Origin: Bacteroides sp.
GTDB lineage: Bacteria; Bacteroidota; Bacteroidia; Bacteroidales; Bacteroidaceae
Direction of reading: 5' to 3'
Length of the DNA stretch: 62,096 bases
NCBI GenBank assembly: GCA_017471925.1
Contig: JAFURM010000034.1
Location: forward strand, 1 to 62,096
Of this stretch, positions 1 through 62,096 are shown piece by piece; the first letter of the stretch is position 1, and each line of letters starts with the position of its first letter. Both the position numbers and the translations under genes were made by a program. The notes below the pieces were generated by a model. The model worked only from the letters and a program-made list of their open reading frames with translations. It was not told where the DNA came from and ran no database searches.

Positions 1-45
1 CACGCCGATGGTACTGCGTAACAGTGGGAGAGTAGGTAGCCGCCG
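1..45 (+). rRNA. rrf: 5S ribosomal RNA, 3' end (partial)
   Basis: The first ~45 bases read as the 3' third of a Bacteroides 5S rRNA (GGGAGAGTAGGTAGCCGCC near the end). The gene begins before the window, so an rRNA operon lies to the left. The exact 3' end is placed within a few bases. Confidence 0.85.
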
Positions 46-61
46 TCTTTTTTCTTTCCTC

Positions 62-104
62 AGGGAGCTTTCCGCCGAAAGGCAGGGAGGCTCCCTCTTT
101 TTTT
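62..104 (+). terminator. rRNA operon terminator
   Basis: AGGGAGC (62-68) pairs with GCTCCCT (90-96) and is followed by a run of T (98-104). It sits just after the 5S rRNA and should end the rRNA transcript. Confidence 0.85.
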
Positions 105-232
105 GTCGCACGGAATCGGGCGCACGGGATTACACGGGATTTGGAGGAATCTACTTTGAAGGCGGATATGCGTTAAGGAAGGATGGATATGCATGAAATT
201 GAGGACAGAAATGCATGAATTTAGAAAAGGAT

Positions 233-264
233 GTTGCAAATTACAATAACATTGGTTATATTTG
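233..264 (+). promoter_or_regulatory. promoter of the Cys-rich lipoprotein
   Basis: TATATTTG (257-264) matches the Bacteroides -7 box TAnnTTTG. GTTG (233-236) lies 20 bp upstream as a near-match to the -33 box TTTG. The start codon follows at 306. Confidence 0.6.
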
Positions 265-305
265 CCACCGAATTATTATTATTAACGAATAAAAGCAATT
301 GAATT

Positions 306-563
306 ATGAAAACTAAGATGTTTTTGGCAGCTTTTGCAGCCATGTTTACTTTCTCTTTGATTTCTTGTGGTGGTAATAAGAAGGCTGCTGATGCTCCTGC
401 TGCAGACGAATGCTGTGCTGCCAAAACTGAGCAAGTTTGTGACACTGCAAAGGCTTGCTGCGCTGAAGAGAAGAAGGCTTGCTGCGCTGAAGAGAAGAAG
501 GCTTGCAAAGATGCTGCTTGCAAAGATGCTGCTTGCAAAGAAGCTGCTAACGCAGAGAAGTAA
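306..563 (+). CDS. small Cys-rich repeat lipoprotein
   Basis: This is an 85-residue predicted lipoprotein. A hydrophobic signal ends in a lipobox (SLISC, lipidated Cys21), so the mature chain should be anchored in the envelope. The mature part is almost entirely Ala, Lys, Glu and Cys. It contains two copies of ACCAEEKK followed by three ACK(D/E)A units, giving clustered Cys and CC pairs that could bind metal or form disulfides. I recognise no named family and infer no firm function. It has its own promoter and a terminator 27 nt after the stop, so it is a single-gene transcript. The downstream half is built of perfect DNA repeats, so its length probably varies between strains. Confidence 0.75.
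   Translation: MKTKMFLAAFAAMFTFSLISCGGNKKAADAPAADECCAAKTEQVCDTAKACCAEEKKACCAEEKKACKDAACKDAACKEAANAEK
453..545 (+). repeat. in-frame tandem repeats in the lipoprotein gene
   Basis: Two identical 24-bp units (453-476, 477-500) are followed by three 15-bp units (501-515, 516-530, 531-545), the last with one substitution. All unit lengths are multiples of three, so unit gain or loss keeps the frame. Confidence 0.9.
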
Positions 564-589
564 TATAATTTGCATAGCTATGGTAAAGG

Positions 590-618
590 AGAGTCTTGAT
601 AAACGTCAGGACTCTTTT
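590..618 (+). terminator. terminator after the Cys-rich lipoprotein
   Basis: AGAGTC(TTG)/(CAGG)ACTCT arms at about 590-615 are followed by eight T. It separates the lipoprotein gene from the leu operon promoter. Confidence 0.8.
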
Positions 619-695
619 TTTTGTTTATCTTTCACCAGATTAGGGGAGAAAACTTATAAAATGATATGTTTTTCGAGAAAAAAGTAATGAATTTG

Positions 696-726
696 TTTGC
701 GTGCTATGAAATAATCTATACCTTTG
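696..726 (+). promoter_or_regulatory. leu operon promoter
   Basis: TTTG (696-699) and TACCTTTG (719-726) match the Bacteroides -33 and -7 boxes with a 19-bp spacer. Transcription would start near 731 and read through the leader peptide and attenuator. Confidence 0.8.
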
Positions 727-754
727 CAGCGTTTTTAAAGTGAATAACATAAAA

Positions 755-838
755 ATGATGGAGAACTTTACATATATTCTACTGTGCGGCATTATTATTC
801 TACTGGCAAAGTTTGTCGGAAGTGAGTGTTGTGCGTGA
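755..838 (+). CDS. leuL: leu operon leader peptide
   Basis: A 27-codon ORF starts 24 nt after the predicted transcription start. Its product has two Ile/Leu clusters, ILL and IIILL, with 4 Ile, 4 Leu and 1 Val in 27 residues. Its last codons (GGA AGT GAG, 818-826) are themselves the antiterminator strand that pairs with 875-883. This is the arrangement expected for translation-coupled attenuation: a ribosome stalled at the Ile/Leu codons exposes 818-826, while one that reaches the stop at 836 covers it. It is too short for usual gene callers. The name leuL is by analogy of role only, not homology. Confidence 0.75.
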   Translation: MMENFTYILLCGIIILLAKFVGSECCA

Positions 839-883
839 ATATATGTAAGCCATGCTAATCATATAAGAGCCTTTCTCACTTCC
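818..883 (+). promoter_or_regulatory. leu antiterminator pairing
   Basis: GGAAGTGAG (818-826) is perfectly complementary to CTCACTTCC (875-883). The second strand overlaps the terminator stem, so the two structures exclude each other. Confidence 0.75.
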
Positions 884-905
884 CGGTGTGAAAGGCTTTC
901 TTGTT
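868..905 (+). terminator. leu operon attenuator (terminator)
   Basis: AGCCTTTC (868-875) pairs with GAAAGGCT (890-897). CAC/GTG pairs (877-879 with 886-888) extend it towards the loop. The tail TTTCTTGTTG is only moderately T-rich. It lies upstream of leuA and would stop transcription when branched-chain aminoacyl-tRNA is plentiful. Confidence 0.75.
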
Positions 906-940
906 GAATGAATATAAAACAAAATAACAGAATAAAGATT

Positions 941-2434
941 ATGAGTGACAGATTATTTATTTTCGACACTACGCTTCGCGATGGCGAACAGGTGCCTGGT
1001 TGTCAGTTGAATACCGTGGAGAAGATTCAGGTGGCCAAGCAACTGGAACTGTTGGGCGTGGATGTCATAGAGGCCGGCTTCCCGATCTCCAGTCCGGGCG
1101 ACTTCAATTCCGTTATCGAAATCTCGAAGGCCGTGACTTGGCCCACTATATGCGCCTTGACACGTGCGGTGCAGAAAGATATTGATGTGGCGGCAGATGC
1201 CTTGAAGTATGCCAAGCACAAGCGTATCCATACAGGTATCGGAACTTCCGATTCCCACATTAAATATAAGTTCAACTCCAATCGCGAGGAGATTATTGAG
1301 CGTGCTGTGGCTGCGGTGAAGTATGCCCGCCGCTATGTGGATGATGTGGAGTTCTATGCAGAAGATGCCGGCCGCACGGACAATGAATATCTGGCCCGTG
1401 TGGTGGAAGCCGTCATCAAGGCCGGTGCTACGGTGGTCAACATCCCCGACACGACCGGTTATTGCCTGCCCAGCGAGTATGGCGCGAAAATCAAGTATCT
1501 GATGGAGCATGTGGACGGCGTTCATCGGGCGATTATCTCCACGCACTGCCATAACGACCTCGGTATGGCCACAGCCAATACCATGGCCGGTGTGCTGAAC
1601 GGTGCCCGTCAGGTGGAGGTGACCATCAACGGTATCGGTGAGCGTGCCGGAAACACTTCGCTGGAGGAGGTTGCCATGATTATCAAGTGTCACAATGACA
1701 TTGACATTGAGACCAATATCAATACACAGAAGATTTATCCCACGAGCCGCATGGTCTCCAGTCTGATGAACATGCCGGTACAGCCCAACAAGGCCATTGT
1801 GGGGCGGAACGCCTTTGCCCATTCCAGCGGTATTCATCAGGATGGTGTCTTGAAGAATGTGCAGACCTATGAAATCATCGACCCGAAAGATGTCGGCATC
1901 GATGATAACTCGATTGTGCTCACTGCCCGCTCCGGTCGTGCCGCCCTGAAGAACCGTCTGCAGGTGTTGGGCGTGCAGCTGGACCAGGAGAAGCTGGACA
2001 AGGTGTATGAGGAGTTCCTGAAGCTGGCCGACAAGAAGAAGGATATCAATGATGATGACATCCTGTTGCTGGCCGGTGCCGACCGCACACAGAACCATCG
2101 CATCAAGCTGGAATACCTGCAGGTGACAAGTGGCGTGGGCGTTCAGTCCGTAGCCAGCCTTGGCCTGAACATTGCCGGTGAGAAGTTCGAAGCTTGTGCC
2201 AGTGGCAATGGCCCGGTAGATGCCGCCATCAAGGCTCTGAAGAAAATCATCGACCGCCACATGACCTTGAAGGAGTTCACCATCCAGGCCATCAGCAAGG
2301 GCTCGGACGATATGGGTAAGGTGCATATGCAGGTGGAGTACGACGGCCACATCTATTATGGCTTTGGCGCGAATACCGACATCATCGCCGCTTCTGTAGA
2401 GGCTTACATTGATTGTATCAACAAGTTTAAATAA
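941..2434 (+). CDS. leuA: 2-isopropylmalate synthase
   Basis: LeuA condenses acetyl-CoA with 2-oxoisovalerate to give 2-isopropylmalate, the committed step of leucine synthesis in the cytoplasm. The product has the HMGL-like TIM barrel with D-TTLRDGEQ at residues 9-17, the metal-binding HCHN at 202-205 and GIGERAGN at about 231-238. A C-terminal LeuA regulatory domain spans about 375-497, so leucine feedback is likely. I place the start at 941 (MSDRLFIFD) because family members begin there. An in-frame ATG at 908 adds 11 unconserved residues and lies in the attenuator's T-rich tail. It is first in the operon, 27 nt before leuC. Confidence 0.95.
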
Positions 2435-2461
2435 CATCGTTTGGAAGAATAACTTATTGCA

Positions 2462-3853
2462 ATGAATACTTTATTTGATAAGATTTGGGATGCCCACATC
2501 GTCCAGAAAGTGGAGGATGGTCCCACACAGCTTTACATTGACCGCCTTTATTGTCATGAGGTGACCAGCCCGCAGGCCTTTGCCGGTATGCGTGCCCGCG
2601 GCCTGAAGTGTTTTCGTCCGGAAAAGATATTCTGTATGCCCGACCACAACACACCGACCCATGACCAGGACAAACCCATTGAAGACCCCGTCAGTAAGAC
2701 GCAGGTGGACACCTTGGCCAAGAATGCGGAGGAGTTCGGACTGACTCACTTCGGCATGATGAATCCCAAGAACGGCATTATCCACGTGGTAGGTCCGGAG
2801 AGAGGACTCACATTGCCGGGCATGACCATCGTGTGTGGCGACTCCCATACCTCTACCCACGGTGCGATGGGAGCTGTGGCTTTCGGCATCGGAACCTCTG
2901 AGGTGGAGATGGTGATGGCTTCCCAGTGTATTCTCCAGACGCGCCCCAAGACCATGCGCATCACGATTGACGGGCATCTGGGAGCGGGCGTGACAGCCAA
3001 GGATATGGCCCTCTATCTGATGTCCAAGCTGACCACTTCGGGTGCGACCGGCTATTTCATTGAGTACGCAGGCGAGGCCGTGCGTTCACTCTCCATGGAG
3101 GGACGCCTGACGCTCTGCAACCTCTCCATTGAGATGGGAGCGCGTGGCGGCATGGTGGCTCCCGACGAGGTGACCTTCGAGTATATCCAAGGACGTGAAT
3201 ATGCCCCCAAGGGTGAAGAGTGGGAGAAGTCATTGGCCTACTGGAAGACATTGAAGAGCGATGAAGATGCCGTTTTCGACAAGGAACTCCGTTATGACGC
3301 TGCCGACATCGAGCCGATGATTACTTATGGCACCAACCCCGGCATGGGTATGGGCATTACGCAATCCATCCCCACCACCGAAGGGATGGGTGAGGCTGCC
3401 CAAGCCTCTTTCCGGAAGTCGTTGGACTACATGGGCTTCCAGCCGGGAGAATCCCTGCTGGGCAAGCCGATAGACTATGTTTTCCTGGGTGCATGCACCA
3501 ATGGCCGCATTGAGGACTTCCGTGCCTTTGCTTCGGTGGTAAAGGGACGCAAGAAGGCCGAGCATGTCATCGTCTGGCTGGTGCCCGGCTCCTGGATGGT
3601 CGATGCACAGATTCGTGAGGAGGGACTTGACAAGATTCTGAAAGAGGCCGGCTTTGCCATCCGTCAGCCGGGCTGTTCGGCTTGTCTGGCCATGAACGAC
3701 GACAAGATTCCGGCCGGCAAGTATGCAGTCTCCACTTCCAACCGCAACTTCGAGGGACGCCAAGGCCCCGGTGCACGCACCCTGTTGGCTTCTCCCTTAG
3801 TGGCAGCGGCAGCAGCCGTGACCGGAGTGGTGACCGATCCCCGAAAACTCTAA
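2462..3853 (+). CDS. leuC: 3-isopropylmalate dehydratase, large subunit
   Basis: LeuC is the 4Fe-4S subunit of isopropylmalate isomerase, which converts 2- to 3-isopropylmalate together with LeuD. The 463-residue product has aconitase-family signatures: [11 protein letters not shown] in the N-terminal half and the three cluster cysteines at about C345 (GACTNGR), C405 and C408 (PGCSAC). Length is normal for bacterial LeuC. It lies between leuA and leuD with gaps of 27 and 29 nt. The same isomerase can act on citramalate in the isoleucine branch, which matters here because of the second synthase gene downstream. Confidence 0.96.
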
Positions 3854-3882
3854 CATCTACACATCTCTAAACGAACAGAACA

Positions 3883-4476
3883 ATGAAACAGAAATTTGAC
3901 ATCATAACCAGCACCTGTGTACCCCTTCCTTTGGAGAATGTGGATACCGACCAAATTATACCGGCCCGCTTTCTGAAGGCAACGACCAAGGAAGAGAAGT
4001 TCTTTGGCGACAATCTTTTCCGCGACTGGCGCTATCATCCGGATGGCACCCTGAACACGGACTTCGTGCTGAACAATCCCACCTATGGCGGTTGCATCCT
4101 CGTGGCCGGAAAGAACTTCGGTTCGGGCAGCAGCCGTGAACATGCGGCCTGGGCCATTGCAGGCTATGGCTTCCGTGTGGTCATCAGCAGTTTCTTTGCC
4201 GACATCCACAAGAACAACGAACTGAACAACTTCGTGCTGCCGGTAGTGGTGAGCGAGCCTTTCCTGGCCGAACTCTTCTCTTCGATTGCCGAGAATCCCC
4301 AAATGGAGGTGAAGGTGGACCTGCCCAACCAGACGGTGACCAACATGGCGACCGGACGCAGCGAACAGTTTGAAATCAATGCCTATAAGAAGTATTGCCT
4401 GATGAACGCCTTGGACGACATTGACTTCTTGGTGGAGAACAAGGAGAAGATAGAGGCTTTTGAGAAACGCAGCTGA
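3883..4476 (+). CDS. leuD: 3-isopropylmalate dehydratase, small subunit
   Basis: LeuD is the swivel-domain subunit that completes isopropylmalate isomerase with LeuC. The 197-residue product has the family signatures NVDTDQIIPARFL near residue 20 and GKNFGSGSSREHA near residue 80. Length matches bacterial LeuD. The next gene starts 7 nt after its stop, or 17 nt inside its end if the upstream ATG is used, so the two are probably translationally coupled. Confidence 0.96.
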   Translation: MKQKFDIITSTCVPLPLENVDTDQIIPARFLKATTKEEKFFGDNLFRDWRYHPDGTLNTDFVLNNPTYGGCILVAGKNFGSGSSREHAAWAIAGYGFRVVISSFFADIHKNNELNNFVLPVVVSEPFLAELFSSIAENPQMEVKVDLPNQTVTNMATGRSEQFEINAYKKYCLMNALDDIDFLVENKEKIEAFEKRS

Positions 4477-4483
4477 TGATGCG

Positions 4484-6022
4484 ATGAACACTCCAAGAAT
4501 AGAAATCATGGACACGACACTCCGCGATGGTGAACAGACCAGTGGAGTTTCTTTTGTGCCTCACGAAAAGTTGATGATTACCCGTCTGCTGCTGGAAGAC
4601 TTGAAGGTAGACCGCGTGGAGGTGGCCTCTGCCCGTGTGTCTGAAGGAGAGTTTGAGGCGGTCAAGATGATTTGCGACTGGGCTGCCCGCCGCAACCTGT
4701 TGCACAAGGTGGAGGTGTTGGGCTTCTGTGACGGCCATGCTTCGCTCGACTGGATTCAGCGCACCGGCTGTCGGGTCATCAACCTGCTGTGCAAAGGCTC
4801 GCTGAAGCATTGCGTCCATCAGCTGAAGAAGACCCCCGAAGAGCACATCGAGGACATCATCAATGTAGTACATTATGCCGACGAACTGGACATTGCGGTC
4901 AATGTCTATTTAGAAGACTGGAGCAGCGGCATGAAAGACTCTCCGGAGTATGTGTTCCGCCTGATGGAAGGGCTGAAGGGCACCAGCATCAAGCGTTACA
5001 TGTTGCCCGACACCCTGGGCATCCTCAATCCGCTGCAGGTCATCGAGTTCATGCGCAAGATGAAGAAGCACTATCCGGACACCCACTTTGACTTCCATGC
5101 CCACAATGACTATGACTTGGCAGTGAGCAATGTGCTTGCCGCCGTCCTGAGTGGCGTGAAGGGTTTGCATACAACCATCAACGGACTGGGTGAGCGTGCC
5201 GGCAATGCCCCCTTGGCCAGTGTGCAGGCCATTCTCAAGGACCACTTCAATGCAACGACAGGGATTGACGAGAGCCGTCTGAACGAGGTGAGCCGTGTGG
5301 TAGAGTCCTACTCCGGCATCATGATTCCCGCCAACAAACCCATTGTGGGCGAGAATGTCTTTACGCAGGTGGCCGGTGTTCATGCCGATGGTGACAACAA
5401 GCAGAACCTCTACTGCAACGACCTTCTGCCCGAGCGTTTCGGCCGCAAGCGCGAGTATGCCCTGGGCAAGACCAGCGGCAAGGCCAATATCCGCAAGAAC
5501 CTGGAAGACCTGGGACTCCAGTTGGACGAAGCCTCTATGCGCAAGGTCACGGAGCGCATCATCGAGTTGGGCGACAAGAAGGAACTGGTGACCCAGGAAG
5601 ACCTGCCCTATATTGTGAGTGATGTCCTGAAGCATGGGGTGGTGAGCGACCGGGTGAAACTGAAGAGCTACATCGTCAACCTGGCCCACGGGCTGAAGCC
5701 CATGGCCACGCTGAAGGTGGAAATCAACGGAAAGGAGTATGAGGAGAACTCCAGCGGTGACGGACAGTATGATGCCTTTGTGCGTGCCCTGCGCAAGGTC
5801 TATAAGGTGACTTTGGGGCGCAAGTTCCCCATGCTGACCAACTATGCCGTGAGCATCCCTCCCGGCGGACGCACCGATGCCTTTGTACAGACGGTCATCA
5901 CCTGGAGTTTTGAAGACAGGGTGTTCCGCACCCGTGGGCTTGATGCCGACCAGACGGAGGCTGCCATCAAGGCCACGCTGAAGATGCTGAACATCATTGA
6001 ACCCGAGTTTGACGCCTGCTGA
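4484..6022 (+). CDS. second 2-isopropylmalate/citramalate synthase-like protein
   Basis: This is a 512-residue member of the LeuA/CimA/HCS family. It has DTTLRDGEQ at residues 10-18, metal ligands in FHAHND near 205-209, GLGERAGNA, and a C-terminal LeuA regulatory domain. It differs clearly from the LeuA at 941 (TSGVSF after the catalytic arginine motif, and HADGD in place of the HSSGIHQDG region), so it is a paralogue rather than a duplicate. Its place behind leuCD suggests it makes either isopropylmalate or (R)-citramalate, whose later steps use LeuCD and LeuB. Citramalate would feed isoleucine synthesis. Substrate cannot be assigned from sequence alone. I prefer the start at 4484 (MNTPRIEIMD) over 4460, which overlaps leuD. 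Confidence 0.85.
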   Translation: MNTPRIEIMDTTLRDGEQTSGVSFVPHEKLMITRLLLEDLKVDRVEVASARVSEGEFEAVKMICDWAARRNLLHKVEVLGFCDGHASLDWIQRTGCRVINLLCKGSLKHCVHQLKKTPEEHIEDIINVVHYADELDIAVNVYLEDWSSGMKDSPEYVFRLMEGLKGTSIKRYMLPDTLGILNPLQVIEFMRKMKKHYPDTHFDFHAHNDYDLAVSNVLAAVLSGVKGLHTTINGLGERAGNAPLASVQAILKDHFNATTGIDESRLNEVSRVVESYSGIMIPANKPIVGENVFTQVAGVHADGDNKQNLYCNDLLPERFGRKREYALGKTSGKANIRKNLEDLGLQLDEASMRKVTERIIELGDKKELVTQEDLPYIVSDVLKHGVVSDRVKLKSYIVNLAHGLKPMATLKVEINGKEYEENSSGDGQYDAFVRALRKVYKVTLGRKFPMLTNYAVSIPPGGRTDAFVQTVITWSFEDRVFRTRGLDADQTEAAIKATLKMLNIIEPEFDAC

Positions 6023-6110
6023 GCAGGGAATGTGCCCCAGAGGCCAATGCCTGGATTGATGGCACGCCCCGGCCGATTGTTATAGGTGAGTATGACTTTA
6101 CTCTACGCTT

Positions 6111-6151
6111 GTCCTGCCTGAACCCTGTCGGGGGAGGGCAGGACTTTTTTT
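6111..6151 (+). terminator. leu operon terminator
   Basis: GTCCTGCC (6111-6118) pairs with GGCAGGAC (6137-6144), followed by seven T (6145-6151). It closes the leu operon 88 nt after the second synthase gene, leaving no room for leuB. Confidence 0.9.
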
Positions 6152-6182
6152 GTGAATGCCTTTGTAATCCGGAGTGACTTGC

Positions 6183-6214
6183 TTGGGCTGTTCCCGGCAA
6201 TTTTTGTACTTTTG
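6183..6214 (+). promoter_or_regulatory. promoter of the EamA exporter gene
   Basis: TACTTTTG (6207-6214) matches the -7 box. TTGG (6183-6186) is a weak -33 match 20 bp upstream. The ATG follows at 6255. Confidence 0.55.
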
Positions 6215-6254
6215 CCGCCGCCAAACGGCATGATGAATAAAGTTATTATCACGA

Positions 6255-7169
6255 ATGAACGAAACAGAGAACAGTATATTCCGGCGTCCCGTGTGGGTGG
6301 TCTTGTTTGCCTTGACGGCCGCCGTGGCATGGGGATGGGCCTATCCGCTCATCAAGTTGGGCTTCGGCGAGTTTGGAATCACCGGCGAGATGACCGGCAG
6401 CAAGATGCTGTTTGCCGGCATACGCTTTGCTATCTCGGGCCTTATCGTGCTGGCCATAGCCCGTGGAAAGGGGAAGAACTTCGCTGTGGCACGCCCCGGC
6501 AACTGGTGGTATCTGTTGCTGTTTGCCCTGCTGAACACCACGCTCCACTATGCCTGCTTCTATATCGGCCTGTCCCACAGTGAGGGCGCACGGGCTGCCA
6601 TCCTCAACTCGTTGGGTGTGTTCATGCTGGTGTTGCTGGCCTGCCTTTGCTTCAAGAGCGACCGCCTGACCCTTCGCAAGATATTGGGTTGTGTCGTGGG
6701 GTTTGCCGGCATCCTTGCCCTGAATATCGGGGGAGGCGACAGCGGCCGTTTCACCCTGATGGGCGACGGCATGATTATCCTCAATGCACTCTGCTCGGCT
6801 TTTGCCGGACTGATGACTCGTGGCCTGCGCACCCGGGTGGATGTGTTTGTCGGTACGGGTTATAGTCTGGCCATAGGTGGCGCACTGTTGGTGGTTCCCG
6901 GATGGATGATGGGAGGCTCCCTGCCGCAAGTCACGGGAGGGGGCATCGTGATACTGGCTCTGCTCATTGGCATCTCCACCCTGGGCTTTACGCTCTACAA
7001 CAAACTGCTCAGCTGCAATCCGGTGGGCAAGGTGGCCATCTTCAATTCACTGATTCCCGTGGTCGGTGCCCTCAGCTCCTGCCTCTGCTTGGGCGAACCC
7101 TTCTATTGGAAATACCTGCTGGCCGCACTGCTGGCCATGGCCGGCATCTATATCATCAATAGGAGATGA
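6255..7169 (+). CDS. EamA/DMT-family transporter
   Basis: This is a 304-residue inner-membrane protein with about ten hydrophobic segments arranged as two EamA repeats, typical of the drug/metabolite transporter superfamily. Such proteins export amino acids, metabolites or drugs; the substrate cannot be told from the sequence. The N-terminal repeat begins after a short cytoplasmic stretch (PVWVVLFALTAAVAWG...). The last helix ends in the usual short basic tail (INRR). It has its own promoter, faces away from the leu terminator and converges on the acetyltransferase gene 59 nt downstream. I see no clear terminator in that gap. Confidence 0.9.
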   Translation: MNETENSIFRRPVWVVLFALTAAVAWGWAYPLIKLGFGEFGITGEMTGSKMLFAGIRFAISGLIVLAIARGKGKNFAVARPGNWWYLLLFALLNTTLHYACFYIGLSHSEGARAAILNSLGVFMLVLLACLCFKSDRLTLRKILGCVVGFAGILALNIGGGDSGRFTLMGDGMIILNALCSAFAGLMTRGLRTRVDVFVGTGYSLAIGGALLVVPGWMMGGSLPQVTGGGIVILALLIGISTLGFTLYNKLLSCNPVGKVAIFNSLIPVVGALSSCLCLGEPFYWKYLLAALLAMAGIYIINRR

Positions 7170-7228
7170 AGGTGCTTCAAAACAGACTAAATCCGTGTTA
7201 TGATTTGTGTCATCCCGTGCCTGACGTC

Positions 7229-7789
7229 TCAATGAATGGATGGATGCCCCGACATCCCTCTTCCATAGACCTCCCGATAAATCGTCTCCCGCACGCACTG
7301 CAGTGTAGTCGCTTCGGAAAGCATGCCGTGCACCATCAGGTGCATGGGCAGGAAGCTATCTCCTTCCCGGTAAGGTGGTTGGAGATAGGGGAAACTGTCG
7401 CACAGTTGGAACCCGTTCCGCTGATAGAACGCTGTGCGGTGCCTGCTCACATCATCGTCGGGCAGTTCCACCTCCAGCACAATGGGTAAGGCCATGGAAC
7501 GGCAGAACAGCTGAAGAATCTCCCTTCCATACCCCTTGTTGCGCTCCTGTGGTGACGTGGCGAAGTGTTCTATGTAGCAGAAGCTGGGAAAAGTCCAATA
7601 GGTTATCAGACCAATGGGGTGGTCGTCGGCCAGGATGATGTCCGTATGAAAATGAGAAACAGTGTCGGCATTCAGCCGTTGCTCGTCGTCGTTGCGCCGC
7701 TCTTCGGGTGGAAACGAAGCGTGCAGCAACGCTTCGGCATAGGCATACCAAGCCTCGTCACGGGTGGTGATGGAACGTAGTTGAAGCAT
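7229..7789 (-). CDS. GNAT-family N-acetyltransferase
   Basis: This 186-residue protein has a GNAT fold, seen from the acetyl-CoA binding segment ATSPQERNKGYGREIL in the middle and the following YQRNGFQLCD motif. It transfers an acetyl group from acetyl-CoA to an unknown amine. Its start lies 4 nt downstream of the M64 peptidase stop, so the two are co-transcribed and probably coupled. The length is slightly above a minimal GNAT domain because of the C-terminal tail. Substrate is unknown. Confidence 0.85.
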   Translation of the reverse strand: MLQLRSITTRDEAWYAYAEALLHASFPPEERRNDDEQRLNADTVSHFHTDIILADDHPIGLITYWTFPSFCYIEHFATSPQERNKGYGREILQLFCRSMALPIVLEVELPDDDVSRHRTAFYQRNGFQLCDSFPYLQPPYREGDSFLPMHLMVHGMLSEATTLQCVRETIYREVYGRGMSGHPSIH

Positions 7790-7793
7790 GATG

Positions 7794-9074
7794 TCAGGGC
7801 TCGGTATAGAACATAATCAGTTGGCGCAGCGCCTGTTGACACACGGGGCAGAAGGCCGGATGCTCATTGGTACGCATGCGGCAGTTGTCGGCCGGACGGT
7901 AGATGCCCTTGGCCGAATAGCCACCTCCCTCATAGACTCCTATGGGATAGCGGGCAGCCAGCTCGGTGGGAGTGGGGACCGGTGTGCCGTTCGGCAGCAT
8001 CTTCTCCCATTTGGAGGAAAAGTCCACCCGTGTGGAGATGTTCTGTTCCCACGGCTCCACGTCTATCGGATAGGTGTCCGTCATCACGTCATTGTCATAG
8101 AAATATTCATCAGCCAACCCTCCGAAACTGTGCCCGAACTCATGCACCACGACCGGGCGGAACTTGGGATGATGGGCCGTGGTCAGGGTATAGGAGTTGT
8201 AGATGCCCCCACCGCCATATTCGTCAGTATTGGCCAGGATGATGATGTGCTCATAGGGAATGCCGGCCAGTGCGTCGTGTATGGACTTGATGCGTGAAGT
8301 CGTCAGGTAGCGGTCGGAATAGAAGGTGCTGAAGTGGGAGCTGAATGCCGTCCGTCTCCACTCTCCCAAGCGGGGAATGCTTACACCGCTATCCTTGGAC
8401 ACGCTGCCCACGGCCACCACGTTGAAGCGGTTCTTCAGCTCCCGGAACGGTTCGTGCCCGAAGAGACTTTCGCAGGCCGTGGCCGCATCCCGATAGAATG
8501 TCTCCATCTCTTGTGCGGTGTAGCCCTCGGCCAGGATGGCCACGTCAATGCACTCATCGGGTGTGCCGCATTGCTGCAAGTATCGGTGAGGGGTGATGTC
8601 CGTCCCACCCTTTTGTTGGATGAGGATGTCATCGGGGAGCACCATGTGTTTCAGTCGGGTGCGCACCCGATGCCTGGAGTCGAGCAACGTCACCTCCACC
8701 TCTACCGGTTGCAGCGGGTAGGGCAGGAGGAAGGTGTTCTCAAAACCTTTGGTCACGCTTTGCGCCTCTTCGGTCTCTAACCATTCGTGGAACAGCGAGG
8801 AGAAAGAGGTGCGGTAGATTACCTTGCCACTTTCGGGCAGGCGCACGGCAATCTGTCCGTTGCCTGTCAGGGGCAGGCGGTCCAGGCTGTGCTTCCGCCC
8901 TGCCCATGCAGGCAGGCACGACAACCCGTCTAAGCAGATGCTTTGCACGGAAGCGTTTCCGCTGAAGATATAGTCCACTCGCAGTGTCTTGTCACAGAAG
9001 TACGTGTTGAAGTCCTGCGCTTGCAGCACGGTGGCAAGCAGCAGGCCCCATAGCCAGAAAATCGTTTTCTTCAT
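7794..9074 (-). CDS. M64-family (IgA peptidase-type) secreted metallopeptidase
   Basis: A 426-residue protein with a signal peptide (KKTIFWLWGLLLATVLQAQ) that should be exported. The zinc site HEFGHSFGGLADEY (H311, H315, D322 as likely ligands) identifies peptidase family M64, whose founder cleaves IgA. Relatives in gut Bacteroides are common and mostly uncharacterised, so IgA cleavage must not be assumed. An N-terminal beta-rich domain (about 20-140) precedes the catalytic domain, as in family structures. I start at 9074 (MKKT...); an ATG at 9086 adds four residues before the signal. It is the first gene of a two-gene unit with the GNAT gene. Confidence 0.88.
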   Translation of the reverse strand: MKKTIFWLWGLLLATVLQAQDFNTYFCDKTLRVDYIFSGNASVQSICLDGLSCLPAWAGRKHSLDRLPLTGNGQIAVRLPESGKVIYRTSFSSLFHEWLETEEAQSVTKGFENTFLLPYPLQPVEVEVTLLDSRHRVRTRLKHMVLPDDILIQQKGGTDITPHRYLQQCGTPDECIDVAILAEGYTAQEMETFYRDAATACESLFGHEPFRELKNRFNVVAVGSVSKDSGVSIPRLGEWRRTAFSSHFSTFYSDRYLTTSRIKSIHDALAGIPYEHIIILANTDEYGGGGIYNSYTLTTAHHPKFRPVVVHEFGHSFGGLADEYFYDNDVMTDTYPIDVEPWEQNISTRVDFSSKWEKMLPNGTPVPTPTELAARYPIGVYEGGGYSAKGIYRPADNCRMRTNEHPAFCPVCQQALRQLIMFYTEP

Positions 9075-9103
9075 AGTTGTTTCCATGTTTTTCCTTTCTC
9101 CTA

Positions 9104-9111
9104 CAAAGGTA
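9104..9111 (-). promoter_or_regulatory. -7 box of the M64/GNAT unit
   Basis: TACCTTTG on the minus strand, with the start codon 30 nt downstream. I see no convincing -33 box. It is divergent from the Lrp promoter. Confidence 0.6.
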
Positions 9112-9174
9112 CGTCTTTTGGGCTACATAACTGTGCATTTCGTCTTTTTTTTGCCAATTATGTAATAAATACCA

Positions 9175-9204
9175 TCTGTATTGGAGAAAAAATAGCTAAC
9201 TTTG
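9175..9204 (+). promoter_or_regulatory. promoter of the Lrp-type regulator
   Basis: TAACTTTG (9197-9204) is a full -7 match. TCTG (9175-9178) 18 bp upstream is a near -33 match. Confidence 0.6.
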
Positions 9205-9235
9205 CACCTGTAACTAATATTATATTCAGATAGAA

Positions 9236-9718
9236 ATGGGACATCATCAGTTGGATACCTTAGACGAGCAGATACTGAAATTGATTGCAGACAATGCACG
9301 CATACCTTTTCTGGAAGTGGCCCGAGCCTGTAACGTGTCGGGAGCAGCCATTCATCAACGCATTCAGAAACTTACGAGCTGCGGCGTTCTCAAAGGCTCG
9401 GAATTTGTCATTGACCCGGAGAAGATAGGCTTCGAGACCTGTGCCTACATCGGCATCTATCTGAAGGATCCCGCCAGTTTCGATTCGGTAATCAAGGCAT
9501 TGGAAGCGATTCCAGAGGTGGTGGAGTGTCATTTCACTACGGGAAAGTATGACATGTTCATCAAGCTCTATGCCCGCAACAACCACCACCTGCTGAGCAT
9601 CATCCACGACAAGCTGCAACCGTTGGGCTTGGCTCGCACGGAGACGCTCATCTCCTTCAACGAGGCCATCAGACGCCAGATTCCCATTGCGGTGGGGATG
9701 GCCGACGAGGAAGAGTAA
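9236..9718 (+). CDS. Lrp/AsnC-family transcriptional regulator
   Basis: A 160-residue regulator with an N-terminal helix-turn-helix (LDEQILKLIADNARIPFLEVARACNVSG...) and a C-terminal RAM ligand-binding domain from about residue 70 (YIGIYLKDPASFDSVIKALE). Lrp-type proteins form octamers and respond to amino acids. The length is standard. It is divergent from the M64 peptidase gene, so it may act on that shared 150-bp region, but no operator was identified. It ends 9 nt from the convergent folA stop. Confidence 0.93.
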   Translation: MGHHQLDTLDEQILKLIADNARIPFLEVARACNVSGAAIHQRIQKLTSCGVLKGSEFVIDPEKIGFETCAYIGIYLKDPASFDSVIKALEAIPEVVECHFTTGKYDMFIKLYARNNHHLLSIIHDKLQPLGLARTETLISFNEAIRRQIPIAVGMADEEE

Positions 9719-9727
9719 GGGGGGCTG

Positions 9728-10213
9728 CTAACGTCGCACGTAATCTACAAAAGCATAAGGGCAGGGATGCTTCTCATCGACAGGATGGGACTCCCTGCCT
9801 TTCTCTTTCCACACCTCGGGGCTTACTTCGGGAAAGTAGGTATCGGCCCGGGGTGCTTCTGCGTCAATCTCTGTCAGGCACAGCACGTCGGCCAGCGGCA
9901 ATGCCTGGCGGTAGACGCTGGCTCCACCGATGATGTAGACCGCTTCGTCACTGCCGCAATGGGCCAGGGCATCCTCCAATGAGGGATATACCTCAGCCCC
10001 CGGACAGTCGGTCTGCTTGCGGGAGAGGACAATGTTGCGTCGGTTGGGCAGTGCCCCTTTGGGCAGCGAGTCAAAAGTGTTGCGCCCCATGATGATGGTG
10101 TGTCCGGTGGTCAGGGCCTTGAAACGTTTCAGGTCGTTGGGAAGCCAGAAAAGCAGTTTGTTCTGATAGCCGATGGCCATCTTCCGGTCTACGGCGGCAA
10201 TGATGTGTATCAT
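9728..10213 (-). CDS. folA: dihydrofolate reductase
   Basis: This 161-residue enzyme reduces dihydrofolate to tetrahydrofolate with NADPH. Visible features are the N-terminal IHIIAAVDRKMAIGYQNKLLFWLPNDLKRFK with the active-site acidic residue after LP, GHTIIMGRNTFDSLP and IIGGASVYRQ for NADPH binding. It lies 27 nt downstream of thyA on the same strand. The pair is a functional unit because thymidylate synthase produces the dihydrofolate that FolA recycles. Confidence 0.96.
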   Translation of the reverse strand: MIHIIAAVDRKMAIGYQNKLLFWLPNDLKRFKALTTGHTIIMGRNTFDSLPKGALPNRRNIVLSRKQTDCPGAEVYPSLEDALAHCGSDEAVYIIGGASVYRQALPLADVLCLTEIDAEAPRADTYFPEVSPEVWKEKGRESHPVDEKHPCPYAFVDYVRR

Positions 10214-10240
10214 GAGGCAGGGCGTTTTTGGGGAGAGAGG

Positions 10241-11035
10241 TTATACGGAAACGATACCTTTGATGTGCGGATGCGGGTCGTAGCCCACCAGTTCAAAGTC
10301 CTCATACTTGAAGTCGAAGATGCTTTTCACCTCGGGGCTCAGTTTCATTTGGGGTAGCGGTCGGGGTTCGCGCGACAGTTGCAGCTTCACCTGTTCCAGG
10401 TGGTTCAGGTAGATGTGGGCATCGCCCAGCGTATGCACGAAGTCGCCGGCTTTCAGTCCCGTCACCTGTGCCATCATCTGCAGCAGCAGGGCATAGGAGG
10501 CGATGTTGAAGGGCACGCCCAGGAAGATGTCGGCACTGCGCTGGTAGAGTTGCAGGCTCAGTCGGCCGTTGGCCACGTAGAACTGGAAGAAGGCGTGGCA
10601 GGGCGGGAGGTTCATGTGGTCAATGTCGGCCACGTTCCAGGCGCTGACGATGATGCGTCGCGAGTCGGGATTGTGCTTGATGGTCTCCACCGCCTGGCTG
10701 ATTTGGTCAATGGAGCCTCCGTTATAATCGGGCCATGAACGCCACTGGTAGCCGTAGATGTGTCCCAGATCACCGTTTTCGTCGGCCCATTCGTTCCAGA
10801 TTCTCACTCCGTTTTCCTGCAGGTAGGCCACGTTGGTGTCTCCTTTCAGGAACCAAAGCAGTTCGTGGATGATGGACTTCAGGTGCAGCTTCTTGGTGGT
10901 GAGGCAGGGGAAGCCCTCTTCCAGGTTGAAGCGCATTTGGTGACCGAAGATGCTGACGGTACCGGTGCCCGTGCGGTCGCTTTTCTCGGTGCCTTCGGTG
11001 AGCACGCGTTGGAGCAGGTCGAGATATTGTTTCAT
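10241..11035 (-). CDS. thyA: thymidylate synthase
   Basis: ThyA methylates dUMP to dTMP using methylene-tetrahydrofolate. The 264-residue product has the same length as E. coli ThyA. It shows DRTGTGT near the N-terminus, the catalytic cysteine in [12 protein letters not shown] and [10 protein letters not shown] start at 11035 (MKQYLDLL). An ATG at 11095 would place 20 extra residues upstream of the predicted promoter and cannot be used. It is followed directly by folA. Confidence 0.97.
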
Positions 11036-11064
11036 GGTGCAGTTTCCGTTCTTTACTTGTGGCG

Positions 11065-11072
11065 CAAAGGTA
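11065..11072 (-). promoter_or_regulatory. -7 box of thyA-folA
   Basis: TACCTTTG on the minus strand, 30 nt before the thyA start at 11035. This fixes the start codon choice. Confidence 0.7.
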
Positions 11073-11122
11073 GTGTTTTTATGCCATCGGGGCATTAATA
11101 TCCTTTATTTTTTCTCTCTTTT

Positions 11123-11153
11123 TTTGTTAAGTCTCTTTTTTTTCAGATATTTG
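11123..11153 (+). promoter_or_regulatory. promoter of rfbA
   Basis: TTTG (11123-11126) and GATATTTG (11146-11153, one mismatch to TAnnTTTG) are 19 bp apart. The rfbA start codon is 93 nt downstream, so the leader is relatively long. Confidence 0.5.
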
Positions 11154-11245
11154 CACCCTGAATAGAACGACGAGAGCCGTGGGGCATAGTCCTCCTTCTT
11201 ATTTTGTTCTCCTGATTTGATAAAAACCGAAAAAAGAACTGAAAT

Positions 11246-12118
11246 ATGAAAGGAATCATTCTTGCCGGTGGCAGTGCCACTCGCCTCTATCCGCTCTCCA
11301 AGGCTATCTCCAAGCAGATAATGCCGGTCTATGACAAGCCCATGATTTACTATCCCCTCTCCACGCTGATGCTGGCCGGCATCCGCGAAGTGCTCATTAT
11401 CTCTACGCCGCGCGACCTCCCCATGTTCCGCGACCTGCTTGGCACGGGCGAGGAGCTGGGCATGTCCTTCTCCTACAAGGTGCAGGAGCAGCCCAACGGC
11501 TTGGCCCAGGCTTTTGTGCTCGGTGCCGAGTTCCTGAACGGTGAGCCGGGCTGTCTCATCCTGGGCGACAACATGTTCTACGGCCAGGGCTTCTCGGCCA
11601 TGCTGAAGCGTGCGGCCTCCATTGAGAAGGGTGCCTGCATCTTTGGCTACTATGTGCAGGACCCCCGTGCCTATGGCGTCGTGGAGTTTGATTCCGAAGG
11701 CAAGGTCATCTCCATCGAGGAGAAGCCCCAGCACCCCAAGAGCAACTACGCCGTTCCCGGCCTCTACTTCTATGATTCCACGGTGACCGAGAAGGCCGCT
11801 TCGCTGAAGCCCTCTGCCCGTGGCGAATATGAAATCACCGACCTCAACCGTCTCTACCTGGAAGAGGGTACGCTGAAGGTGGAACTCTTTGGCCGCGGAT
11901 TCGCCTGGTTAGATACGGGCAACTGCGACAGCCTGTTGGAGGCCGGCAACTATGTGGCCACCATCCAGAACCGTCAGGGACTGCGTGTCAGCTGCATCGA
12001 AGAGATTGCCTGGCGCAAAGGCTGGATAGATGTGGACCAACTCTATCGCCTGGGCGAACAGTTAGGCAAGACCGAGTATGGCAAATATCTGATGGAACTG
12101 GCCGATACCCACCGATAA
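11246..12118 (+). CDS. rfbA: glucose-1-phosphate thymidylyltransferase
   Basis: RfbA (RmlA) makes dTDP-glucose from glucose-1-phosphate and dTTP, the first step of dTDP-rhamnose synthesis for surface polysaccharides. The 290-residue product begins with the nucleotide-binding [23 protein letters not shown] and contains [20 protein letters not shown], both typical of the family. Length is normal. rfbB follows after 60 nt on the same strand. rfbC is not seen in the window and rfbD is 33 kb away. Confidence 0.96.
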
Positions 12119-12178
12119 CCCCCAGTCTCCTCCCTCGTTATCCGATTCATAATCCAAAATTTATAATTCATCATTCAA

Positions 12179-13318
12179 ATGAAGACTTATCTCGTGACCG
12201 GTGCCGCCGGATTCATTGGCGCCAACTATATCAAGTATATCCTGGCCAAGCATGCCGATATTAAAGTAGTGATTCTTGATGCCCTGACCTATGCAGGAAA
12301 CTTGGGCACCATTGCCGCAGACATTGATGATGAACGCTGCTTCTTCGTGAAGGGCGACATCTGCGACCGTGTGCTGGCCGATGAGCTCTTTGCCCGCTAC
12401 AAGTTCGATTATGTGGTGAACTTTGCCGCCGAGAGCCATGTGGACCGCAGTATTGAAAATCCTCAACTCTTCCTGATGACCAACATCCTGGGTACGCAGA
12501 ACCTGCTCGATGCGGCCCGCCGTGCCTGGGTGACGGGCAAGGACGAATATGGCTATCCCACCTGGCGTGCCGGCGTGCGCTATCATCAGGTCTCTACCGA
12601 TGAGGTCTATGGCTCTCTGGGTGCCGAGGGCTACTTCACTGAGCAGACCCCCCTCTGTCCCCACAGCCCCTACAGCGCCTCCAAGACCAGTGCAGACATG
12701 GTGGTGATGGCCTATCACGACACCTATAAGATGCCTGTCACCATCACGCGCTGCTCCAACAACTATGGACCCTATCACTTCCCCGAAAAACTCATTCCGC
12801 TGATCATCAAGAACATCCTGGAAGGCAAGAAACTGCCTGTCTATGGCGACGGCAGCAACGTACGCGACTGGCTCTACGTGGAAGACCACTGTAAGGCTAT
12901 CGACCTGGTGGTGCGCGAAGGCGTGGAGGGCGAAGTCTATAACGTGGGTGGCCACAACGAAAAGACCAACCTGGAGATTGTGAAGCTCACGATTGCCACC
13001 ATCCACCGTCTGATGAGCGAAAAGCCCGAATATCGTGCCGTGCTGAAGAAGCAGCAGCATGCCGCCGACGGCTCCATCGACATCAGCTGGATCAATGAAG
13101 AACTGATTACCTTCGTCAAGGACCGCTTGGGCCACGACCAACGCTATGCCATAGACCCCACCAAGATTACCAACGCCTTGGGATGGTTCCCCGAAACCAA
13201 GTTCGAGGTAGGCATCGTGAAGACCATCGAGTGGTACCTGAACCATCAGGACTGGGTGGAAGAGGTGACCAGTGGCGACTATCAGAAGTACTATGAGCGC
13301 ATGTACGGCAAGCGCTGA
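12179..13318 (+). CDS. rfbB: dTDP-glucose 4,6-dehydratase
   Basis: RfbB (RmlB) converts dTDP-glucose to dTDP-4-dehydro-6-deoxyglucose with bound NAD. The 379-residue protein has the Rossmann glycine motif TGAAGFIGANY at residues 7-17, STDEVYGSLG for the catalytic Thr-Asp-Glu, and the Y-x3-K motif YSASKTSAD. It is somewhat longer than the ~350 residues common in Proteobacteria, as is usual in Bacteroides. Probably co-transcribed with rfbA. Confidence 0.96.
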   Translation: MKTYLVTGAAGFIGANYIKYILAKHADIKVVILDALTYAGNLGTIAADIDDERCFFVKGDICDRVLADELFARYKFDYVVNFAAESHVDRSIENPQLFLMTNILGTQNLLDAARRAWVTGKDEYGYPTWRAGVRYHQVSTDEVYGSLGAEGYFTEQTPLCPHSPYSASKTSADMVVMAYHDTYKMPVTITRCSNNYGPYHFPEKLIPLIIKNILEGKKLPVYGDGSNVRDWLYVEDHCKAIDLVVREGVEGEVYNVGGHNEKTNLEIVKLTIATIHRLMSEKPEYRAVLKKQQHAADGSIDISWINEELITFVKDRLGHDQRYAIDPTKITNALGWFPETKFEVGIVKTIEWYLNHQDWVEEVTSGDYQKYYERMYGKR

Positions 13319-13563
13319 TTGAAGTCTCTTTTTTAGAATAAATAGCAAACGCTAAATTAAACCATCAAAATTAAATAGCCGGTGTCTCTACACTGCTATG
13401 GCGGCAAAGATAAAATAAAGTTGCGAGAAAGCCGGCAAGAGGTTTAGGAAAATGAAGGATTACTGCTCAATAACATACGGAATGGAAAGAAAACATTGTC
13501 TGTATTGTTTGTAATTCTTAACTTGGTGGCTGACAATATAAATGTTACTTTTGGAACCTTATT
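13319..13563. other. AT-rich stretch without a recognised gene
   Basis: No supported ORF, hairpin terminator or promoter was found between the rfbB stop and the inverted repeat at 13564. Base composition falls below that of the flanking genes, consistent with a decayed or accessory patch. Confidence 0.5.
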
Positions 13564-13636
13564 TCGGGCGGAAACATTAAAATTATCAAGTTTTCGCCCG
13601 AGATATTTTTGATTCCAATAAATGTTTATACCTTTG
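13564..13636 (+). promoter_or_regulatory. promoter with an upstream inverted repeat, no intact gene behind it
   Basis: TTTG (13608-13611) and TACCTTTG (13629-13636), 17 bp apart, form a good Bacteroides promoter. Just upstream, TCGGGCGGAAAC (13564-13575) and GTTTTCGCCCGA (13590-13601) form a 12-bp inverted repeat with one mismatch. Only the degraded regulator fragment follows. Confidence 0.55.
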
Positions 13637-13743
13637 CGACAGTGAATTAGGTATGATGAGGATCCTTTCTATCATCCCTGCATGGATATAATAACTTGAG
13701 TAGAATCGGATGGAAAAGATTATTGGGAGAGAAGCGGAATTTG

Positions 13744-13889
13744 GTAAACTCGCCGACCAAGGAGATTGCCGTCATCACCCAACAGACCTCCGGCACCGTC
13801 TATGTACGCAAGACCTCCATCCGCAGGAAGATGGGAGCCGAGGAAGGGCGGACATTGTGGGGGTGGTAAGAAAATATGTAAACCAATAA
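13744..13889 (+). pseudogene. decayed C-terminal fragment of a helix-turn-helix regulator
   Basis: Translation from 13744 gives a HTH-like stretch (PTKEIAVITQQTSG, then RKTSIRRKMGAEEG) resembling the C-terminal DNA-binding end of LuxR-type regulators of Bacteroides. After EEG the natural continuation (ADIVGVVRKYVNQ, stop at 13887) lies in another frame, so there is a frameshift near 13847. No N-terminal portion is present. The family call is from memory of similar tails and is tentative; chance similarity cannot be excluded for ~45 residues. Confidence 0.4.
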
Positions 13890-13917
13890 TTTGCTTAATT
13901 GAAATCCATCGCGTATA

Positions 13918-13957
13918 TTTGTGGACAAATTTAATATCAGATGTTAGATTTGTCCAC
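13918..13957 (+). promoter_or_regulatory. promoter and overlapping palindromic operator of the DUF4143 ATPase
   Basis: TTTG (13918-13921) and TAGATTTG (13945-13952) are -33 and -7 boxes with a 23-bp spacer. GTGGACAAAT (13921-13930) and ATTTGTCCAC (13948-13957) form a perfect 10-bp inverted repeat lying over both boxes. A protein bound there would block RNA polymerase. Confidence 0.65.
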
Positions 13958-13979
13958 TTTGCTTATATAAAAAGATAGT

Positions 13980-15116
13980 ATGATAGTACGCAATCTCCAA
14001 CAAAATCTGATAGAACTAAGCCATGATTGGTCAGTCATATCGGTTACAGGACCTCGCCAATCCGGGAAAACTACGCTCTGCAAAATGGCTTTCCCCGATT
14101 ATGAATACATTAATCTGGAACGACAAAATACGCAAAGATTAATGAAACTGGATGCCGAGGGTTTTCTTCGTCAATATACCAAAGGTGTCATCATTGATGA
14201 AGCTCAACTTGTGCCAGAACTGTTTTCTGCCATTCAGTTGTTGGTTGATGAAACACCTTCATTACGATTCGTGTTATCAGGCAGTAGCGATTTCCTTTTA
14301 ATGCAAAACATATCCCAGTCGTTAGCTGGGCGTGTTGCCATCCGGCGCTTGCTTCCTTTGGCTTTCGACGAATTACCGGAAATTCAGACAATGCCGACAG
14401 ACGAAATCATGTACCGTGGTTTCTATCCTGCCATTTGGGGAAGCAGGAAAACACCTCTGACAGTATATGACAGTTATTTAAGCACCTATATCCAACGGGA
14501 CGTTCGTCAAATATCCAACATCCCCGACCTTCACCTTTTCCAACAGTTCATCCGGATATGTGCGTCACGGATCGGGACAGAGTTCAACGCCCAATCCATA
14601 TCAAGCGAATTAGGAGTCAGCGGAGTGACTGTAAAGCGATGGGTCAGTGTACTGGAAACGTCATACATACTTTTCCTGCTGCAACCTTTCTATCGGAACA
14701 TAGGCAAACGCTTGACCAAAACTCCTAAAATCTATTTTCATGACACCGGTTTGGTATGCTATCTATTGGGCATCGAAAAGCCTCAACAATTGCAACATCA
14801 TCCTTTGAGAGGAGAAATATTCGAGAACATGATTGTCAGTGAAATGCTGAAACAGAGGTTTAACCGTGGAGAGTCGAACAATCTGTTCTTTTATAGAGAC
14901 AAGAGCCGGGAAGTGGACATCCTTTCGTTAAACGGGGATGAAATCAAAGCATACGAAATCAAATCGGCCAAGATTATCAATCCCGATTTTTTTGCCAATA
15001 TGAATGTGCTGCGTACACTATTGGGTGATGATGTCAAATCTACCCAAGTCATTTATGACGGAACAGATTCATTGCCATCCCCGCATAACGGTGTGATTAA
15101 TTTCAGAAAAATATAG
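13980..15116 (+). CDS. AAA-family ATPase with DUF4143 domain
   Basis: A 378-residue protein of the widespread family with an N-terminal AAA_14 ATPase and a C-terminal DUF4143 domain. Walker A is GPRQSGKTT at residues 24-32 and Walker B is GVIIDEAQ near residue 70. The C-terminal part contains FYRDKSREVDIL and YEIKSAK, which resemble a PD-(D/E)XK nuclease-like core as described for this family. The biological role is unknown; such genes are patchily distributed and often flagged as accessory. Support for transfer here: lower GC than its neighbours, its own palindrome-controlled promoter, a decayed gene upstream and repeats downstream. Confidence 0.85.
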   Translation: MIVRNLQQNLIELSHDWSVISVTGPRQSGKTTLCKMAFPDYEYINLERQNTQRLMKLDAEGFLRQYTKGVIIDEAQLVPELFSAIQLLVDETPSLRFVLSGSSDFLLMQNISQSLAGRVAIRRLLPLAFDELPEIQTMPTDEIMYRGFYPAIWGSRKTPLTVYDSYLSTYIQRDVRQISNIPDLHLFQQFIRICASRIGTEFNAQSISSELGVSGVTVKRWVSVLETSYILFLLQPFYRNIGKRLTKTPKIYFHDTGLVCYLLGIEKPQQLQHHPLRGEIFENMIVSEMLKQRFNRGESNNLFFYRDKSREVDILSLNGDEIKAYEIKSAKIINPDFFANMNVLRTLLGDDVKSTQVIYDGTDSLPSPHNGVINFRKI

Positions 15117-15132
15117 GTAAAAGCCTGCTAAA

Positions 15133-15225
15133 AGTAATATATACTGCGTTGCTACTTGAAGTATATATTACTTTGCCGATGAAGTATATATTACTTTGTC
15201 GATGAAGTATATAATACTTTGCCCA
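15133..15225. repeat. 23-bp tandem repeat array with an inverted half-copy
   Basis: Three direct 23-bp units (15157-15179, 15180-15202, 15203-15225) share TGAAGTATATATTACTTTG. The core AGTATATATTACT occurs once in reverse orientation at 15133-15145. It starts 17 nt after the ATPase stop codon. Function unknown. Confidence 0.8.
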
Positions 15226-15254
15226 TGCAGCAGACATCTGTCTATGCAAAAAAA

Positions 15255-15310
15255 GCACGGATAACACGGATTTTCAGGTGTGTACCCGTTTGTCCGTGCA
15301 ATCCGTGCCT
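15255..15310. repeat. dispersed iteron palindrome, copy B
   Basis: Left arm GCACGGATAACACGGA (15255-15270); right arm TCCGTGCAATCCGTGCCT (15293-15310). An extra CCGT (15286-15289) precedes the right arm as in the other copies. It lies 20 nt from the rubrerythrin stop codon. Same family as 21173, 42675, 47278 and 55353. Confidence 0.8.
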
Positions 15311-15330
15311 GATGTAATTTCTATAACGGC

Positions 15331-15885
15331 TTATTTCTTGAAGTAGCGGTTATAGAGCCCTTCAAAACCTTTGCCGTGACGGGCTTCGTCCTTGGCCATT
15401 TCGTGAACGGTGTCGTGGATGGCATCCAGGTTCAGCTGCTTGGCGCGGGCGGCGATGCGCATCTTGTCTTCGCAGGCACCACACTCGGCATCTTTACGCT
15501 TCTCCAGATTGGTCTTGGTGTTCCAAACGACATCGCCCAGCAGTTCGGCAAACTTGGCGGCATGTTCGGCTTCTTCCCAAGCATAACGTTTGAAGGCTTC
15601 GGCAATCTCGGGATAGCCTTCGCGGTCGGCCTGACGGCTCATGGCCAAGTACATGCCCACTTCGGTACACTCACCCATGAAGTGGTTGTTCAGGTCCTTG
15701 ATCATCTCTTCGTCACTGCCCTTGGCCACACCGATAACGTGCTCGGTTACGAATGAAAGGGGAGCGTCTTCGTCGGCTTCTACCATCTCTACAAATTTCT
15801 CGGCAGGAACCTTGCACAAGGGGCATTTCTCGGGAGCGGTATCACCTTCGTGAATATAACCGCATACTGTACATCTGAATTTCAT
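15331..15885 (-). CDS. reverse rubrerythrin (rubredoxin domain first)
   Basis: A 184-residue non-haem iron peroxidase that protects anaerobes by reducing hydrogen peroxide in the cytoplasm. The rubredoxin-like FeCys4 site (C5, C8, C21, C24) precedes the ferritin-like di-iron domain. That is the reversed order compared with classical rubrerythrin. The four-helix domain shows [18 protein letters not shown] and DEARHGKGF with the expected Glu/His ligands. It appears monocistronic, convergent with the ATPase gene. I see no perfect -7 box; TTTCTTTG lies about 30 nt upstream of the start. Confidence 0.93.
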
Positions 15886-16001
15886 TTTGCTGGTCTGATT
15901 TTAAAGATTAGTTTCTGCAAAGAAAGAAACAACTTTCAAATATTCCAAAGGATTGGACGAAAAAAACGCCTCGTCCTGCCTGTCGGATGAAAACTATCGC
16001 T

Positions 16002-16009
16002 TATTTTTG
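16002..16009 (+). promoter_or_regulatory. -7 box of nadE
   Basis: TATTTTTG matches TAnnTTTG, 26 nt before the nadE start codon. Confidence 0.5.
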
Positions 16010-16035
16010 CAGCATCATTATTAATGTAACAAGAT

Positions 16036-17961
16036 ATGAACTACGGATTCGTGAAAGTGGCGGCTGCAGTGCCCCGCGTGAAGGTGGCCGACTGCAAGTT
16101 CAATGCCTCGCAGGTTGAGAAGGAGATTATCATTGCCGATGGCAAGGGTGTGCAAATCATGGTGTTCCCCGAGTTGTGCCTCACGGGTTATACGTGTGGC
16201 GACCTCTTTGCCCAGCAGCTGTTGCTGGAAGAGGCTGAAATGGCGCTGATGCAAGTGCTGAACAACACACGCCAACTGGACATCATCTCCATCCTGGGCC
16301 TGCCCGTGGCCCTGAAGGGAGCCTTGCTGAATGCGGCCGTAGTGATTCAGCGCGGACGGATTCTGGGGGTAGTGCCCAAGACCTATCTGCCCAACTACAA
16401 GGAGTTTTACGAGAAGCGTTGGTTCACGTCGGGTAGCGAGGTGGAAGAGACGGTCATTCGCCTGTGCGGTCAAATGACGGGACTGGAAAGTAACCAGCTG
16501 TTTGAAACCTCGGACACGACCTTCAGCGTGGAAATCTGTGAGGATCTGTGGGCTCCCATACCGCCCAGTTCCCACCTGGCCATGGAGAATGCGGAAATCA
16601 TCTTCAATCTTTCGGCGTGCAATGAGGCTATCGGCAAGCACGCCTACCTGAAGCAGCTCATCGCCCAACAGTCTGCACGCTGCATTGCAGGCTATGTCTA
16701 CAGCTCATGCGGCTTTGGCGAATCTACTACGGATGTGGTGTTTGGCGGAAACGGGCTGATTTACGAAAACGGCACACTGTTGGCCGAGAGCAAGCGATTC
16801 TCCTTTGACGAACAGATGGTAGTGAGCGAAATAGACGTGGAACGCCTGCGTACTGAGCGTCGGGTGAATACCACTTTCGCTGCCTGCCGTAACCTTAACT
16901 CCCGTCCATATTTCCAATCTGTTGCGACAGAACCGGTCAATAACCGCGACCTTTACCTGACACGTACCTTTAACCCGCTGCCTTTTGTTCCCCAAGGGGA
17001 GCAGTTGCACGAACGTTGCGAGGAAATCTTCTCCATACAAGTCTCCGGACTGGCCCAACGCCTGTTGCATACGCAAGCCAAGAGTGCAGTGGTGGGCATC
17101 TCGGGCGGACTGGACTCCACGCTGGCCTTGCTGGTCTGCGTGAAGACTTTCGACAAACTGGGCTGGTCGCGTAAGGGGATTATCGGAGTCACCATGCCCG
17201 GATTCGGCACGACCGACCGCACCTATACCAATGCCCTCTGCCTGATGAATGCCTTGGGTGTGACGGTGCGTGAGGTGAGCATCAAGGCTGCCTGCCTGCA
17301 ACACTTTGAGGACATCGGTCACGACGTGACGCAGCACGATGTGGTCTACGAAAACTCGCAGGCCCGTGAACGCACGCAGATACTGATGGACATCGCCAAC
17401 CAGACGTGGGGCATGGTGGTAGGCACGGGTGACCTCTCGGAACTGGCTTTGGGATGGGCCACGTATAATGGCGACCACATGTCTATGTATGGCGTGAATG
17501 CCGGGGTGCCCAAGACACTGGTGAAGCATCTGGTGAAGTGGGTGGCCGAGCATGACATTGACATGGCGGCACGCACTACGCTGCTCGACATCGTGGACAC
17601 TCCCATCAGCCCGGAACTGATTCCTGCCGATGAGCATGGCAACATCAAGCAGATAACGGAAGACCTGGTGGGACCCTACGAGCTGCACGACTTTTTCCTC
17701 TACTACTTCCTTCGCTGCCACTTCCGGCCGGCCAAAATCTACTTCCTGGCTGTACGTACTTTCAAGGGACAGTATGACGAACCCACCATCAAGAAGTGGC
17801 TGGGCGTCTTCTGCCGACGCTTCTTCAACCAGCAGTTCAAACGCTCCTGCCTGCCCGACGGGCCCAAGGTGGGAAGCATTTCCATCAGTCCGCGCGGTGA
17901 CTGGCGCATGCCGAGCGATGCCGTGTCTACGGCCTGGCTGAAGGAAGTGGAGGAACTGTAA
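16036..17961 (+). CDS. nadE: glutamine-dependent NAD+ synthetase
   Basis: NadE amidates nicotinic acid adenine dinucleotide to NAD+. The 641-residue product is the two-domain glutamine-dependent type. The N-terminal nitrilase-type amidase has a catalytic triad at E46 (FPELCLTGY), K115 (VPKTYLPNY) and C168 (VEICEDLW). The C-terminal synthetase has the PP-loop SGGLDST at 356-362. Length agrees with two-domain family members. The last 35 bp overlap the convergent solute-binding-protein gene on the other strand. Confidence 0.96.
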   Translation: MNYGFVKVAAAVPRVKVADCKFNASQVEKEIIIADGKGVQIMVFPELCLTGYTCGDLFAQQLLLEEAEMALMQVLNNTRQLDIISILGLPVALKGALLNAAVVIQRGRILGVVPKTYLPNYKEFYEKRWFTSGSEVEETVIRLCGQMTGLESNQLFETSDTTFSVEICEDLWAPIPPSSHLAMENAEIIFNLSACNEAIGKHAYLKQLIAQQSARCIAGYVYSSCGFGESTTDVVFGGNGLIYENGTLLAESKRFSFDEQMVVSEIDVERLRTERRVNTTFAACRNLNSRPYFQSVATEPVNNRDLYLTRTFNPLPFVPQGEQLHERCEEIFSIQVSGLAQRLLHTQAKSAVVGISGGLDSTLALLVCVKTFDKLGWSRKGIIGVTMPGFGTTDRTYTNALCLMNALGVTVREVSIKAACLQHFEDIGHDVTQHDVVYENSQARERTQILMDIANQTWGMVVGTGDLSELALGWATYNGDHMSMYGVNAGVPKTLVKHLVKWVAEHDIDMAARTTLLDIVDTPISPELIPADEHGNIKQITEDLVGPYELHDFFLYYFLRCHFRPAKIYFLAVRTFKGQYDEPTIKKWLGVFCRRFFNQQFKRSCLPDGPKVGSISISPRGDWRMPSDAVSTAWLKEVEEL

Positions 17962-18787
17962 GCGGGATGGTGGCGTGATACTTCTTGTTGAGTGTCTTGT
18001 AGGTCGGAGTGGTGATGAACTGCTCTAACCAGGTGTCAAGGCTGTCTAAAAGGACGGGCGACTGCTTGCTTACTCCCCATGAATAGAACTGGGTGAAACT
18101 GATGGCTGTGTGGATGTCAATCTGTGGCAGACTGTCGGCTGCCGCATGGGCTATGGCTTCGCTGCACACGGCATAGTCTATGTCACCGTGGGCCACCATG
18201 GCAATCAGTTGTTCGGAGCCATACTTTTCCACCTCTTTTATATATATGGTGTCGCCTATCTCACTGGCCAGGTTGTGGATGCGTGAGATGATGGGAGACC
18301 CTTTCACCACGTGCAGGGTCTTGCCGGCCAGGTCTATCTGGCTCTTGACGAAGAGGGAATCGTCATCAGAGGTTGCCTTGCGCTGCACCAATACCTGCCT
18401 GTTCAGCATGATGGGGCGGGTGAGGAGCAGGGTGTCTTTCAACTCACTGGTGGACAGGATGCCATAGGCAATGACATCGAAACGGCCGTCGGCCAGTCCT
18501 TGCAGACGTTCTTCATGACTCATGACAGGCGTGATGGCCACTTGCAGGCCGTGGTCGCGTGCAAAGGCTTCAATCAGGTGGTAATGGAATCCTGAAACGG
18601 TGTCGCCGTCCACGTAGAAACTGACGGCATTATACTCCGTGGCTGCGCGAAGCACTCCCTCTTCCCGGATGGCTTCATAGTCGCGCGGTCCCTGCACTTC
18701 CTTACGCGGGGAGGACGGCATGAACAGGTAGACCACAAGAGAGCCTGCAAGAGCCAGAAGAAGATATTTCAGGAGTCTGCGCTTCAT
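17927..18787 (-). CDS. membrane-anchored solute-binding protein (SBP family 3)
   Basis: A 286-residue protein with one N-terminal hydrophobic segment (LLKYLLLALAGSLVVYLFM) preceded by basic residues. It is followed by a family 3 extracellular solute-binding domain (about 40-270), as in amino-acid ABC transporters and the N-terminal half of MltF. No ABC transporter genes are adjacent and no lytic transglycosylase domain follows, so it may sense or bind ligand rather than deliver it. It lies 16 nt downstream of the putative porin gene, so both are probably envelope components of one transcript. Its 3' end runs 35 bp into the nadE gene on the opposite strand. Confidence 0.8.
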   Translation of the reverse strand: MKRRLLKYLLLALAGSLVVYLFMPSSPRKEVQGPRDYEAIREEGVLRAATEYNAVSFYVDGDTVSGFHYHLIEAFARDHGLQVAITPVMSHEERLQGLADGRFDVIAYGILSTSELKDTLLLTRPIMLNRQVLVQRKATSDDDSLFVKSQIDLAGKTLHVVKGSPIISRIHNLASEIGDTIYIKEVEKYGSEQLIAMVAHGDIDYAVCSEAIAHAAADSLPQIDIHTAISFTQFYSWGVSKQSPVLLDSLDTWLEQFITTPTYKTLNKKYHATIPLTVPPLPSARP

Positions 18788-18803
18788 CGTCGGTCAGCTT
18801 TCG

Positions 18804-21044
18804 TCAGTCATAGAAGTTCCACGACACGCCTATCTTCAGCAGGCGCGGGTTGATGGGGTAGTGGGGCACGAGGAAATAGTTGCGGCTGCCCATGCCGGCA
18901 TTGACGTGATACATCATGACGAAGATGCGGGTGCGCTTCAGTTGCAGGTTGGCATAGACGTTCACGATGGGGTAGCCGCCAATCTCCACACGGTCGCTTT
19001 CGGACTGCAGGTTGAATTGCTGGATGGCGGGTGTATAGGCCGGGGCATAGTATTTGCTGAAGTAGCGCACGTCGGCACCGAGTTGCACAGTCAGTACCTT
19101 CTTGGCCACCTTGGTCAGCAGGTAGAGGTTATGATAGAGCGAGAGTTGGGGTAGGGGAAGTACCGTTTCGTTGCTCGTCTTCTGCCACGTCACCGTGTTG
19201 TCCAAGTGGAAGATGCCCAAGTTGAAGTTCTGGTTCAGTGAGGCCGAGAGCACTTGTATGTTGCCGTCGTGCTGTGCAGGCAGGGCGTTCTGGTCAAAGT
19301 AGGTGTAGTTCTTCAAGTTCTCCACACCGGCACGCAGGTTGGTGCCCCAGCGGGCCACGTTCAGCTCGCCTTCCACACGGATGCGGAACTCCTTGTCCAT
19401 GTTGTCGTTGTCCCAATAGAAGTGGTTGGAGTGATAGTGGCGCATGTAGAAGGAGGGGAGTGTGTTGGTGACGTGGCCGCGTGCACGGAAGTTCACTGTG
19501 TCCTTCCACAGGCGGAAGTTCAGGTCCATCTCGCCATGCAGGCGGAACTGTCCGGTTGCCTTGTCCATGATGCCCACTTCACCGTCCACCTTGTAGTGCA
19601 GGGTCTTGCCCTGCCGCTTGGCCAACTCACCGCCCACGAACACCTCTTGCTCGCTGTAGCGCACGGGCAGTTTGCGGTCGCCCAGTGTGTCGGCCATCAT
19701 GTCATAGCGGCTGTACTTATGGGAGATATAGGCCGTCAGACCGGCTTTGGCATATTTGTTGAATCCTTCAAGCAGTGCCAGACCTACGGTGTTCTTCACG
19801 CTGAAGGCCACGGTGGTGTCGTTGCTCATACCCGTCTGATAGTAGGTGTGGGCATAGGTATTGCCCGGTTCGGTGGAGGCTTTGAAGCGGTGGCTGGAAC
19901 GCTCCACTTTCACGGTGTGGATGATGCTGGTCACAGGGATGAACTCATAGGTCACGGTGGTGTCCATGAGTGATGCCGGCTGGAGCTGCCTCAGACTGTC
20001 GGGCAGGGAGGCCATGAGTGAATCCCGGGAGAGGCTGTCGGTCATCAGACCGGTAGGGAGTGGCATGGGGGCTGTCGGCTGTTCCGTTGCCGGACCTTCT
20101 GCTGCAGGACGGGACGGTGTGGCTGCAGACGGCCGTTGTGGGGATGTGGGAGTCTTCTTCTCGGTCAGCTTGATGTTCTTCTTGTTGAAGCCCATGCGGT
20201 AGCGGTGGGTCAGATAGACAAAGAAGTCGTGGTTACGGTTGGAGGTCCCGTCGAATCTGACAGGTATGTTGCTCGATTCGTACTGCTTCTTGCCGTCGGC
20301 CATGTTTTCGGGACGGGTGATGTACTGGTCGTCGGTGATGCCGCCGTTCTCGTTCATCTTCAGGAAGAAGTTGTTGTAGGTGGCGTGCAGCTGATACTTC
20401 TCGCCGATGTAGCTGGCAAAGATGCCGGCATTGAAGTGGGCGGTGGACTGGTTGGCATAGAGTCCGCGTCCGTAGAGGTAGTCAATGTTGAAACCGAAGG
20501 CAAAACGCTTGTTGACGTTGGTGGAGAAGTAGGACTTGAAACGCTCCTCACCGTTTATCTTGTTGCCGGCCTTGTAGTAGGTGAGGTTACTGTAAGGGAT
20601 ATTGCTGTTGGTGTATTTCACCTGGTCGGGGCGTATGAAGAAGCTGGAGAAGGGCTGCATGAAGATGGTCGGTTCCTGTTCGCCGCGCTCAAAGAAGATG
20701 CGCGATAGGCGCGGTGAGCCCAGGTTGCCCAAGTAGTTGTAGTGTCCGTACATGCCCTCCACAAGGTTGCTGTTCTGGAAGTTCAGTGTGACGGTGTCTA
20801 CGGGTATCATGATTTGCTCGCCTAACTTTTCACTGACGCGCCACATGTAGAGCTTGGGGGGCAGGCTCTGTATCTCGGTGGAGTCGTTGTTGAGGTTGTC
20901 GGGCAGGGCGTTGGGGTCAATCTGATTGCCAAACCTGTCACGGTTGCTCATGGCGGCATTTCCGGTGTTCATCAGTCTGGTTTGTGCCCACGCGCCGGTT
21001 ATGCCCACGAGAAGTAATATGTAAATCAGTGTAATTCGTTTCAT
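18804..21044 (-). CDS. putative outer-membrane porin
   Basis: A 746-residue exported protein with signal peptide (KRITLIYILLLVGITGAWAQ) and a long beta-rich body. It resembles the 'putative porin' family of Bacteroidetes (Porin_10). A low-complexity Pro/Ser/Ala/Thr insert near residues 300-345 probably forms an external or periplasmic loop. The C-terminus ends in alternating aromatic residues (VSWNFYD), typical of an outer-membrane beta strand. I start at 21044; the longer ATG at 21083 would lie upstream of the likely -7 box. It is the first gene of a pair with the solute-binding protein. Confidence 0.78.
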   Translation of the reverse strand: MKRITLIYILLLVGITGAWAQTRLMNTGNAAMSNRDRFGNQIDPNALPDNLNNDSTEIQSLPPKLYMWRVSEKLGEQIMIPVDTVTLNFQNSNLVEGMYGHYNYLGNLGSPRLSRIFFERGEQEPTIFMQPFSSFFIRPDQVKYTNSNIPYSNLTYYKAGNKINGEERFKSYFSTNVNKRFAFGFNIDYLYGRGLYANQSTAHFNAGIFASYIGEKYQLHATYNNFFLKMNENGGITDDQYITRPENMADGKKQYESSNIPVRFDGTSNRNHDFFVYLTHRYRMGFNKKNIKLTEKKTPTSPQRPSAATPSRPAAEGPATEQPTAPMPLPTGLMTDSLSRDSLMASLPDSLRQLQPASLMDTTVTYEFIPVTSIIHTVKVERSSHRFKASTEPGNTYAHTYYQTGMSNDTTVAFSVKNTVGLALLEGFNKYAKAGLTAYISHKYSRYDMMADTLGDRKLPVRYSEQEVFVGGELAKRQGKTLHYKVDGEVGIMDKATGQFRLHGEMDLNFRLWKDTVNFRARGHVTNTLPSFYMRHYHSNHFYWDNDNMDKEFRIRVEGELNVARWGTNLRAGVENLKNYTYFDQNALPAQHDGNIQVLSASLNQNFNLGIFHLDNTVTWQKTSNETVLPLPQLSLYHNLYLLTKVAKKVLTVQLGADVRYFSKYYAPAYTPAIQQFNLQSESDRVEIGGYPIVNVYANLQLKRTRIFVMMYHVNAGMGSRNYFLVPHYPINPRLLKIGVSWNFYD

Positions 21045-21053
21045 AACAGGGGA

Positions 21054-21061
21054 CAAAGATA
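21054..21061 (-). promoter_or_regulatory. possible -7 box of the porin gene
   Basis: TATCTTTG on the minus strand, only 9 nt before the ATG at 21044. It would give a very short leader. A weaker box (TTATTTTG) lies ~25 nt further upstream. Confidence 0.4.
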
Positions 21062-21172
21062 GTGCAAAGCGTGGGCACTGCAAAATAAGCTCTCTGATAT
21101 TTATAAACTTTTAGGTGCAAATCGTGTCCTGATTTTGCCTGGAAACTATTTGAAAGTGGACTGTATATGAAT

Positions 21173-21249
21173 TTAGGCACGGATGGCACGGAACATACAA
21201 TTTTATATATACACATAAAACCGTAAAAATCCGTGCCATCCGTGCCTAA
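21173..21249. repeat. dispersed iteron palindrome, copy C (perfect 20-bp arms)
   Basis: TTAGGCACGGATGGCACGGA (21173-21192) is exactly repeated in inverse at 21230-21249. Both arms carry GG/CC where the other copies carry TA. It lies 25 nt from the stop codon of the oxidoreductase gamma gene. Confidence 0.9.
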
Positions 21250-21274
21250 CAGGAATGGGTAATTCAAAATGTGC

Positions 21275-21817
21275 TTAGACTTCCTTGATCAGCTCCATGC
21301 CACGCTTGATAGCCTCTTCGTTCATGGGAATGAGGTGGTGGTGACGCTCGGGCAGAGTCTTCTTCAGTCCTTTCAGTACGCTCTCTAAGCTGACCATAGG
21401 CTTCAGTTTCAGCAGGCCGCCCAAAACAATCATATTGAACGCCTTGGCGTTGTTCATCTCGTTGGCGGCATCCATGGCATCAATGCGATACACCTTGATG
21501 TCCTTGCGGGTAGGCGGGTTGATGATGCCGTAACCGTCGTAGATCAGTATGCCGCCGGGCTTCACCTTGCTTTCGAATTTCTCTAAGGAGGGCTGGTTCA
21601 GGATGATGGCGGCGTCATAGCTACTGAGGATGGGGGAGGAGATCTTGTCATCGCTGACGATGACAGTGACGTTGGCTGTTCCGCCACGCTGTTCGGGGCC
21701 GTATGCAGGCATCCAGGTCACTTCCTTGCCTTCCATCAGACCCGAGTAGGCCAGAATCTTGCCCATGGAGAGGACGCCTTGTCCTCCAAAACCTGCTATG
21801 ATGATTTCTTCTTTCAT
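21275..21817 (-). CDS. 2-oxoacid:ferredoxin oxidoreductase, gamma subunit
   Basis: A 180-residue POR-gamma domain protein (IIIAGFGGQGVLSMGKILAYSG at the N-terminus, then GPEQRGGTANVTV). It is one of the subunits of a CoA-dependent 2-oxoacid:ferredoxin oxidoreductase, which decarboxylates a 2-oxoacid and passes electrons to ferredoxin, or runs in reverse to carboxylate acyl-CoA. Start chosen at 21817 (MKEEIIIAG); 42 upstream in-frame codons have no family support and reach into the beta gene. It is the last gene of a six-gene operon. Substrate is most likely 2-oxoisovalerate or 2-oxoglutarate. Confidence 0.9.
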   Translation of the reverse strand: MKEEIIIAGFGGQGVLSMGKILAYSGLMEGKEVTWMPAYGPEQRGGTANVTVIVSDDKISSPILSSYDAAIILNQPSLEKFESKVKPGGILIYDGYGIINPPTRKDIKVYRIDAMDAANEMNNAKAFNMIVLGGLLKLKPMVSLESVLKGLKKTLPERHHHLIPMNEEAIKRGMELIKEV

Positions 21818-21855
21818 TGCTAATAATCTTTTGGTGTTGACGGTTCGTTGTGCAA

Positions 21856-22617
21856 TCACTTGTCCTTCAGGTCGCCTAAGGGGTAGAAGGGGAACATGTT
21901 CTCTTCCATCCACTTGTTGGCCTTTTCGGGCGACAGTTTCCACCCGGAGTTGCAGGTGGAGACAATCTCCACGAGGTTGCTGCCTTTGCCGGCCAATGAG
22001 TTTTCAAAGGCTTTGCGCAGAGCCTTCTTGGCCTTGCGTATGGCAGCCACGGTGTGTACGCTCTGTCGGGTCACGTAGGCAGTGCCTTCCAGTTGTACGG
22101 CCAGGTCGGCCATCTTCAGGGGATAGCCGTGCAGATGTACGTCGCGTCCATAGGGGCAGGTGGCGGTCTTCTGTCCCACGAGGGTAGTGGGAGCCATCTG
22201 TCCGCCCGTCATGCCATAGATGGCGTTGTTGATGAAGATAATCGTGATGTTTTCTCCACGGTTCAGGGCATGGATGGTCTCGGCCGTACCGATGCAGGCC
22301 AGGTCACCGTCACCCTGATAGGTGAAGACCAGACGGTCGGGCCACAGGCGTTTGAGGGCTGTGGCCAATGCGGGAGCACGTCCGTGGGCAGCCTCCTGCC
22401 AGTCTATGTCAAGATACTTGTAGGCAAATACGGCACATCCCACAGGGGACACACCGATGGTCTTCTCTTCCATCCCCATCTCCTCAATGACTTCGGCAAT
22501 GAGCTTGTGCACCACGCCGTGACTGCATCCCGGGCAGTAGTGCATGGGGGTGTCGTTCATGAGAGCCGGCTTTTGATAGACCAGGTTCTCGGGCTTCATT
22601 ATTTCTTCTCTTGTCAT
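21856..22617 (-). CDS. 2-oxoacid:ferredoxin oxidoreductase, beta subunit (TPP-binding)
   Basis: A 253-residue thiamine-diphosphate-binding subunit. The TPP/Mg motif runs from GDGDLACIG to NNAIYGMTGGQ. MHYCPGCSHGVVHKL and GVSPVGCAVF near the N-terminus are typical of Kor/Vor beta chains. No ferredoxin domain is fused, in line with the separate ferredoxin gene of the operon. I start at 22617 (MTREEIMKPE); codons upstream overlap the small membrane protein gene. The intergenic gap to that small gene is 5 nt. Confidence 0.92.
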   Translation of the reverse strand: MTREEIMKPENLVYQKPALMNDTPMHYCPGCSHGVVHKLIAEVIEEMGMEEKTIGVSPVGCAVFAYKYLDIDWQEAAHGRAPALATALKRLWPDRLVFTYQGDGDLACIGTAETIHALNRGENITIIFINNAIYGMTGGQMAPTTLVGQKTATCPYGRDVHLHGYPLKMADLAVQLEGTAYVTRQSVHTVAAIRKAKKALRKAFENSLAGKGSNLVEIVSTCNSGWKLSPEKANKWMEENMFPFYPLGDLKDK

Positions 22618-22622
22618 AATCG

Positions 22623-22793
22623 TTATCTGTTGGTGAATCTGATGAAGAACTCCATGAACTTCACGAATATCGCAGCGGCACATACGTAGATGAACAGTTT
22701 GAAGTCATCGGCCACAAAGTAGATGATGATGGCTATGGGAGCGAGTATCAGGAAGAGCAGATTCAGTATGTTTCTTATCTTATCTGGATTCAT
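22623..22793 (-). CDS. 56-residue membrane protein inside the oxidoreductase operon
   Basis: A short ORF (MNPDKIRNILNLLFLI... ending FFIRFTNR) fills the gap between the alpha and beta genes, with 17 nt before it and 5 nt after. It has two predicted transmembrane helices (about 8-27 and 32-50) joined by ADDF. The tight spacing and full use of the gap argue that it is real. It may tether the oxidoreductase to the inner membrane or assist assembly; this is a guess from context. I recognise no named family. Confidence 0.75.
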   Translation of the reverse strand: MNPDKIRNILNLLFLILAPIAIIIYFVADDFKLFIYVCAAAIFVKFMEFFIRFTNR

Positions 22794-22810
22794 CTTTCGG
22801 AAATCGTTGG

Positions 22811-23890
22811 TTATTCACTCAGTTGTTTCAGGGCGGTCACAATCTCGTCGGGGTCGGGTACGATGCCGCCCAGACGACCGAAATGTTCCACAGGTACCTT
22901 CCCGTTCACGGCGAGGCGTACGTCTTCTACCATCTGTCCGGCATTCAGTTCGGGCACCAAGATGCCTTTCAGGTGATCGGTGTGACGGTCAATGGCCTTG
23001 CTGGGGAAGGGCCACAGGGTGATGGGGCGCAGGATGCCTACCTTGATACCGGCTTCACGCGCCAGTTCCATAGCCTTCTGGCTGATGCGTGCCATGGAGC
23101 CGAAAGCCACGATGAGATAGTCGGCATCGTCGCAGGCAATCTCTTCGAAGCGCACTTCGTTTTCTTCAATCTCCTTGTATTTGGCCTGGAAGCGCAGGTT
23201 GTTCTGCTCCATCTCTTCGGGTTTCAGTTCCAGCGAGGTGATGATGTTGGGACGGCGTGTCTTGCTGCGTCCTGTTGTGGCCCAAGGACATTGGGCTATC
23301 AGTTCGGCTTCGCTGCGTCGGGGCTTTTGGGGCGGAAGCACCACCTTTTCCATCATCTGTCCAATGACACCGTCGGCCAGGATGATGGCCGGATTGCGGT
23401 ATTTGAAGGCCAGTTCGAATCCCAGTCCTACGAAGTCGGCCATCTCTTGCACCGAGGCAGGTGCCAGGGCTATGAGGCGATAGTCGCCGTGTCCACCTCC
23501 CTTTACCGTCTGGAAATAGTCGGCCTGACTGGGCTGGATGGTTCCCAATCCCGGACCACCGCGCATCACGTTCACGATAAGTGCCGGCAGTTCTGCTCCG
23601 GCCAGATAGGAGATGCCTTCCTGTTTCAGGCTGACACCGGGGCTGGAAGATGAAGTCATCACCATCTTTCCGCTTCCGGCACCGCCGTATACCATGTTGA
23701 TTGCCGCCACTTCGCTCTCGGCTTGTAGGACTACCATACCGGTGGTCTCCCAGGGCTTCAGTTCGGCCAATGTCTCCAGCACCTCCGATTGGGGGGTGAT
23801 GGGATATCCGAAGTAGCCGTCGGCGCCACAACGGATGGCGGCGTGGGCTATGGCTTCGTTTCCTTTCATCAATACTACTTCTTCTGCCAT
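22811..23890 (-). CDS. vorB: 2-oxoacid:ferredoxin oxidoreductase, alpha subunit (VorB-like)
   Basis: A 359-residue alpha chain with the pyruvate:ferredoxin oxidoreductase core domain (GNEAIAHAAIRCGADGYFGYPITPQSE) and domain II (LIVAFGSMARISQKAMELAREAGIKVGILRP). The separate-subunit layout and length match the family annotated as 3-methyl-2-oxobutanoate dehydrogenase subunit VorB. This would link the complex to branched-chain amino-acid metabolism. A 2-oxoglutarate preference (KorA) is the main alternative. It follows the ferredoxin gene by 12 nt. Confidence 0.9.
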   Translation of the reverse strand: MAEEVVLMKGNEAIAHAAIRCGADGYFGYPITPQSEVLETLAELKPWETTGMVVLQAESEVAAINMVYGGAGSGKMVMTSSSSPGVSLKQEGISYLAGAELPALIVNVMRGGPGLGTIQPSQADYFQTVKGGGHGDYRLIALAPASVQEMADFVGLGFELAFKYRNPAIILADGVIGQMMEKVVLPPQKPRRSEAELIAQCPWATTGRSKTRRPNIITSLELKPEEMEQNNLRFQAKYKEIEENEVRFEEIACDDADYLIVAFGSMARISQKAMELAREAGIKVGILRPITLWPFPSKAIDRHTDHLKGILVPELNAGQMVEDVRLAVNGKVPVEHFGRLGGIVPDPDEIVTALKQLSE

Positions 23891-23902
23891 ATTGTCTTTT
23901 GT

Positions 23903-24133
23903 TTATTCTTCTACCTTTGCTTTATAGACCGATATACAGCCGTCGGGGCAAACCGTGGCACATGCGGCACATCCTATACAGGTATCTTCCAACACTTCGT
24001 GGGCATAGTTGTAACCCTTCACGTTCACCTCTTTGGTCAGGGCTATGACATGCAGGGGGCAGGCCACGGCGCACAGGTTACAGCCCTTGCAACGCTCGGT
24101 GTCTACCCATATAGCTCCTTTGAATTTTGCCAT
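23903..24133 (-). CDS. 2x[4Fe-4S] ferredoxin (delta) subunit
   Basis: A 76-residue ferredoxin with two CxxCxxCxxxCP motifs (CKGCNLCAVACP at ~16-27, CIGCAACATVCP at ~52-63). It carries electrons from the TPP subunit of the oxidoreductase to soluble ferredoxin. Position and spacing (12 nt to the TPR gene, 12 nt to vorB) place it in the same operon. Confidence 0.93.
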   Translation of the reverse strand: MAKFKGAIWVDTERCKGCNLCAVACPLHVIALTKEVNVKGYNYAHEVLEDTCIGCAACATVCPDGCISVYKAKVEE

Positions 24134-24145
24134 AACTTAATGCTT

Positions 24146-24421
24146 TTATTGATTGTACATATCTTTATTATAGAAGTTCAGGATGTCCATCGTCATGTTG
24201 TAGGCTTCCGAAGCCGGACTTTGGGGATTGATGTCGATGGCCTGACGGTAGTTGTTCAGTGTTTGTTGCCAATTACCCAGTTTACGGTAGGCGTTTCCCC
24301 GCAGGTAGTACAGCTGGTCCTTTTCGGGAAAATCCACTTGCAGCATTTCGTCCAACAGCTCCAATGCACGGTTGATACTGCCCTGAGTGATAAGCTCTTT
24401 GATGTGGTTCAATGACTTCAT
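24146..24421 (-). CDS. small TPR-repeat protein
   Basis: A 91-residue protein made of about two tetratricopeptide repeats (NRALELLDEMLQVDFPEKDQLYYLRGNAYRKLGNWQQTLNNYRQAIDINPQSP). TPR proteins bind other proteins. As the first gene of the oxidoreductase operon it could be an assembly or regulatory partner, but nothing in the sequence proves this. Confidence 0.85.
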   Translation of the reverse strand: MKSLNHIKELITQGSINRALELLDEMLQVDFPEKDQLYYLRGNAYRKLGNWQQTLNNYRQAIDINPQSPASEAYNMTMDILNFYNKDMYNQ

Positions 24422-24449
24422 TTCTTGGTTCTGTCTGAGTTGTCAGCGG

Positions 24450-24457
24450 CAAAGATA
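24450..24457 (-). promoter_or_regulatory. -7 box of the oxidoreductase operon
   Basis: TATCTTTG on the minus strand, 28 nt before the TPR gene start. All six genes down to 21275 can be read from it; I see no internal terminator. Confidence 0.65.
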
Positions 24458-24513
24458 GGCTTTATTCGGGAATGTAGGACACAAAATAAGCAAAATCTTT
24501 GCTCCACGGCTTT

Positions 24514-25623
24514 CTACTTGCCTGTCTTCAGCGTGGCATAGTATGTGTCTAACAGGTGCTTGGCTGCGATGAAAGAGGTCCGCTCACCCTTCAGCACACG
24601 TGCTTCTTCCTCGCTCAGCATGTTGGCAATCTGTGGATTGTGGTAGAAACTGTGTCTCAGGTGCTCGTTGATGCTTTCATACATCCAGTATTTGCTCTGC
24701 TCGTTGCGGCGGTATTCGAAATAGCCGTTTTCTTTCACGAAGTCCAGGTAACGGTACACCATGTCCCACACCTCCTTTATGCCGATGCCATAGAAGCCCG
24801 AGTAGGTAAGCACTTCGGGAGTCCAGCCGCTTTCTGGAGCAGGAAACAGGTGCAGCGCATTGCGGAATTGAGTGGCGGCCAGGCGTGCCCGTTCCAGGTT
24901 GTCTCCGTCGGCCTTGTTGATGATGATGCCGTCGGCCATCTCCATGATGCCGCGTTTGATGCCTTGCAGTTCATCGCCCGTTCCGGCCAGCTGAATCAGG
25001 AGGAAGAAGTCCACCATGCTGTGTACGGCCGTTTCGCTTTGGCCCACACCCACGGTTTCCACGAATATCTTGTCGAATCCGGCAGCTTCGCAGAGCACGA
25101 TGGTCTCACGTGTCTTGCGGGCCACTCCGCCTAAGGAGCCTGCCGATGGGGAAGGACGGATGAAAGACTTGGGATGTACAGAGAGTTTCTCCATGCGGGT
25201 CTTGTCGCCCAGGATGCTGCCCTTGCTGCGCTCGCTACTGGGGTCAATGGCCAGTACGGCCAGTTTGCCGCCATACTGTTCCAGCACATGGGTACCGAAT
25301 ACGTCAATGGAGGTGGACTTGCCTGCACCGGGCACACCGCTGATGCCGATGCGCACGGAACGTCCGGCATAGGGCAGGCATCGCTCAATGACCTCCTGGG
25401 CCACCTGCTGGTGTTCGGGCAGGAGGCTCTCCACCAATGTCACGGCCTGTGACAGCACGGTAATGTCTCCCTTCACGATGCCCTCCACATAGTCTTGCAC
25501 CGAAAACTCCCTGCGCTTTTTGCGGGGACGGCTCTTCAGGTAGGGGTTCACACTGGACGGCTGCTCAATGCCTGCATTCACTGTCAGACCTTTATAGGCC
25601 TCATTATTTTCGGGATGTTCCAT
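24514..25623 (-). CDS. meaB: methylmalonyl-CoA mutase-associated GTPase MeaB
   Basis: A 369-residue G3E-family GTPase that loads and protects the B12 cofactor of methylmalonyl-CoA mutase, part of the succinate-propionate pathway. It shows Walker A GVPGAGKST, the ETVGVGQSE Walker B region and NKADGDN for guanine recognition. The mutase genes are not in the window. I start at 25623 (MEHPENN); the ATG at 25647 lies inside the -7 box and cannot be used. A C-terminal helical extension ends at LKTGK. Confidence 0.94.
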   Translation of the reverse strand: MEHPENNEAYKGLTVNAGIEQPSSVNPYLKSRPRKKRREFSVQDYVEGIVKGDITVLSQAVTLVESLLPEHQQVAQEVIERCLPYAGRSVRIGISGVPGAGKSTSIDVFGTHVLEQYGGKLAVLAIDPSSERSKGSILGDKTRMEKLSVHPKSFIRPSPSAGSLGGVARKTRETIVLCEAAGFDKIFVETVGVGQSETAVHSMVDFFLLIQLAGTGDELQGIKRGIMEMADGIIINKADGDNLERARLAATQFRNALHLFPAPESGWTPEVLTYSGFYGIGIKEVWDMVYRYLDFVKENGYFEYRRNEQSKYWMYESINEHLRHSFYHNPQIANMLSEEEARVLKGERTSFIAAKHLLDTYYATLKTGK

Positions 25624-25644
25624 ATCATTTTTGGTTTTATCCCG

Positions 25645-25652
25645 CAAATATA
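25645..25652 (-). promoter_or_regulatory. -7 box of meaB
   Basis: TATATTTG on the minus strand, a full match to TAnnTTTG, 21 nt before the ATG at 25623. Confidence 0.65.
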
Positions 25653-25694
25653 CTTATTTAGTGACATTAAAAAAATAACTTATTTAAAAATAAC

Positions 25695-25730
25695 GGTGGG
25701 TGCATCCGCTTTTTATCGGACACACCCACC
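25695..25730 (-). terminator. terminator of the beta-glucan PUL
   Basis: GGTGGGTG..TCCG (25695-25708) pairs with CGGA..CACCCACC (25717-25730), with a 2-nt mismatch inside the stem. On the minus strand a T-rich tail follows. It closes the GH3 end of the locus. Confidence 0.75.
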
Positions 25731-25809
25731 GGGTCGCAAAATGAAAACAATAATTTTCTGCTTAAAAACTGTTTTGATTTTATTTATGCTTTCTTTTAAG
25801 GAGCCTCTC

Positions 25810-28035
25810 TTATTTCAGTTCAAACGCAACCTTGCTGCGGATGTCCGTAGCAGAGGCGGCTACGATAGCCTCAAACTTGCCCGGCTCGGCCACCCACTCG
25901 TGGCGGGCATCATCAAAGTAGCTCAGGGCATCCTTGGCAATGGTGAAGGTCACCTCCTTGGTCTCACCCGGAGCCAGCTTCACCTTGGCAAAGCCTTTCA
26001 ACTCCTTCACGGGGCGCGGGAGGGAAGACTTCAGGTCACTGATGTAGAGCTGCACCACTTCGGCACCTTCACGATTGCCGGTGTTGGTCACGGGCACGGT
26101 GATGGTCAGCACCTCGTCGGCACTCATCTCTTTCTTGTCGGCTACGGCCTTTCCGTAAACGAAGGTCGTATAGCTCAGGCCATGACCGAAGGGGAAGAGC
26201 GGCTTCACCTTCTTCTGCTTGTCGGCCCAACGATAACCCACGAAGATGCTTTCATTATATTTCACGTCAATGACCTCGTTGCTGCGCTCATAGACAAACT
26301 CACCCAACGCATGGGCCGAATTGTCTTCCAGACGCACGGGGAAGGTGAACGGCAGTTTGCCGCTGGGATTGGCGTCACCCATCAGGATAGCAGCCAATGC
26401 AGGGCCGGCTTCCGAACCGATGTACCAGTCCTGAACCACAGCAGGCACCTCCTTAATCCACGGCATGGCAATGGCATTGCCCGAGATGTTCACGACCACC
26501 AGGTTCTTGTTGGCCTTGGCCAGAGCGGCAATCACGTTGTCCTGACCGTATGACAGGTTCAGTCCCTTGCGGTCAGAGTCCTCGCAATCCTGTCCGGCAC
26601 TCTTGTTCAGACCTCCGATGAAGATGACGCAGTCTGCTTCCGAGGCCATCTTCACGGCTTCGTCAATCAGTTCCTGCGGTGAACGGTTGTCGCGCAGGTC
26701 CTGACCCGTCACCACACCGTTGTATTCACCTGATGCGTCACCCACATAGCCACGTGCCCATTGCACCTCGGCCTTACCGGCCACACGGGCCTTGATACCG
26801 TCAAGCGGAGAAATCTCACGCTGCACCTTCAGGGACGAAGAACCTCCGCCCACTGTCATCATCTTCACGGCATTCTCGCCTACGACGAGCAGTTTCTTCA
26901 CCTTGTTCAGGTCGATGGGCAGCACATTGCCTTCGTTTTTCAGCAACACGATACCCTCCTCGGCTATGCGGCGTGCGGCGGCATAGTGCTCTTCGGAGTT
27001 CATGGAACCATAGGGACGGTTACGGTCCATCTCCGTGCGGAAGATGAGGCGCAGGATGCGGCGCACCTTGTCGTCCAGTTCCTTGGTACCCACCTTGCCC
27101 TCCTTAATCAGTTTCAGGTAGGGATGGGCCAGGTAGTAGTTGTCATACGCCTTGCTGGCACCTCCCGAGAGACCGTCGGTCCATGTGCCGAACTCCATGT
27201 CCAGACCGTTGGTGATGGCCTGCGGGGTGTCGTGTGTGCCTCCCCAGTCGGAGACTACCACGCCGTCAAATCCCCACTCACCCTTCAGGATGTCATTCAG
27301 CATGTATTGGTTGTGACAGAGGTGCTGGTTCTTGTAGAGGTTATAGGCCGCCATCACACTCCAGGCCTTGCCCTCCTGCACGGCAGCCTTGAAGGCCGGC
27401 AGGTAGATTTCATAGAGTGCACGGTCGTCCACGATGACATTCGTCGTGTGGCGGTTCACTTCATGGTTGTTCAGGGCAAAGTGTTTCACGCAGACGGCCA
27501 CACCGTTCTGCTGCACGCCCTCCACATAGGGCACCACCATGCGGCTGGCCAGGTAGGGGTCTTCGCCCATGTACTCAAAGTTGCGTCCGTTGAGCGGTGT
27601 GCGATAGATGTTCACGCCGGGACCCAGAATCACCGTCTTCTTGCGGTAGCGGGCTTCCTCGCCGATGCTCTTGCCATAGAGGCGGGACATCTCGGGGTTC
27701 CAGGTGGCGGCGAGGCAGGTCAGTGCAGGATAGGCCACGCACGAGTCGTTGGTCCATCCGGCCTGATCCCACTCGTCCCACAACACTTCGGGACGTATGC
27801 CGTGAGGACCGTCGGTCATCCACACTTCCGGAATGCCCAAGCGTTGTACGCCAGGAGAGCAGAACTTGGATTGTGCATGGGTCATGGCCACTTTCTCTTC
27901 CACGGTCATGCGAGCCAAAGCATCCTCCACTCTTTCCTCCATGGGCTTCGAGTCATCCAGATAGACCGGCACCTGAGCCATTGTCGTTGTGCTCACGGCT
28001 GATGCTAATATAAAAGTAAGGAATGTTTTTTTCAT
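25810..28035 (-). CDS. GH3 beta-glucosidase
   Basis: A 741-residue exported exo-glucosidase with signal peptide ending at TTTMA. It has the GH3 N-terminal barrel, with KHFALNNHE near 184-192 and the nucleophile D263 in VVSDWGG. The C-terminal alpha/beta sandwich and a fibronectin-III-like domain (about 640-735) follow. It would release glucose from oligosaccharides in the periplasm. It is the last gene of the PUL, 28 nt after the GH5 gene. Beta-1,3 specificity is inferred from the neighbouring GH16, not seen in the sequence. Confidence 0.93.
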   Translation of the reverse strand: MKKTFLTFILASAVSTTTMAQVPVYLDDSKPMEERVEDALARMTVEEKVAMTHAQSKFCSPGVQRLGIPEVWMTDGPHGIRPEVLWDEWDQAGWTNDSCVAYPALTCLAATWNPEMSRLYGKSIGEEARYRKKTVILGPGVNIYRTPLNGRNFEYMGEDPYLASRMVVPYVEGVQQNGVAVCVKHFALNNHEVNRHTTNVIVDDRALYEIYLPAFKAAVQEGKAWSVMAAYNLYKNQHLCHNQYMLNDILKGEWGFDGVVVSDWGGTHDTPQAITNGLDMEFGTWTDGLSGGASKAYDNYYLAHPYLKLIKEGKVGTKELDDKVRRILRLIFRTEMDRNRPYGSMNSEEHYAAARRIAEEGIVLLKNEGNVLPIDLNKVKKLLVVGENAVKMMTVGGGSSSLKVQREISPLDGIKARVAGKAEVQWARGYVGDASGEYNGVVTGQDLRDNRSPQELIDEAVKMASEADCVIFIGGLNKSAGQDCEDSDRKGLNLSYGQDNVIAALAKANKNLVVVNISGNAIAMPWIKEVPAVVQDWYIGSEAGPALAAILMGDANPSGKLPFTFPVRLEDNSAHALGEFVYERSNEVIDVKYNESIFVGYRWADKQKKVKPLFPFGHGLSYTTFVYGKAVADKKEMSADEVLTITVPVTNTGNREGAEVVQLYISDLKSSLPRPVKELKGFAKVKLAPGETKEVTFTIAKDALSYFDDARHEWVAEPGKFEAIVAASATDIRSKVAFELK

Positions 28036-28063
28036 ACCTATGTTTTTTTAAAAAAAAGAACAA

Positions 28064-29308
28064 TCATTGTTTCATCCCCAGTGAAGCGATGTAGCCCTCC
28101 TGCGGCACGCAGTTCTCTATCTTGCTGTTTTCGATGAACTGCAGGAGCAGTTGGCGTGCTTCCTCCTGGTTGGGACGTGCGTTGCGAATCTCTTCATAGG
28201 TGGCACGCGGAGCCTCCGAGAAGTCTATCACCTTTTCCCAGCCTTCGGGAGCCGGAATGCCCATGAAGCATGAACGGTCAATCTTCTTGTAGGGCCAGAA
28301 GGTATATCCGATGTTGCTTTCGCGCATGGCCTGGCAGAAGTCAGCTTGCCACTGGTCCGTGTTGTGACCAATCTCGCCCATGTACATCGGCAGGTTCACG
28401 CTGTCGCGGAAACTGATGAAGTTCATGATGGCCTCTTTGGTAGCCGGACCGCCATAGCGGTGACAGGTGTACATCAGCTTGTCGTCATACTTGCTGTCCT
28501 TGAAGGGATTGAAGTTACCGTTCCATTGCGGTCCGCCGATGAGCACGATGTGGTTGTTGTCCACCTCGCGTATGGCCTTCACCGCCCGCTTGTGCAGCGG
28601 TTCCAGCTTGGCGTTCAGTTCTTCCACGTTCTCAAAATAGGGAGCGATGGGTTCGTTGATCAGTTCGTAGCCCAGGATGACCGTTTCGTTCTTGTAGTAG
28701 TCGGCAATCTTGCGCCAGATGTCGCAGAACAGTTGTTGGCTGGCTTCGCTCTCTAAGAGCCAGGGATAGCCATAGCTGTCGTCGATGTTGTCTCCCGTCT
28801 GTCCGCCCGGTGCGTCGTGCATGTCCAGAATCAGGTAGAGTCCGTTGTCGCGACACCAGTTCACCACGCTATCCACCCGTGCAAACCCATCCTGTGCAGC
28901 CGTCAGACCCATGTAGTCTTCATCGGTGAAGAGCTTGTAATGGAACGGCAGACGAATGGTATTTGCTCCCGTGGAGGCAATGAATTCCACGTCTTTTCGG
29001 GTGATATAGTTGTCCTTGAATAGTTTCCAGAACTCGTTGGTAAAGTCCGGTCCTACCATTTGGCGCAGCATTTCGTCAATGAAATGTCCCGAGTTGGTCT
29101 TTCTGAATCCGAACATATAGCCTTCGGGGTTCAGCCAGTTGCCCAAGTTGGTACCCATGATGAACAGCTTGCTGCCGTCAGGCTTGATGAGGTCCGGCCC
29201 CGAAACGCGTACAAAAGCTTCGGGTGAGGGAGTTGTTTCCTGTTTTTGTGCGGGTTGGCAGGCCATCATCAAGCCGGCTGCCGCACAGATATAAATCAAC
29301 TTTTTCAT
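28064..29308 (-). CDS. GH5-type glycanase lipoprotein
   Basis: A 414-residue lipoprotein (lipobox LMMAC) with a GH5-like TIM barrel. The acid/base is E219 in YELINEP and the nucleophile E312 in YMGEIGHN. GANTIRLPFHY and LILDMHDAPGGQ are further barrel signatures. As a surface lipoprotein it could cleave polysaccharide outside the cell. Within a GH16/GH3 locus the natural target is a beta-glucan. The subfamily is unknown to me. I considered GH158, known from B. uniformis beta-1,3-glucan loci, but the NEP and GEIG motifs fit GH5 better. An ATG at 29314 adds two residues. Confidence 0.85.
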   Translation of the reverse strand: MKKLIYICAAAGLMMACQPAQKQETTPSPEAFVRVSGPDLIKPDGSKLFIMGTNLGNWLNPEGYMFGFRKTNSGHFIDEMLRQMVGPDFTNEFWKLFKDNYITRKDVEFIASTGANTIRLPFHYKLFTDEDYMGLTAAQDGFARVDSVVNWCRDNGLYLILDMHDAPGGQTGDNIDDSYGYPWLLESEASQQLFCDIWRKIADYYKNETVILGYELINEPIAPYFENVEELNAKLEPLHKRAVKAIREVDNNHIVLIGGPQWNGNFNPFKDSKYDDKLMYTCHRYGGPATKEAIMNFISFRDSVNLPMYMGEIGHNTDQWQADFCQAMRESNIGYTFWPYKKIDRSCFMGIPAPEGWEKVIDFSEAPRATYEEIRNARPNQEEARQLLLQFIENSKIENCVPQEGYIASLGMKQ

Positions 29309-29454
29309 TATCATAGAGTTTTAGCATTAACACTAATACAGTAGATATTCACGTTGGTAACAAGATTGAGTCTATACCAAGTAATGAAACAGTTATACGT
29401 CTTTTTACTCTCTTGTGATATTAAAAACCTATTAAAAACCAAAAATATAAGGGG

Positions 29455-30825
29455 TTACTTCTCTTTTTCTTGATACACACGTACATAGTCTATGACATAA
29501 CTTACGGGAAGGGCAGAATAATCCACTCCATTCATACCGCCCCAGCTACCGCCCCATGCTAAATTAAGGATAATGTAGTATGGCTTGGAATAGGGCCAGT
29601 TCTTTACGCCACCATTATCATTGTCATACGATAAGAGCACTTCACCATCCACATATGTTGTAATGTTCTGAGCAGTCCATTTGATGGCATACGTGTGAAA
29701 TTCACCTTCCGCATCTTTAGTTGTCTTAGCCGCAGTTACTTGTGTACCATTTGTGTGGTTATGTCCCTCGGCATGAAGACTTGAAGAGACTTCATTGGGC
29801 ACCACACCGACTTCTTCCATAATATCTATTTCGCCACATTTGGGCCATCCTTCATTCGCCCAATCTACTTCGACGGGCATCATCCAAAAGGCCGGCCATG
29901 TACCTTTACCTTTGGGCAGTAGAATCCGGGCTTCAATATATCCATATTGCCAACCTTCATTGACGTGGGCATAAACACGGCCCGAATAAATATTACCTGA
30001 TTTAAAACAATGTATTCTTAACTTTCCGTCAGACAATTCTGTAACTCGTCTTCCGTTGTACTCTCCATTGACGTAGTTTTGCTCTTCCTGGTTTACCCAT
30101 CCTGATTTTTGTACTTCATGAGTCCAATGTACAGGATCAAGTTCTGTTCCTTCATTGAATTCGTCATGCCACACCAGTTCATAACCTTCCACTTCTTGAA
30201 TGGTGGTCTGTTCCACAGATTCCTGACCCACCGTCATTGTTCTCACTTCTTCACCTGCCACAATGCTTATTGTAGCGATTCGGGTGTGATTTTCGGATGA
30301 CGGTAAGGCGGTAATCTTCAGTGAAGTATCACTCATTTTTTCCAGTTTTACCCAATCTGTGTCTACTGTCGCAGTCCAGTCTTTCCTACCCGATAGCGTC
30401 AATGAATACTCATCTCCGCCCGATTTCATCATGATTTCCGAACGGGAAATTTTGAAGGCGGCCTCTTGCTCTATTTGTACCTTTTCAGTAAGGTCTCCCG
30501 ACTTGACGGATATGGTAGCCGAACGGGCATCCGCTTCATTGGGATTGACGGTGATGACCATTTTACCTGCTGAAGAGTAGCTGTCTTGAACACTCAAGGT
30601 CACCCAACCGGCCGACTTGGATGCTTCCCAGCGTCCTCCGGTAGTTGTTACCTCCACAGTGTATTTACCACCGCTGGCAGGAACTTGGATTTCTTTTTGT
30701 GAAAGTGTAATCTCAATATCCTGAACGATAGGCTCTTCACTGCCCGTAATGCTGTTACTGCTTCCTCCGCAGGCTGCCAACAGCAAAGTGGTGCAAATAG
30801 ATATGAACATGGGAACTTTTTTCAT
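29455..30825 (-). CDS. GH16 endo-beta-glucanase with BACON domains
   Basis: A 456-residue surface lipoprotein (lipobox LLLAAC). Two BACON-type immunoglobulin-like domains (about 36-121 and 124-204) hold the enzyme off the membrane. The C-terminal GH16 domain (about 215-453) carries the catalytic E332-x-D334-x-x-E337 in GEIDIMEEVG. The E-x-D-x-x-E form with an extra residue is the laminarinase type, pointing to beta-1,3- or mixed-linkage glucan. It is preceded by a strong hairpin that separates it from the binding-protein genes. Confidence 0.93.
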   Translation of the reverse strand: MKKVPMFISICTTLLLAACGGSSNSITGSEEPIVQDIEITLSQKEIQVPASGGKYTVEVTTTGGRWEASKSAGWVTLSVQDSYSSAGKMVITVNPNEADARSATISVKSGDLTEKVQIEQEAAFKISRSEIMMKSGGDEYSLTLSGRKDWTATVDTDWVKLEKMSDTSLKITALPSSENHTRIATISIVAGEEVRTMTVGQESVEQTTIQEVEGYELVWHDEFNEGTELDPVHWTHEVQKSGWVNQEEQNYVNGEYNGRRVTELSDGKLRIHCFKSGNIYSGRVYAHVNEGWQYGYIEARILLPKGKGTWPAFWMMPVEVDWANEGWPKCGEIDIMEEVGVVPNEVSSSLHAEGHNHTNGTQVTAAKTTKDAEGEFHTYAIKWTAQNITTYVDGEVLLSYDNDNGGVKNWPYSKPYYIILNLAWGGSWGGMNGVDYSALPVSYVIDYVRVYQEKEK

Positions 30826-30846
30826 TGGAATTGGATAGGGATAAAG

Positions 30847-30886
30847 AAGACCACTTCTTCCTCCTAAACGAGGAAGAAGTAGTCTT
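30847..30886 (-). terminator. intra-operon hairpin between the binding protein and GH16 genes
   Basis: 17-bp arms (30847-30863 and 30870-30886) with one mismatch and a 6-nt loop, then a short pyrimidine-rich tail on the minus strand. It is probably a partial terminator or an mRNA-end stabiliser, since the enzymes downstream have no obvious separate promoter. Confidence 0.7.
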
Positions 30887-30900
30887 TAGTGTAAATCAAA

Positions 30901-32262
30901 TTATTTCTCAATCAATGTGATGTTACCAACCTTGAATTCTGTGCCGGCAGCACAACCACCGAGGTCGATAATAAACTTAGAGTTAGGTGCATCCACACTC
31001 TTTGAGAGAGCCAAGTCAGAGAATGCCACTGCCTGAACCTCACCGGCCTTCAGCTGGATGTCATTCTTGTAAATCAATTCGTTATTATCGTCGTCAGACT
31101 GACATACCTTAAGTGTTACACGGGTATCAACAGATGCCTTCATGATGCAAGAGAGATCATACTTCGCACTTCCCGACAAAGGCAGAGAGTTCGGTTTAAT
31201 GGTATTCTGTGCTTGCCATTCGGCTCCTGTACCATCTTTGGCTGTAATGGTGTAAACATTACCTTCGGCAGAGAAATCAGGATTACCTATCTGTGCCCAA
31301 TTTGTATCAGACCACCAGTGTTCCACTGTATAAGCCTTGTTGTCGTCAACAGCCTTCCACAAGTTTGCATCCGAGTTGTAATCAAACGGAGCAACATTGC
31401 TTGCGTCATGTTCGCTAAGGTAGATGTTAGAAACCTCGATTTCAGCACCGGCAGGAACAGGAGCAAAGTCGAACGAGAACTTCAAGTTGCCATCAACGCC
31501 CGGAAGGTCAACACCTGCTACCGCAGTCGAAACACCTGCCTTCAAGGTTACTACCTCATTGGACAAGAACACGATAGCATTGTCATCGCCTACCTTACAG
31601 ATTTTCACGGTAATTTCCGGCAAATCAACAGAAGACTTGATGCATACAGAGTAATCGTAGGTCTTTGCTGCAGAGGCAACAATATCCGATTCAAGATGCA
31701 ACTGTGCTTGCCACTGTTGTGTACCTGTCGCTGCAGAATAAGCCAATGCAACCGATTCGCTGGTATCGCCTGTACGGGTTGGCTCAGCAATATTTGCCCA
31801 GCCTTCATCAGCAGTCCAAGTATTGATTGCAAAAGTAGCATTCTTGGCTAAGTTGTTATCTTTGTTATAGCCAAAGCCTTTCCATACGAAAGAATCATCT
31901 GCCAAGTCTTTCTCAATAACGGTAACCTGAGAAACAGCTGTTTGTCCGGCTGAATTAAATGCCAACAACTTCACTTCGTAGCTACCCGCTTTCTTATATT
32001 GCTTTGTTACAGACTCGCCGGCCTTTGCTTCTACGGCTTTACCATCTGCAAAGTCCCAGAACATTCTGACGTCATTAGCAACGTTTGATGTATTGGTATA
32101 TACATACTCATTTTGATTTTCGGTGGCAGCTACCGAGAATGAAAGAGCATTTTCAGCAACCAATTGACCTTCCAATGCGTGGTTATCCTTATCCATCGGC
32201 TCACATGAGGCGAAGCCCACCATTATCGCACCTGCGATAAAACTATATATAATCTTTTTCAT
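30901..32262 (-). CDS. surface glycan-binding lipoprotein (SGBP-B type) with PKD domain
   Basis: A 453-residue lipoprotein (lipobox GFASC) immediately downstream of SusD, where Bacteroides PULs place their second glycan-binding protein. A PKD-like domain (about 40-115, MFWDFADG...) is followed by two related modules. Each has a Trp-rich start (WTADEGWANI near 149; WWSDTNWAQIGNP near 317) and a shared WQAQ..I motif. This looks like an internal duplication of a CBM4-like beta-sandwich. The exposed aromatics suggest polysaccharide binding. No catalytic motif is seen. Confidence 0.85.
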   Translation of the reverse strand: MKKIIYSFIAGAIMVGFASCEPMDKDNHALEGQLVAENALSFSVAATENQNEYVYTNTSNVANDVRMFWDFADGKAVEAKAGESVTKQYKKAGSYEVKLLAFNSAGQTAVSQVTVIEKDLADDSFVWKGFGYNKDNNLAKNATFAINTWTADEGWANIAEPTRTGDTSESVALAYSAATGTQQWQAQLHLESDIVASAAKTYDYSVCIKSSVDLPEITVKICKVGDDNAIVFLSNEVVTLKAGVSTAVAGVDLPGVDGNLKFSFDFAPVPAGAEIEVSNIYLSEHDASNVAPFDYNSDANLWKAVDDNKAYTVEHWWSDTNWAQIGNPDFSAEGNVYTITAKDGTGAEWQAQNTIKPNSLPLSGSAKYDLSCIMKASVDTRVTLKVCQSDDDNNELIYKNDIQLKAGEVQAVAFSDLALSKSVDAPNSKFIIDLGGCAAGTEFKVGNITLIEK

Positions 32263-32285
32263 ATTCCCTAAATTTTAGTCTTGAA

Positions 32286-33839
32286 TTAGTATGGATTTTG
32301 TACCAAAGGATACTCTGTGCCCAAAGTCTTATCCAATTCAGCCTGTGGAAGTGGCAAATACTTTTTGTTCTCAGTCCAAGTACGATTTGAGAAATAATCA
32401 GCATCATTTTCTGTCAATACAGATGCTGCATCGCCCCAGCGTACCAAGTCGTAATAACGTTTACCCTCGCCCACAAATTCATAGTGACGTTCGGCCTTAA
32501 CAGCTTCCAAAGTCAATGACACGCTCGGAGCAGAACCGCCAAAGGCACGGTTACGAACTTTATCTAAACAATCTTGACCACTTACACCTTGTTGCTCACC
32601 GGTAGTGATAGAAAGCTCAGCATAGTTGAGCAAAGTCTCTGCATAACGGAAGATACGCAAGTTATTGCAATAGTTCAAGTCAACGTCGCCCGAAGATTTT
32701 CTATAATCAGTGCGAGCTGCATATTTTCTCAAGAACAGACCGGTGTCTTGGAAACGAGGAGAGTATTTAGCACCATCCACTGTTGCCCAATTCGTAATAG
32801 AAGCATCGCGACGAAGGTCACCATTGGCAAACATATCGTAGGTCTTTTGACGAACAGGACCAAAGCCCCATCCACCACCGAAAGTACCAGAAGGATCGCT
32901 CAACTCACTCGGTGAGATATAAGCCGGAAGGTTTGTACCGTAACCGCTCCATGCATTACCCCAAGTCTTGCCTTCACCCATGTGGTTGGCTTCAAAAATA
33001 GATTCTTTACAGAATTCGTTTTCGTTCACCCAAATATCTGCAAAGTCTTCCATAAGGTCAAATTCGCCACTCTTAATGATGGTAGCCATATCATTGGCCA
33101 CTTCTGTATACTTACCGGAATCTTTCTGATACATTACGGCTGCAGCCTTCAGCATCAACACAGCAGCACGGCTGATACGACCTTCATTACCTTTACCATC
33201 GTTGGTGTTCATGGCCAATACGCCCTCTTCTTCGGCAACCGCGATGTCGCTCAAAATTTGAGCATATACCTCATCGGCAGTTAATTGCGGAGCTACATAA
33301 GGAGCAGCCAATGGTTCGGTAAAGAATACAATATTACCAAAGTTTTGCCACAACTTAAATGTATAGTAAGCTCTCAAGAAGTGAGCCTCGGCATTGTATT
33401 GCTTCAGCGTAGCCTCTTCCATAGAGTTAGTAGGAGTGTAGCTTGCACATCCCATGATGACCGCATTGGCACGTGCATTACCCGAAGTATAGATATTCCA
33501 TGTTCCACTCAATGTGTGATTACCATCGGCAGTAAACTGAGATACAGCATAGTTCATACCACTCATACCATCGTTGGCATCGGCGCCACCTTTATAAACG
33601 TCATCAGACTGAATGTCACTGATGTAAACAGAAGACTCGTAAGAACCGTTGGCATAGGAGTCAAACAAAAGTATCTGGTAGGTTGCAGCCAGACCTGAGT
33701 TGATAGAACTCAAGGTAGCAGTACCACCGGCAGCCAATTGATTGGTTGGCTCTGATTCCAAAAAGCTGTCTCCACAAGATGGCAATGCCATACCGGCAGC
33801 CAGAAGTGCAGCAATTGTATATAATTTATATTTCTTCAT
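32286..33839 (-). CDS. SusD/RagB-family outer-membrane glycan-binding protein
   Basis: A 517-residue SusD-like lipoprotein (lipobox LPSC) that caps the SusC transporter at the cell surface. It has the N-terminal FLESEPTNQ and helical TPR-like fold. The conserved C-terminal segment includes CLDKVRNRAFGG, VKAERHYEFVGEGKRYYDLVRWGD and KKYLPLPQAELD. It lies 19 nt after susC and 23 nt before the PKD lipoprotein. Ligand inferred to be a beta-glucan from the enzymes in the locus. Confidence 0.95.
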   Translation of the reverse strand: MKKYKLYTIAALLAAGMALPSCGDSFLESEPTNQLAAGGTATLSSINSGLAATYQILLFDSYANGSYESSVYISDIQSDDVYKGGADANDGMSGMNYAVSQFTADGNHTLSGTWNIYTSGNARANAVIMGCASYTPTNSMEEATLKQYNAEAHFLRAYYTFKLWQNFGNIVFFTEPLAAPYVAPQLTADEVYAQILSDIAVAEEEGVLAMNTNDGKGNEGRISRAAVLMLKAAAVMYQKDSGKYTEVANDMATIIKSGEFDLMEDFADIWVNENEFCKESIFEANHMGEGKTWGNAWSGYGTNLPAYISPSELSDPSGTFGGGWGFGPVRQKTYDMFANGDLRRDASITNWATVDGAKYSPRFQDTGLFLRKYAARTDYRKSSGDVDLNYCNNLRIFRYAETLLNYAELSITTGEQQGVSGQDCLDKVRNRAFGGSAPSVSLTLEAVKAERHYEFVGEGKRYYDLVRWGDAASVLTENDADYFSNRTWTENKKYLPLPQAELDKTLGTEYPLVQNPY

Positions 33840-33858
33840 TTTACTTGAGTTTTAAGAT

Positions 33859-36800
33859 TTAGAATGTTACGTTTGCACCTACATAAATAGTACGAGATTG
33901 CGGATAAATACCCTTGTCAACACCTAAAGTGGTATAACCGCCGGAAGCCAATTCAGGATCAAATCCTTCGTAACCGGTAATTGTAATCAGGTTCTCAGCT
34001 GCAACATACACGCGAAGACGTTGGATGCTGGCCTTGCGGGTCAAAGTTGCCGGCAAGGTATAACCTAATTGAGCATTCTTCAAACGAAGATAAGAACCAT
34101 CGTGAATATAGAGGTCAGAAGATTGCCAGTTACCGTTAGGATTAGCCGAAGTCATACGTGGAATTTTGTTAGAAGTACCTTCACCAGTCCAGCGTTCGAG
34201 TATCCATGACGGACGGTTCATTGCCGGAATATCACCACGTTGAGCAAAGTCGAACACATCGTTGCCAAGAGTACCTTGGAATGAAAGGCTCAAGTCAAAT
34301 CCTTTCCATTCTGCACCAAGATTGAAACCGAAAGTCCAGTCGGGCATACCCTTACCAATCTTTGTACGGTCACCCGCACCGATAGTACCGTCATTATCAA
34401 GGTCTACAAAACGAACGTCACCCGGTTGTGCATTAGGCTGAATTAAGTTACCATCTTTTGAATGAGCTTCAACCTCAGCCCAGTTCTGGAAGATACCGTT
34501 TGTCTTCAAGCCATAGAAATAGGGCCAAACCTCACCATTCTTAGCATGAACATAGTCGCCCACACCAGACGCACCTGCGCTCTCGTAGTTTGTTTCGCCC
34601 GATGCATTACCCAAGCTGATCAGCTTATTCTTGGCATACGAGAAGTTTGCGCTAACGTTGTATGAGAAATCCTTATGACTGTCTTGCCAGCCTGCTTCAA
34701 ATTCAAGACCCCAATTCTCCATCTTACCGAGGTTACCGGTAGGAGCACTTTGACCAATGTAAGTCGGAACAGGAAGAGTGGCCAACATATCTTTTGTTTT
34801 CTTCTTGTAGTAGTCTACTGTGAAGTTTAAACGATTGTTAAAGAAACGCATATCTACACCGAAGTCAATCTGAGTAGAAGTTTCCCACTTGATGTCAGGA
34901 TTAGCCACAGCACCTGGAGAAGTACCATAAACCATCGTTCCATTATTTACGGCATTGACTACATCATAGCTACCACCGAAGTAATAGTTCTGACCACCAT
35001 CCATCAGTGACAAGTAACGGTGATTACCGATAGATTCGTTACCGTTTTGTCCCCAAGAGAAACGCAGTTTCAATACATCAAACCATTCGGGTTTAACGGT
35101 TTCCAAATAAGGCTCGTTCCAAACGTTCCAACCCAAAGAGAATGAGGGGAATATAGCCCACTTGTTGTTTGAACCAAATCTTGAAGAACCATCGCGACGT
35201 ACAGTAGCTTGAACCATATAGCGTTCAGCAAAGTTATAATCAACACGGCCGAAATAAGAAGCCAATGACTCATGGCTGACGTTGCCAGTACCACCCGATA
35301 CACGTTCATCGGCTGCATCAGAGATTGCATAATCTATATTAGCCTTATTGGGGTCTGTGTCAAGCAAATCGTAGTCTGTACCAGAGATATAACGAGAAGT
35401 ATAGCGTGAAGCCGATTGGCCTAACACAACACCTATTGTATGCTTTTCAGCAAAAGTCTTGTTATAAGTGAAATAGTTTTCAGTCTGCCAACGAAGGCCA
35501 CGGTTCATTGAGCTGGTAACACCACTACGATCGGTGTGGCTCATTGAAGAAAGATAGTCTTCATACCAATATCCATCGTATCCCCAGAAAGCAAGGTCGA
35601 TACCATAAGTAGAACGGAACTTCAAACCGGGAAGAATATCCAATTCGGCATAGAACGAACCTACAAATTTATCAGAATTGTTTTTACCACCGCTCGGGCG
35701 ATTGAGCTGAGCTACGGGGTTAGCCAATTCTTGGTAACCGGCAGGAGGCAAAGAGAATACTTTACCATCTTTAGACACAGCATTCGGATGCTCTTTTAGA
35801 ATTGATGCACCTTCTTCTTCGCTTGCATATACGGGAATCAACGGAGAGAATGCAATCGCACTACCAAGAATAGAACCATACTCAGAGTTTGTTTCAATAC
35901 CGGTACTTGTATCACGAGAATAGCCGATATTTACACCAACTTTCAACTTGTTCAAAAAGTTGCGGGTCTCTTCTTCAAAAACAGTATAAGTAGAATTAGA
36001 ACGAGCGCTGAAACGTTCGTAATTAGAACGTCCGTAGTTACCACCAACGATACCTTCTTGACTGAAATAACCTACAGAAAGGAAATAGGTCATCTTGTCA
36101 TTACCACCGTTGATGCTTAATTGATGTTGCTGAACAGGAGCGTCGTAGTTGAATACAGCATCTTGCCAGTCAGTACCTGTGCCCTTGAAAGCGTTGATAT
36201 AATCAGCAGAATAACGAGGTGCTACTCCGTCATTTATATCCATTTCGTTCATAATGGTCATGTACTCACGAGCATTCAACACTTCTTTCTTTCTCCACGG
36301 ATTTTGCCAACCATAGCTGAAATCATAGCTTACAGTTGCCTTACCTTTTTGACCGGATTTGGTTGTTACCAACACAACACCATTGGCTGCACGCGCACCA
36401 TAGATAGCAGCAGAAGCTGCATCCTTAAGCACTTCGACAGACTCGATGTCGTTGGGATTCAAATAGTTGATACCTCCGCCAACCGGCATACCGTCTACAA
36501 TATACAAGGGGTCTGAATTGGTTACAGAACCGATACCACGAATACGAACTTTGGAGTCCGAGTTAGGCTGACCGGAAGATTGAGTGATTTGCACACCTGA
36601 AATCTTACCCTTTAAAGCATCTTCTACACGCGAAGGCTTGGTCAGGTTCAACTGTTCACTACTCACCTTACTAATTGCAGCGGTTACTACACTCTTCTTT
36701 TGCACACCATAACCCACTACAACCACTTCGTCCAACGTTTCGGTATCTTCTTTCAGAACGATGTTGAGGAACTTGGTACCTTGTACCTTTACATCTTGGG

Positions 36801-37065
36801 TCACATAACCCACGTAGCTCACCTTGAGGGTAGTACCGTCCGTCACACCGGGAATCGCGAAGTTACCGTCAATGTCGGTAATGCCACCCTTGCCATCATT
36901 GGTTGCTACAGAGGCACCGATAATCGGCTCGCCCAATTCATCTTTCACCACTCCTTTAACGGTCAGTTGCTGCTGGGCAAACAAACCGAAGGAGAAGAAG
37001 AACAGCAGAAAACATGCCGAAAGGGCACCTCGTGCTGCTTGCATCTTTTTAAGAATGTTTCTCAT
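33859..37065 (-). CDS. SusC/RagA TonB-dependent transporter (beta-glucan PUL)
   Basis: A 1068-residue outer-membrane importer for oligosaccharides, energised by TonB. After the signal peptide (ending at LFAQQ) come a carboxypeptidase-D-like domain (LTVKGVVKDELGEPIIGASV), the TonB box region (DEVVVVGYG), the plug (about 120-240) and a 22-strand barrel ending in an aromatic residue (NVTF). There is no N-terminal STN domain, so control by an anti-sigma/ECF pair is unlikely. It heads a six-gene minus-strand locus. No HTCS or other regulator is adjacent. Confidence 0.96.
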   Translation of the reverse strand: MRNILKKMQAARGALSACFLLFFFSFGLFAQQQLTVKGVVKDELGEPIIGASVATNDGKGGITDIDGNFAIPGVTDGTTLKVSYVGYVTQDVKVQGTKFLNIVLKEDTETLDEVVVVGYGVQKKSVVTAAISKVSSEQLNLTKPSRVEDALKGKISGVQITQSSGQPNSDSKVRIRGIGSVTNSDPLYIVDGMPVGGGINYLNPNDIESVEVLKDAASAAIYGARAANGVVLVTTKSGQKGKATVSYDFSYGWQNPWRKKEVLNAREYMTIMNEMDINDGVAPRYSADYINAFKGTGTDWQDAVFNYDAPVQQHQLSINGGNDKMTYFLSVGYFSQEGIVGGNYGRSNYERFSARSNSTYTVFEEETRNFLNKLKVGVNIGYSRDTSTGIETNSEYGSILGSAIAFSPLIPVYASEEEGASILKEHPNAVSKDGKVFSLPPAGYQELANPVAQLNRPSGGKNNSDKFVGSFYAELDILPGLKFRSTYGIDLAFWGYDGYWYEDYLSSMSHTDRSGVTSSMNRGLRWQTENYFTYNKTFAEKHTIGVVLGQSASRYTSRYISGTDYDLLDTDPNKANIDYAISDAADERVSGGTGNVSHESLASYFGRVDYNFAERYMVQATVRRDGSSRFGSNNKWAIFPSFSLGWNVWNEPYLETVKPEWFDVLKLRFSWGQNGNESIGNHRYLSLMDGGQNYYFGGSYDVVNAVNNGTMVYGTSPGAVANPDIKWETSTQIDFGVDMRFFNNRLNFTVDYYKKKTKDMLATLPVPTYIGQSAPTGNLGKMENWGLEFEAGWQDSHKDFSYNVSANFSYAKNKLISLGNASGETNYESAGASGVGDYVHAKNGEVWPYFYGLKTNGIFQNWAEVEAHSKDGNLIQPNAQPGDVRFVDLDNDGTIGAGDRTKIGKGMPDWTFGFNLGAEWKGFDLSLSFQGTLGNDVFDFAQRGDIPAMNRPSWILERWTGEGTSNKIPRMTSANPNGNWQSSDLYIHDGSYLRLKNAQLGYTLPATLTRKASIQRLRVYVAAENLITITGYEGFDPELASGGYTTLGVDKGIYPQSRTIYVGANVTF

Positions 37066-37134
37066 AAAATAAAATATTAAGTTAATAATAAGTTAGGATT
37101 CTCACGGCATTCGTCTATGGACTCCTGCCGAGTG

Positions 37135-37142
37135 CAAATGTA
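37135..37142 (-). promoter_or_regulatory. candidate -7 box of the beta-glucan PUL
   Basis: TACATTTG on the minus strand, 69 nt before the susC start. No clear -33 box is visible, as expected for an activator-dependent promoter. Confidence 0.45.
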
Positions 37143-37333
37143 AAGAGATTGTAGATGAACTGTATGGGGAGGTAATAGGGTAAGGTAAACTGCAAAAATC
37201 TACTAACTATTGCATATCAGCTTGTTAACAAAGGTTGTTTTAGGTAAAAAAGTAAATTCTAAAAGGTTTTTCAGGAAATAGTGCAGAGGTTTTTTCCCTG
37301 TTTTTAGGGTAAGCGTCTCTACGCTTGCGGGGA

Positions 37334-38383
37334 TTAGAAGCGGACTACCAACTCCAGAACAACTTTGTCCTGTTCGGACTCCTTGGCGATGCTGTTGGAG
37401 GGGTAGAAGTATTTCTCGTAGTTGAGGCGCAGCTCGGTGTGGAACTGTTTGCTGAGGCTGAAGTTGATGCCACCGGTGAGGCGTTGGCGCTCGTAGTCGG
37501 TGATGATGAGGGCACCGCTCTCTTCGTCCGTTGTCTTGGCATCACTCAGGTCGGTCATCATGTCGTAGCGCAGGCGGAACGACATCTCCTGGAAAGGACC
37601 TTTGCGCAACGGCACGTTGTAGCAGGCAAAGGCGTTGATGGCATGGACATCCTTGAATGCGTTGTCGGAATAGCTTTTGTGCATATACTCGGCCTCAATG
37701 TGGAAACGCTTGTTCTCATAGTAAGCACCGATGTCATAGGCATTCATGGTTACCTCTACTGGCTGAATCTTCTGCACGCCCATGGTTAGGTTCAGTCCCT
37801 TGGCCGGAAACAACTGGGCTTTGGCGGAGTAGTTGAGCTCCTTCTGCCACTGCTTGTGGTCGTTGATGCCGGCACCGTTGAACAGACCGCCCTCCAAGGT
37901 GATGGGCAGGTCGGTGGGCAACTTGTAGGCCAGCGTAAAACCCACATCGCGCACATTGCCTACTTGCTTGGCAATGAAAGAACGGTTGGCAAAGTGCTGC
38001 ATGTGGGGAGCACGATGGGCATCGATGGTGAAGGGTACACGCATCTGGCCGGCTGTGGCAGTCAGTCGTTTGGAGAGGAACAGACGGGCATAGGCATCCT
38101 TCATCTTGATGGCTCCCTCTTCGGAGAGGTCCACCTCTACTTTATAGGACACGTTGGGCAGTACATTGCCGGTGGCACCGAAGCGGGCATTGCGTACCTC
38201 AAAGCGCCCGGCCCCCATCTCCGTCTGGTATTCATACTTGGCTCGGATGGTTCCGTGGATTTCGGGCATGTAGTCCTTGGTCTCCATCACTTCCTTCTCT
38301 AACTTCTTGCCGTCTTCATTGGGACCGGCTTCTTGTTGTGCACTCGCTCCGATGGCCGTCAGGACCATACTTAGGAGGAACAT
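37334..38383 (-). CDS. outer-membrane porin, OprO/OprP-like
   Basis: A beta-barrel porin of about 349 residues with signal peptide ending at ASAQ. The body alternates polar and hydrophobic residues and ends LELVVRF, typical of a porin C-terminal strand. It resembles phosphate-selective porins O and P, but phosphate transport is not shown. The gene can start at 38419 (MKQELLF) or 38383 (MFLLSMV). The -7 box at 38424-38431 puts transcription start at about 38419, so I prefer 38383 unless the mRNA is leaderless. It appears to be a single-gene transcript. Confidence 0.8.
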   Translation of the reverse strand: MFLLSMVLTAIGASAQQEAGPNEDGKKLEKEVMETKDYMPEIHGTIRAKYEYQTEMGAGRFEVRNARFGATGNVLPNVSYKVEVDLSEEGAIKMKDAYARLFLSKRLTATAGQMRVPFTIDAHRAPHMQHFANRSFIAKQVGNVRDVGFTLAYKLPTDLPITLEGGLFNGAGINDHKQWQKELNYSAKAQLFPAKGLNLTMGVQKIQPVEVTMNAYDIGAYYENKRFHIEAEYMHKSYSDNAFKDVHAINAFACYNVPLRKGPFQEMSFRLRYDMMTDLSDAKTTDEESGALIITDYERQRLTGGINFSLSKQFHTELRLNYEKYFYPSNSIAKESEQDKVVLELVVRF

Positions 38384-38423
38384 TGCTCTTTTCAGGGAAA
38401 ATAGTAACTCTTGTTTCATGCCA

Positions 38424-38431
38424 CAAAGATA
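38424..38431 (-). promoter_or_regulatory. -7 box of the OprO/P-like porin
   Basis: TATCTTTG on the minus strand. Its closeness to the upstream ATG (38419) decides the start codon question in favour of 38383. Confidence 0.5.
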
Positions 38432-38537
38432 GGGAAATATCTGTTACGCCATTGTGACTTTCCTGTTTCATTTCCGTTTCTTGGCTTATCGCGTCGCTTT
38501 TTCGAGGCAACAGGCTGCTTTTTATGGCGGGAAATGC

Positions 38538-38545
38538 TACCTTTG
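38538..38545 (+). promoter_or_regulatory. -7 box of mnmA
   Basis: TACCTTTG, 22 nt before the mnmA start codon at 38568. Confidence 0.6.
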
Positions 38546-38567
38546 TTCCATAAAATAGATTAATGAT

Positions 38568-39656
38568 ATGACAGCACACTGCAGAATGGAACATCCCGAC
38601 CGGGTATTGGTGGGTATGAGCGGCGGTATAGACAGTACGGCCACTTGCCTGATGCTGAAGGAACAGGGGTATGAGATAGTGGGACTTACGATGTGGGTGT
38701 GGGGAGATGAACCGGTAGAGGCGCGTGCCCTGGCCGATGAGATGGGCATTGAGCACCACATGGTGGATGAGCGTGATGCTTTCCGCAAGGTGGTGGTGCA
38801 GAATTTCATCGACGAGTACCGCAACGGACGTACCCCCAACCCCTGTGTGATGTGCAATCCGCTCTTCAAGTTCCGCATCCTGACGGAATGGGCCGACAGA
38901 CTGGGATGTGCCTATATCGCCACGGGACACTACACGCGCATAGAGAAGCGGGGAGAGAAATGCTATATCGTGGCGGGAGATGACGAGAAGAAAGACCAAT
39001 CCTATTTCCTCTGGCGCTTGGGGCAGGAGGTACTGAGGCGGATTATCTTTCCTCTTGGTCACTACACCAAGCAACAGGTGCGTGATTATCTGGCGCAGAA
39101 AGGCTATACGCTGAAGGCGGCCGAGGGGGAGAGCATGGAGGTGTGCTTCGTCAAGGGGGACTATCGTGACTTCCTGCGCGAACACTCCCCAGAAATAGAT
39201 GCCGAGGTGGGTGAAGGCAGTTTCGTGAACACGCAAGGGGTGAAACTGGGGACACACAAGGGCTTCCCCTATTATACCATCGGACAGCGCAAAGGACTGG
39301 AAATCGCGTTGGGCAAGCCGGCCTACGTGTTGCGCATCAATGCGGCCAAGAATACCGTGGTACTGGGAGATGCCGACCAACTGAAGGCCGCCTATATGTT
39401 CGTGGAGCAGGAGATGGCGGTTGATGAAGAGGAACTGTTGGCTTCGCGTGAACTGAGCGTACGCATCCGCTACCGTAGTCGTCCCATCCCTTGTGAGGTC
39501 AGCCGCCTGGATGACAGCCGTCTGTTGGTCCATTTCCTGGCAGAGGCATCGGCCATTACGCCCGGACAGTCGGCCGTGTTCTATGTGGGCAGGCGGGTCG
39601 TTGGCGGAGCCTTTATCGCTTCTCAGCGTGGCATAGGCATGTTCGAAGCCGGATAG
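38568..39656 (+). CDS. mnmA: tRNA-specific 2-thiouridylase
   Basis: MnmA thiolates U34 of Lys, Glu and Gln tRNAs using sulfur from a persulfide relay. The 362-residue product has the PP-loop [11 protein letters not shown] near residues 16-26. The two catalytic cysteines are in NPCVMCN and MEVCFVKG, and GHYTRI is conserved. The C-terminal beta-barrel (about 270-360) is present. Bacteroides genomes often carry more than one mnmA paralogue, so this may be one of several. The final 34 bp overlap the convergent B3/B4-domain gene. Confidence 0.93.
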
Positions 39657-40315
39657 AAGCAACTCTCCACTTCGGTGGCTCCGGCATACTCCTGTAGCAG
39701 GCGGATGGTCATCTCTACAGCCTCCCGCAACCCCTCCGGACCACTATAACCATTGATGATGGCCAGGATATGGGTGGTCTCCAACCCCATCTTGGTGCGT
39801 TCGTTGTCGCTTGTCGGGGTACCGATACCGCCGATGGCGTCGCGGTAGACGGGAAGCCCCTCTATGTTCAGGGTACCACGCCCGATTCCTTCAAACGGTT
39901 CCTCAGCCCGTCCGATACCCAACTCCAGCCTGTCACCCTGAATCTTGTCGGCATCAAAGCCGCCGATGCTGTAGCCAGTCCGCAGGGAGACCAGATTGAT
40001 GAGATCTACCAAAGTGTCTATCTGATAGAGGTCAATGCCACGCAGCAGGCGTCGTCTTAACGCTTCGGCTGAGGGACGGTAACGGCTGGGGTCTTTGCCA
40101 CAGGCCCGATAGGCTTGGCGGGTGGCCTCAATGGCCGTCTGGCTCTTGATGCTGTCTGTGGTCTCTGTGGCCTGCAACTCACGGGTGAAAGCATTGATTT
40201 CTTGCCAAAGTCCTTCGCTGTAGGCCGTGTTTTGTACGGTGGCATACAGGGCTGCTCCGCAGTAGGCGGGGCAACGCTGCCGGATGTCGGGGGATATGCT
40301 AAAAGAGAATCTCAT
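39623..40315 (-). CDS. B3/B4 tRNA-binding domain protein
   Basis: A 230-residue stand-alone B3/B4 domain, the fold found in the editing part of phenylalanyl-tRNA synthetase beta chain. Conserved features are [39 protein letters not shown] and [14 protein letters not shown]. Such free-standing proteins are thought to act in tRNA or amino-acid quality control, but this one is uncharacterised. It is 4 nt downstream of pgeF on the same strand and so probably belongs to the obgE-pgeF unit. Confidence 0.85.
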
Positions 40316-40319
40316 GGAT

Positions 40320-41135
40320 TTATTGTTTTTCAGGGGTTATCATGATGCCGTTCAGAATGCGTCCCGATAGGATGCCGAGCCGACGGGCGGAAAAGAACTC
40401 CTCGGGATGGCTATAGGTGCAGATGCCGGACTGCATCACCTGCTCCCGGGGAACGCCGAAGTCATAGAGCTGGATGGCATTGGCCAAGGGCAGATCTATG
40501 CGGCACTTGAACAGTATGTGGGGAGGCCTGGCAATCAGACGCATGTCGAAGTGCTGCTCCTCGAAGGCTTCATAGACATCAGAACCCACCTGATAAGCCT
40601 GAGCGGATATGCCGGGACCAATGACGGCTGTGAGGTCCTGTCCCGTGGTGCCGTAACGCTTGGCCATCGTGACCAACGTTTTCCATAGAATGCGCTGGGC
40701 GGTGCCTCGCCATCCGGCATGGACGGCGGCAATGACCTGATGGGTGTGGTCATGGAGCAGGATGGGGATGCAGTCGGCAGTGGATATGCAGAGGCAGACA
40801 TCCGGTTCTGACGTAATCAGGGCATCAATACCCTGTAACCGCTCTCGGCGCAGGTCGGCAGACAGGTGGAGGAACGCCTTGTCTATGACGAGCGATTCCG
40901 TTCCGTGAGTCTGATAGGGGATGACCATCTGTTCGGGGAGGCATCCCAATGTATTGCACAACAGGGAGAGGTTGCGCTGCACAGCTTCCGGAGAGTCGCC
41001 GGTGTAGGGTGTACAGTTCATCGAGGCATAGTTGCCTTCGCTGCATCCACCGTGGCGGGTGGTACTGAAGGCCTTCACCTCGGGGTACTGCTCAAATATA
41101 TTATAGGTAATATAGCTTTTCCCGGCTATTCCCAT
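40320..41135 (-). CDS. pgeF: peptidoglycan editing factor PgeF (laccase-domain/YfiH family)
   Basis: A 271-residue member of the YfiH/DUF152 family. E. coli PgeF removes wrongly incorporated serine from peptidoglycan precursors; human FAMIN is a purine-nucleoside relative. Zinc-binding and active-site motifs [18 protein letters not shown] and VHAGWRGT are intact. The start codon lies 10 bp inside the end of obgE, so translation is probably coupled to it. Confidence 0.9.
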
Positions 41136-42298
41136 TCTTCCTCCTCGTATTCGAAGTCTTCCAACTCCTCGATGTCGTCATCTTCATCGATATATTCGAT
41201 GTCCAGTTCCTCGTCCTCGCCTTCATCGGCCAGTTCCTGCTGCAGGTGGCTGAGGTCCTTGGCGCGGTGGGCGATACTGGCAATGTGTCCCTCAATCTTG
41301 TTGCTCTCCTTGTTCAGTTCTTCCCAAAGGATGTCTTTCAGAACGCCTACGCCCATTCCGGTGATGGAGGAGATGAAGACGTGGGGGATGCCTTCGGGTA
41401 GGGTAGGCTCTATCTCGTCCATCAGCTCCTGATCCAGCATGTCGCTCTTGGTGATGGCCAGTACGCGCAGCTTGTCCAGCATCTCGGGGTTGAAGGTCCG
41501 CAGTTCGTTCAGCAGGATGTCATACTCTTTGCGTATGTCGTCGCTGTCGGCCGGCACCATGAAGAGGAGGAGCGAGTTGCGCTCGATGTGGCGCAGGAAG
41601 CGGAGTCCGAGTCCCTTGCCGGCGCTGGCTCCTTCGATGATACCGGGAATGTCGGCCATGACGAAAGACTTGCTGTCCCGGTAGGAGACGATGCCCAGCA
41701 TCGGCTCCATGGTGGTGAAGGGGTAGTTGGCAATCTTCGGCTTGGCCGACGAGACGGCAGAGAGCAGGGTGGACTTGCCGGCATTGGGAAAACCCACCAG
41801 ACCGACATCGGCCAGCAGCTTCAGCTCCATGATGACGGTCATCTCCTGCATCGGTTCGCCCGGTTGGGCAAAGCGGGGAGCCTGTCGGGTGGCTGTCTTG
41901 AAGTGCCAGTTGCCCAGACCGCCTCGCCCGCCTTTCAGCAGGATGACCTCCTGACCATGTTCCGTCACGTCACAGATGTATTCACCTGTTTCGGCATTGT
42001 AGACCACCGTGCCGCAGGGCACTTCAATCACCTTGTCTGCTCCGTCCTTACCGAAGCTGCGGTTCTTGGAGCCGCTTTCGCCATGTCCGGCCATGATGTG
42101 GCGGTCATAGCGCAGGTGCAGCAGGGTCCAGTAGTTGCGGTTTCCGCGCAGGATGATGTGTCCGCCCCGTCCGCCGTCTCCCCCGTCCGGTCCTCCGTTG
42201 GGGCAATACTTGGCACGGCGCATGTGCGTGGAACCTCTTCCGCCCTTTCCCGAGCGGCAATATATCTTCACGTAGTCTACAAAGTTGCTTTCAGCCAT
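41126..42298 (-). CDS. obgE: Obg family GTPase
   Basis: ObgE (CgtA) is an essential GTPase in 50S ribosome assembly and stress response. The 390-residue product has the glycine-rich Obg domain (about 1-160) and the G domain with [20 protein letters not shown] and TKSD. The C-terminal tail is strongly acidic (runs of D/E in the last ~35 residues), as in many Bacteroidota. It leads a unit with pgeF and the B3/B4 protein. Confidence 0.96.
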
Positions 42299-42323
42299 GA
42301 TCTTTCAATTCTGATTTTGACGG

Positions 42324-42331
42324 CAAAGGTA
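42324..42331 (-). promoter_or_regulatory. -7 box of obgE
   Basis: TACCTTTG on the minus strand, 25 nt before the obgE start. Confidence 0.65.
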
Positions 42332-42674
42332 GTGATTTTTGTGAGAAGGTACAGTACTTTGCCATAGAAACTTACTGTCTGACTTGTCTGCAGTTTGTTG
42401 TCGATGGCTATGAGCGTATGACTAATCGTTAGGAAATGTATATTGCTTTCTTGCTTCTTTACATTGTAAAAATGGGCAATTGGCGTTATAGACCTTTTCG
42501 GTAGGGAAAAATACCTTTTCTGACTGAGTAAATTTTCGGCCCCAATTGGGAAAAAATTTCTCCCCAGTTGGATACTCTTTTGGGGAGGCTTGTTTACTTT
42601 TATTAAGTATTTCGCAAAATCTTTACATAGTGTTCTTGGTCTTGCACTTGCTGAGTACCGTTTGATGAAAAGAG
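42332..42674. other. 343-bp intergenic stretch without a recognised gene
   Basis: Between the obgE promoter and repeat copy D. I find no ORF with support on either strand and no strong terminator. The segment 42536-42580 carries a loosely repeated CCCCAATTGGG / CCCCAGTTGG motif of unknown meaning. A small RNA cannot be excluded. Confidence 0.5.
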
Positions 42675-42738
42675 AGGCACGGATTACACGGGCAGAACGG
42701 CTGTAATCTAACCGTGCTTATCCGTGTAATCCGTGCCT
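42675..42738. repeat. dispersed iteron palindrome, copy D
   Basis: Left arm AGGCACGGATTACACGGG (42675-42692); right arm TCCGTGTAATCCGTGCCT (42721-42738). The arms match at 17 of 18 positions. ACCGTG (42711-42716) gives a third iteron before the right arm. It lies 54 nt from the stop codon of the C1 peptidase. Confidence 0.85.
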
Positions 42739-42792
42739 GAATTTAGATGAACGTGCATGGTAACACGTTCCTATTGCCGGAATGGGTGTTGC

Positions 42793-43995
42793 CTATTTGA
42801 TGCCCAACTTCTTGGCGATGTGCTTGGGAAGGGCGTCCTTGTGAACCAGGATGTTCATGGTCTTGTAGCGGGCGAATGCTTTGGAGGCATACCAGATGCC
42901 CTCATACTTGCCGCTCTTGCCCCAGGAGTTCTTCACCATGTAGTATTCGGTGCCTTCCTGATCCTTGGCGATGCCATAGATGACCATGCCGTGGTCGTCG
43001 GTGGTCTCCCAGTTATCATAACCCTTCTGACGTTCTTCCTGTGTGCACCACTTTTGGGGCTGGGGCTTGGTGGTGAGCTTCTTTTCGGCAGGGCTCATCT
43101 TCAGCCAGTGGGCCATGTCGGAACCGCTCAGTTCCTGGGCCTTCTCGGTGTCGGGCATCACGGCCACACCGTTGCGGGTGAATCCGCTCTCGCTTACGTC
43201 GCTGCCCCAAGCCAGGGTGTAGCCTTTCATGATGGCGTTGTCAAACACTTCCATCAGCTCGTCGATGGGCAGGTTGTAGGACTTGCCCCAGCGCCAGTTG
43301 TCCTGGATTTCCAGTACGAACTCCTCATAGAAGGGATGGTGGGTATAGGAAGTGAGTGACACGTAGTCGCTTGCCTTCAGGCCGGTGGATTCATAGAAAG
43401 ACTTCGGCGTATACTCCTTGCCGTTGTAGGTGAACTTCTCGGGAGCTGTGCCCAAGTAGATTTCGTGGATAGCCTTGATGGCCTTCTTCCACAAGGGGTT
43501 GTTCTCATTGTCGGTCTGCAGAGAGCGCAGTTTGCCCTTGGCGATGGCCTCTACGACGGCATCGCTCACGGCACTCAGCTCGTTGTGCACGCTGAGGGTG
43601 TCGCCATACATCACGCCGGGACGCATCTCGGCTTCGGGCACCAGACCATAGTGCTCCATAGCGTAGATGACATCATAGAAAGAACCTCCCTGTGAGAAAG
43701 ATACGTCACCGTGAGTGCGCACGGCACGGTCGGCACGATCCAGGTAGGTGTTGTATACGACGAACATTTCGGAGAGGTCATATTCGCCCTTGCCCATACG
43801 CAGCAGCTCTGATTCGATGAATCCCAGGCCGGAATAGCTCCAGCAGGTACCGGCACGGTTCTGGTTCTTAACGCTTGTGATGGGGTTCTCCTTCACTACG
43901 GTGAAGACGAAGCCCTCTTCCTTCTTGGGCTCTTCCTGGGCCATGGCGTTCAGGCCCATCAGTCCCAGTGTTGCAATAAGCAGTGTCTTTTTCAT
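42793..43995 (-). CDS. C1-family cysteine peptidase (bleomycin hydrolase/PepC-like)
   Basis: A 400-residue papain-fold peptidase with signal peptide (KKTLLIATLGLMGLNAMAQ), so it is exported, unlike cytoplasmic PepC. Catalytic residues are Q45 and C51 (KNQNRAGTCWSYS), the His in TDDHGMVIYG and the Asn in VKNSWG. The C1B-type insertions (HHPFYEEFVLEIQDNW) are present. Start set at 43995, after which the signal sequence begins directly. Its promoter is back to back with that of the patatin gene. Confidence 0.92.
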   Translation of the reverse strand: MKKTLLIATLGLMGLNAMAQEEPKKEEGFVFTVVKENPITSVKNQNRAGTCWSYSGLGFIESELLRMGKGEYDLSEMFVVYNTYLDRADRAVRTHGDVSFSQGGSFYDVIYAMEHYGLVPEAEMRPGVMYGDTLSVHNELSAVSDAVVEAIAKGKLRSLQTDNENNPLWKKAIKAIHEIYLGTAPEKFTYNGKEYTPKSFYESTGLKASDYVSLTSYTHHPFYEEFVLEIQDNWRWGKSYNLPIDELMEVFDNAIMKGYTLAWGSDVSESGFTRNGVAVMPDTEKAQELSGSDMAHWLKMSPAEKKLTTKPQPQKWCTQEERQKGYDNWETTDDHGMVIYGIAKDQEGTEYYMVKNSWGKSGKYEGIWYASKAFARYKTMNILVHKDALPKHIAKKLGIK

Positions 43996-44033
43996 TTGGA
44001 TAAAATTTATGTGAATTTTTTGTTTCGTGAGCA

Positions 44034-44041
44034 CAAAGATA
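44034..44041 (-). promoter_or_regulatory. -7 box of the C1 peptidase
   Basis: TATCTTTG on the minus strand, 38 nt before the start at 43995. Confidence 0.6.
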
Positions 44042-44064
44042 AGCAGAATATCGGAAACAAAAGC

Positions 44065-44072
44065 TATCTTTG
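44065..44072 (+). promoter_or_regulatory. -7 box of the patatin gene
   Basis: TATCTTTG on the plus strand, 60 nt before the patatin start; divergent from the C1 peptidase promoter 24 bp away. Confidence 0.55.
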
Positions 44073-44132
44073 GAGCGTTATTTCATGTTTTAAAGAAAAC
44101 CCAAACAGTTTCTTGACTCTAAAACAGAACGA

Positions 44133-44984
44133 ATGGAGGAAAAGGTAATGACCATTGGTGAAGATACCGGCCTTGTGCTGGAGGGTGGGGGCATGCGTGG
44201 CGTGTTCACGTGTGGCGTGCTGGACAATTTCATGGATCGCGGCATCCGTTTCCCCTATACCATCGGGGTGAGCGCGGGGGCGTGCAACGGCCTCTCCTAC
44301 ATGTCCGGCCAGCGTGGTAGGGCCCGTTTCAGCAACATAGACTTGCTGGAGAAGTATGACTACATCGGCCTGAAATACCTTTGGACCAAACGTAACATCA
44401 TGGACTTTGACCTCCTGTTTCACGAATTTCCCGAGCGCATCCTGCCCTATGACTACGAGGCTTATGCCCGCAGCGCCGGACGCTATGAGATGGTGACCAC
44501 CAATTGCCTCACAGGCAAGGCATGCTACTATGAAGAGAAGCATGATGCCGGGCGCATCATTGCCATCGTAAAGGCATCGAGCAGCCTTCCCTTCGTCTGC
44601 CCCATTGCCTATGTGGACGGTATTCCCATGCTGGATGGAGGCATTGTGGACAGCATCCCTCTGCAGCGTGCCCGGAGCCAAGGCTGCCGGAAGTGTGTGG
44701 TGGTGCTGACCCGTAACCGGGGCTATCGCAAGGCGGTGAAGGGTACCAAGGTCCCTCCGTTTATCTATCGGGCCTATCCCCGCCTGCGTGAGGCCATCAA
44801 TGCACGTGGTTACCTCTACAATGAACAGCTTGAGCAGGTGGAACGGCTGGAAGAGACCGGCGAGGTGGTGGTCATCCGTCCCGAGAAGCCGTTGCAGGTG
44901 GATAGGGTGGAGAAGGATGTGCGGAAGCTGCAGGCCCTTTACGAAGAGGGGTATGAGTGCGCCTCGCAGCTTCGCTTGGAGTAG
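44133..44984 (+). CDS. patatin-like phospholipase
   Basis: A 283-residue cytoplasmic serine hydrolase with the Ser-Asp dyad of patatins: oxyanion loop EGGGMRGVF, S47 in GVSAGA and D168 in MLDGGIVDS. It belongs to the bacterial RssA/YjjU-like group. The lipid substrate is unknown. No signal peptide is visible. A 147-bp gap separates it from the LysE gene, which has its own promoter. Confidence 0.92.
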   Translation: MEEKVMTIGEDTGLVLEGGGMRGVFTCGVLDNFMDRGIRFPYTIGVSAGACNGLSYMSGQRGRARFSNIDLLEKYDYIGLKYLWTKRNIMDFDLLFHEFPERILPYDYEAYARSAGRYEMVTTNCLTGKACYYEEKHDAGRIIAIVKASSSLPFVCPIAYVDGIPMLDGGIVDSIPLQRARSQGCRKCVVVLTRNRGYRKAVKGTKVPPFIYRAYPRLREAINARGYLYNEQLEQVERLEETGEVVVIRPEKPLQVDRVEKDVRKLQALYEEGYECASQLRLE

Positions 44985-45131
44985 AACGCCCTCGGGAGAA
45001 CCAGAAGAACCACGGAAAAGCGATTGAAAAACGGGCTGAATAAATTCAAAACACACCCTAAAACCCTCTCTGCTTCGAAAAAACGTTAATACAGTGTGCT
45101 TGTCTCGTGAAAAAGTACGATATTTGCACCC

Positions 45132-45785
45132 ATGATTCAGATAGGTACTATATTTGATATATTGTGGAAAGGGTTCATCATCGGTGTCATTGTGTCGGCA
45201 CCCTTGGGACCTGTCGGGGTGTTGTGCATCCAACGGACGCTGAACAAGGGACGGTGGTATGGCTTTGTGACCGGCGTGGGGGCATCGCTGAGCGACATCG
45301 CCTATGCCTTGCTGACGGGCTATGGCATGAGTTTCGTGTTCGACTACGTCAACAAGAACATCTTCTACCTGCAACTCTTCGGCAGCATCCTGTTGCTGGC
45401 CTTCGGTGTCTATACGTTCCGTAGCAATCCCGTGCAGAGCCTCCGTCCCGTCTCGGCCAATAAAGGTTCCTATCTCCATAATTTCCTGACGGCTTTCCTC
45501 GTGACACTGTCCAATCCCTTGATAATCTTCTTGTTCGTAGGACTCTTTGCCCGATTCGCCTTTGTGAGCGAGGGGGTGCTGGTGTTTGAAGCGGCTACTG
45601 GTTATGCGGCCATTGCCTTGGGTGCGCTGGCCTGGTGGTTCGGCATCACCTATTTCGTGAACAAGGTGCGCACGCAGTTCAACCTGCGTGGCATCTGGAT
45701 TCTGAACCGTGTGATTGGCAGCATCGTTGTCGTTGTCTCCGTGGTGGGCTTGGTGTTCACCCTGTTGGGACAATCCATTTACTGA
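45132..45785 (+). CDS. LysE-family amino-acid exporter
   Basis: A 217-residue inner-membrane protein with about six hydrophobic helices. It has the LysE/RhtB signature APLGPVGVLCIQRTLNKGRWYGFVTGVGASLSDIAYALLTGYG (Pro-Gly-Pro near residue 25). It would export an amino acid or related small molecule. GATATTTG (45119-45126) could be its -7 box, giving a leader of only a few nucleotides before the ATG. The DUF4924 gene follows after 31 nt. Confidence 0.9.
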   Translation: MIQIGTIFDILWKGFIIGVIVSAPLGPVGVLCIQRTLNKGRWYGFVTGVGASLSDIAYALLTGYGMSFVFDYVNKNIFYLQLFGSILLLAFGVYTFRSNPVQSLRPVSANKGSYLHNFLTAFLVTLSNPLIIFLFVGLFARFAFVSEGVLVFEAATGYAAIALGALAWWFGITYFVNKVRTQFNLRGIWILNRVIGSIVVVVSVVGLVFTLLGQSIY

Positions 45786-45816
45786 ATCCATTTCTGAACC
45801 GTCAATCTTTATTCGT

Positions 45817-46359
45817 ATGAAGATAGCTCAAGAACTGAAATCGCGCAACATTGCGGAATACCTTATATATATGTGGCAGATGGAAGACCTGATGCGTGCC
45901 TATGCCTTTGACCTTGACCGCATCCGTAAGGACCTTGTTTCCAATTACCCGCAGGAAGAACAGCCCGCCCAGGAGGAGTGGTATGGAAACCTGTTGGAGA
46001 TGATGCGTGCCGAGGGGGTGATGGAGAAAGGACATCTGCAGATAAATCGTAACGTCCTGATCAATCTGACGGACCTCCATAACCGTCTGCTGGCTTCGAG
46101 CAAGTTCCCGTTCTACAATGCGGCCTATTTCAAGTGTCTCCCTTTCATTGTGCATTTGCGCCAGAAGGATGCCAAGGAGGATACCTCCGAACTGGAGATC
46201 TGTTTCGATGCCATTTACGGCTACTTCCTGCTTCGCTTGCAGAAAAAGGAGATTTTTGACGACACCCAAAAGGCCATAGACGACATCAAATCTTTCCTCT
46301 CTCTCCTGGCCAACTACTATGACAAGGAACAGAAGGGCGAATTGAAAATCGAGGAGTGA
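45817..46359 (+). CDS. DUF4924 family protein
   Basis: A 180-residue, mainly helical, soluble protein starting MKIAQELKSRNIAEYLIYMWQMEDLMRA, which I recognise as the DUF4924 family restricted to Bacteroidota. No function is known. It is 31 nt behind the LysE gene and 67 nt before rfbD on the same strand, so the three may share a transcript. Start at 45817; in-frame codons upstream overlap the LysE gene and lack family support. Confidence 0.85.
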   Translation: MKIAQELKSRNIAEYLIYMWQMEDLMRAYAFDLDRIRKDLVSNYPQEEQPAQEEWYGNLLEMMRAEGVMEKGHLQINRNVLINLTDLHNRLLASSKFPFYNAAYFKCLPFIVHLRQKDAKEDTSELEICFDAIYGYFLLRLQKKEIFDDTQKAIDDIKSFLSLLANYYDKEQKGELKIEE

Positions 46360-46426
46360 AAACGGTCGGGCGGATTAGAAAAGAATTGTTCATCGTAACA
46401 TCAATATTTCAACCATCAAACTATCT

Positions 46427-47281
46427 ATGAATGTTTTGATTACCGGAGCCAACGGTCAACTTGGCAATGAGATGCGGACACTCTCAGCCGAAAATCCGCA
46501 GCACACCTATTTCTTTACCGACGTGCAGGAACTCGATATTTGCGACGAGGAGGCTGTGCGTACCTTTGTGGTCGACAACCGGATTGCGTGCATCGTGAAC
46601 TGTGCGGCCTATACAGCCGTGGACAAGGCCGAAGACAATGAGGAACTGTGTGACCTGCTCAACCATATCGCTCCCGGCTATCTGGCCAAGGCGGCCGAGG
46701 CGGTAGGTGCATCGCTCATACAGGTCTCTACCGACTATGTGTTCGACGGAACTGCCCATACCCCTTACACTGAGCAGGTTGCTCCTTGTCCTAACTCCGT
46801 CTATGGCCGCACCAAACTGGCCGGTGAGGAGGCTGTACTGCAACATTGCTCACGCGCCATGGTCATTCGCACGGCATGGCTCTATTCCATCTATGGCAAC
46901 AACTTCGTGAAGACGATGATTCGCCTGGGACGGGAGCGCGAAACGCTCGGCGTGGTGTTCGACCAAATCGGTACCCCGACCTATGCCAACGACCTGGCCC
47001 GTGCCATTTATGCAGCCATCAACCAAGGCGTAGTGCCCGGCATCTATCACTTCAGCAACGAGGGGGTCTGCTCCTGGTATGACTTCACCAAGAGCATCCA
47101 TCGCTTAGCCGGTATCACCACCTGCAAGGTCTCTCCCCTGCACACCGATGAATATCCCGCCAAGGCTCCCCGTCCCGCCTACTCCGTGCTCGACAAGACC
47201 AAAATCAAGAAAACCTTCAATATCAACATCCCCCACTGGGAAGAAAGTCTGCAGAAATGCATTGGCATGTTGGATTTTTAG
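46427..47281 (+). CDS. rfbD: dTDP-4-dehydrorhamnose reductase
   Basis: RfbD (RmlD) reduces dTDP-4-dehydrorhamnose to dTDP-rhamnose, the last step of the pathway begun by rfbA and rfbB at 11-13 kb. The 284-residue SDR protein has MNVLITGANGQLGNEM for NAD(P) binding, STDYVFDG and the Y-x3-K motif YGRTKLAGE. Length is standard. Its stop codon (TAG, 47279-47281) is formed by the left arm of the iteron element at 47278, so that insertion set the end of the gene. Confidence 0.95.
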   Translation: MNVLITGANGQLGNEMRTLSAENPQHTYFFTDVQELDICDEEAVRTFVVDNRIACIVNCAAYTAVDKAEDNEELCDLLNHIAPGYLAKAAEAVGASLIQVSTDYVFDGTAHTPYTEQVAPCPNSVYGRTKLAGEEAVLQHCSRAMVIRTAWLYSIYGNNFVKTMIRLGRERETLGVVFDQIGTPTYANDLARAIYAAINQGVVPGIYHFSNEGVCSWYDFTKSIHRLAGITTCKVSPLHTDEYPAKAPRPAYSVLDKTKIKKTFNINIPHWEESLQKCIGMLDF

Positions 47282-47717
47282 GCACGTATGACACGGATTA
47301 ACACTGGAGAATAAAGACTATGCTGCATGAGGAACTGACAGAAAAGATAATCAGTGCGTTCTATGAGGTTCATAAAACGCTGGGATTTGGCTTTTTGGAA
47401 CAGGTATATCAGAATGCATTGTATATGGAACTGGTAGGGAGAGGACTGAAATGTGAATGTCAGAAAGAACTGAAAGTATATTATAAAAATAAAATAGTCG
47501 GCACATATAGAGCGGATATGGTAGTGGAAGATACGGTCATTTTAGAATTAAAAGCTGTATCTACATTAAAAATGGAGCATGAATGGCAATTGATAAATTA
47601 CCTGAAAGCTACGGATTTGCAAGTCGGATTGCTGCTGAACTTTGGCCTTAAAGCCGAGATGAGGCGCAAAATCTTTACATACTGAAATCCGTATTAATCC
47701 GTGTAATCCGTGCCTAA
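47278..47717 (+). mobile_element. 440-bp iteron-flanked element carrying a GxxExxY gene
   Basis: Left arm TTAGGCACGTATGACACGGA (47278-47297) continues as TTAACACTGG. Right arm (47686-47717) reads, in reverse, TTAGGCACGGATTACACGGA and then TTAATACGGATT. The two arms match at about 25 of 30 positions. The only gene inside (47320-47685) ends directly against the right arm. The same arms bound the four short palindromes at 15255, 21173, 42675 and 55353. I infer an autonomous mobile or copying element, not a known IS: no transposase is present. Confidence 0.55.
47320..47685 (+). CDS. GxxExxY-family PD-(D/E)XK-like protein
   Basis: A 121-residue member of the GxxExxY family (TIGR04256 / PDDEXK_3), named for the motif seen here as GFLEQVY in residues ~24-30. 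FRAD-like [18 protein letters not shown] (residues ~67-84) supplies the Asp and Glu-x-Lys of a PD-(D/E)XK nuclease core. The tail LLLNFG..AEMRRK is also typical. No biochemical role is established for the family to my knowledge. It is the sole gene between two iteron arms and its base composition is lower in GC than rfbD and prfC on either side. A role in copying the repeats is my hypothesis. Confidence 0.85.
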
Positions 47718-47731
47718 AAACATTAATTGGT

Positions 47732-49297
47732 ATGAATGAAATAGAAAGAAGAAGAACCTTTGCGATTATCGCCCATCCGGATGCCGGTAAGACATCGCTG
47801 ACGGAGAAACTGTTGCTCTTTGGCGGACAGATTCAGGTGGCCGGAGCGGTGAAGAACAACAAAATCAAGAAGACGGCCACCAGCGACTGGATGGACATTG
47901 AGAAACAGCGTGGTATCTCTGTGACCACATCGGTGATGGAGTTTGACTACCATGACTATAAAATCAATATCCTTGACACCCCCGGTCACCAGGACTTTGC
48001 CGAAGATACCTACCGCACGCTGACCGCCGTAGACTCGGTTATCATCGTGGTGGACGGTGCAAAGGGTGTGGAGACGCAGACACGCAAGCTGATGGAAGTG
48101 TGTCGCATGCGGAACACCCCCGTCATTATCTTCGTCAACAAGATGGACCGCGAGGCCAAGGACCCCTTCGACCTGCTGGACGAGCTGGAGGAGGAACTCT
48201 CCATCCATGTGCGTCCCCTGACGTGGCCCATTGAGAGCGGTGTGCGTTTCAAGGGCGTCTATAACCTCTATGAACACAACCTCAACCTCTTCCAACCCTC
48301 CAAGCAGGTGGTGACGGAGAAGGTGGCTGTGGACATCCATACCGAGGAACTGGACAAGCATATCGGTGCCGACCTGGCCGACCGCTTGCGTGGCGAGTTG
48401 GAACTGTTAGAGGGGGTCTATCCCGAATTTGAAGTGAGCGAGTACCTGAAAGGTGAGCTGGCTCCGGTGTTCTTTGGTTCAGCACTGAACAACTTCGGTG
48501 TGGAAGAATTGCTGAACACTTTCGTGGAGATAGCTCCCAGCCCCCGTCTCGTGAAGGCTGAGGAGCGCGATGTGCAGCCCGAGGAAGCCAAGTTCACCGG
48601 ATTCATCTTCAAAATCACGGCCAACATTGACCCGAACCACCGCTCCTGCGTGGCTTTCTGCAAGATATGCTCCGGAAAGTTTGTGCGCAATGCGCCCTAC
48701 TACCACGTGCGTCACGGCAAGACGCTCCGTTTCTCCAGTCCCACGCAGTTCATGGCCCAGCGCAAGACCACCGTGGATGAGGCTTGGGCGGGAGACATCA
48801 TCGGCCTGCCCGACAACGGAACCTTCAAGATTGGCGACACGCTGACCGAAGGCGAACTGCTCCACTTCCGTGGCCTGCCCAGCTTCTCGCCCGAAATGTT
48901 CAAGTATATCGAGAATGCCGACCCCATGAAGCAGAAACAGCTGGCCAAGGGCATTGACCAGCTGATGGACGAGGGCGTGGCCCAGCTCTTCGTCAACCAG
49001 TTCAATGGTCGCAAGATTGTCGGTACCGTAGGCCAGCTTCAGTTCGAAGTCATCCAGTATCGTTTGGAGAATGAGTACAATGCCAAGTGCCGTTGGGAGC
49101 CCATCAGCCTCTACAAGGCTTGCTGGATAGAGAGCGACGACCCTGCCGAACTGGAGGCTTTCAAGAAGCGCAAGTATCAGTACATGGCCAAGGATCGCGA
49201 AGGACGTGATGTCTTCCTGGCCGACAGCGGTTACGTGCTCCAGATGGCGCAGATGGACTTCAAGCACATCAGGTTCCACTTCACCAGCGAGTTCTGA
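47732..49297 (+). CDS. prfC: peptide chain release factor 3
   Basis: RF3 is a translational GTPase that recycles RF1/RF2 after termination. The 521-residue product has the P-loop [13 protein letters not shown] near residues 14-26, the switch II motif [14 protein letters not shown] and NKMDRE. It then has the RF3-specific C-terminal domain ([23 protein letters not shown]). Length matches the family. The start codon is 14 nt after the right arm of the iteron element, so the insertion lies in its leader region. Confidence 0.96.
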
Positions 49298-49310
49298 TAA
49301 CCGAAAAAAG

Positions 49311-49363
49311 AGAAAGTGAATGCGCTTTTTGAGGCACACCCACTTTCTGCGTTCATTTTATTT
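49311..49363 (+). terminator. probable prfC terminator
   Basis: AGAAAGTG (49311-49318) pairs with CACTTTCT (49341-49348); the tail GCGTTCATTTTATTT is T-rich but interrupted. Confidence 0.5.
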
Positions 49364-49396
49364 AAAGGGTTTGTTTTTCGGAAAAGAGTCTGCGGC

Positions 49397-49522
49397 TCAT
49401 TGGGCCAGCAGCTTCTGCAGTTTGCCATTCAAGACTTGACACATGGCACCGTTTCCCATTGCTTGGTAGCGTTTGATGCGGTACTGCAACATCTGGATTT
49501 CGTTTGCGTTCTTTTTCATCAT
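49397..49522 (-). CDS. 41-residue conserved-looking small protein
   Basis: A short basic ORF (MMKKNANEIQMLQYRIKRYQ, then AMGNGAMCQVLNGKLQKLLAQ) between prfC and rny. Support comes from a full -7 box (TATCTTTG, 49595-49602) upstream on the same strand, a purine-rich AAAGAAGAAA before the start, and sensible amino-acid content. It has no signal peptide or membrane helix and is probably one amphipathic helix or helical hairpin. The single Cys is at residue 28. I do not recognise a family. It may start at the second ATG (49519). Confidence 0.6.
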   Translation of the reverse strand: MMKKNANEIQMLQYRIKRYQAMGNGAMCQVLNGKLQKLLAQ

Positions 49523-49594
49523 TTTCTTCTTTTATGCTTTCCGCGTTTCGGAAAGCGGTTGTACATCTTGATTAGTTTTCTCGTATTAACGCTG

Positions 49595-49602
49595 CAAAGA
49601 TA
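49595..49602 (-). promoter_or_regulatory. -7 box of the 41-residue ORF
   Basis: TATCTTTG on the minus strand, 72 nt before the ORF start. It lies just downstream of the rny terminator, so it starts a new transcript. Confidence 0.55.
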
Positions 49603-49640
49603 GGGAATGTTCGCGAAAAATATGTTTTATAACATGAAAA

Positions 49641-49665
49641 AAGGAGGCTTTGGCCTCCTTTTTTA
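49641..49665 (-). terminator. rny terminator (bidirectional)
   Basis: AAGGAGGC (49641-49648) pairs perfectly with GCCTCCTT (49653-49660) around a 4-nt loop, with T-runs on both strands. Confidence 0.9.
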
Positions 49666-49707
49666 TTAGTTCTATGGCAGTTTTGCCGTCTTGATGTTGC
49701 AAAATTG

Positions 49708-51246
49708 TTACTTGGCGTAGCTTACGGCGCGTGTTTCGCGGATAACGGTAATCTTCACCTGACCCGGATAGGTCATCTCGTCCTGAATCTTCTTGGCAAT
49801 CTCGCCCGACAGGCTTTCGGTCTGCTTGTCGTCAATCTTGTCGGCACCGACAATGACACGCAGTTCGCGTCCGGCTTGGATGGCATAGGTCTTGGTAACG
49901 CCGGGGTAGGAGAGAGCCAGCTGCTCCAGGTCGTTGAGACGCTTGATGTAGGCCTCCACGATTTCGCGGCGTGCGCCGGGGCGTGCGCCCGAAATGGCAT
50001 CGCATATCTGCACGATGGGAGCCAGCAGACTGTTCATTTCCACCTCGTCGTGATGGGCACCGATGGCGTTGCAGATGTCGGGTTTCTCCTTGAACTTCTC
50101 GGCCAGCTTCATGCCATAAAGGGCGTGGGGCAGTTCGGGCTCTTCGTCGGGCACCTTGCCGATGTCGTGCAGCAGACCGGCACGCTTGGCCTTCTTGGGG
50201 TTGAGACCCAGCTCGGAAGCCATCACGGCACAGAGGTTGGCCGTTTCACGGGCGTGCTGCAACAGGTTCTGTCCGTAGGAAGAGCGGTATTTCATCTTAC
50301 CGATGATGCGGATAAGCTCGGGGTGCAGACCGTGGATGCCGAGGTCGATGGTGGTGCGCTTGCCGGTTTCGATAATCTCCTCTTCCACTTGTCGTTTCAC
50401 CTTGGAAACCACCTCTTCGATACGTGCCGGATGGATGCGTCCGTCTGTTACCAGCTGGTGCAGGGCCAGGCGGGCAATCTCGCGGCGCACGGGGTCGAAT
50501 GCCGAAAGCACGATGGCTTCGGGCGTGTCGTCCACCACGATTTCCACACCGGTGGCAGCCTCTAAGGCACGGATGTTGCGTCCTTCACGACCGATGATGC
50601 GTCCCTTGATCTCGTCCGATTCGATGTGGAACACGGTGACGGAGTTCTCAATGGCCGTTTCGGTGGCCACACGCTGTATGGTCTGGATAACGATGCGCTT
50701 GGCCTCCTTGTTGGCCGTGAGCTTGGCGTCGTCCATGATGTCGTTGATATAGCTCTGTGCCTGCGTCTTGGCCTCCTCCTTCAGGGATTCCACCATGCGC
50801 TCCTTGGCCTCTTCGGCCGAGAGACCGGAGATGGCTTCGAGCTTCTCGATTTCCTGGCGTTGCAGGTGTTCCAGTTCCTCTTTCTTCTTGTCCACGATGC
50901 CTAACTGTACTTCTAAGTTCTCACGGACAGCTTCGGCTTCGTTCTTCTTGCGCTGCAACTCGTCCTGGCGCTGGTTCAGCACCATTTCGCGTTGCTTCAG
51001 CTTGTTCTCGGCCTGCTGGATGCGCTGGTTGCGTTGGGCCACCTCTTTCTCCAGTTCGGCCTTCTTGTTCAGAAACTTCTCCTTGACTTCCAGGAGCTTG
51101 TTTTTCTTCATTACTTCCGCTTCTGTCTCGGCTTCTTTCAGGATGTTGGCACATTTGTTCTTCAGGGCAGTCTTGTTGAAGACAAACATGGCAATGCCTC
51201 CCAAGAGGAAACAGGCAGCAGCTACTGCTATGGTTACAATTTCCAT
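49708..51246 (-). CDS. rny: ribonuclease Y
   Basis: RNase Y is a membrane-anchored endoribonuclease that starts mRNA decay. The 512-residue product has one N-terminal helix ([21 protein letters not shown]) and a long charged coiled coil (about 35-190). A KH domain ([28 protein letters not shown]) and an HD domain with the metal motif LLHDIGKV and GAHHDE follow. I start at 51246 ([10 protein letters not shown]). The 22 codons upstream cross the terminator hairpin and are not coding. Confidence 0.96.
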
Positions 51247-51277
51247 TTTGTTTAATTTTAAAGTTATCAATAAAAAA

Positions 51278-51319
51278 CGCACTGGCTGAAAACTCCGTGT
51301 GGAGGTTTTCATCAGTGCG
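51278..51319 (-). terminator. strong hairpin between zapA and rny
   Basis: CGCACTG.CTGAAAACTCC pairs with GGAGGTTTTCA.CAGTGCG (51278-51319, 4-nt loop), and on the minus strand TTTTTT follows. It is a full intrinsic terminator 31 nt upstream of rny, so rny depends on read-through or on a promoter within that short gap (TAACTTTA, 51258-51265, is a one-mismatch -7 box). Confidence 0.85.
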
Positions 51320-51346
51320 CGAATATACCGTCTCTGTAAGGTCGTC

Positions 51347-51646
51347 CTATCCTTCCCGCTCTTTTCTGAAGTGCTCTTCCAGCAGGCCGGTCAGCTCCTT
51401 CAGTTTTTCGGTATAGGGTTCCGTGTCGTTTCTCTCTTTTTGTTGCAGGGCTTCCAGTGAAAACTGGTAGGCCACCATGGCCATGAGCTTTGCCTGCGAC
51501 AGGCCGGAATACTTCTCCCTGTACCTATTGAGTAGGATGTCCACTTGCTTGGCGGCTTTTCTCACCATCTCTTCGTCCTCTCGGGCTATGGTAAGCGGGT
51601 AGTAGTCACCGCCCATCAACAAGCGTATCTTTATGTTATCGTTCAT
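51347..51646 (-). CDS. zapA: cell division protein ZapA
   Basis: A 99-residue ZapA-family protein that stabilises FtsZ filaments at midcell. The N-terminal [39 protein letters not shown] is the ZapA head domain, followed by a C-terminal coiled coil rich in Glu and Lys. It is 10 nt downstream of a coiled-coil gene and upstream of a strong terminator. Confidence 0.88.
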
Positions 51647-51656
51647 ACATCTTCTT

Positions 51657-51950
51657 TCATTCGTTCAACAAGGCGATGCATTTATCGACTTCACGCACTA
51701 ACTCTGACAATCGCTGCTGCGTCTCTTTCACGTCGCTGCCGTTAAGGCTGATTGTCGTTGCTGTTTTCAGGTCAGTGTAGCGGCGGTCAAGTTCCTGAAA
51801 AGCTTCCCGGGCTTTGAGGTATTCTTCCTCTTTGGCTTTGAGAAGTCTCTTAAGTTCAATGTTTTCCCGCTTCAGTTCGTCATGCAGATGAATCAAGTGC
51901 CCGAGCCGAACCTCAAACGTGCTTAATAATCTTTTCTCTTCGTCCGTCAT
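51657..51950 (-). CDS. coiled-coil protein upstream of zapA
   Basis: A 97-residue protein starting MTDEEKRLLSTFEVRLGHLI, with heptads of Leu through about residue 65 (LKRENIELKRLLKAKEEEYLKAREAFQELD). The same position upstream of zapA in other Bacteroidota is held by similar small coiled-coil proteins, so a ZapB-like division role is likely but unproven. Start at 51950; a much longer in-frame reading upstream overlaps fucI on the other strand and is not real. Confidence 0.8.
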   Translation of the reverse strand: MTDEEKRLLSTFEVRLGHLIHLHDELKRENIELKRLLKAKEEEYLKAREAFQELDRRYTDLKTATTISLNGSDVKETQQRLSELVREVDKCIALLNE

Positions 51951-51970
51951 TACTACACTGAAATTGCAGA

Positions 51971-52000
51971 CAAAAATACAATTTTGTTGTAAACTACAAA
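51971..52000 (-). promoter_or_regulatory. promoter of the coiled-coil/zapA unit
   Basis: On the minus strand TTTG (52000-51997) and TATTTTTG (51978-51971) are 18 bp apart, 20 nt before the ATG at 51950. Confidence 0.7.
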
Positions 52001-52226
52001 AATATTTCAAGAAAAATGTGCATAAATAATCACTTTTGTGCCTGTTCCGCCTCTCTGCGCCCTTTCTTTCCGGGCCGGAATGGCCTATATATAAATAAGG
52101 TGTAGAAGAAAACGATTTAATGGTGTACAAAAGCGATATGTGTTGTATAACATCTGCTCCTCTCTTTTGAGTGTCAAATAAAAGGGCGTACTTTGACGGA
52201 AATTTATCATTTTCACTTACTGTTTT

Positions 52227-54002
52227 ATGAAGAATTACCCTAAAATCGGTATTCGCCCCGTCATTGACGGCCGCCAGGGCGGTGTGCGCGAAAGCCTTGA
52301 AGAAAAGACTATGAATCTGGCCAAAGCTGTGGCCGAGTTGATAACTGCTCACCTGAAAAATGCGGATGGAAGTGCCGTGGAGTGTGTGATAGCCGATGGC
52401 ACTATCGGACGTGTGGCCGAGACGGCAGCCTGTGCCGCCAAGTTCGAGCGCGAAGGGGTGGGGGCCACCATCAGTGTCACCTCCTGCTGGTGCTATGGCT
52501 CCGAGACGATGGACATGCATCCCCATTGGCCCAAGGCTGTGTGGGGCTTCAACGGTACGGAGCGTCCGGGAGCCGTCTATCTGGCCGCCGTCCTTGCCGC
52601 CCATGCCCAAAAGGGATTGCCGGCCTTCGGCATCTACGGACATGACGTGCAGGACCTGGACGACAACACCATCCCTGCCGACGTGGCCGAGAAGATTCTG
52701 CGCTGGGCACGTGCCGCACAGGCTGTGGCCACCATGCGCGGACAGAGCTACCTTTCCGTGGGAAGCCAGTGCATGGGTATTGCAGGCAGCATTGTAGACC
52801 AGAATTTCTTCCAGGAATACTTAGGCATGCGCAACGAGAGCGTAGACGAGACCGAAATCCTGCGCCGCATGGACGAGGGAATCTATGACCATGAGGAGTA
52901 TGCCAAGGCTATGGTCTGGACCGAAAAATATTGCAAGCCCAACGAGGGTTGGGACAAGAACCGCCCCGAGAAGCAGAAAGACCGTGCCGGAAAGGATGCC
53001 GACTGGGAGTTCGTGGTGAAGATGACCCTGATTATCCGCGACCTGATGCAGGGCAATCCCCGCCTGCGCGAGATGGGATTCAAGGAAGAGGCCATCGGAC
53101 ACAACGCCATCGCCGCCGGTTTCCAGGGACAGCGCCAGTGGACTGACTGGAAGCCCAACGGTGACTTTTCCGAAGCATTGCTGTGCAGCACTTTCGACTG
53201 GAACGGCCTGCGTGAGGCCTATGTGCTGGCCACGGAAAACGATGCCTGCAACGGCGTAGCCATGCTCTTCGGCAAACTGTTGACCGGTTGCGGACAGATG
53301 TTCAGCGATGTGCGTACCTATTGGAGCCCCGAGGCCGTGAAGCGCGTCACCGGCAAACCGCTCACCGGACTCGCCTCAGGCGGCATGATTCACCTCATCA
53401 ACTCGGGTGCCACCACGCTCGACGCTACCGGCGCCAGCACCAATGCCGCCGGTGAGCCTTGCATGAAGCCCGCTTGGGAGATGACCGATGCTGACGCCGA
53501 AGCCTGCCTGGCCGCTACACAGTGGATGCCGGCCGACCGTGACTACTTCCGTGGAGGCGGCTTCTCCAGCCACTTCCTCAGCAAGGGTGGTATGCCTGTC
53601 ACCATGTCGCGCCTCAATCTGGTGAAGGGATTGGGTCCCGTGCTGCAGATTGCCGAGGGATGGACGGCCGACGTGGAACCGGAAATCCATGAGGCGCTGA
53701 ACATGCGCACCGACCCCACGTGGCCCACAACCTGGTTTGTACCCCGTCTTGATACCTCCAAGGATGCCTTCAAGGATGTCTATTCGGTGATGAACAATTG
53801 GGGAGCCAATCATGGTGCCATCAGCTACGGACACATCGGTGCCGACCTTATCACGCTGGCTTCCATGCTCCGCATACCCGTCTGCATGCACAATGTGCCC
53901 GAAGAGAAGATCTTCCGTCCCGCAGCCTGGAACGCCTTCGGCATGGACAAGGAGGGAGCCGACTATCGCGCCTGTGCAACCTATGGTCCCATCTATAAAT
54001 GA
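52227..54002 (+). CDS. fucI: L-fucose isomerase
   Basis: FucI converts L-fucose to L-fuculose in the cytoplasm (it also acts on D-arabinose). The 591-residue product is full length and collinear with known Fuc[23 protein letters not shown] at the N-terminus and [14 protein letters not shown]. The metal-site region near [24 protein letters not shown] and [17 protein letters not shown] are present. The fucP start codon overlaps its stop. No fucK, fucA or fucR is nearby, unlike the fuc operon of B. thetaiotaomicron. TACTTTG at 52199-52205 is a possible but imperfect -7 box. Confidence 0.96.
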
Positions 54003-55324
54003 CGCACCGAGGTATGACAGAACAGAAGACCGTAAAGAAACCGCTGGTGCCCCGCAAGTACCTGTTCAGTTTCATTCTCATCACCTCGCTCTTCGCCCTG
54101 TGGGGATTCGCCAACGACATCACGAACCCCATGGTGGCGGCTTTCCAGACGGTGATGGAACTCTCGGCCGCCAAGGCATCGATGGTGCAGTTCGCCTTCT
54201 ATGGCGGCTACGCCACGATGGCCATTCCGGCAGCCCTCTTCATCCGTAAGTACAGCTACAAGAGCGGCATCCTGCTCGGCTTGGGGCTTTATGCCGTGGG
54301 GGCCTTCCTCTTCATTCCGGCCGCTTCCTATCAGGATTTCTCCTTCTTCTGCATATCGTTGTATATCCTGACCTTCGGTCTGGCTTTCCTGGAGACGACG
54401 GCCAATCCCTTCATCCTCTCGTTGGGCGACAAGGAGAGCTCCACACGCCGCCTCAATATGGCGCAGGCCTTCAATCCGGTAGGCTCGCTCAGCGGTATGG
54501 CGGTGGCCTCCTTCCTGGTGCTTCCCTACCTGCTGTCCGACCGGCGCGATGCGACGGGGCAGATTGTCTTCGACTCCCTCTCCGAGGCCGAGAAGGCCGA
54601 TATTCGCCTGCACGACCTGGCCGTTATCCGTGACCCCTATGTGGCCATCGGCCTGGTGGTGCTCTGTGTCTTCATCGTGATAGCCCTGACCCGCATGCCG
54701 AAGGTGCGCGAGGAGGAGGCCACGGGCGAGAACCGCAGCGTCAGACAGACCCTCTCCAACCTGTGGCACAACAAGGTCTATCGTGAGGGCGTCTTCTCCC
54801 AGGTCTGTTATGTGGCGGCCCAAATCATGGTGTGGACCTTCATCATCCAGTATGCCGACCATTTGGGTATCAACAAGGCTGTGGCCCAGACGTATAACAT
54901 CGTTGCCATGTCGCTGAACCTGGTGGGACGTTTCATCGGTACCTACATCATGAAGTTCGTGAACACCCGTCGCCTGCTCACCATCTTCGGCGTGGGAGCT
55001 TCCATCTGTACAGTGGGCGCCATCTTCATCGAAGGCATATGGGGACTTTACAGTCTGGTGCTCATCAGTCTTTTCATGTCCATCATGTTCCCCTCCATCT
55101 ATGGCATTGCCTTGGAGAATGTAGACGTGCAGGACACCAAACTGGGAGCAGCTTTCCTGGTGATGGCCATTGTGGGCGGTGCCCTGATGCCTCCCTTGCA
55201 GGGACTCCTCATCGACCAGGAGGTGTTGCTGGGCATGCCGGCCGTCAATGTGTCGTTTGTCTTGCCCCTCCTCTGCTTCTTTGTCGTCACCATCTATGGC
55301 TATCGGACGCTGAAGGCACGCTGA
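53999..55324 (+). CDS. fucP: L-fucose:proton symporter
   Basis: A 441-residue major-facilitator permease of the FucP family with about 12 helices. It has [26 protein letters not shown] in helix 1, where the FucP acidic proton-coupling residue lies, and [14 protein letters not shown] in helix 4. The ATG at 53999 overlaps the fucI stop in ATGA, which indicates coupling; a second ATG at 54014 (MTEQKTVKK) is equally possible. Transport of a fucose-like sugar is likely from its partner gene. Confidence 0.93.
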
Positions 55325-55352
55325 GCAGGACTTTAGATACGGCAGAGATATT

Positions 55353-55426
55353 TTAGGCACGGATTACACGGATCTTCACGGATTTATATCACTATAAACC
55401 GTTTTATCCGTGTAGTCCGTGCCTAA
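55353..55426. repeat. dispersed iteron palindrome, copy F
   Basis: Left arm TTAGGCACGGATTACACGGA (55353-55372) with a third iteron CACGGATTT (55377-55385); right arm TCCGTGTAGTCCGTGCCTAA (55407-55426). The arms match at 19 of 20 positions. It lies 28 nt after the fucP stop codon. Confidence 0.9.
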
Positions 55427-55463
55427 ATTCACTATCCGCCATACTTGCATAGGGCTACAAAAA

Positions 55464-55500
55464 AACGTCCCCCGGGTACGGTGTTGGGGGACGTTCCTTT
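55464..55500. terminator. bidirectional terminator between fucP and GH105
   Basis: AACGTCCCCC (55464-55473) pairs perfectly with GGGGGACGTT (55486-55495). T-runs on the minus strand (seven) and plus strand (CCTTTT) allow use by both convergent genes. Confidence 0.9.
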
Positions 55501-55585
55501 TCATGCTCTACATTTGTTTGTGTTTTCTTGTTATGGATTTGTTATCAAGTTATCAAATAGTTTTTCAAATAGTTCCTCGAATAGC

Positions 55586-56710
55586 TTATCTCAGCTTGTA
55601 GACCTCGCTGCCGGCCAGCAGGAAGCAGCCGATGCCATAGTCCTCGAAGTCGGGCAGGTTGTTGTAGCCCACGGGCTGTCCGTCTTTCGGCTCCTTGCCC
55701 GTACCCTGCACGTAGCCTAAGCAACCGTTGTCGGGATGCACCGCCTCTTTCACCATGGCGTTCCAGGCCTTCAGCAGCACGGGCAGATATTCGTTGCGGT
55801 CCAGCAGGCCGTTGCGCACGCCCCATGCCATGCCATAGACGAAGAGGGAAGTGCCTGAAACCTCCTTGCCGCCGAAGTTGCTCTCGTCGTGGAGGCTCAC
55901 GTTCCAGTAGCCATCCTTGCGTTGGCACTTCTTGATGGCCTTGCTCATGGCCAGGAAGTCGTTGATGTAGTCCTGACGGTGAGCCTCGTCGGCCGGAATC
56001 TCTTCTAATACGCGCACCAGTGCGGCATATACCCATCCGTTGCCGCGGCTCCAGTAGCAGTCTTCGCCGTTAGGCTCCTTGTAGGGAGGGTCGAAGTCGC
56101 GGTCTCTCCACCACAGGCAGTCCTTGGGGTTGTACATGCCGTTGCCGCCTTCCACGTTGCGGGTGTGGCTGTACATGTCCCACATCTTGTCGAAGTAGCG
56201 GCGGTCGCCCGTCTCCTTGCCCAGCTTGGCCAGCACCGGCATTCCCATCTGTATGGCATCTATCCACCACCAGTCGCCGTCTTGCGGAGCGTTCACAATC
56301 ATGTCGGCATTCACCTTGGCGTTCTGAATCATGCGCCAGTCGTGCGTGATGCGATACATGTCTATATAGACCTGGCTGCAGCAGTAGTCGTCGGCATCGC
56401 GTGTGGTCGTGCCGTTGCGGGGGGTCCACTTGTGGGCTTCGCCCCATTCATACATGTATTGGTAGTATTGCTGTTTGGGATAGACGCTATAGAGGGCCAT
56501 CAGACCTTCGTAGTACACGGCGCGTGTCCACAAACTGCTGGGGCGCATCTTGTTTCTGACGAAGGTGGGCATTCCGGCATCGGGCCATTTCTTCATGAAG
56601 TAGGCGTTCACTGCGGTCATCGCTTTCAGTGTTTCGCGTCTGTCGGGCAGTTGTTGTGCTGTCGCCATCAGGCAGGTCAGCAAAAGCAATAGGAGTAAAT
56701 TTCTTCTCAT
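55586..56710 (-). CDS. GH105 unsaturated rhamnogalacturonyl hydrolase
   Basis: A 374-residue (alpha/alpha)6-barrel hydrolase of family GH105, with signal peptide (RRNLLLLLLLTCLMATAQ). These enzymes remove the unsaturated uronic acid left on oligosaccharides by polysaccharide lyases, mostly from pectic rhamnogalacturonan. The catalytic Asp is probably D151 in WWWIDAIQMGMPVLAKLG. YWSRGNGWVYAAL and DGYWNVSL are family motifs. I start at 56710; 53 upstream codons would begin before the promoter at 56747. It lies downstream of SusC/SusD and after a hairpin, so it may be read from its own promoter. Confidence 0.9.
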   Translation of the reverse strand: MRRNLLLLLLLTCLMATAQQLPDRRETLKAMTAVNAYFMKKWPDAGMPTFVRNKMRPSSLWTRAVYYEGLMALYSVYPKQQYYQYMYEWGEAHKWTPRNGTTTRDADDYCCSQVYIDMYRITHDWRMIQNAKVNADMIVNAPQDGDWWWIDAIQMGMPVLAKLGKETGDRRYFDKMWDMYSHTRNVEGGNGMYNPKDCLWWRDRDFDPPYKEPNGEDCYWSRGNGWVYAALVRVLEEIPADEAHRQDYINDFLAMSKAIKKCQRKDGYWNVSLHDESNFGGKEVSGTSLFVYGMAWGVRNGLLDRNEYLPVLLKAWNAMVKEAVHPDNGCLGYVQGTGKEPKDGQPVGYNNLPDFEDYGIGCFLLAGSEVYKLR

Positions 56711-56746
56711 GTCGTTTTTGTTTTCTTGTTTGTTTATTCCTGTCGG

Positions 56747-56754
56747 CAAAGGTA
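56747..56754 (-). promoter_or_regulatory. -7 box of the GH105 gene
   Basis: TACCTTTG on the minus strand, 36 nt before the start at 56710. Confidence 0.65.
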
Positions 56755-56824
56755 GTACACCTATATATATATATGTAATGGAAAAACATACATCTTCCTT
56801 GAAAATCGTGCAGAACAGACGAAA

Positions 56825-56870
56825 AGTGGCGCATGAATGCCGGCTTTTCACCGTCATTGCATGCGCCACT
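56825..56870 (-). terminator. hairpin after the second SusD gene
   Basis: AGTGGCGCATG (56825-56835) pairs perfectly with CATGCGCCACT (56860-56870). The minus-strand tail has only four T, so it may stabilise the susCD transcript end as much as terminate. Confidence 0.65.
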
Positions 56871-56933
56871 AAAGCTAATTAGCTTGAATCTTTAAACCTC
56901 TGCTAATACCTATTTCTATAATTGTCTATCGGA

Positions 56934-59036
56934 TTAATAGCCCGGGTTCTGCCAAGCAGCCTTCTGTTCTTCCGACAGGTTGGTACCGTCTTCATTCAAC
57001 AGACCATCAATGAAGGACTGGGCAATGGGACGATAGAGATGCTTGTCGGCAATGTTAGAAGCTGCTTCGGGGTTGTAAGCCTTGGTACGCTGAATCAAGG
57101 TCTTTGTACGAGACAAGGTCTCCCAACGCTGCCATTCACCGGCCAACTCGCGGGTGCGTTCATTCAGAATGAAGTGGAGTGCACGCTGATACTCACCGGA
57201 AACGCCCAGGTTGCTCAGGATAGCCTCGTCTTCAGCAGGCAGATTGGCAGGGAATGACTTCAAGGTCAAGTCTGAAGCGGCAGTCGTTACTTCCAAATCG
57301 GGATTTGACAAGTAATACGTATTCATGTTCAGATTTGAGTTGATGTAGTTCGCGGCTGCTGTACCGGTATTCAGACTGTTATTTTCAAATGCTTGTGAAC
57401 CGTCAATGTAGAAGGAGCGGTTTTCGCCATTCTTCCACTGAGCGCGGGCACGGACCACATTGATGTCGGCCATAGCATCGCTGTACTTGCCTTGACGAAC
57501 ATAGCACTCTGCACGCACCAAGAAGGTTTCAGCCAAGCGAGCCATCGTTACGTCACGATAGGAGTCACCCTTTTCAGCCGTACGCGTACCGTCTTCGGCC
57601 TTGTTGATACCGGCCCAGAAGTTGCAAATGGGTTGACTCTTGAAATCCGGCATAACGTAATTCCCGTTTTGATAGAGCACTGAAGAGGCAGGAATCCACT
57701 GTCCCTTGGTTGAAGTCAGCTCGCCGGTAGTAGCCGTCTGACGGCCTTCACCCTTCCATTCCGGCAGACGACCTTCTTCATCCGTAAATGTAGGATTCTG
57801 AACAGCTGCACCGAAAGTATAGCCGTCATAAGTATGGTCATCCTTGGTATTCAGAATCATAATGACAGCAGGGTCACCCAATGCAACACCCTTGCTTGCG
57901 TCAGTTACGGTGTTGGCGCCAAATACAGTCTTGAATGTCTTCCACAGACGGGCATCGTTCACATGGTCATAAACTGCATAAGTATACTCTGTAGGCCGAC
58001 AACGCTGGAACTCCATACCACCAATCCAGTAACCGCGTTTTACCCAACCACCGGACACATTGGCAAACTGTGGCTGATAGTAGTTGTAAGTACGGTTGCC
58101 GAAACGGCCCACAGTAGGACTATCGGCATTGAAGCCGGCAGCCATCAGGATTTCATCCAATTGCTCGGCGGCGCAGTCAATGCCTGTCCAGTTGGCATAC
58201 AGGTCACTGAAGTTCTCCGTAAGTCTGCCACCACGGGCATTGATGGCATATGTACAAGCCTCAATGGCCTCTTTCAGGTCAGCCTCTTTTGTTGCACTGT
58301 TCCATGCATCACAACGTTCGGAAGCGCGGAACAAGAGAGCCTTGGCCAAGAAGTGGGCTGCTGTAGCCTTGGTCCAAGTGATACCCTTGCCATAAGTGAA
58401 CTCTTCACCGTTGAAAAGCTCGTAAGCCTGACGAAGGTCGGAAATCACTGACTCCCAGCATTCCTGCTCAGTTGAGCGGTTCAGATGGCGAACGACGCCT
58501 GATGCAGGAGTGAGTTGCAGAACTACACCACCATACTGTGCAGTCAGACGATAGTAATTGTAGCCACGCAAGAAGTAGGCATGAGCCAAACAGCGCTTGC
58601 GAATAGTCTCATCCGTAATCTTGTCTGCCTTGGCGATAATCGTGTTGCAAGAAGCGATACCATAGTATAACTCATCCCACAATGCATTGGGTGCAGGACA
58701 GTTCTTGTTGGCAGCACCGGTTTCAGGAGTTGCGGCAATAGGACCAAAACGATGGTCATACGTATTCCACGGCTCAGCAGTCAGGTCATTGCCGTTGGTA
58801 AACTCATCTGTTCCATAGAGGGTAACACCGTAGGCCCATTCGTAACCGAAATGCCAACGGATATTGCCATACAGAGAGATGGCCAATGCTTCCAGACCTT
58901 CTGCTGTTTCAAAATAGTCAGTAGAATATTTGGTGGTCAGCTCTTCATCCAAGAAGTCAGACGAACATGAGGTGGTGGTACCGGCTACCAATGCCAGTGA
59001 AAAGGCACCTCCTATGATGTATTTATTTAATTTCAT
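56934..59036 (-). CDS. SusD/RagB-family protein, large form
   Basis: A 700-residue SusD-like surface lipoprotein (lipobox TTTSC) that partners the SusC at 59072. N-terminal FLDEELTTKYSTDYFETAEGLEALA and RCLAHAYFLRGYNYYRLTAQYGG mark the SusD fold. The C-terminal FILNERTRELAGEWQRWETLSRTKTLIQRT is the conserved end. It is longer than the usual 500-600 residues because of extended loops between about 250 and 520. The glycan is unknown; the nearby GH105 suggests a pectin fragment. Confidence 0.94.
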   Translation of the reverse strand: MKLNKYIIGGAFSLALVAGTTTSCSSDFLDEELTTKYSTDYFETAEGLEALAISLYGNIRWHFGYEWAYGVTLYGTDEFTNGNDLTAEPWNTYDHRFGPIAATPETGAANKNCPAPNALWDELYYGIASCNTIIAKADKITDETIRKRCLAHAYFLRGYNYYRLTAQYGGVVLQLTPASGVVRHLNRSTEQECWESVISDLRQAYELFNGEEFTYGKGITWTKATAAHFLAKALLFRASERCDAWNSATKEADLKEAIEACTYAINARGGRLTENFSDLYANWTGIDCAAEQLDEILMAAGFNADSPTVGRFGNRTYNYYQPQFANVSGGWVKRGYWIGGMEFQRCRPTEYTYAVYDHVNDARLWKTFKTVFGANTVTDASKGVALGDPAVIMILNTKDDHTYDGYTFGAAVQNPTFTDEEGRLPEWKGEGRQTATTGELTSTKGQWIPASSVLYQNGNYVMPDFKSQPICNFWAGINKAEDGTRTAEKGDSYRDVTMARLAETFLVRAECYVRQGKYSDAMADINVVRARAQWKNGENRSFYIDGSQAFENNSLNTGTAAANYINSNLNMNTYYLSNPDLEVTTAASDLTLKSFPANLPAEDEAILSNLGVSGEYQRALHFILNERTRELAGEWQRWETLSRTKTLIQRTKAYNPEAASNIADKHLYRPIAQSFIDGLLNEDGTNLSEEQKAAWQNPGY

Positions 59037-59071
59037 ATATGCTATAGTTTAAGTTTTACACACTGATTGTC

Positions 59072-62000
59072 TTAGAAGCTAACTTCCAAACCGAATACGA
59101 AACTACGGTTGAAGTATGTCTTGTTTACATCCAAGTCATAGTTGTCAATGGACTGATGGATGCTGAAGGGGTTGATGACCTGAGTATAGAGTTTCAGGTG
59201 AGACAGACCGGATTTGGCAATCATCTTCTTGGGGAAGTTGTAGCCCAAAGAGATGTTGCGCACCTTGATATAAGAAGCATCCTTGTAGCCGAGCAGAGAA
59301 GAGAAGCTGTCAGCAGAACCGGAAGTGGCTTGTCCGAGAATCGGTTTCTGGAATTCAGCACCTGTATTGGTCGGAGTCCAATAGTCCACTTCTACCTGAT
59401 TACCGTGGGCAGTCATGGCATGTCCACCGGTTGAAACCGTGTAACCCATGCGGCCAATCATGCTGATACCCAGGTCAAAGTTCTTGTAGCTGAAGTTGTT
59501 TGACCAACCCATAGTCCAGTTCGGTCTCTTGTGGCCCAAAATAACTCGGTCGTTGGCATCCATCTGGTAGTCACCGTTCTGATCCTTCGGACGGACATTA
59601 CCGGCAGTGAAATTGTAGCCATTGGCATTCCACTTGGCCATTTCTGCAGCGTCCTCTTCTTGCCAGATGCCATCGTGTGCATAACCGTAGAATACAGCCA
59701 TGGATTCACCGATGAACCACGCATTGTCCACCATGTCGTTCTTGCCGTATGCCAGTTCTTCAATCTTGTCTTTCTGATAAGCGATGTTGAAGTTGGTGTC
59801 CCAAACGAAGCCGGTGCTGGTTTGTACGGGAGTAGCATTCAAGGTCAATTCCACACCTTTGTTGCTGGTCTTACCGATATTGGTGTAGGTTCCGGGGAAG
59901 CCTGTCAGCGTCGGGATGTTGGTGTACATGATGTTGTCATTGGTTGTAGACCAGTAGAATTCCAAGCTACCGCTGATGCGGTTGTTCAACACACCGAAAT
60001 CAACACCGATGTTATACTGCGTAGTCTTCTCCCAGCCCAAATCAGGATTGGCCATTGTCAGCTGAGTGTCTGTATAATAAGGTTCATTGGTCGTATAACC
60101 GAGCTGATTACCCATGCCGTTGAAAGGCAGGTAGATGGAGGTGATATCACCCTTGGTGTCATAGGGTTTTACAGAAGCATTACCGGTGGTACCCATACCT
60201 ACACGGAGTTTCAGGTTGGAGATCCACTCGATGTCCTTGATGAAATCTTCTTCAGAGAGTCTCCATGCCAATGCAGCAGAGGGGAAGAAGTCCCACTTGT
60301 TGCCTTCTGCCAACTGAGAGGCACCGTCCCAACGTCCGGATACGGTCAACAGGTAGCGCTCATTGAAGCCATAGTTCAAGCGAACCATATAGGAAGTCAA
60401 TTGGCGTTCTGTAAGACCGGAGCCCATAGAGGCAGAATAGTCTTTGTTGGTAAGGTCAATGGAACCGAATGCGTTCCAAAGGTAGGAATCCTTAGGAATG
60501 TTACTTGCAGCCATAGAAGACTCTTCAATATTCCAGGCAGAAGCGGTCTGCAACAAAGTCACACCCACTTTATGCTTTTCGGCAAAAGTGCGGTCAAACG
60601 TAATCATGTTGTCCAGCGTCCAAGAGAAGTCACGACGATTTTTCAGACGAGCATAGCTCTTGCCCTCAGAACCATCACTGTTCAGTCTGTTGACAGAAGT
60701 TCCGTCAATGTAGACACCTTCGCGCCAGTTGCGATAGTCAGGACCAAAGGCTATTTTATAGCGAAGTCCTTTCAAAGGCTTCCACATCTCACCGAAATCA
60801 AAAGTGGCTGCAAAGCTGGCCAATGCTCTGAAAATCTGAGATTGCTGTGTAGACTTGTTCCATTCATCTACGATATTATACGTACCGCTTTCACCACCCG
60901 GATTAATGACGATGTTGCCGTTGGCATCATAGGGTACAGCCATATTGTAGATTCCCTTAGCCTTACCATAGATGGCATCGGGAACACTGTTGCTGCTTGC
61001 ACCAAGCGTAGAGATACCATAGTCCTGCTCGCTCCATGTGGCATTGATGTTGGCATTCAAGGTAAACCACTTCACCGGAGTGATGTTCACACTCAACTTA
61101 CCGGTGTAACGCTCATACCACTGTCCCTTTTGAGTACCGTCGTTCTTCAGATAGCCGAAAGAACCATAAGCGTTCATCTTTTCGTTACCACCACTGGCAC
61201 TTACTGTGTGCTCATGCGACAAAGAAGTCTGAGTCACCAAATCTGCCCAATCGGTATTGGTCACCTTAGAGGGATCCCAAGTACCACCGGCCCAACCTTT
61301 CAGGACGTTGTCTCGGGAAGTCTGTCCATCCAATGAACTGTCAAAAAGGAGCATATCATTCTCCTTTGTGGGAGAATCCGGATGGGCATAAGTTGTGGGG
61401 TCTAAGTTGTAGGCAGCCCAACGACGGAACGTGATGAAATCGCTTGCGCTCATAGAAGGAGCCTTGTCCACAATATTAGATACGGTGAGCGTACCGCTAT
61501 AGTTCAGCGAGAACTTACCCTCCTTGCCCTGCTTGGTTGTAACAAGGATAACACCATTGGCACCACGAGAACCGTAGATGGCAGTAGCCGAAGCGTCTTT
61601 CAACACATCAATACTCTCAATGTCGCGCGGGTTCAGCGTTTCAATGGCTGATGCTGACATCAAGGGCACGCCATCCACCACATACAACGGAGCATTGTTG
61701 TCAGAATTCAAAGAGCGTTCACCACGAATGCGGATTTCGCCAAGACTACCCGGACGTTCATTGGTCGTGATGTCCACACCGGCAGCTTTACCCTGCAATG
61801 CTTCGAAAGCATTGTTTACGGGGCGCACAGAGAGTTGTTCTGCACTGACACTTGCCATAGCACCGGTTACGTCACTTCTTTTCTGAACACCATAACCTAC
61901 TACCACCACTTCGTCCAGCAGTTCGGTGTCTTCCTTCAGTTGCACCTTCACTGTACTCTTGCCGGCTACCGAGATGTCCTGGGTCTTGAAGCCCACGTAG

Positions 62001-62095
62001 CTCACCTGGATGGTTCCGTCGGCAGGAACGTTTTGCAGACGGAAGTTACCGTCGATGTCGGTAATCACACCGTTGCTGGTGCCCTTCACCACCAC
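59072..62095 (-). CDS. SusC/RagA TonB-dependent transporter (partial, N-terminus outside window)
   Basis: The last 1007 codons of a SusC-like oligosaccharide importer. The reading frame is open to the window edge, so the signal peptide and true start lie to the right. Visible are the end of the carboxypeptidase-D-like domain (GVITDIDGNFRLQNVPADGTIQVSYVGF), the TonB-box region DEVVVVGYG, the plug (FEALQGKAAGVDITT..IRIRGERSLN) and the barrel ending FVFGLEVSF. It is 35 nt upstream of its SusD partner. Confidence 0.95.
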   Translation of the reverse strand: MVVKGTSNGVITDIDGNFRLQNVPADGTIQVSYVGFKTQDISVAGKSTVKVQLKEDTELLDEVVVVGYGVQKRSDVTGAMASVSAEQLSVRPVNNAFEALQGKAAGVDITTNERPGSLGEIRIRGERSLNSDNNAPLYVVDGVPLMSASAIETLNPRDIESIDVLKDASATAIYGSRGANGVILVTTKQGKEGKFSLNYSGTLTVSNIVDKAPSMSASDFITFRRWAAYNLDPTTYAHPDSPTKENDMLLFDSSLDGQTSRDNVLKGWAGGTWDPSKVTNTDWADLVTQTSLSHEHTVSASGGNEKMNAYGSFGYLKNDGTQKGQWYERYTGKLSVNITPVKWFTLNANINATWSEQDYGISTLGASSNSVPDAIYGKAKGIYNMAVPYDANGNIVINPGGESGTYNIVDEWNKSTQQSQIFRALASFAATFDFGEMWKPLKGLRYKIAFGPDYRNWREGVYIDGTSVNRLNSDGSEGKSYARLKNRRDFSWTLDNMITFDRTFAEKHKVGVTLLQTASAWNIEESSMAASNIPKDSYLWNAFGSIDLTNKDYSASMGSGLTERQLTSYMVRLNYGFNERYLLTVSGRWDGASQLAEGNKWDFFPSAALAWRLSEEDFIKDIEWISNLKLRVGMGTTGNASVKPYDTKGDITSIYLPFNGMGNQLGYTTNEPYYTDTQLTMANPDLGWEKTTQYNIGVDFGVLNNRISGSLEFYWSTTNDNIMYTNIPTLTGFPGTYTNIGKTSNKGVELTLNATPVQTSTGFVWDTNFNIAYQKDKIEELAYGKNDMVDNAWFIGESMAVFYGYAHDGIWQEEDAAEMAKWNANGYNFTAGNVRPKDQNGDYQMDANDRVILGHKRPNWTMGWSNNFSYKNFDLGISMIGRMGYTVSTGGHAMTAHGNQVEVDYWTPTNTGAEFQKPILGQATSGSADSFSSLLGYKDASYIKVRNISLGYNFPKKMIAKSGLSHLKLYTQVINPFSIHQSIDNYDLDVNKTYFNRSFVFGLEVSF

Positions 62096-62096
62096 G

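Follow-up and report, generated by a model that had tools for sequence, protein, structure and literature searches.

What does a small gene of the GxxExxY family, a common protein family lacking an established role, do between two inverted arms whose copies also bound gene-less palindromes elsewhere in the same DNA? The question is raised by a locus between rfbD and prfC in a Bacteroides sp. contig, whose whole analysed stretch of 62,096 nucleotides is here called the window (features in Table 1). From the letters of the window alone it had been proposed that the gene and its arms form an autonomous element, and that the short palindromes are its internally deleted relatives, in the way REP elements relate to RAYT genes.

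Table 1. Features of the window around the GxxExxY unit and the gene-less palindromes that share its arms.
Feature	Coordinates	Strand	Remarks
Gene-less short palindrome, arms as in unit	15252..15311	.	inverted pair of 22-nt outer arm; hairpin
Gene-less short palindrome, arms as in unit	21174..21248	.	inverted pair of 22-nt outer arm; hairpin
Gene-less short palindrome, arms as in unit	42674..42739	.	inverted pair of 22-nt outer arm; hairpin
rfbD, upstream neighbour	46427..47281	+	name from the original prediction, putative
Unit left arm	47275..47304	+	units CACGTAT/CACGGAT; contains rfbD stop codon
GxxExxY gene, 121 aa, PD-(D/E)XK nuclease family	47320..47685	+	E27, D66, E76, K78, Q90, Y94
Unit right arm	47691..47720	-	two full units; third, degenerate unit from 47686
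prfC, downstream neighbour	47732..49297	+	name from the original prediction, putative
Gene-less short palindrome, arms as in unit	55354..55425	.	inverted pair of 22-nt outer arm; hairpin

The architecture that had been described for this locus is borne out. The two arms, of 30 nt each, are 90% complementary, lie 386 nt apart and head the list of inverted repeats found in the window when spacings up to 600 nt are allowed. The left arm does supply the rfbD stop codon, a TAG at 47279-47281 that falls within it, and on the other side the 121 codons and TGA of the gene are abutted at 47686 by the degenerate third arm unit, which is where the right arm had been said to begin, the 30-nt arm proper following it. 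The G+C content of the gene and its arms is about 36-38%, against about 55% on both sides. A known RNA family was set aside as an explanation, with zero Rfam matches in the window at the gathering threshold, and so was a phage origin, the phage collection containing no match at E 1e-5. A scan of 46900-48000 for consensus terminators returned none at the arms, which is a weak negative, given that the scan permits loops of 3-8 only and the short palindromes fall outside it.

The identification of the gene as GxxExxY was correct, its product being a clear member of the family by both NCBIfam TIGR04256 (E 5e-42, 142.9 bits against a curated cut-off of 35) and Pfam PF13366, PDDEXK_3 (E 5e-42). Its other library matches are Cas4 in Pfam and two more in NCBIfam, all below cut-off, together with a weak Cas4 match in PADLOC; a defence gene was set aside, as the Cas4 matches are weak (E 0.003 or worse). 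In a set of 115 proteins of the family, from which eight rows with stops or of short length were left out, five residues show no variation (E27, Y30, D66, K78 and Y94) and three hardly any (E76 and Q90, 98% each, and G24, 99%). D66, E76 and K78 (100, 98 and 100% of the 115) fit, at the level of sequence, the conserved D...(E)xK core of a PD-(D/E)XK nuclease. The residue layout is that of such a nuclease with a Q90xxxY94 pattern, which we take to be the QxxxY motif, and makes the protein a predicted nuclease. A solved structural relative was not found by sequence search, which gave one partial match at E 0.04, and the gene inside the arms matched no transposase family of Pfam or NCBIfam. Fifteen pairs were tried for dN/dS, eight of which gave no ratio because of unequal length or saturated or zero dS; six of the remaining seven lie at 0.025-0.10, two of these six having a dS above 2 and several dS values being near saturation, and the seventh gives 0.51 at a dS of 0.014. 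As judged from these ratios, the gene is under purifying selection. A published link of GxxExxY or PF13366 to flanking arms or dispersed repeats was not found, a weak negative in a literature scope without most subscription journals.

The claim that the outer arm of the unit also bounds four short palindromes of the window held equally: all four are found by the 22-nt outer arm with up to six mismatches, and they fold as hairpins (z -4.3 to -12.2), each stabler than all of its 200 shuffles. When the arm was searched genome-wide, as had been proposed, the assembly holding the window (G000, 2.87 Mb, 89% complete) gave 163 matches with up to three mismatches, against 2 for the reversed pattern, so that the abundance of arms is not due to chance, and a single GxxExxY gene was detected in it. 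An operator serving autoregulation only was set aside, given the presence of arms at many gene-less sites. Among the matches listed in this genome there are 31 exact arms, 30 with a locus, and 28 of these 30 have a facing partner (up to five mismatches, within 440 nt). Twenty-eight distinct facing pairs were read, the gene unit being one, and they measure at most 212 nt, except the gene unit, a 465-nt pair and a 1.4-kb pair. The 465-nt pair (L122, 1593-2056), with no long open frame by eye, encloses a nested inverted repeat, GCTCCGCCTGAAAGGGG...; judged by eye, the 1.4-kb pair surrounds an open reading frame similar to an efflux adaptor, and its two arms may belong to separate half elements. 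A transposase with these ends was not seen among the loci read, which cover part of the genome.

About ten of the facing pairs read have a common loop and common flanks, and were thus copied as a unit of about 140 nt. Palindromes sharing the loop and, beyond the arms, outer ends like GTGTCAAA/TTTGACAC occur at L002, L010, L015-L017, L020, L028 and L029; these outer ends either are the actual termini of a mobile unit or belong to a host element bearing the palindrome. An outer end resembling GTGTCAAA is present on 9 of the 28 pairs, and part of the copying may therefore stem from something else. No trace of the gene was recognised in the loops of the remaining palindromes read in this genome, the best loop-to-gene score, 24, falling within the 19-28 obtained for shuffled loops against each other. 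An empty-site search in ten relatives covered two of the four window palindromes, those at 42674 and 55354; in both cases the two sides matched different contigs, among the matches listed, and a clean empty site of a short palindrome did not emerge.

The rfbD-prfC spacer is readable in 123 of 138 genomes, and in 83 of them it is no longer than 63 nt and contains neither a gene nor an inverted repeat. The intact unit is found in the window's genome, in G116 and G138, and at the MAG loci L062-L064. In G018 a decayed form persists, reduced to the right arm and a piece from the middle of the gene. In G024, which is near G116 on the tree, the left arm in the spacer passes straight into the final codons of the gene, the stop codon and the right arm, making up a short palindrome; this remnant reaches a local score of 44, the maximum in 300 shuffles being 25. 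It follows that internal deletion of a unit with its gene gave rise, on site, to at least one short palindrome. Another minimal arm pair, in G082, may be a deletion product or a separate insertion, and G136 may retain a right-arm scar. Thus, the view of the short palindromes as internally deleted relatives stands for G024, and may stand for G082, and finds no counterpart in the other loops of the window's genome, free of gene pieces as they are. The comparison of empty sites at rfbD-prfC, also proposed with the original prediction, yields the 83 short spacers and a series of loss and shrinking (G018, G024, perhaps G136); no event of insertion, whether of the unit or of a short palindrome, was observed. 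The spacer of G025 contains a four-helix-bundle gene with its own arms, as does, by eye, that of G109, and several more genomes carry other palindromes there. In G115 (L268) a GTTAACTGTCGTAGTTAAC-like repeat occurs several times between rfbD and prfC.

Within the genus, a GxxExxY match is present in 61 of 149 genomes (in 60 above the curated cut-off), with 1-4 matches per positive genome among those listed; in a phylum-wide sample the figure is 152 of 296, and outside the genus the family can be multi-copy, with at least 12 matches in one genome of the phylum. Local alignment of upstream against downstream flanks revealed inverted arms scoring at least 30 at 76 of 90 genus loci (91 were given, L121 being dropped for lack of a tblastn match), the maximum in 238 neighbouring ORFs being 29. 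The other 14 of the 90 loci have no arms above control. Far from GxxExxY genes in other Bacteroides being never flanked by arms, 71 of the 85 loci that are left after subtracting five contigs fetched twice are armed above control. The phylum search added 30 loci and plasmid records eight (34 of these 38 belonging to Bacteroidota), and 21 of the 38 exceed the maximum of 31 found in 39 control ORFs.

The letters of the arms vary widely (CACGGATTA, CACAGAGGA, CACAGATTA, AACATAAG and others), and most arms have a common grammar, a 7-mer C[AG]C[AG][AG]A[GT] present in about three copies at a spacing of 9-10 bp. At least two such units, pointing inward in both flanks, are found at 54 of the 85 genus loci and 24 of the 38 others (78/123), and at 0/123 loci in reversed orientation and 0/227 control ORFs. 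In a non-redundant set of 51 proteins with less than 70% mutual identity, 25 have them, and shuffled flanks gave 0 in 200 rounds; arms of the AACATAAG type lie outside the 7-mer grammar and are scored as misses. Outside Bacteroidota none of four loci (Fusobacteriota, Spirochaetota, Gemmatimonadota and Pseudomonadota) has two or more such units in both flanks. In a Sphingomonas plasmid (L226) fabD and fabG flank a GxxExxY gene that lacks Bacteroidota-type arms, and in Gemmatirosa (L222) such a gene is surrounded by a long inverted repeat of ACTGAAGAAGG-like iterations, unlike the Bacteroidota unit.

The type of arm follows the clade of the protein. On a tree of the 115 proteins, built from few columns and with many forks open, the arm label changes 20 times, against 55.8 for shuffled labels, and none of 200 shuffles is as low, a result that near-copies help. 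The arm type of the window fills one 14-row clade (support 94) over three genomic contexts, contexts being defined by single linkage, and the AACATAAG type fills one 9-row clade over two. Within a single context, X0, 16 of the 26 rows bear the label CAGAG and eight the label CAGAT; these eight sit in one 11-row clade (support 98) with one CAGAG, one CGGAG and one unlabelled row. X0 is probably the order radA - GxxExxY - FAD-dependent protein, on the basis of a named plasmid record with that order whose protein is identical to one X0 row. As judged from the tree and the arm labels, the arms co-diversify with the GxxExxY protein.

A corresponding match is seen between the resident gene and the dispersed arms. 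In the 149 genomes, after subtraction of the gene's own arms, per-genome arm counts among the matches listed agree with the arm type of the gene (Mann-Whitney p 1.6e-7, 3.3e-10 and 4.2e-5), two off-diagonal values being weak (0.014 and 0.029). Among 31 single-type genomes, the most numerous of three arm families is that of the gene itself in 25, or in 24 without G142, whose tie (46 and 46) was counted as a match, and another family in six. At a finer level, inside the arm family to which the window belongs, the dispersed GCG:CAC ratio is 0.81-2.83 in the six genomes whose gene arms lean to GCGCGG, and 0.01-0.21 in the seven whose gene arms lean to CACGG (exact one-sided p 0.0006, uncorrected for kinship); this comparison comprises 13 of 14 family-A genomes, among the matches listed, with groups made by eye, including G002, G033, G001 and G085, which have one mixed arm each, and without G071 (6 vs 4), whose gene arms fit neither subtype. 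With a prfC tree that includes 138 of the 149 genomes, independent pairs change the same way rather than opposed in 2.8 vs 2.0 cases for family A (p 1), 6.9 vs 0 for B (median p 0.016) and 1.5 vs 1.0 for C (p 1). Contrasts on raw branch lengths give no signal, and with a branch floor of 0.02 they give r 0.25 (p 0.03) for A, r 0.36 (p 0.002) for B and r 0.21 (p 0.14) for C. Given this weakening under pairs and contrasts, the count match is partly shared history, with the best support for family B, weaker support for A and none for C. Arms at many loci in genomes without the gene, named with the original prediction as evidence against it, do occur in part: 9 of the 89 genomes without a detected GxxExxY gene hold at least 20 arms of one family. 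In E. coli, REPINs are reported to persist in a similar way where their gene is missing (PMC8049555).

A parallel arrangement exists in the same genus around four-helix-bundle genes (TIGR02436), which have a match in 33 of 60 genus genomes searched and none in the window's genome. Their loci (L130-L159, and L161 in G025) are framed by inverted arms, exceeding the control maximum in 25 of 29 scored, and these arms consist of iterated AT-rich units such as GAGTTAT or AATTGAC. The gene models in this comparison follow a simple ORF rule, by which L138 has no ORF and L136, L137 and L140 maybe a wrong one. Two GxxExxY-type units in both flanks are present at 0/29 of the four-helix genes, and two of ten four-helix-type words in both flanks at 0/90 of the GxxExxY loci. 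Such separate arm types argue against one shared mobiliser and for each protein recognising its own arms. At two loci, L123 (841-1052) and L125 (583-758), window-type palindromes are nested in four-helix-type palindromes; the flank letters on the two sides of the nested palindrome are identical at 25/25 positions in L123 and 10/14 in L125, as if the elements insert into hairpin centres.

Among known systems, REPIN/RAYT is described, in PMC2817692, PMC8049555 and PMC3116915, as a gene between two inverted repeat copies, with many dispersed gene-less hairpin pairs, vertical inheritance and repeats that persist without the gene. The GxxExxY unit is alike in being a gene between inverted copies of a dispersed repeat, in its many scattered pairs without a gene, and in the survival of arms in some genomes that lack the gene. 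It differs in that its protein belongs to the PD-(D/E)XK family, whereas a RAYT is an HUH tyrosine transposase, and in that its arms are stacked direct units of 9-10 bp and not a GT(A/G)G-tagged palindrome. Identity with a RAYT was rejected, since the HUH domain (Transposase_17) is absent and Pfam gives PDDEXK_3. Thus, the proposed analogy with RAYT and REP stands as regards the arms shared by the unit and the gene-less palindromes, which are general in the genus, and fails as regards the protein. As to copy number, one gene was detected in the window's genome, as against the 1-4 in the genus and the higher number elsewhere in the phylum given above. The short palindromic gene-less elements, with an internal-deletion origin at the single site rfbD-prfC, also resemble MITEs, and differ from them in that no transposase with such ends accompanies them in the loci read and the gene inside the arms fits no transposase family. 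Similar in plan are the intervening sequences (IVS) of 23S rRNA (PMC4990558), sporadic, low-G+C elements with long inverted repeats on either side of one small ORF and a length of 428 nt. Their location is 23S rRNA and their product a four-helix-bundle protein, whereas the present unit has protein genes on both sides and a product of a nuclease family; with no TIGR02436 match in the genome either, an identity with such elements was discarded.

Taking these comparisons into account, we consider it slightly better than an even bet that the unit and the palindromes form a two-part repeat system of the REPIN/RAYT kind, the driver of which, GxxExxY, belongs to an unrelated fold family. That gene and arms vary in concert across related gut bacteria points to a system for spreading repeats, driven by a protein type not known for that role, in which the nuclease would mobilise the repeats. 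In such a system, the full unit would be the small PD-(D/E)XK gene framed by inverted arms, and the gene-less palindromes with the same arms would be partial units. Copies of the protein would sit next to one another along the arm, each on one unit, a unit corresponding roughly to a turn of the DNA, and would cut at or near the hairpin or cruciform that the two arms can form; repair or copying of the cut product would then create or maintain palindromes elsewhere. As in RAYT systems, the gene would stay put and be inherited vertically, while the short elements could multiply and outlive it. Autonomy of the element, as originally stated, is not supported: most GxxExxY genes of the genus occupy few syntenic loci, which is RAYT-like rather than transposon-like.

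It is unlikely, in our opinion, that the palindromes are moved by a third party, either an IS transposase or replication slippage or template switching at palindromes, with GxxExxY as cargo or as an arm-binding regulator. The arm-rich genomes without the gene, the GTGTCAAA-like further end on about a third of the pairs read, as if they were riding in another element, and the ordinary look of the rfbD-prfC deletion are what such a process would leave; nevertheless, cargo has no need of arms that, in one and the same genomic context, differ according to the clade of its protein, the two small-gene families of the genus have no arm types in common, and in the loci read, which cover part of the genome, no transposase was seen and, bar the three longer pairs, no facing pair above 212 nt. 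Purifying selection, the few syntenic contexts, the weak Cas4 similarity and the Q90xxxY94 pattern would also suit a resident domesticated nuclease for which the palindromes are landmarks in repair, at replication forks or in self/non-self marking, with no spreading today. This we regard as quite improbable, in view of the patchy presence of the gene in the genus, its decay at rfbD-prfC and the packing of gene and arms as a unit in several contexts.

The anatomy of the unit also recalls the Coxiella IVS, for which PMC4990558 gives an ORF between 28-bp inverted repeats and low G+C, and it could be asked whether the arms form a processed RNA hairpin, with a protein that acts on RNA. The membership of the protein in the PD-(D/E)XK family and not in S23p, the position of the unit between protein genes, and the direct 9-10-bp iterations of the arms, which a simple RNA stem does not need, make such an RNA-level element very doubtful. 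That chance or common descent alone left an old repeat flanking one gene is scarcely credible: the count match does vanish in part under phylogenetic control, but inward units frame well over half of the GxxExxY loci and none of the control genes, in several contexts and with several arm types. Returning to the preferred two-part system, it may be formulated more broadly, as a tentative proposal to which we give somewhat less than an even chance. GxxExxY proteins would be non-transposase PD-(D/E)XK palindrome drivers that read CRCRRAK iterons and spread their arms as co-evolving cognate pairs; together with the four-helix-bundle (S23/IVS-type) genes they would represent two independent REPIN-like inventions, the 23S rRNA intervening sequences being a special insertion of the second.

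For the family, this arrangement would provide the first biological context, and for bacterial families of intergenic palindromes a second, non-homologous solution. The correspondence of arm type and protein clade supplies cognate pairs that are directly testable, and the intervening sequences of 23S rRNA may join a wider class of gene-in-palindrome elements.
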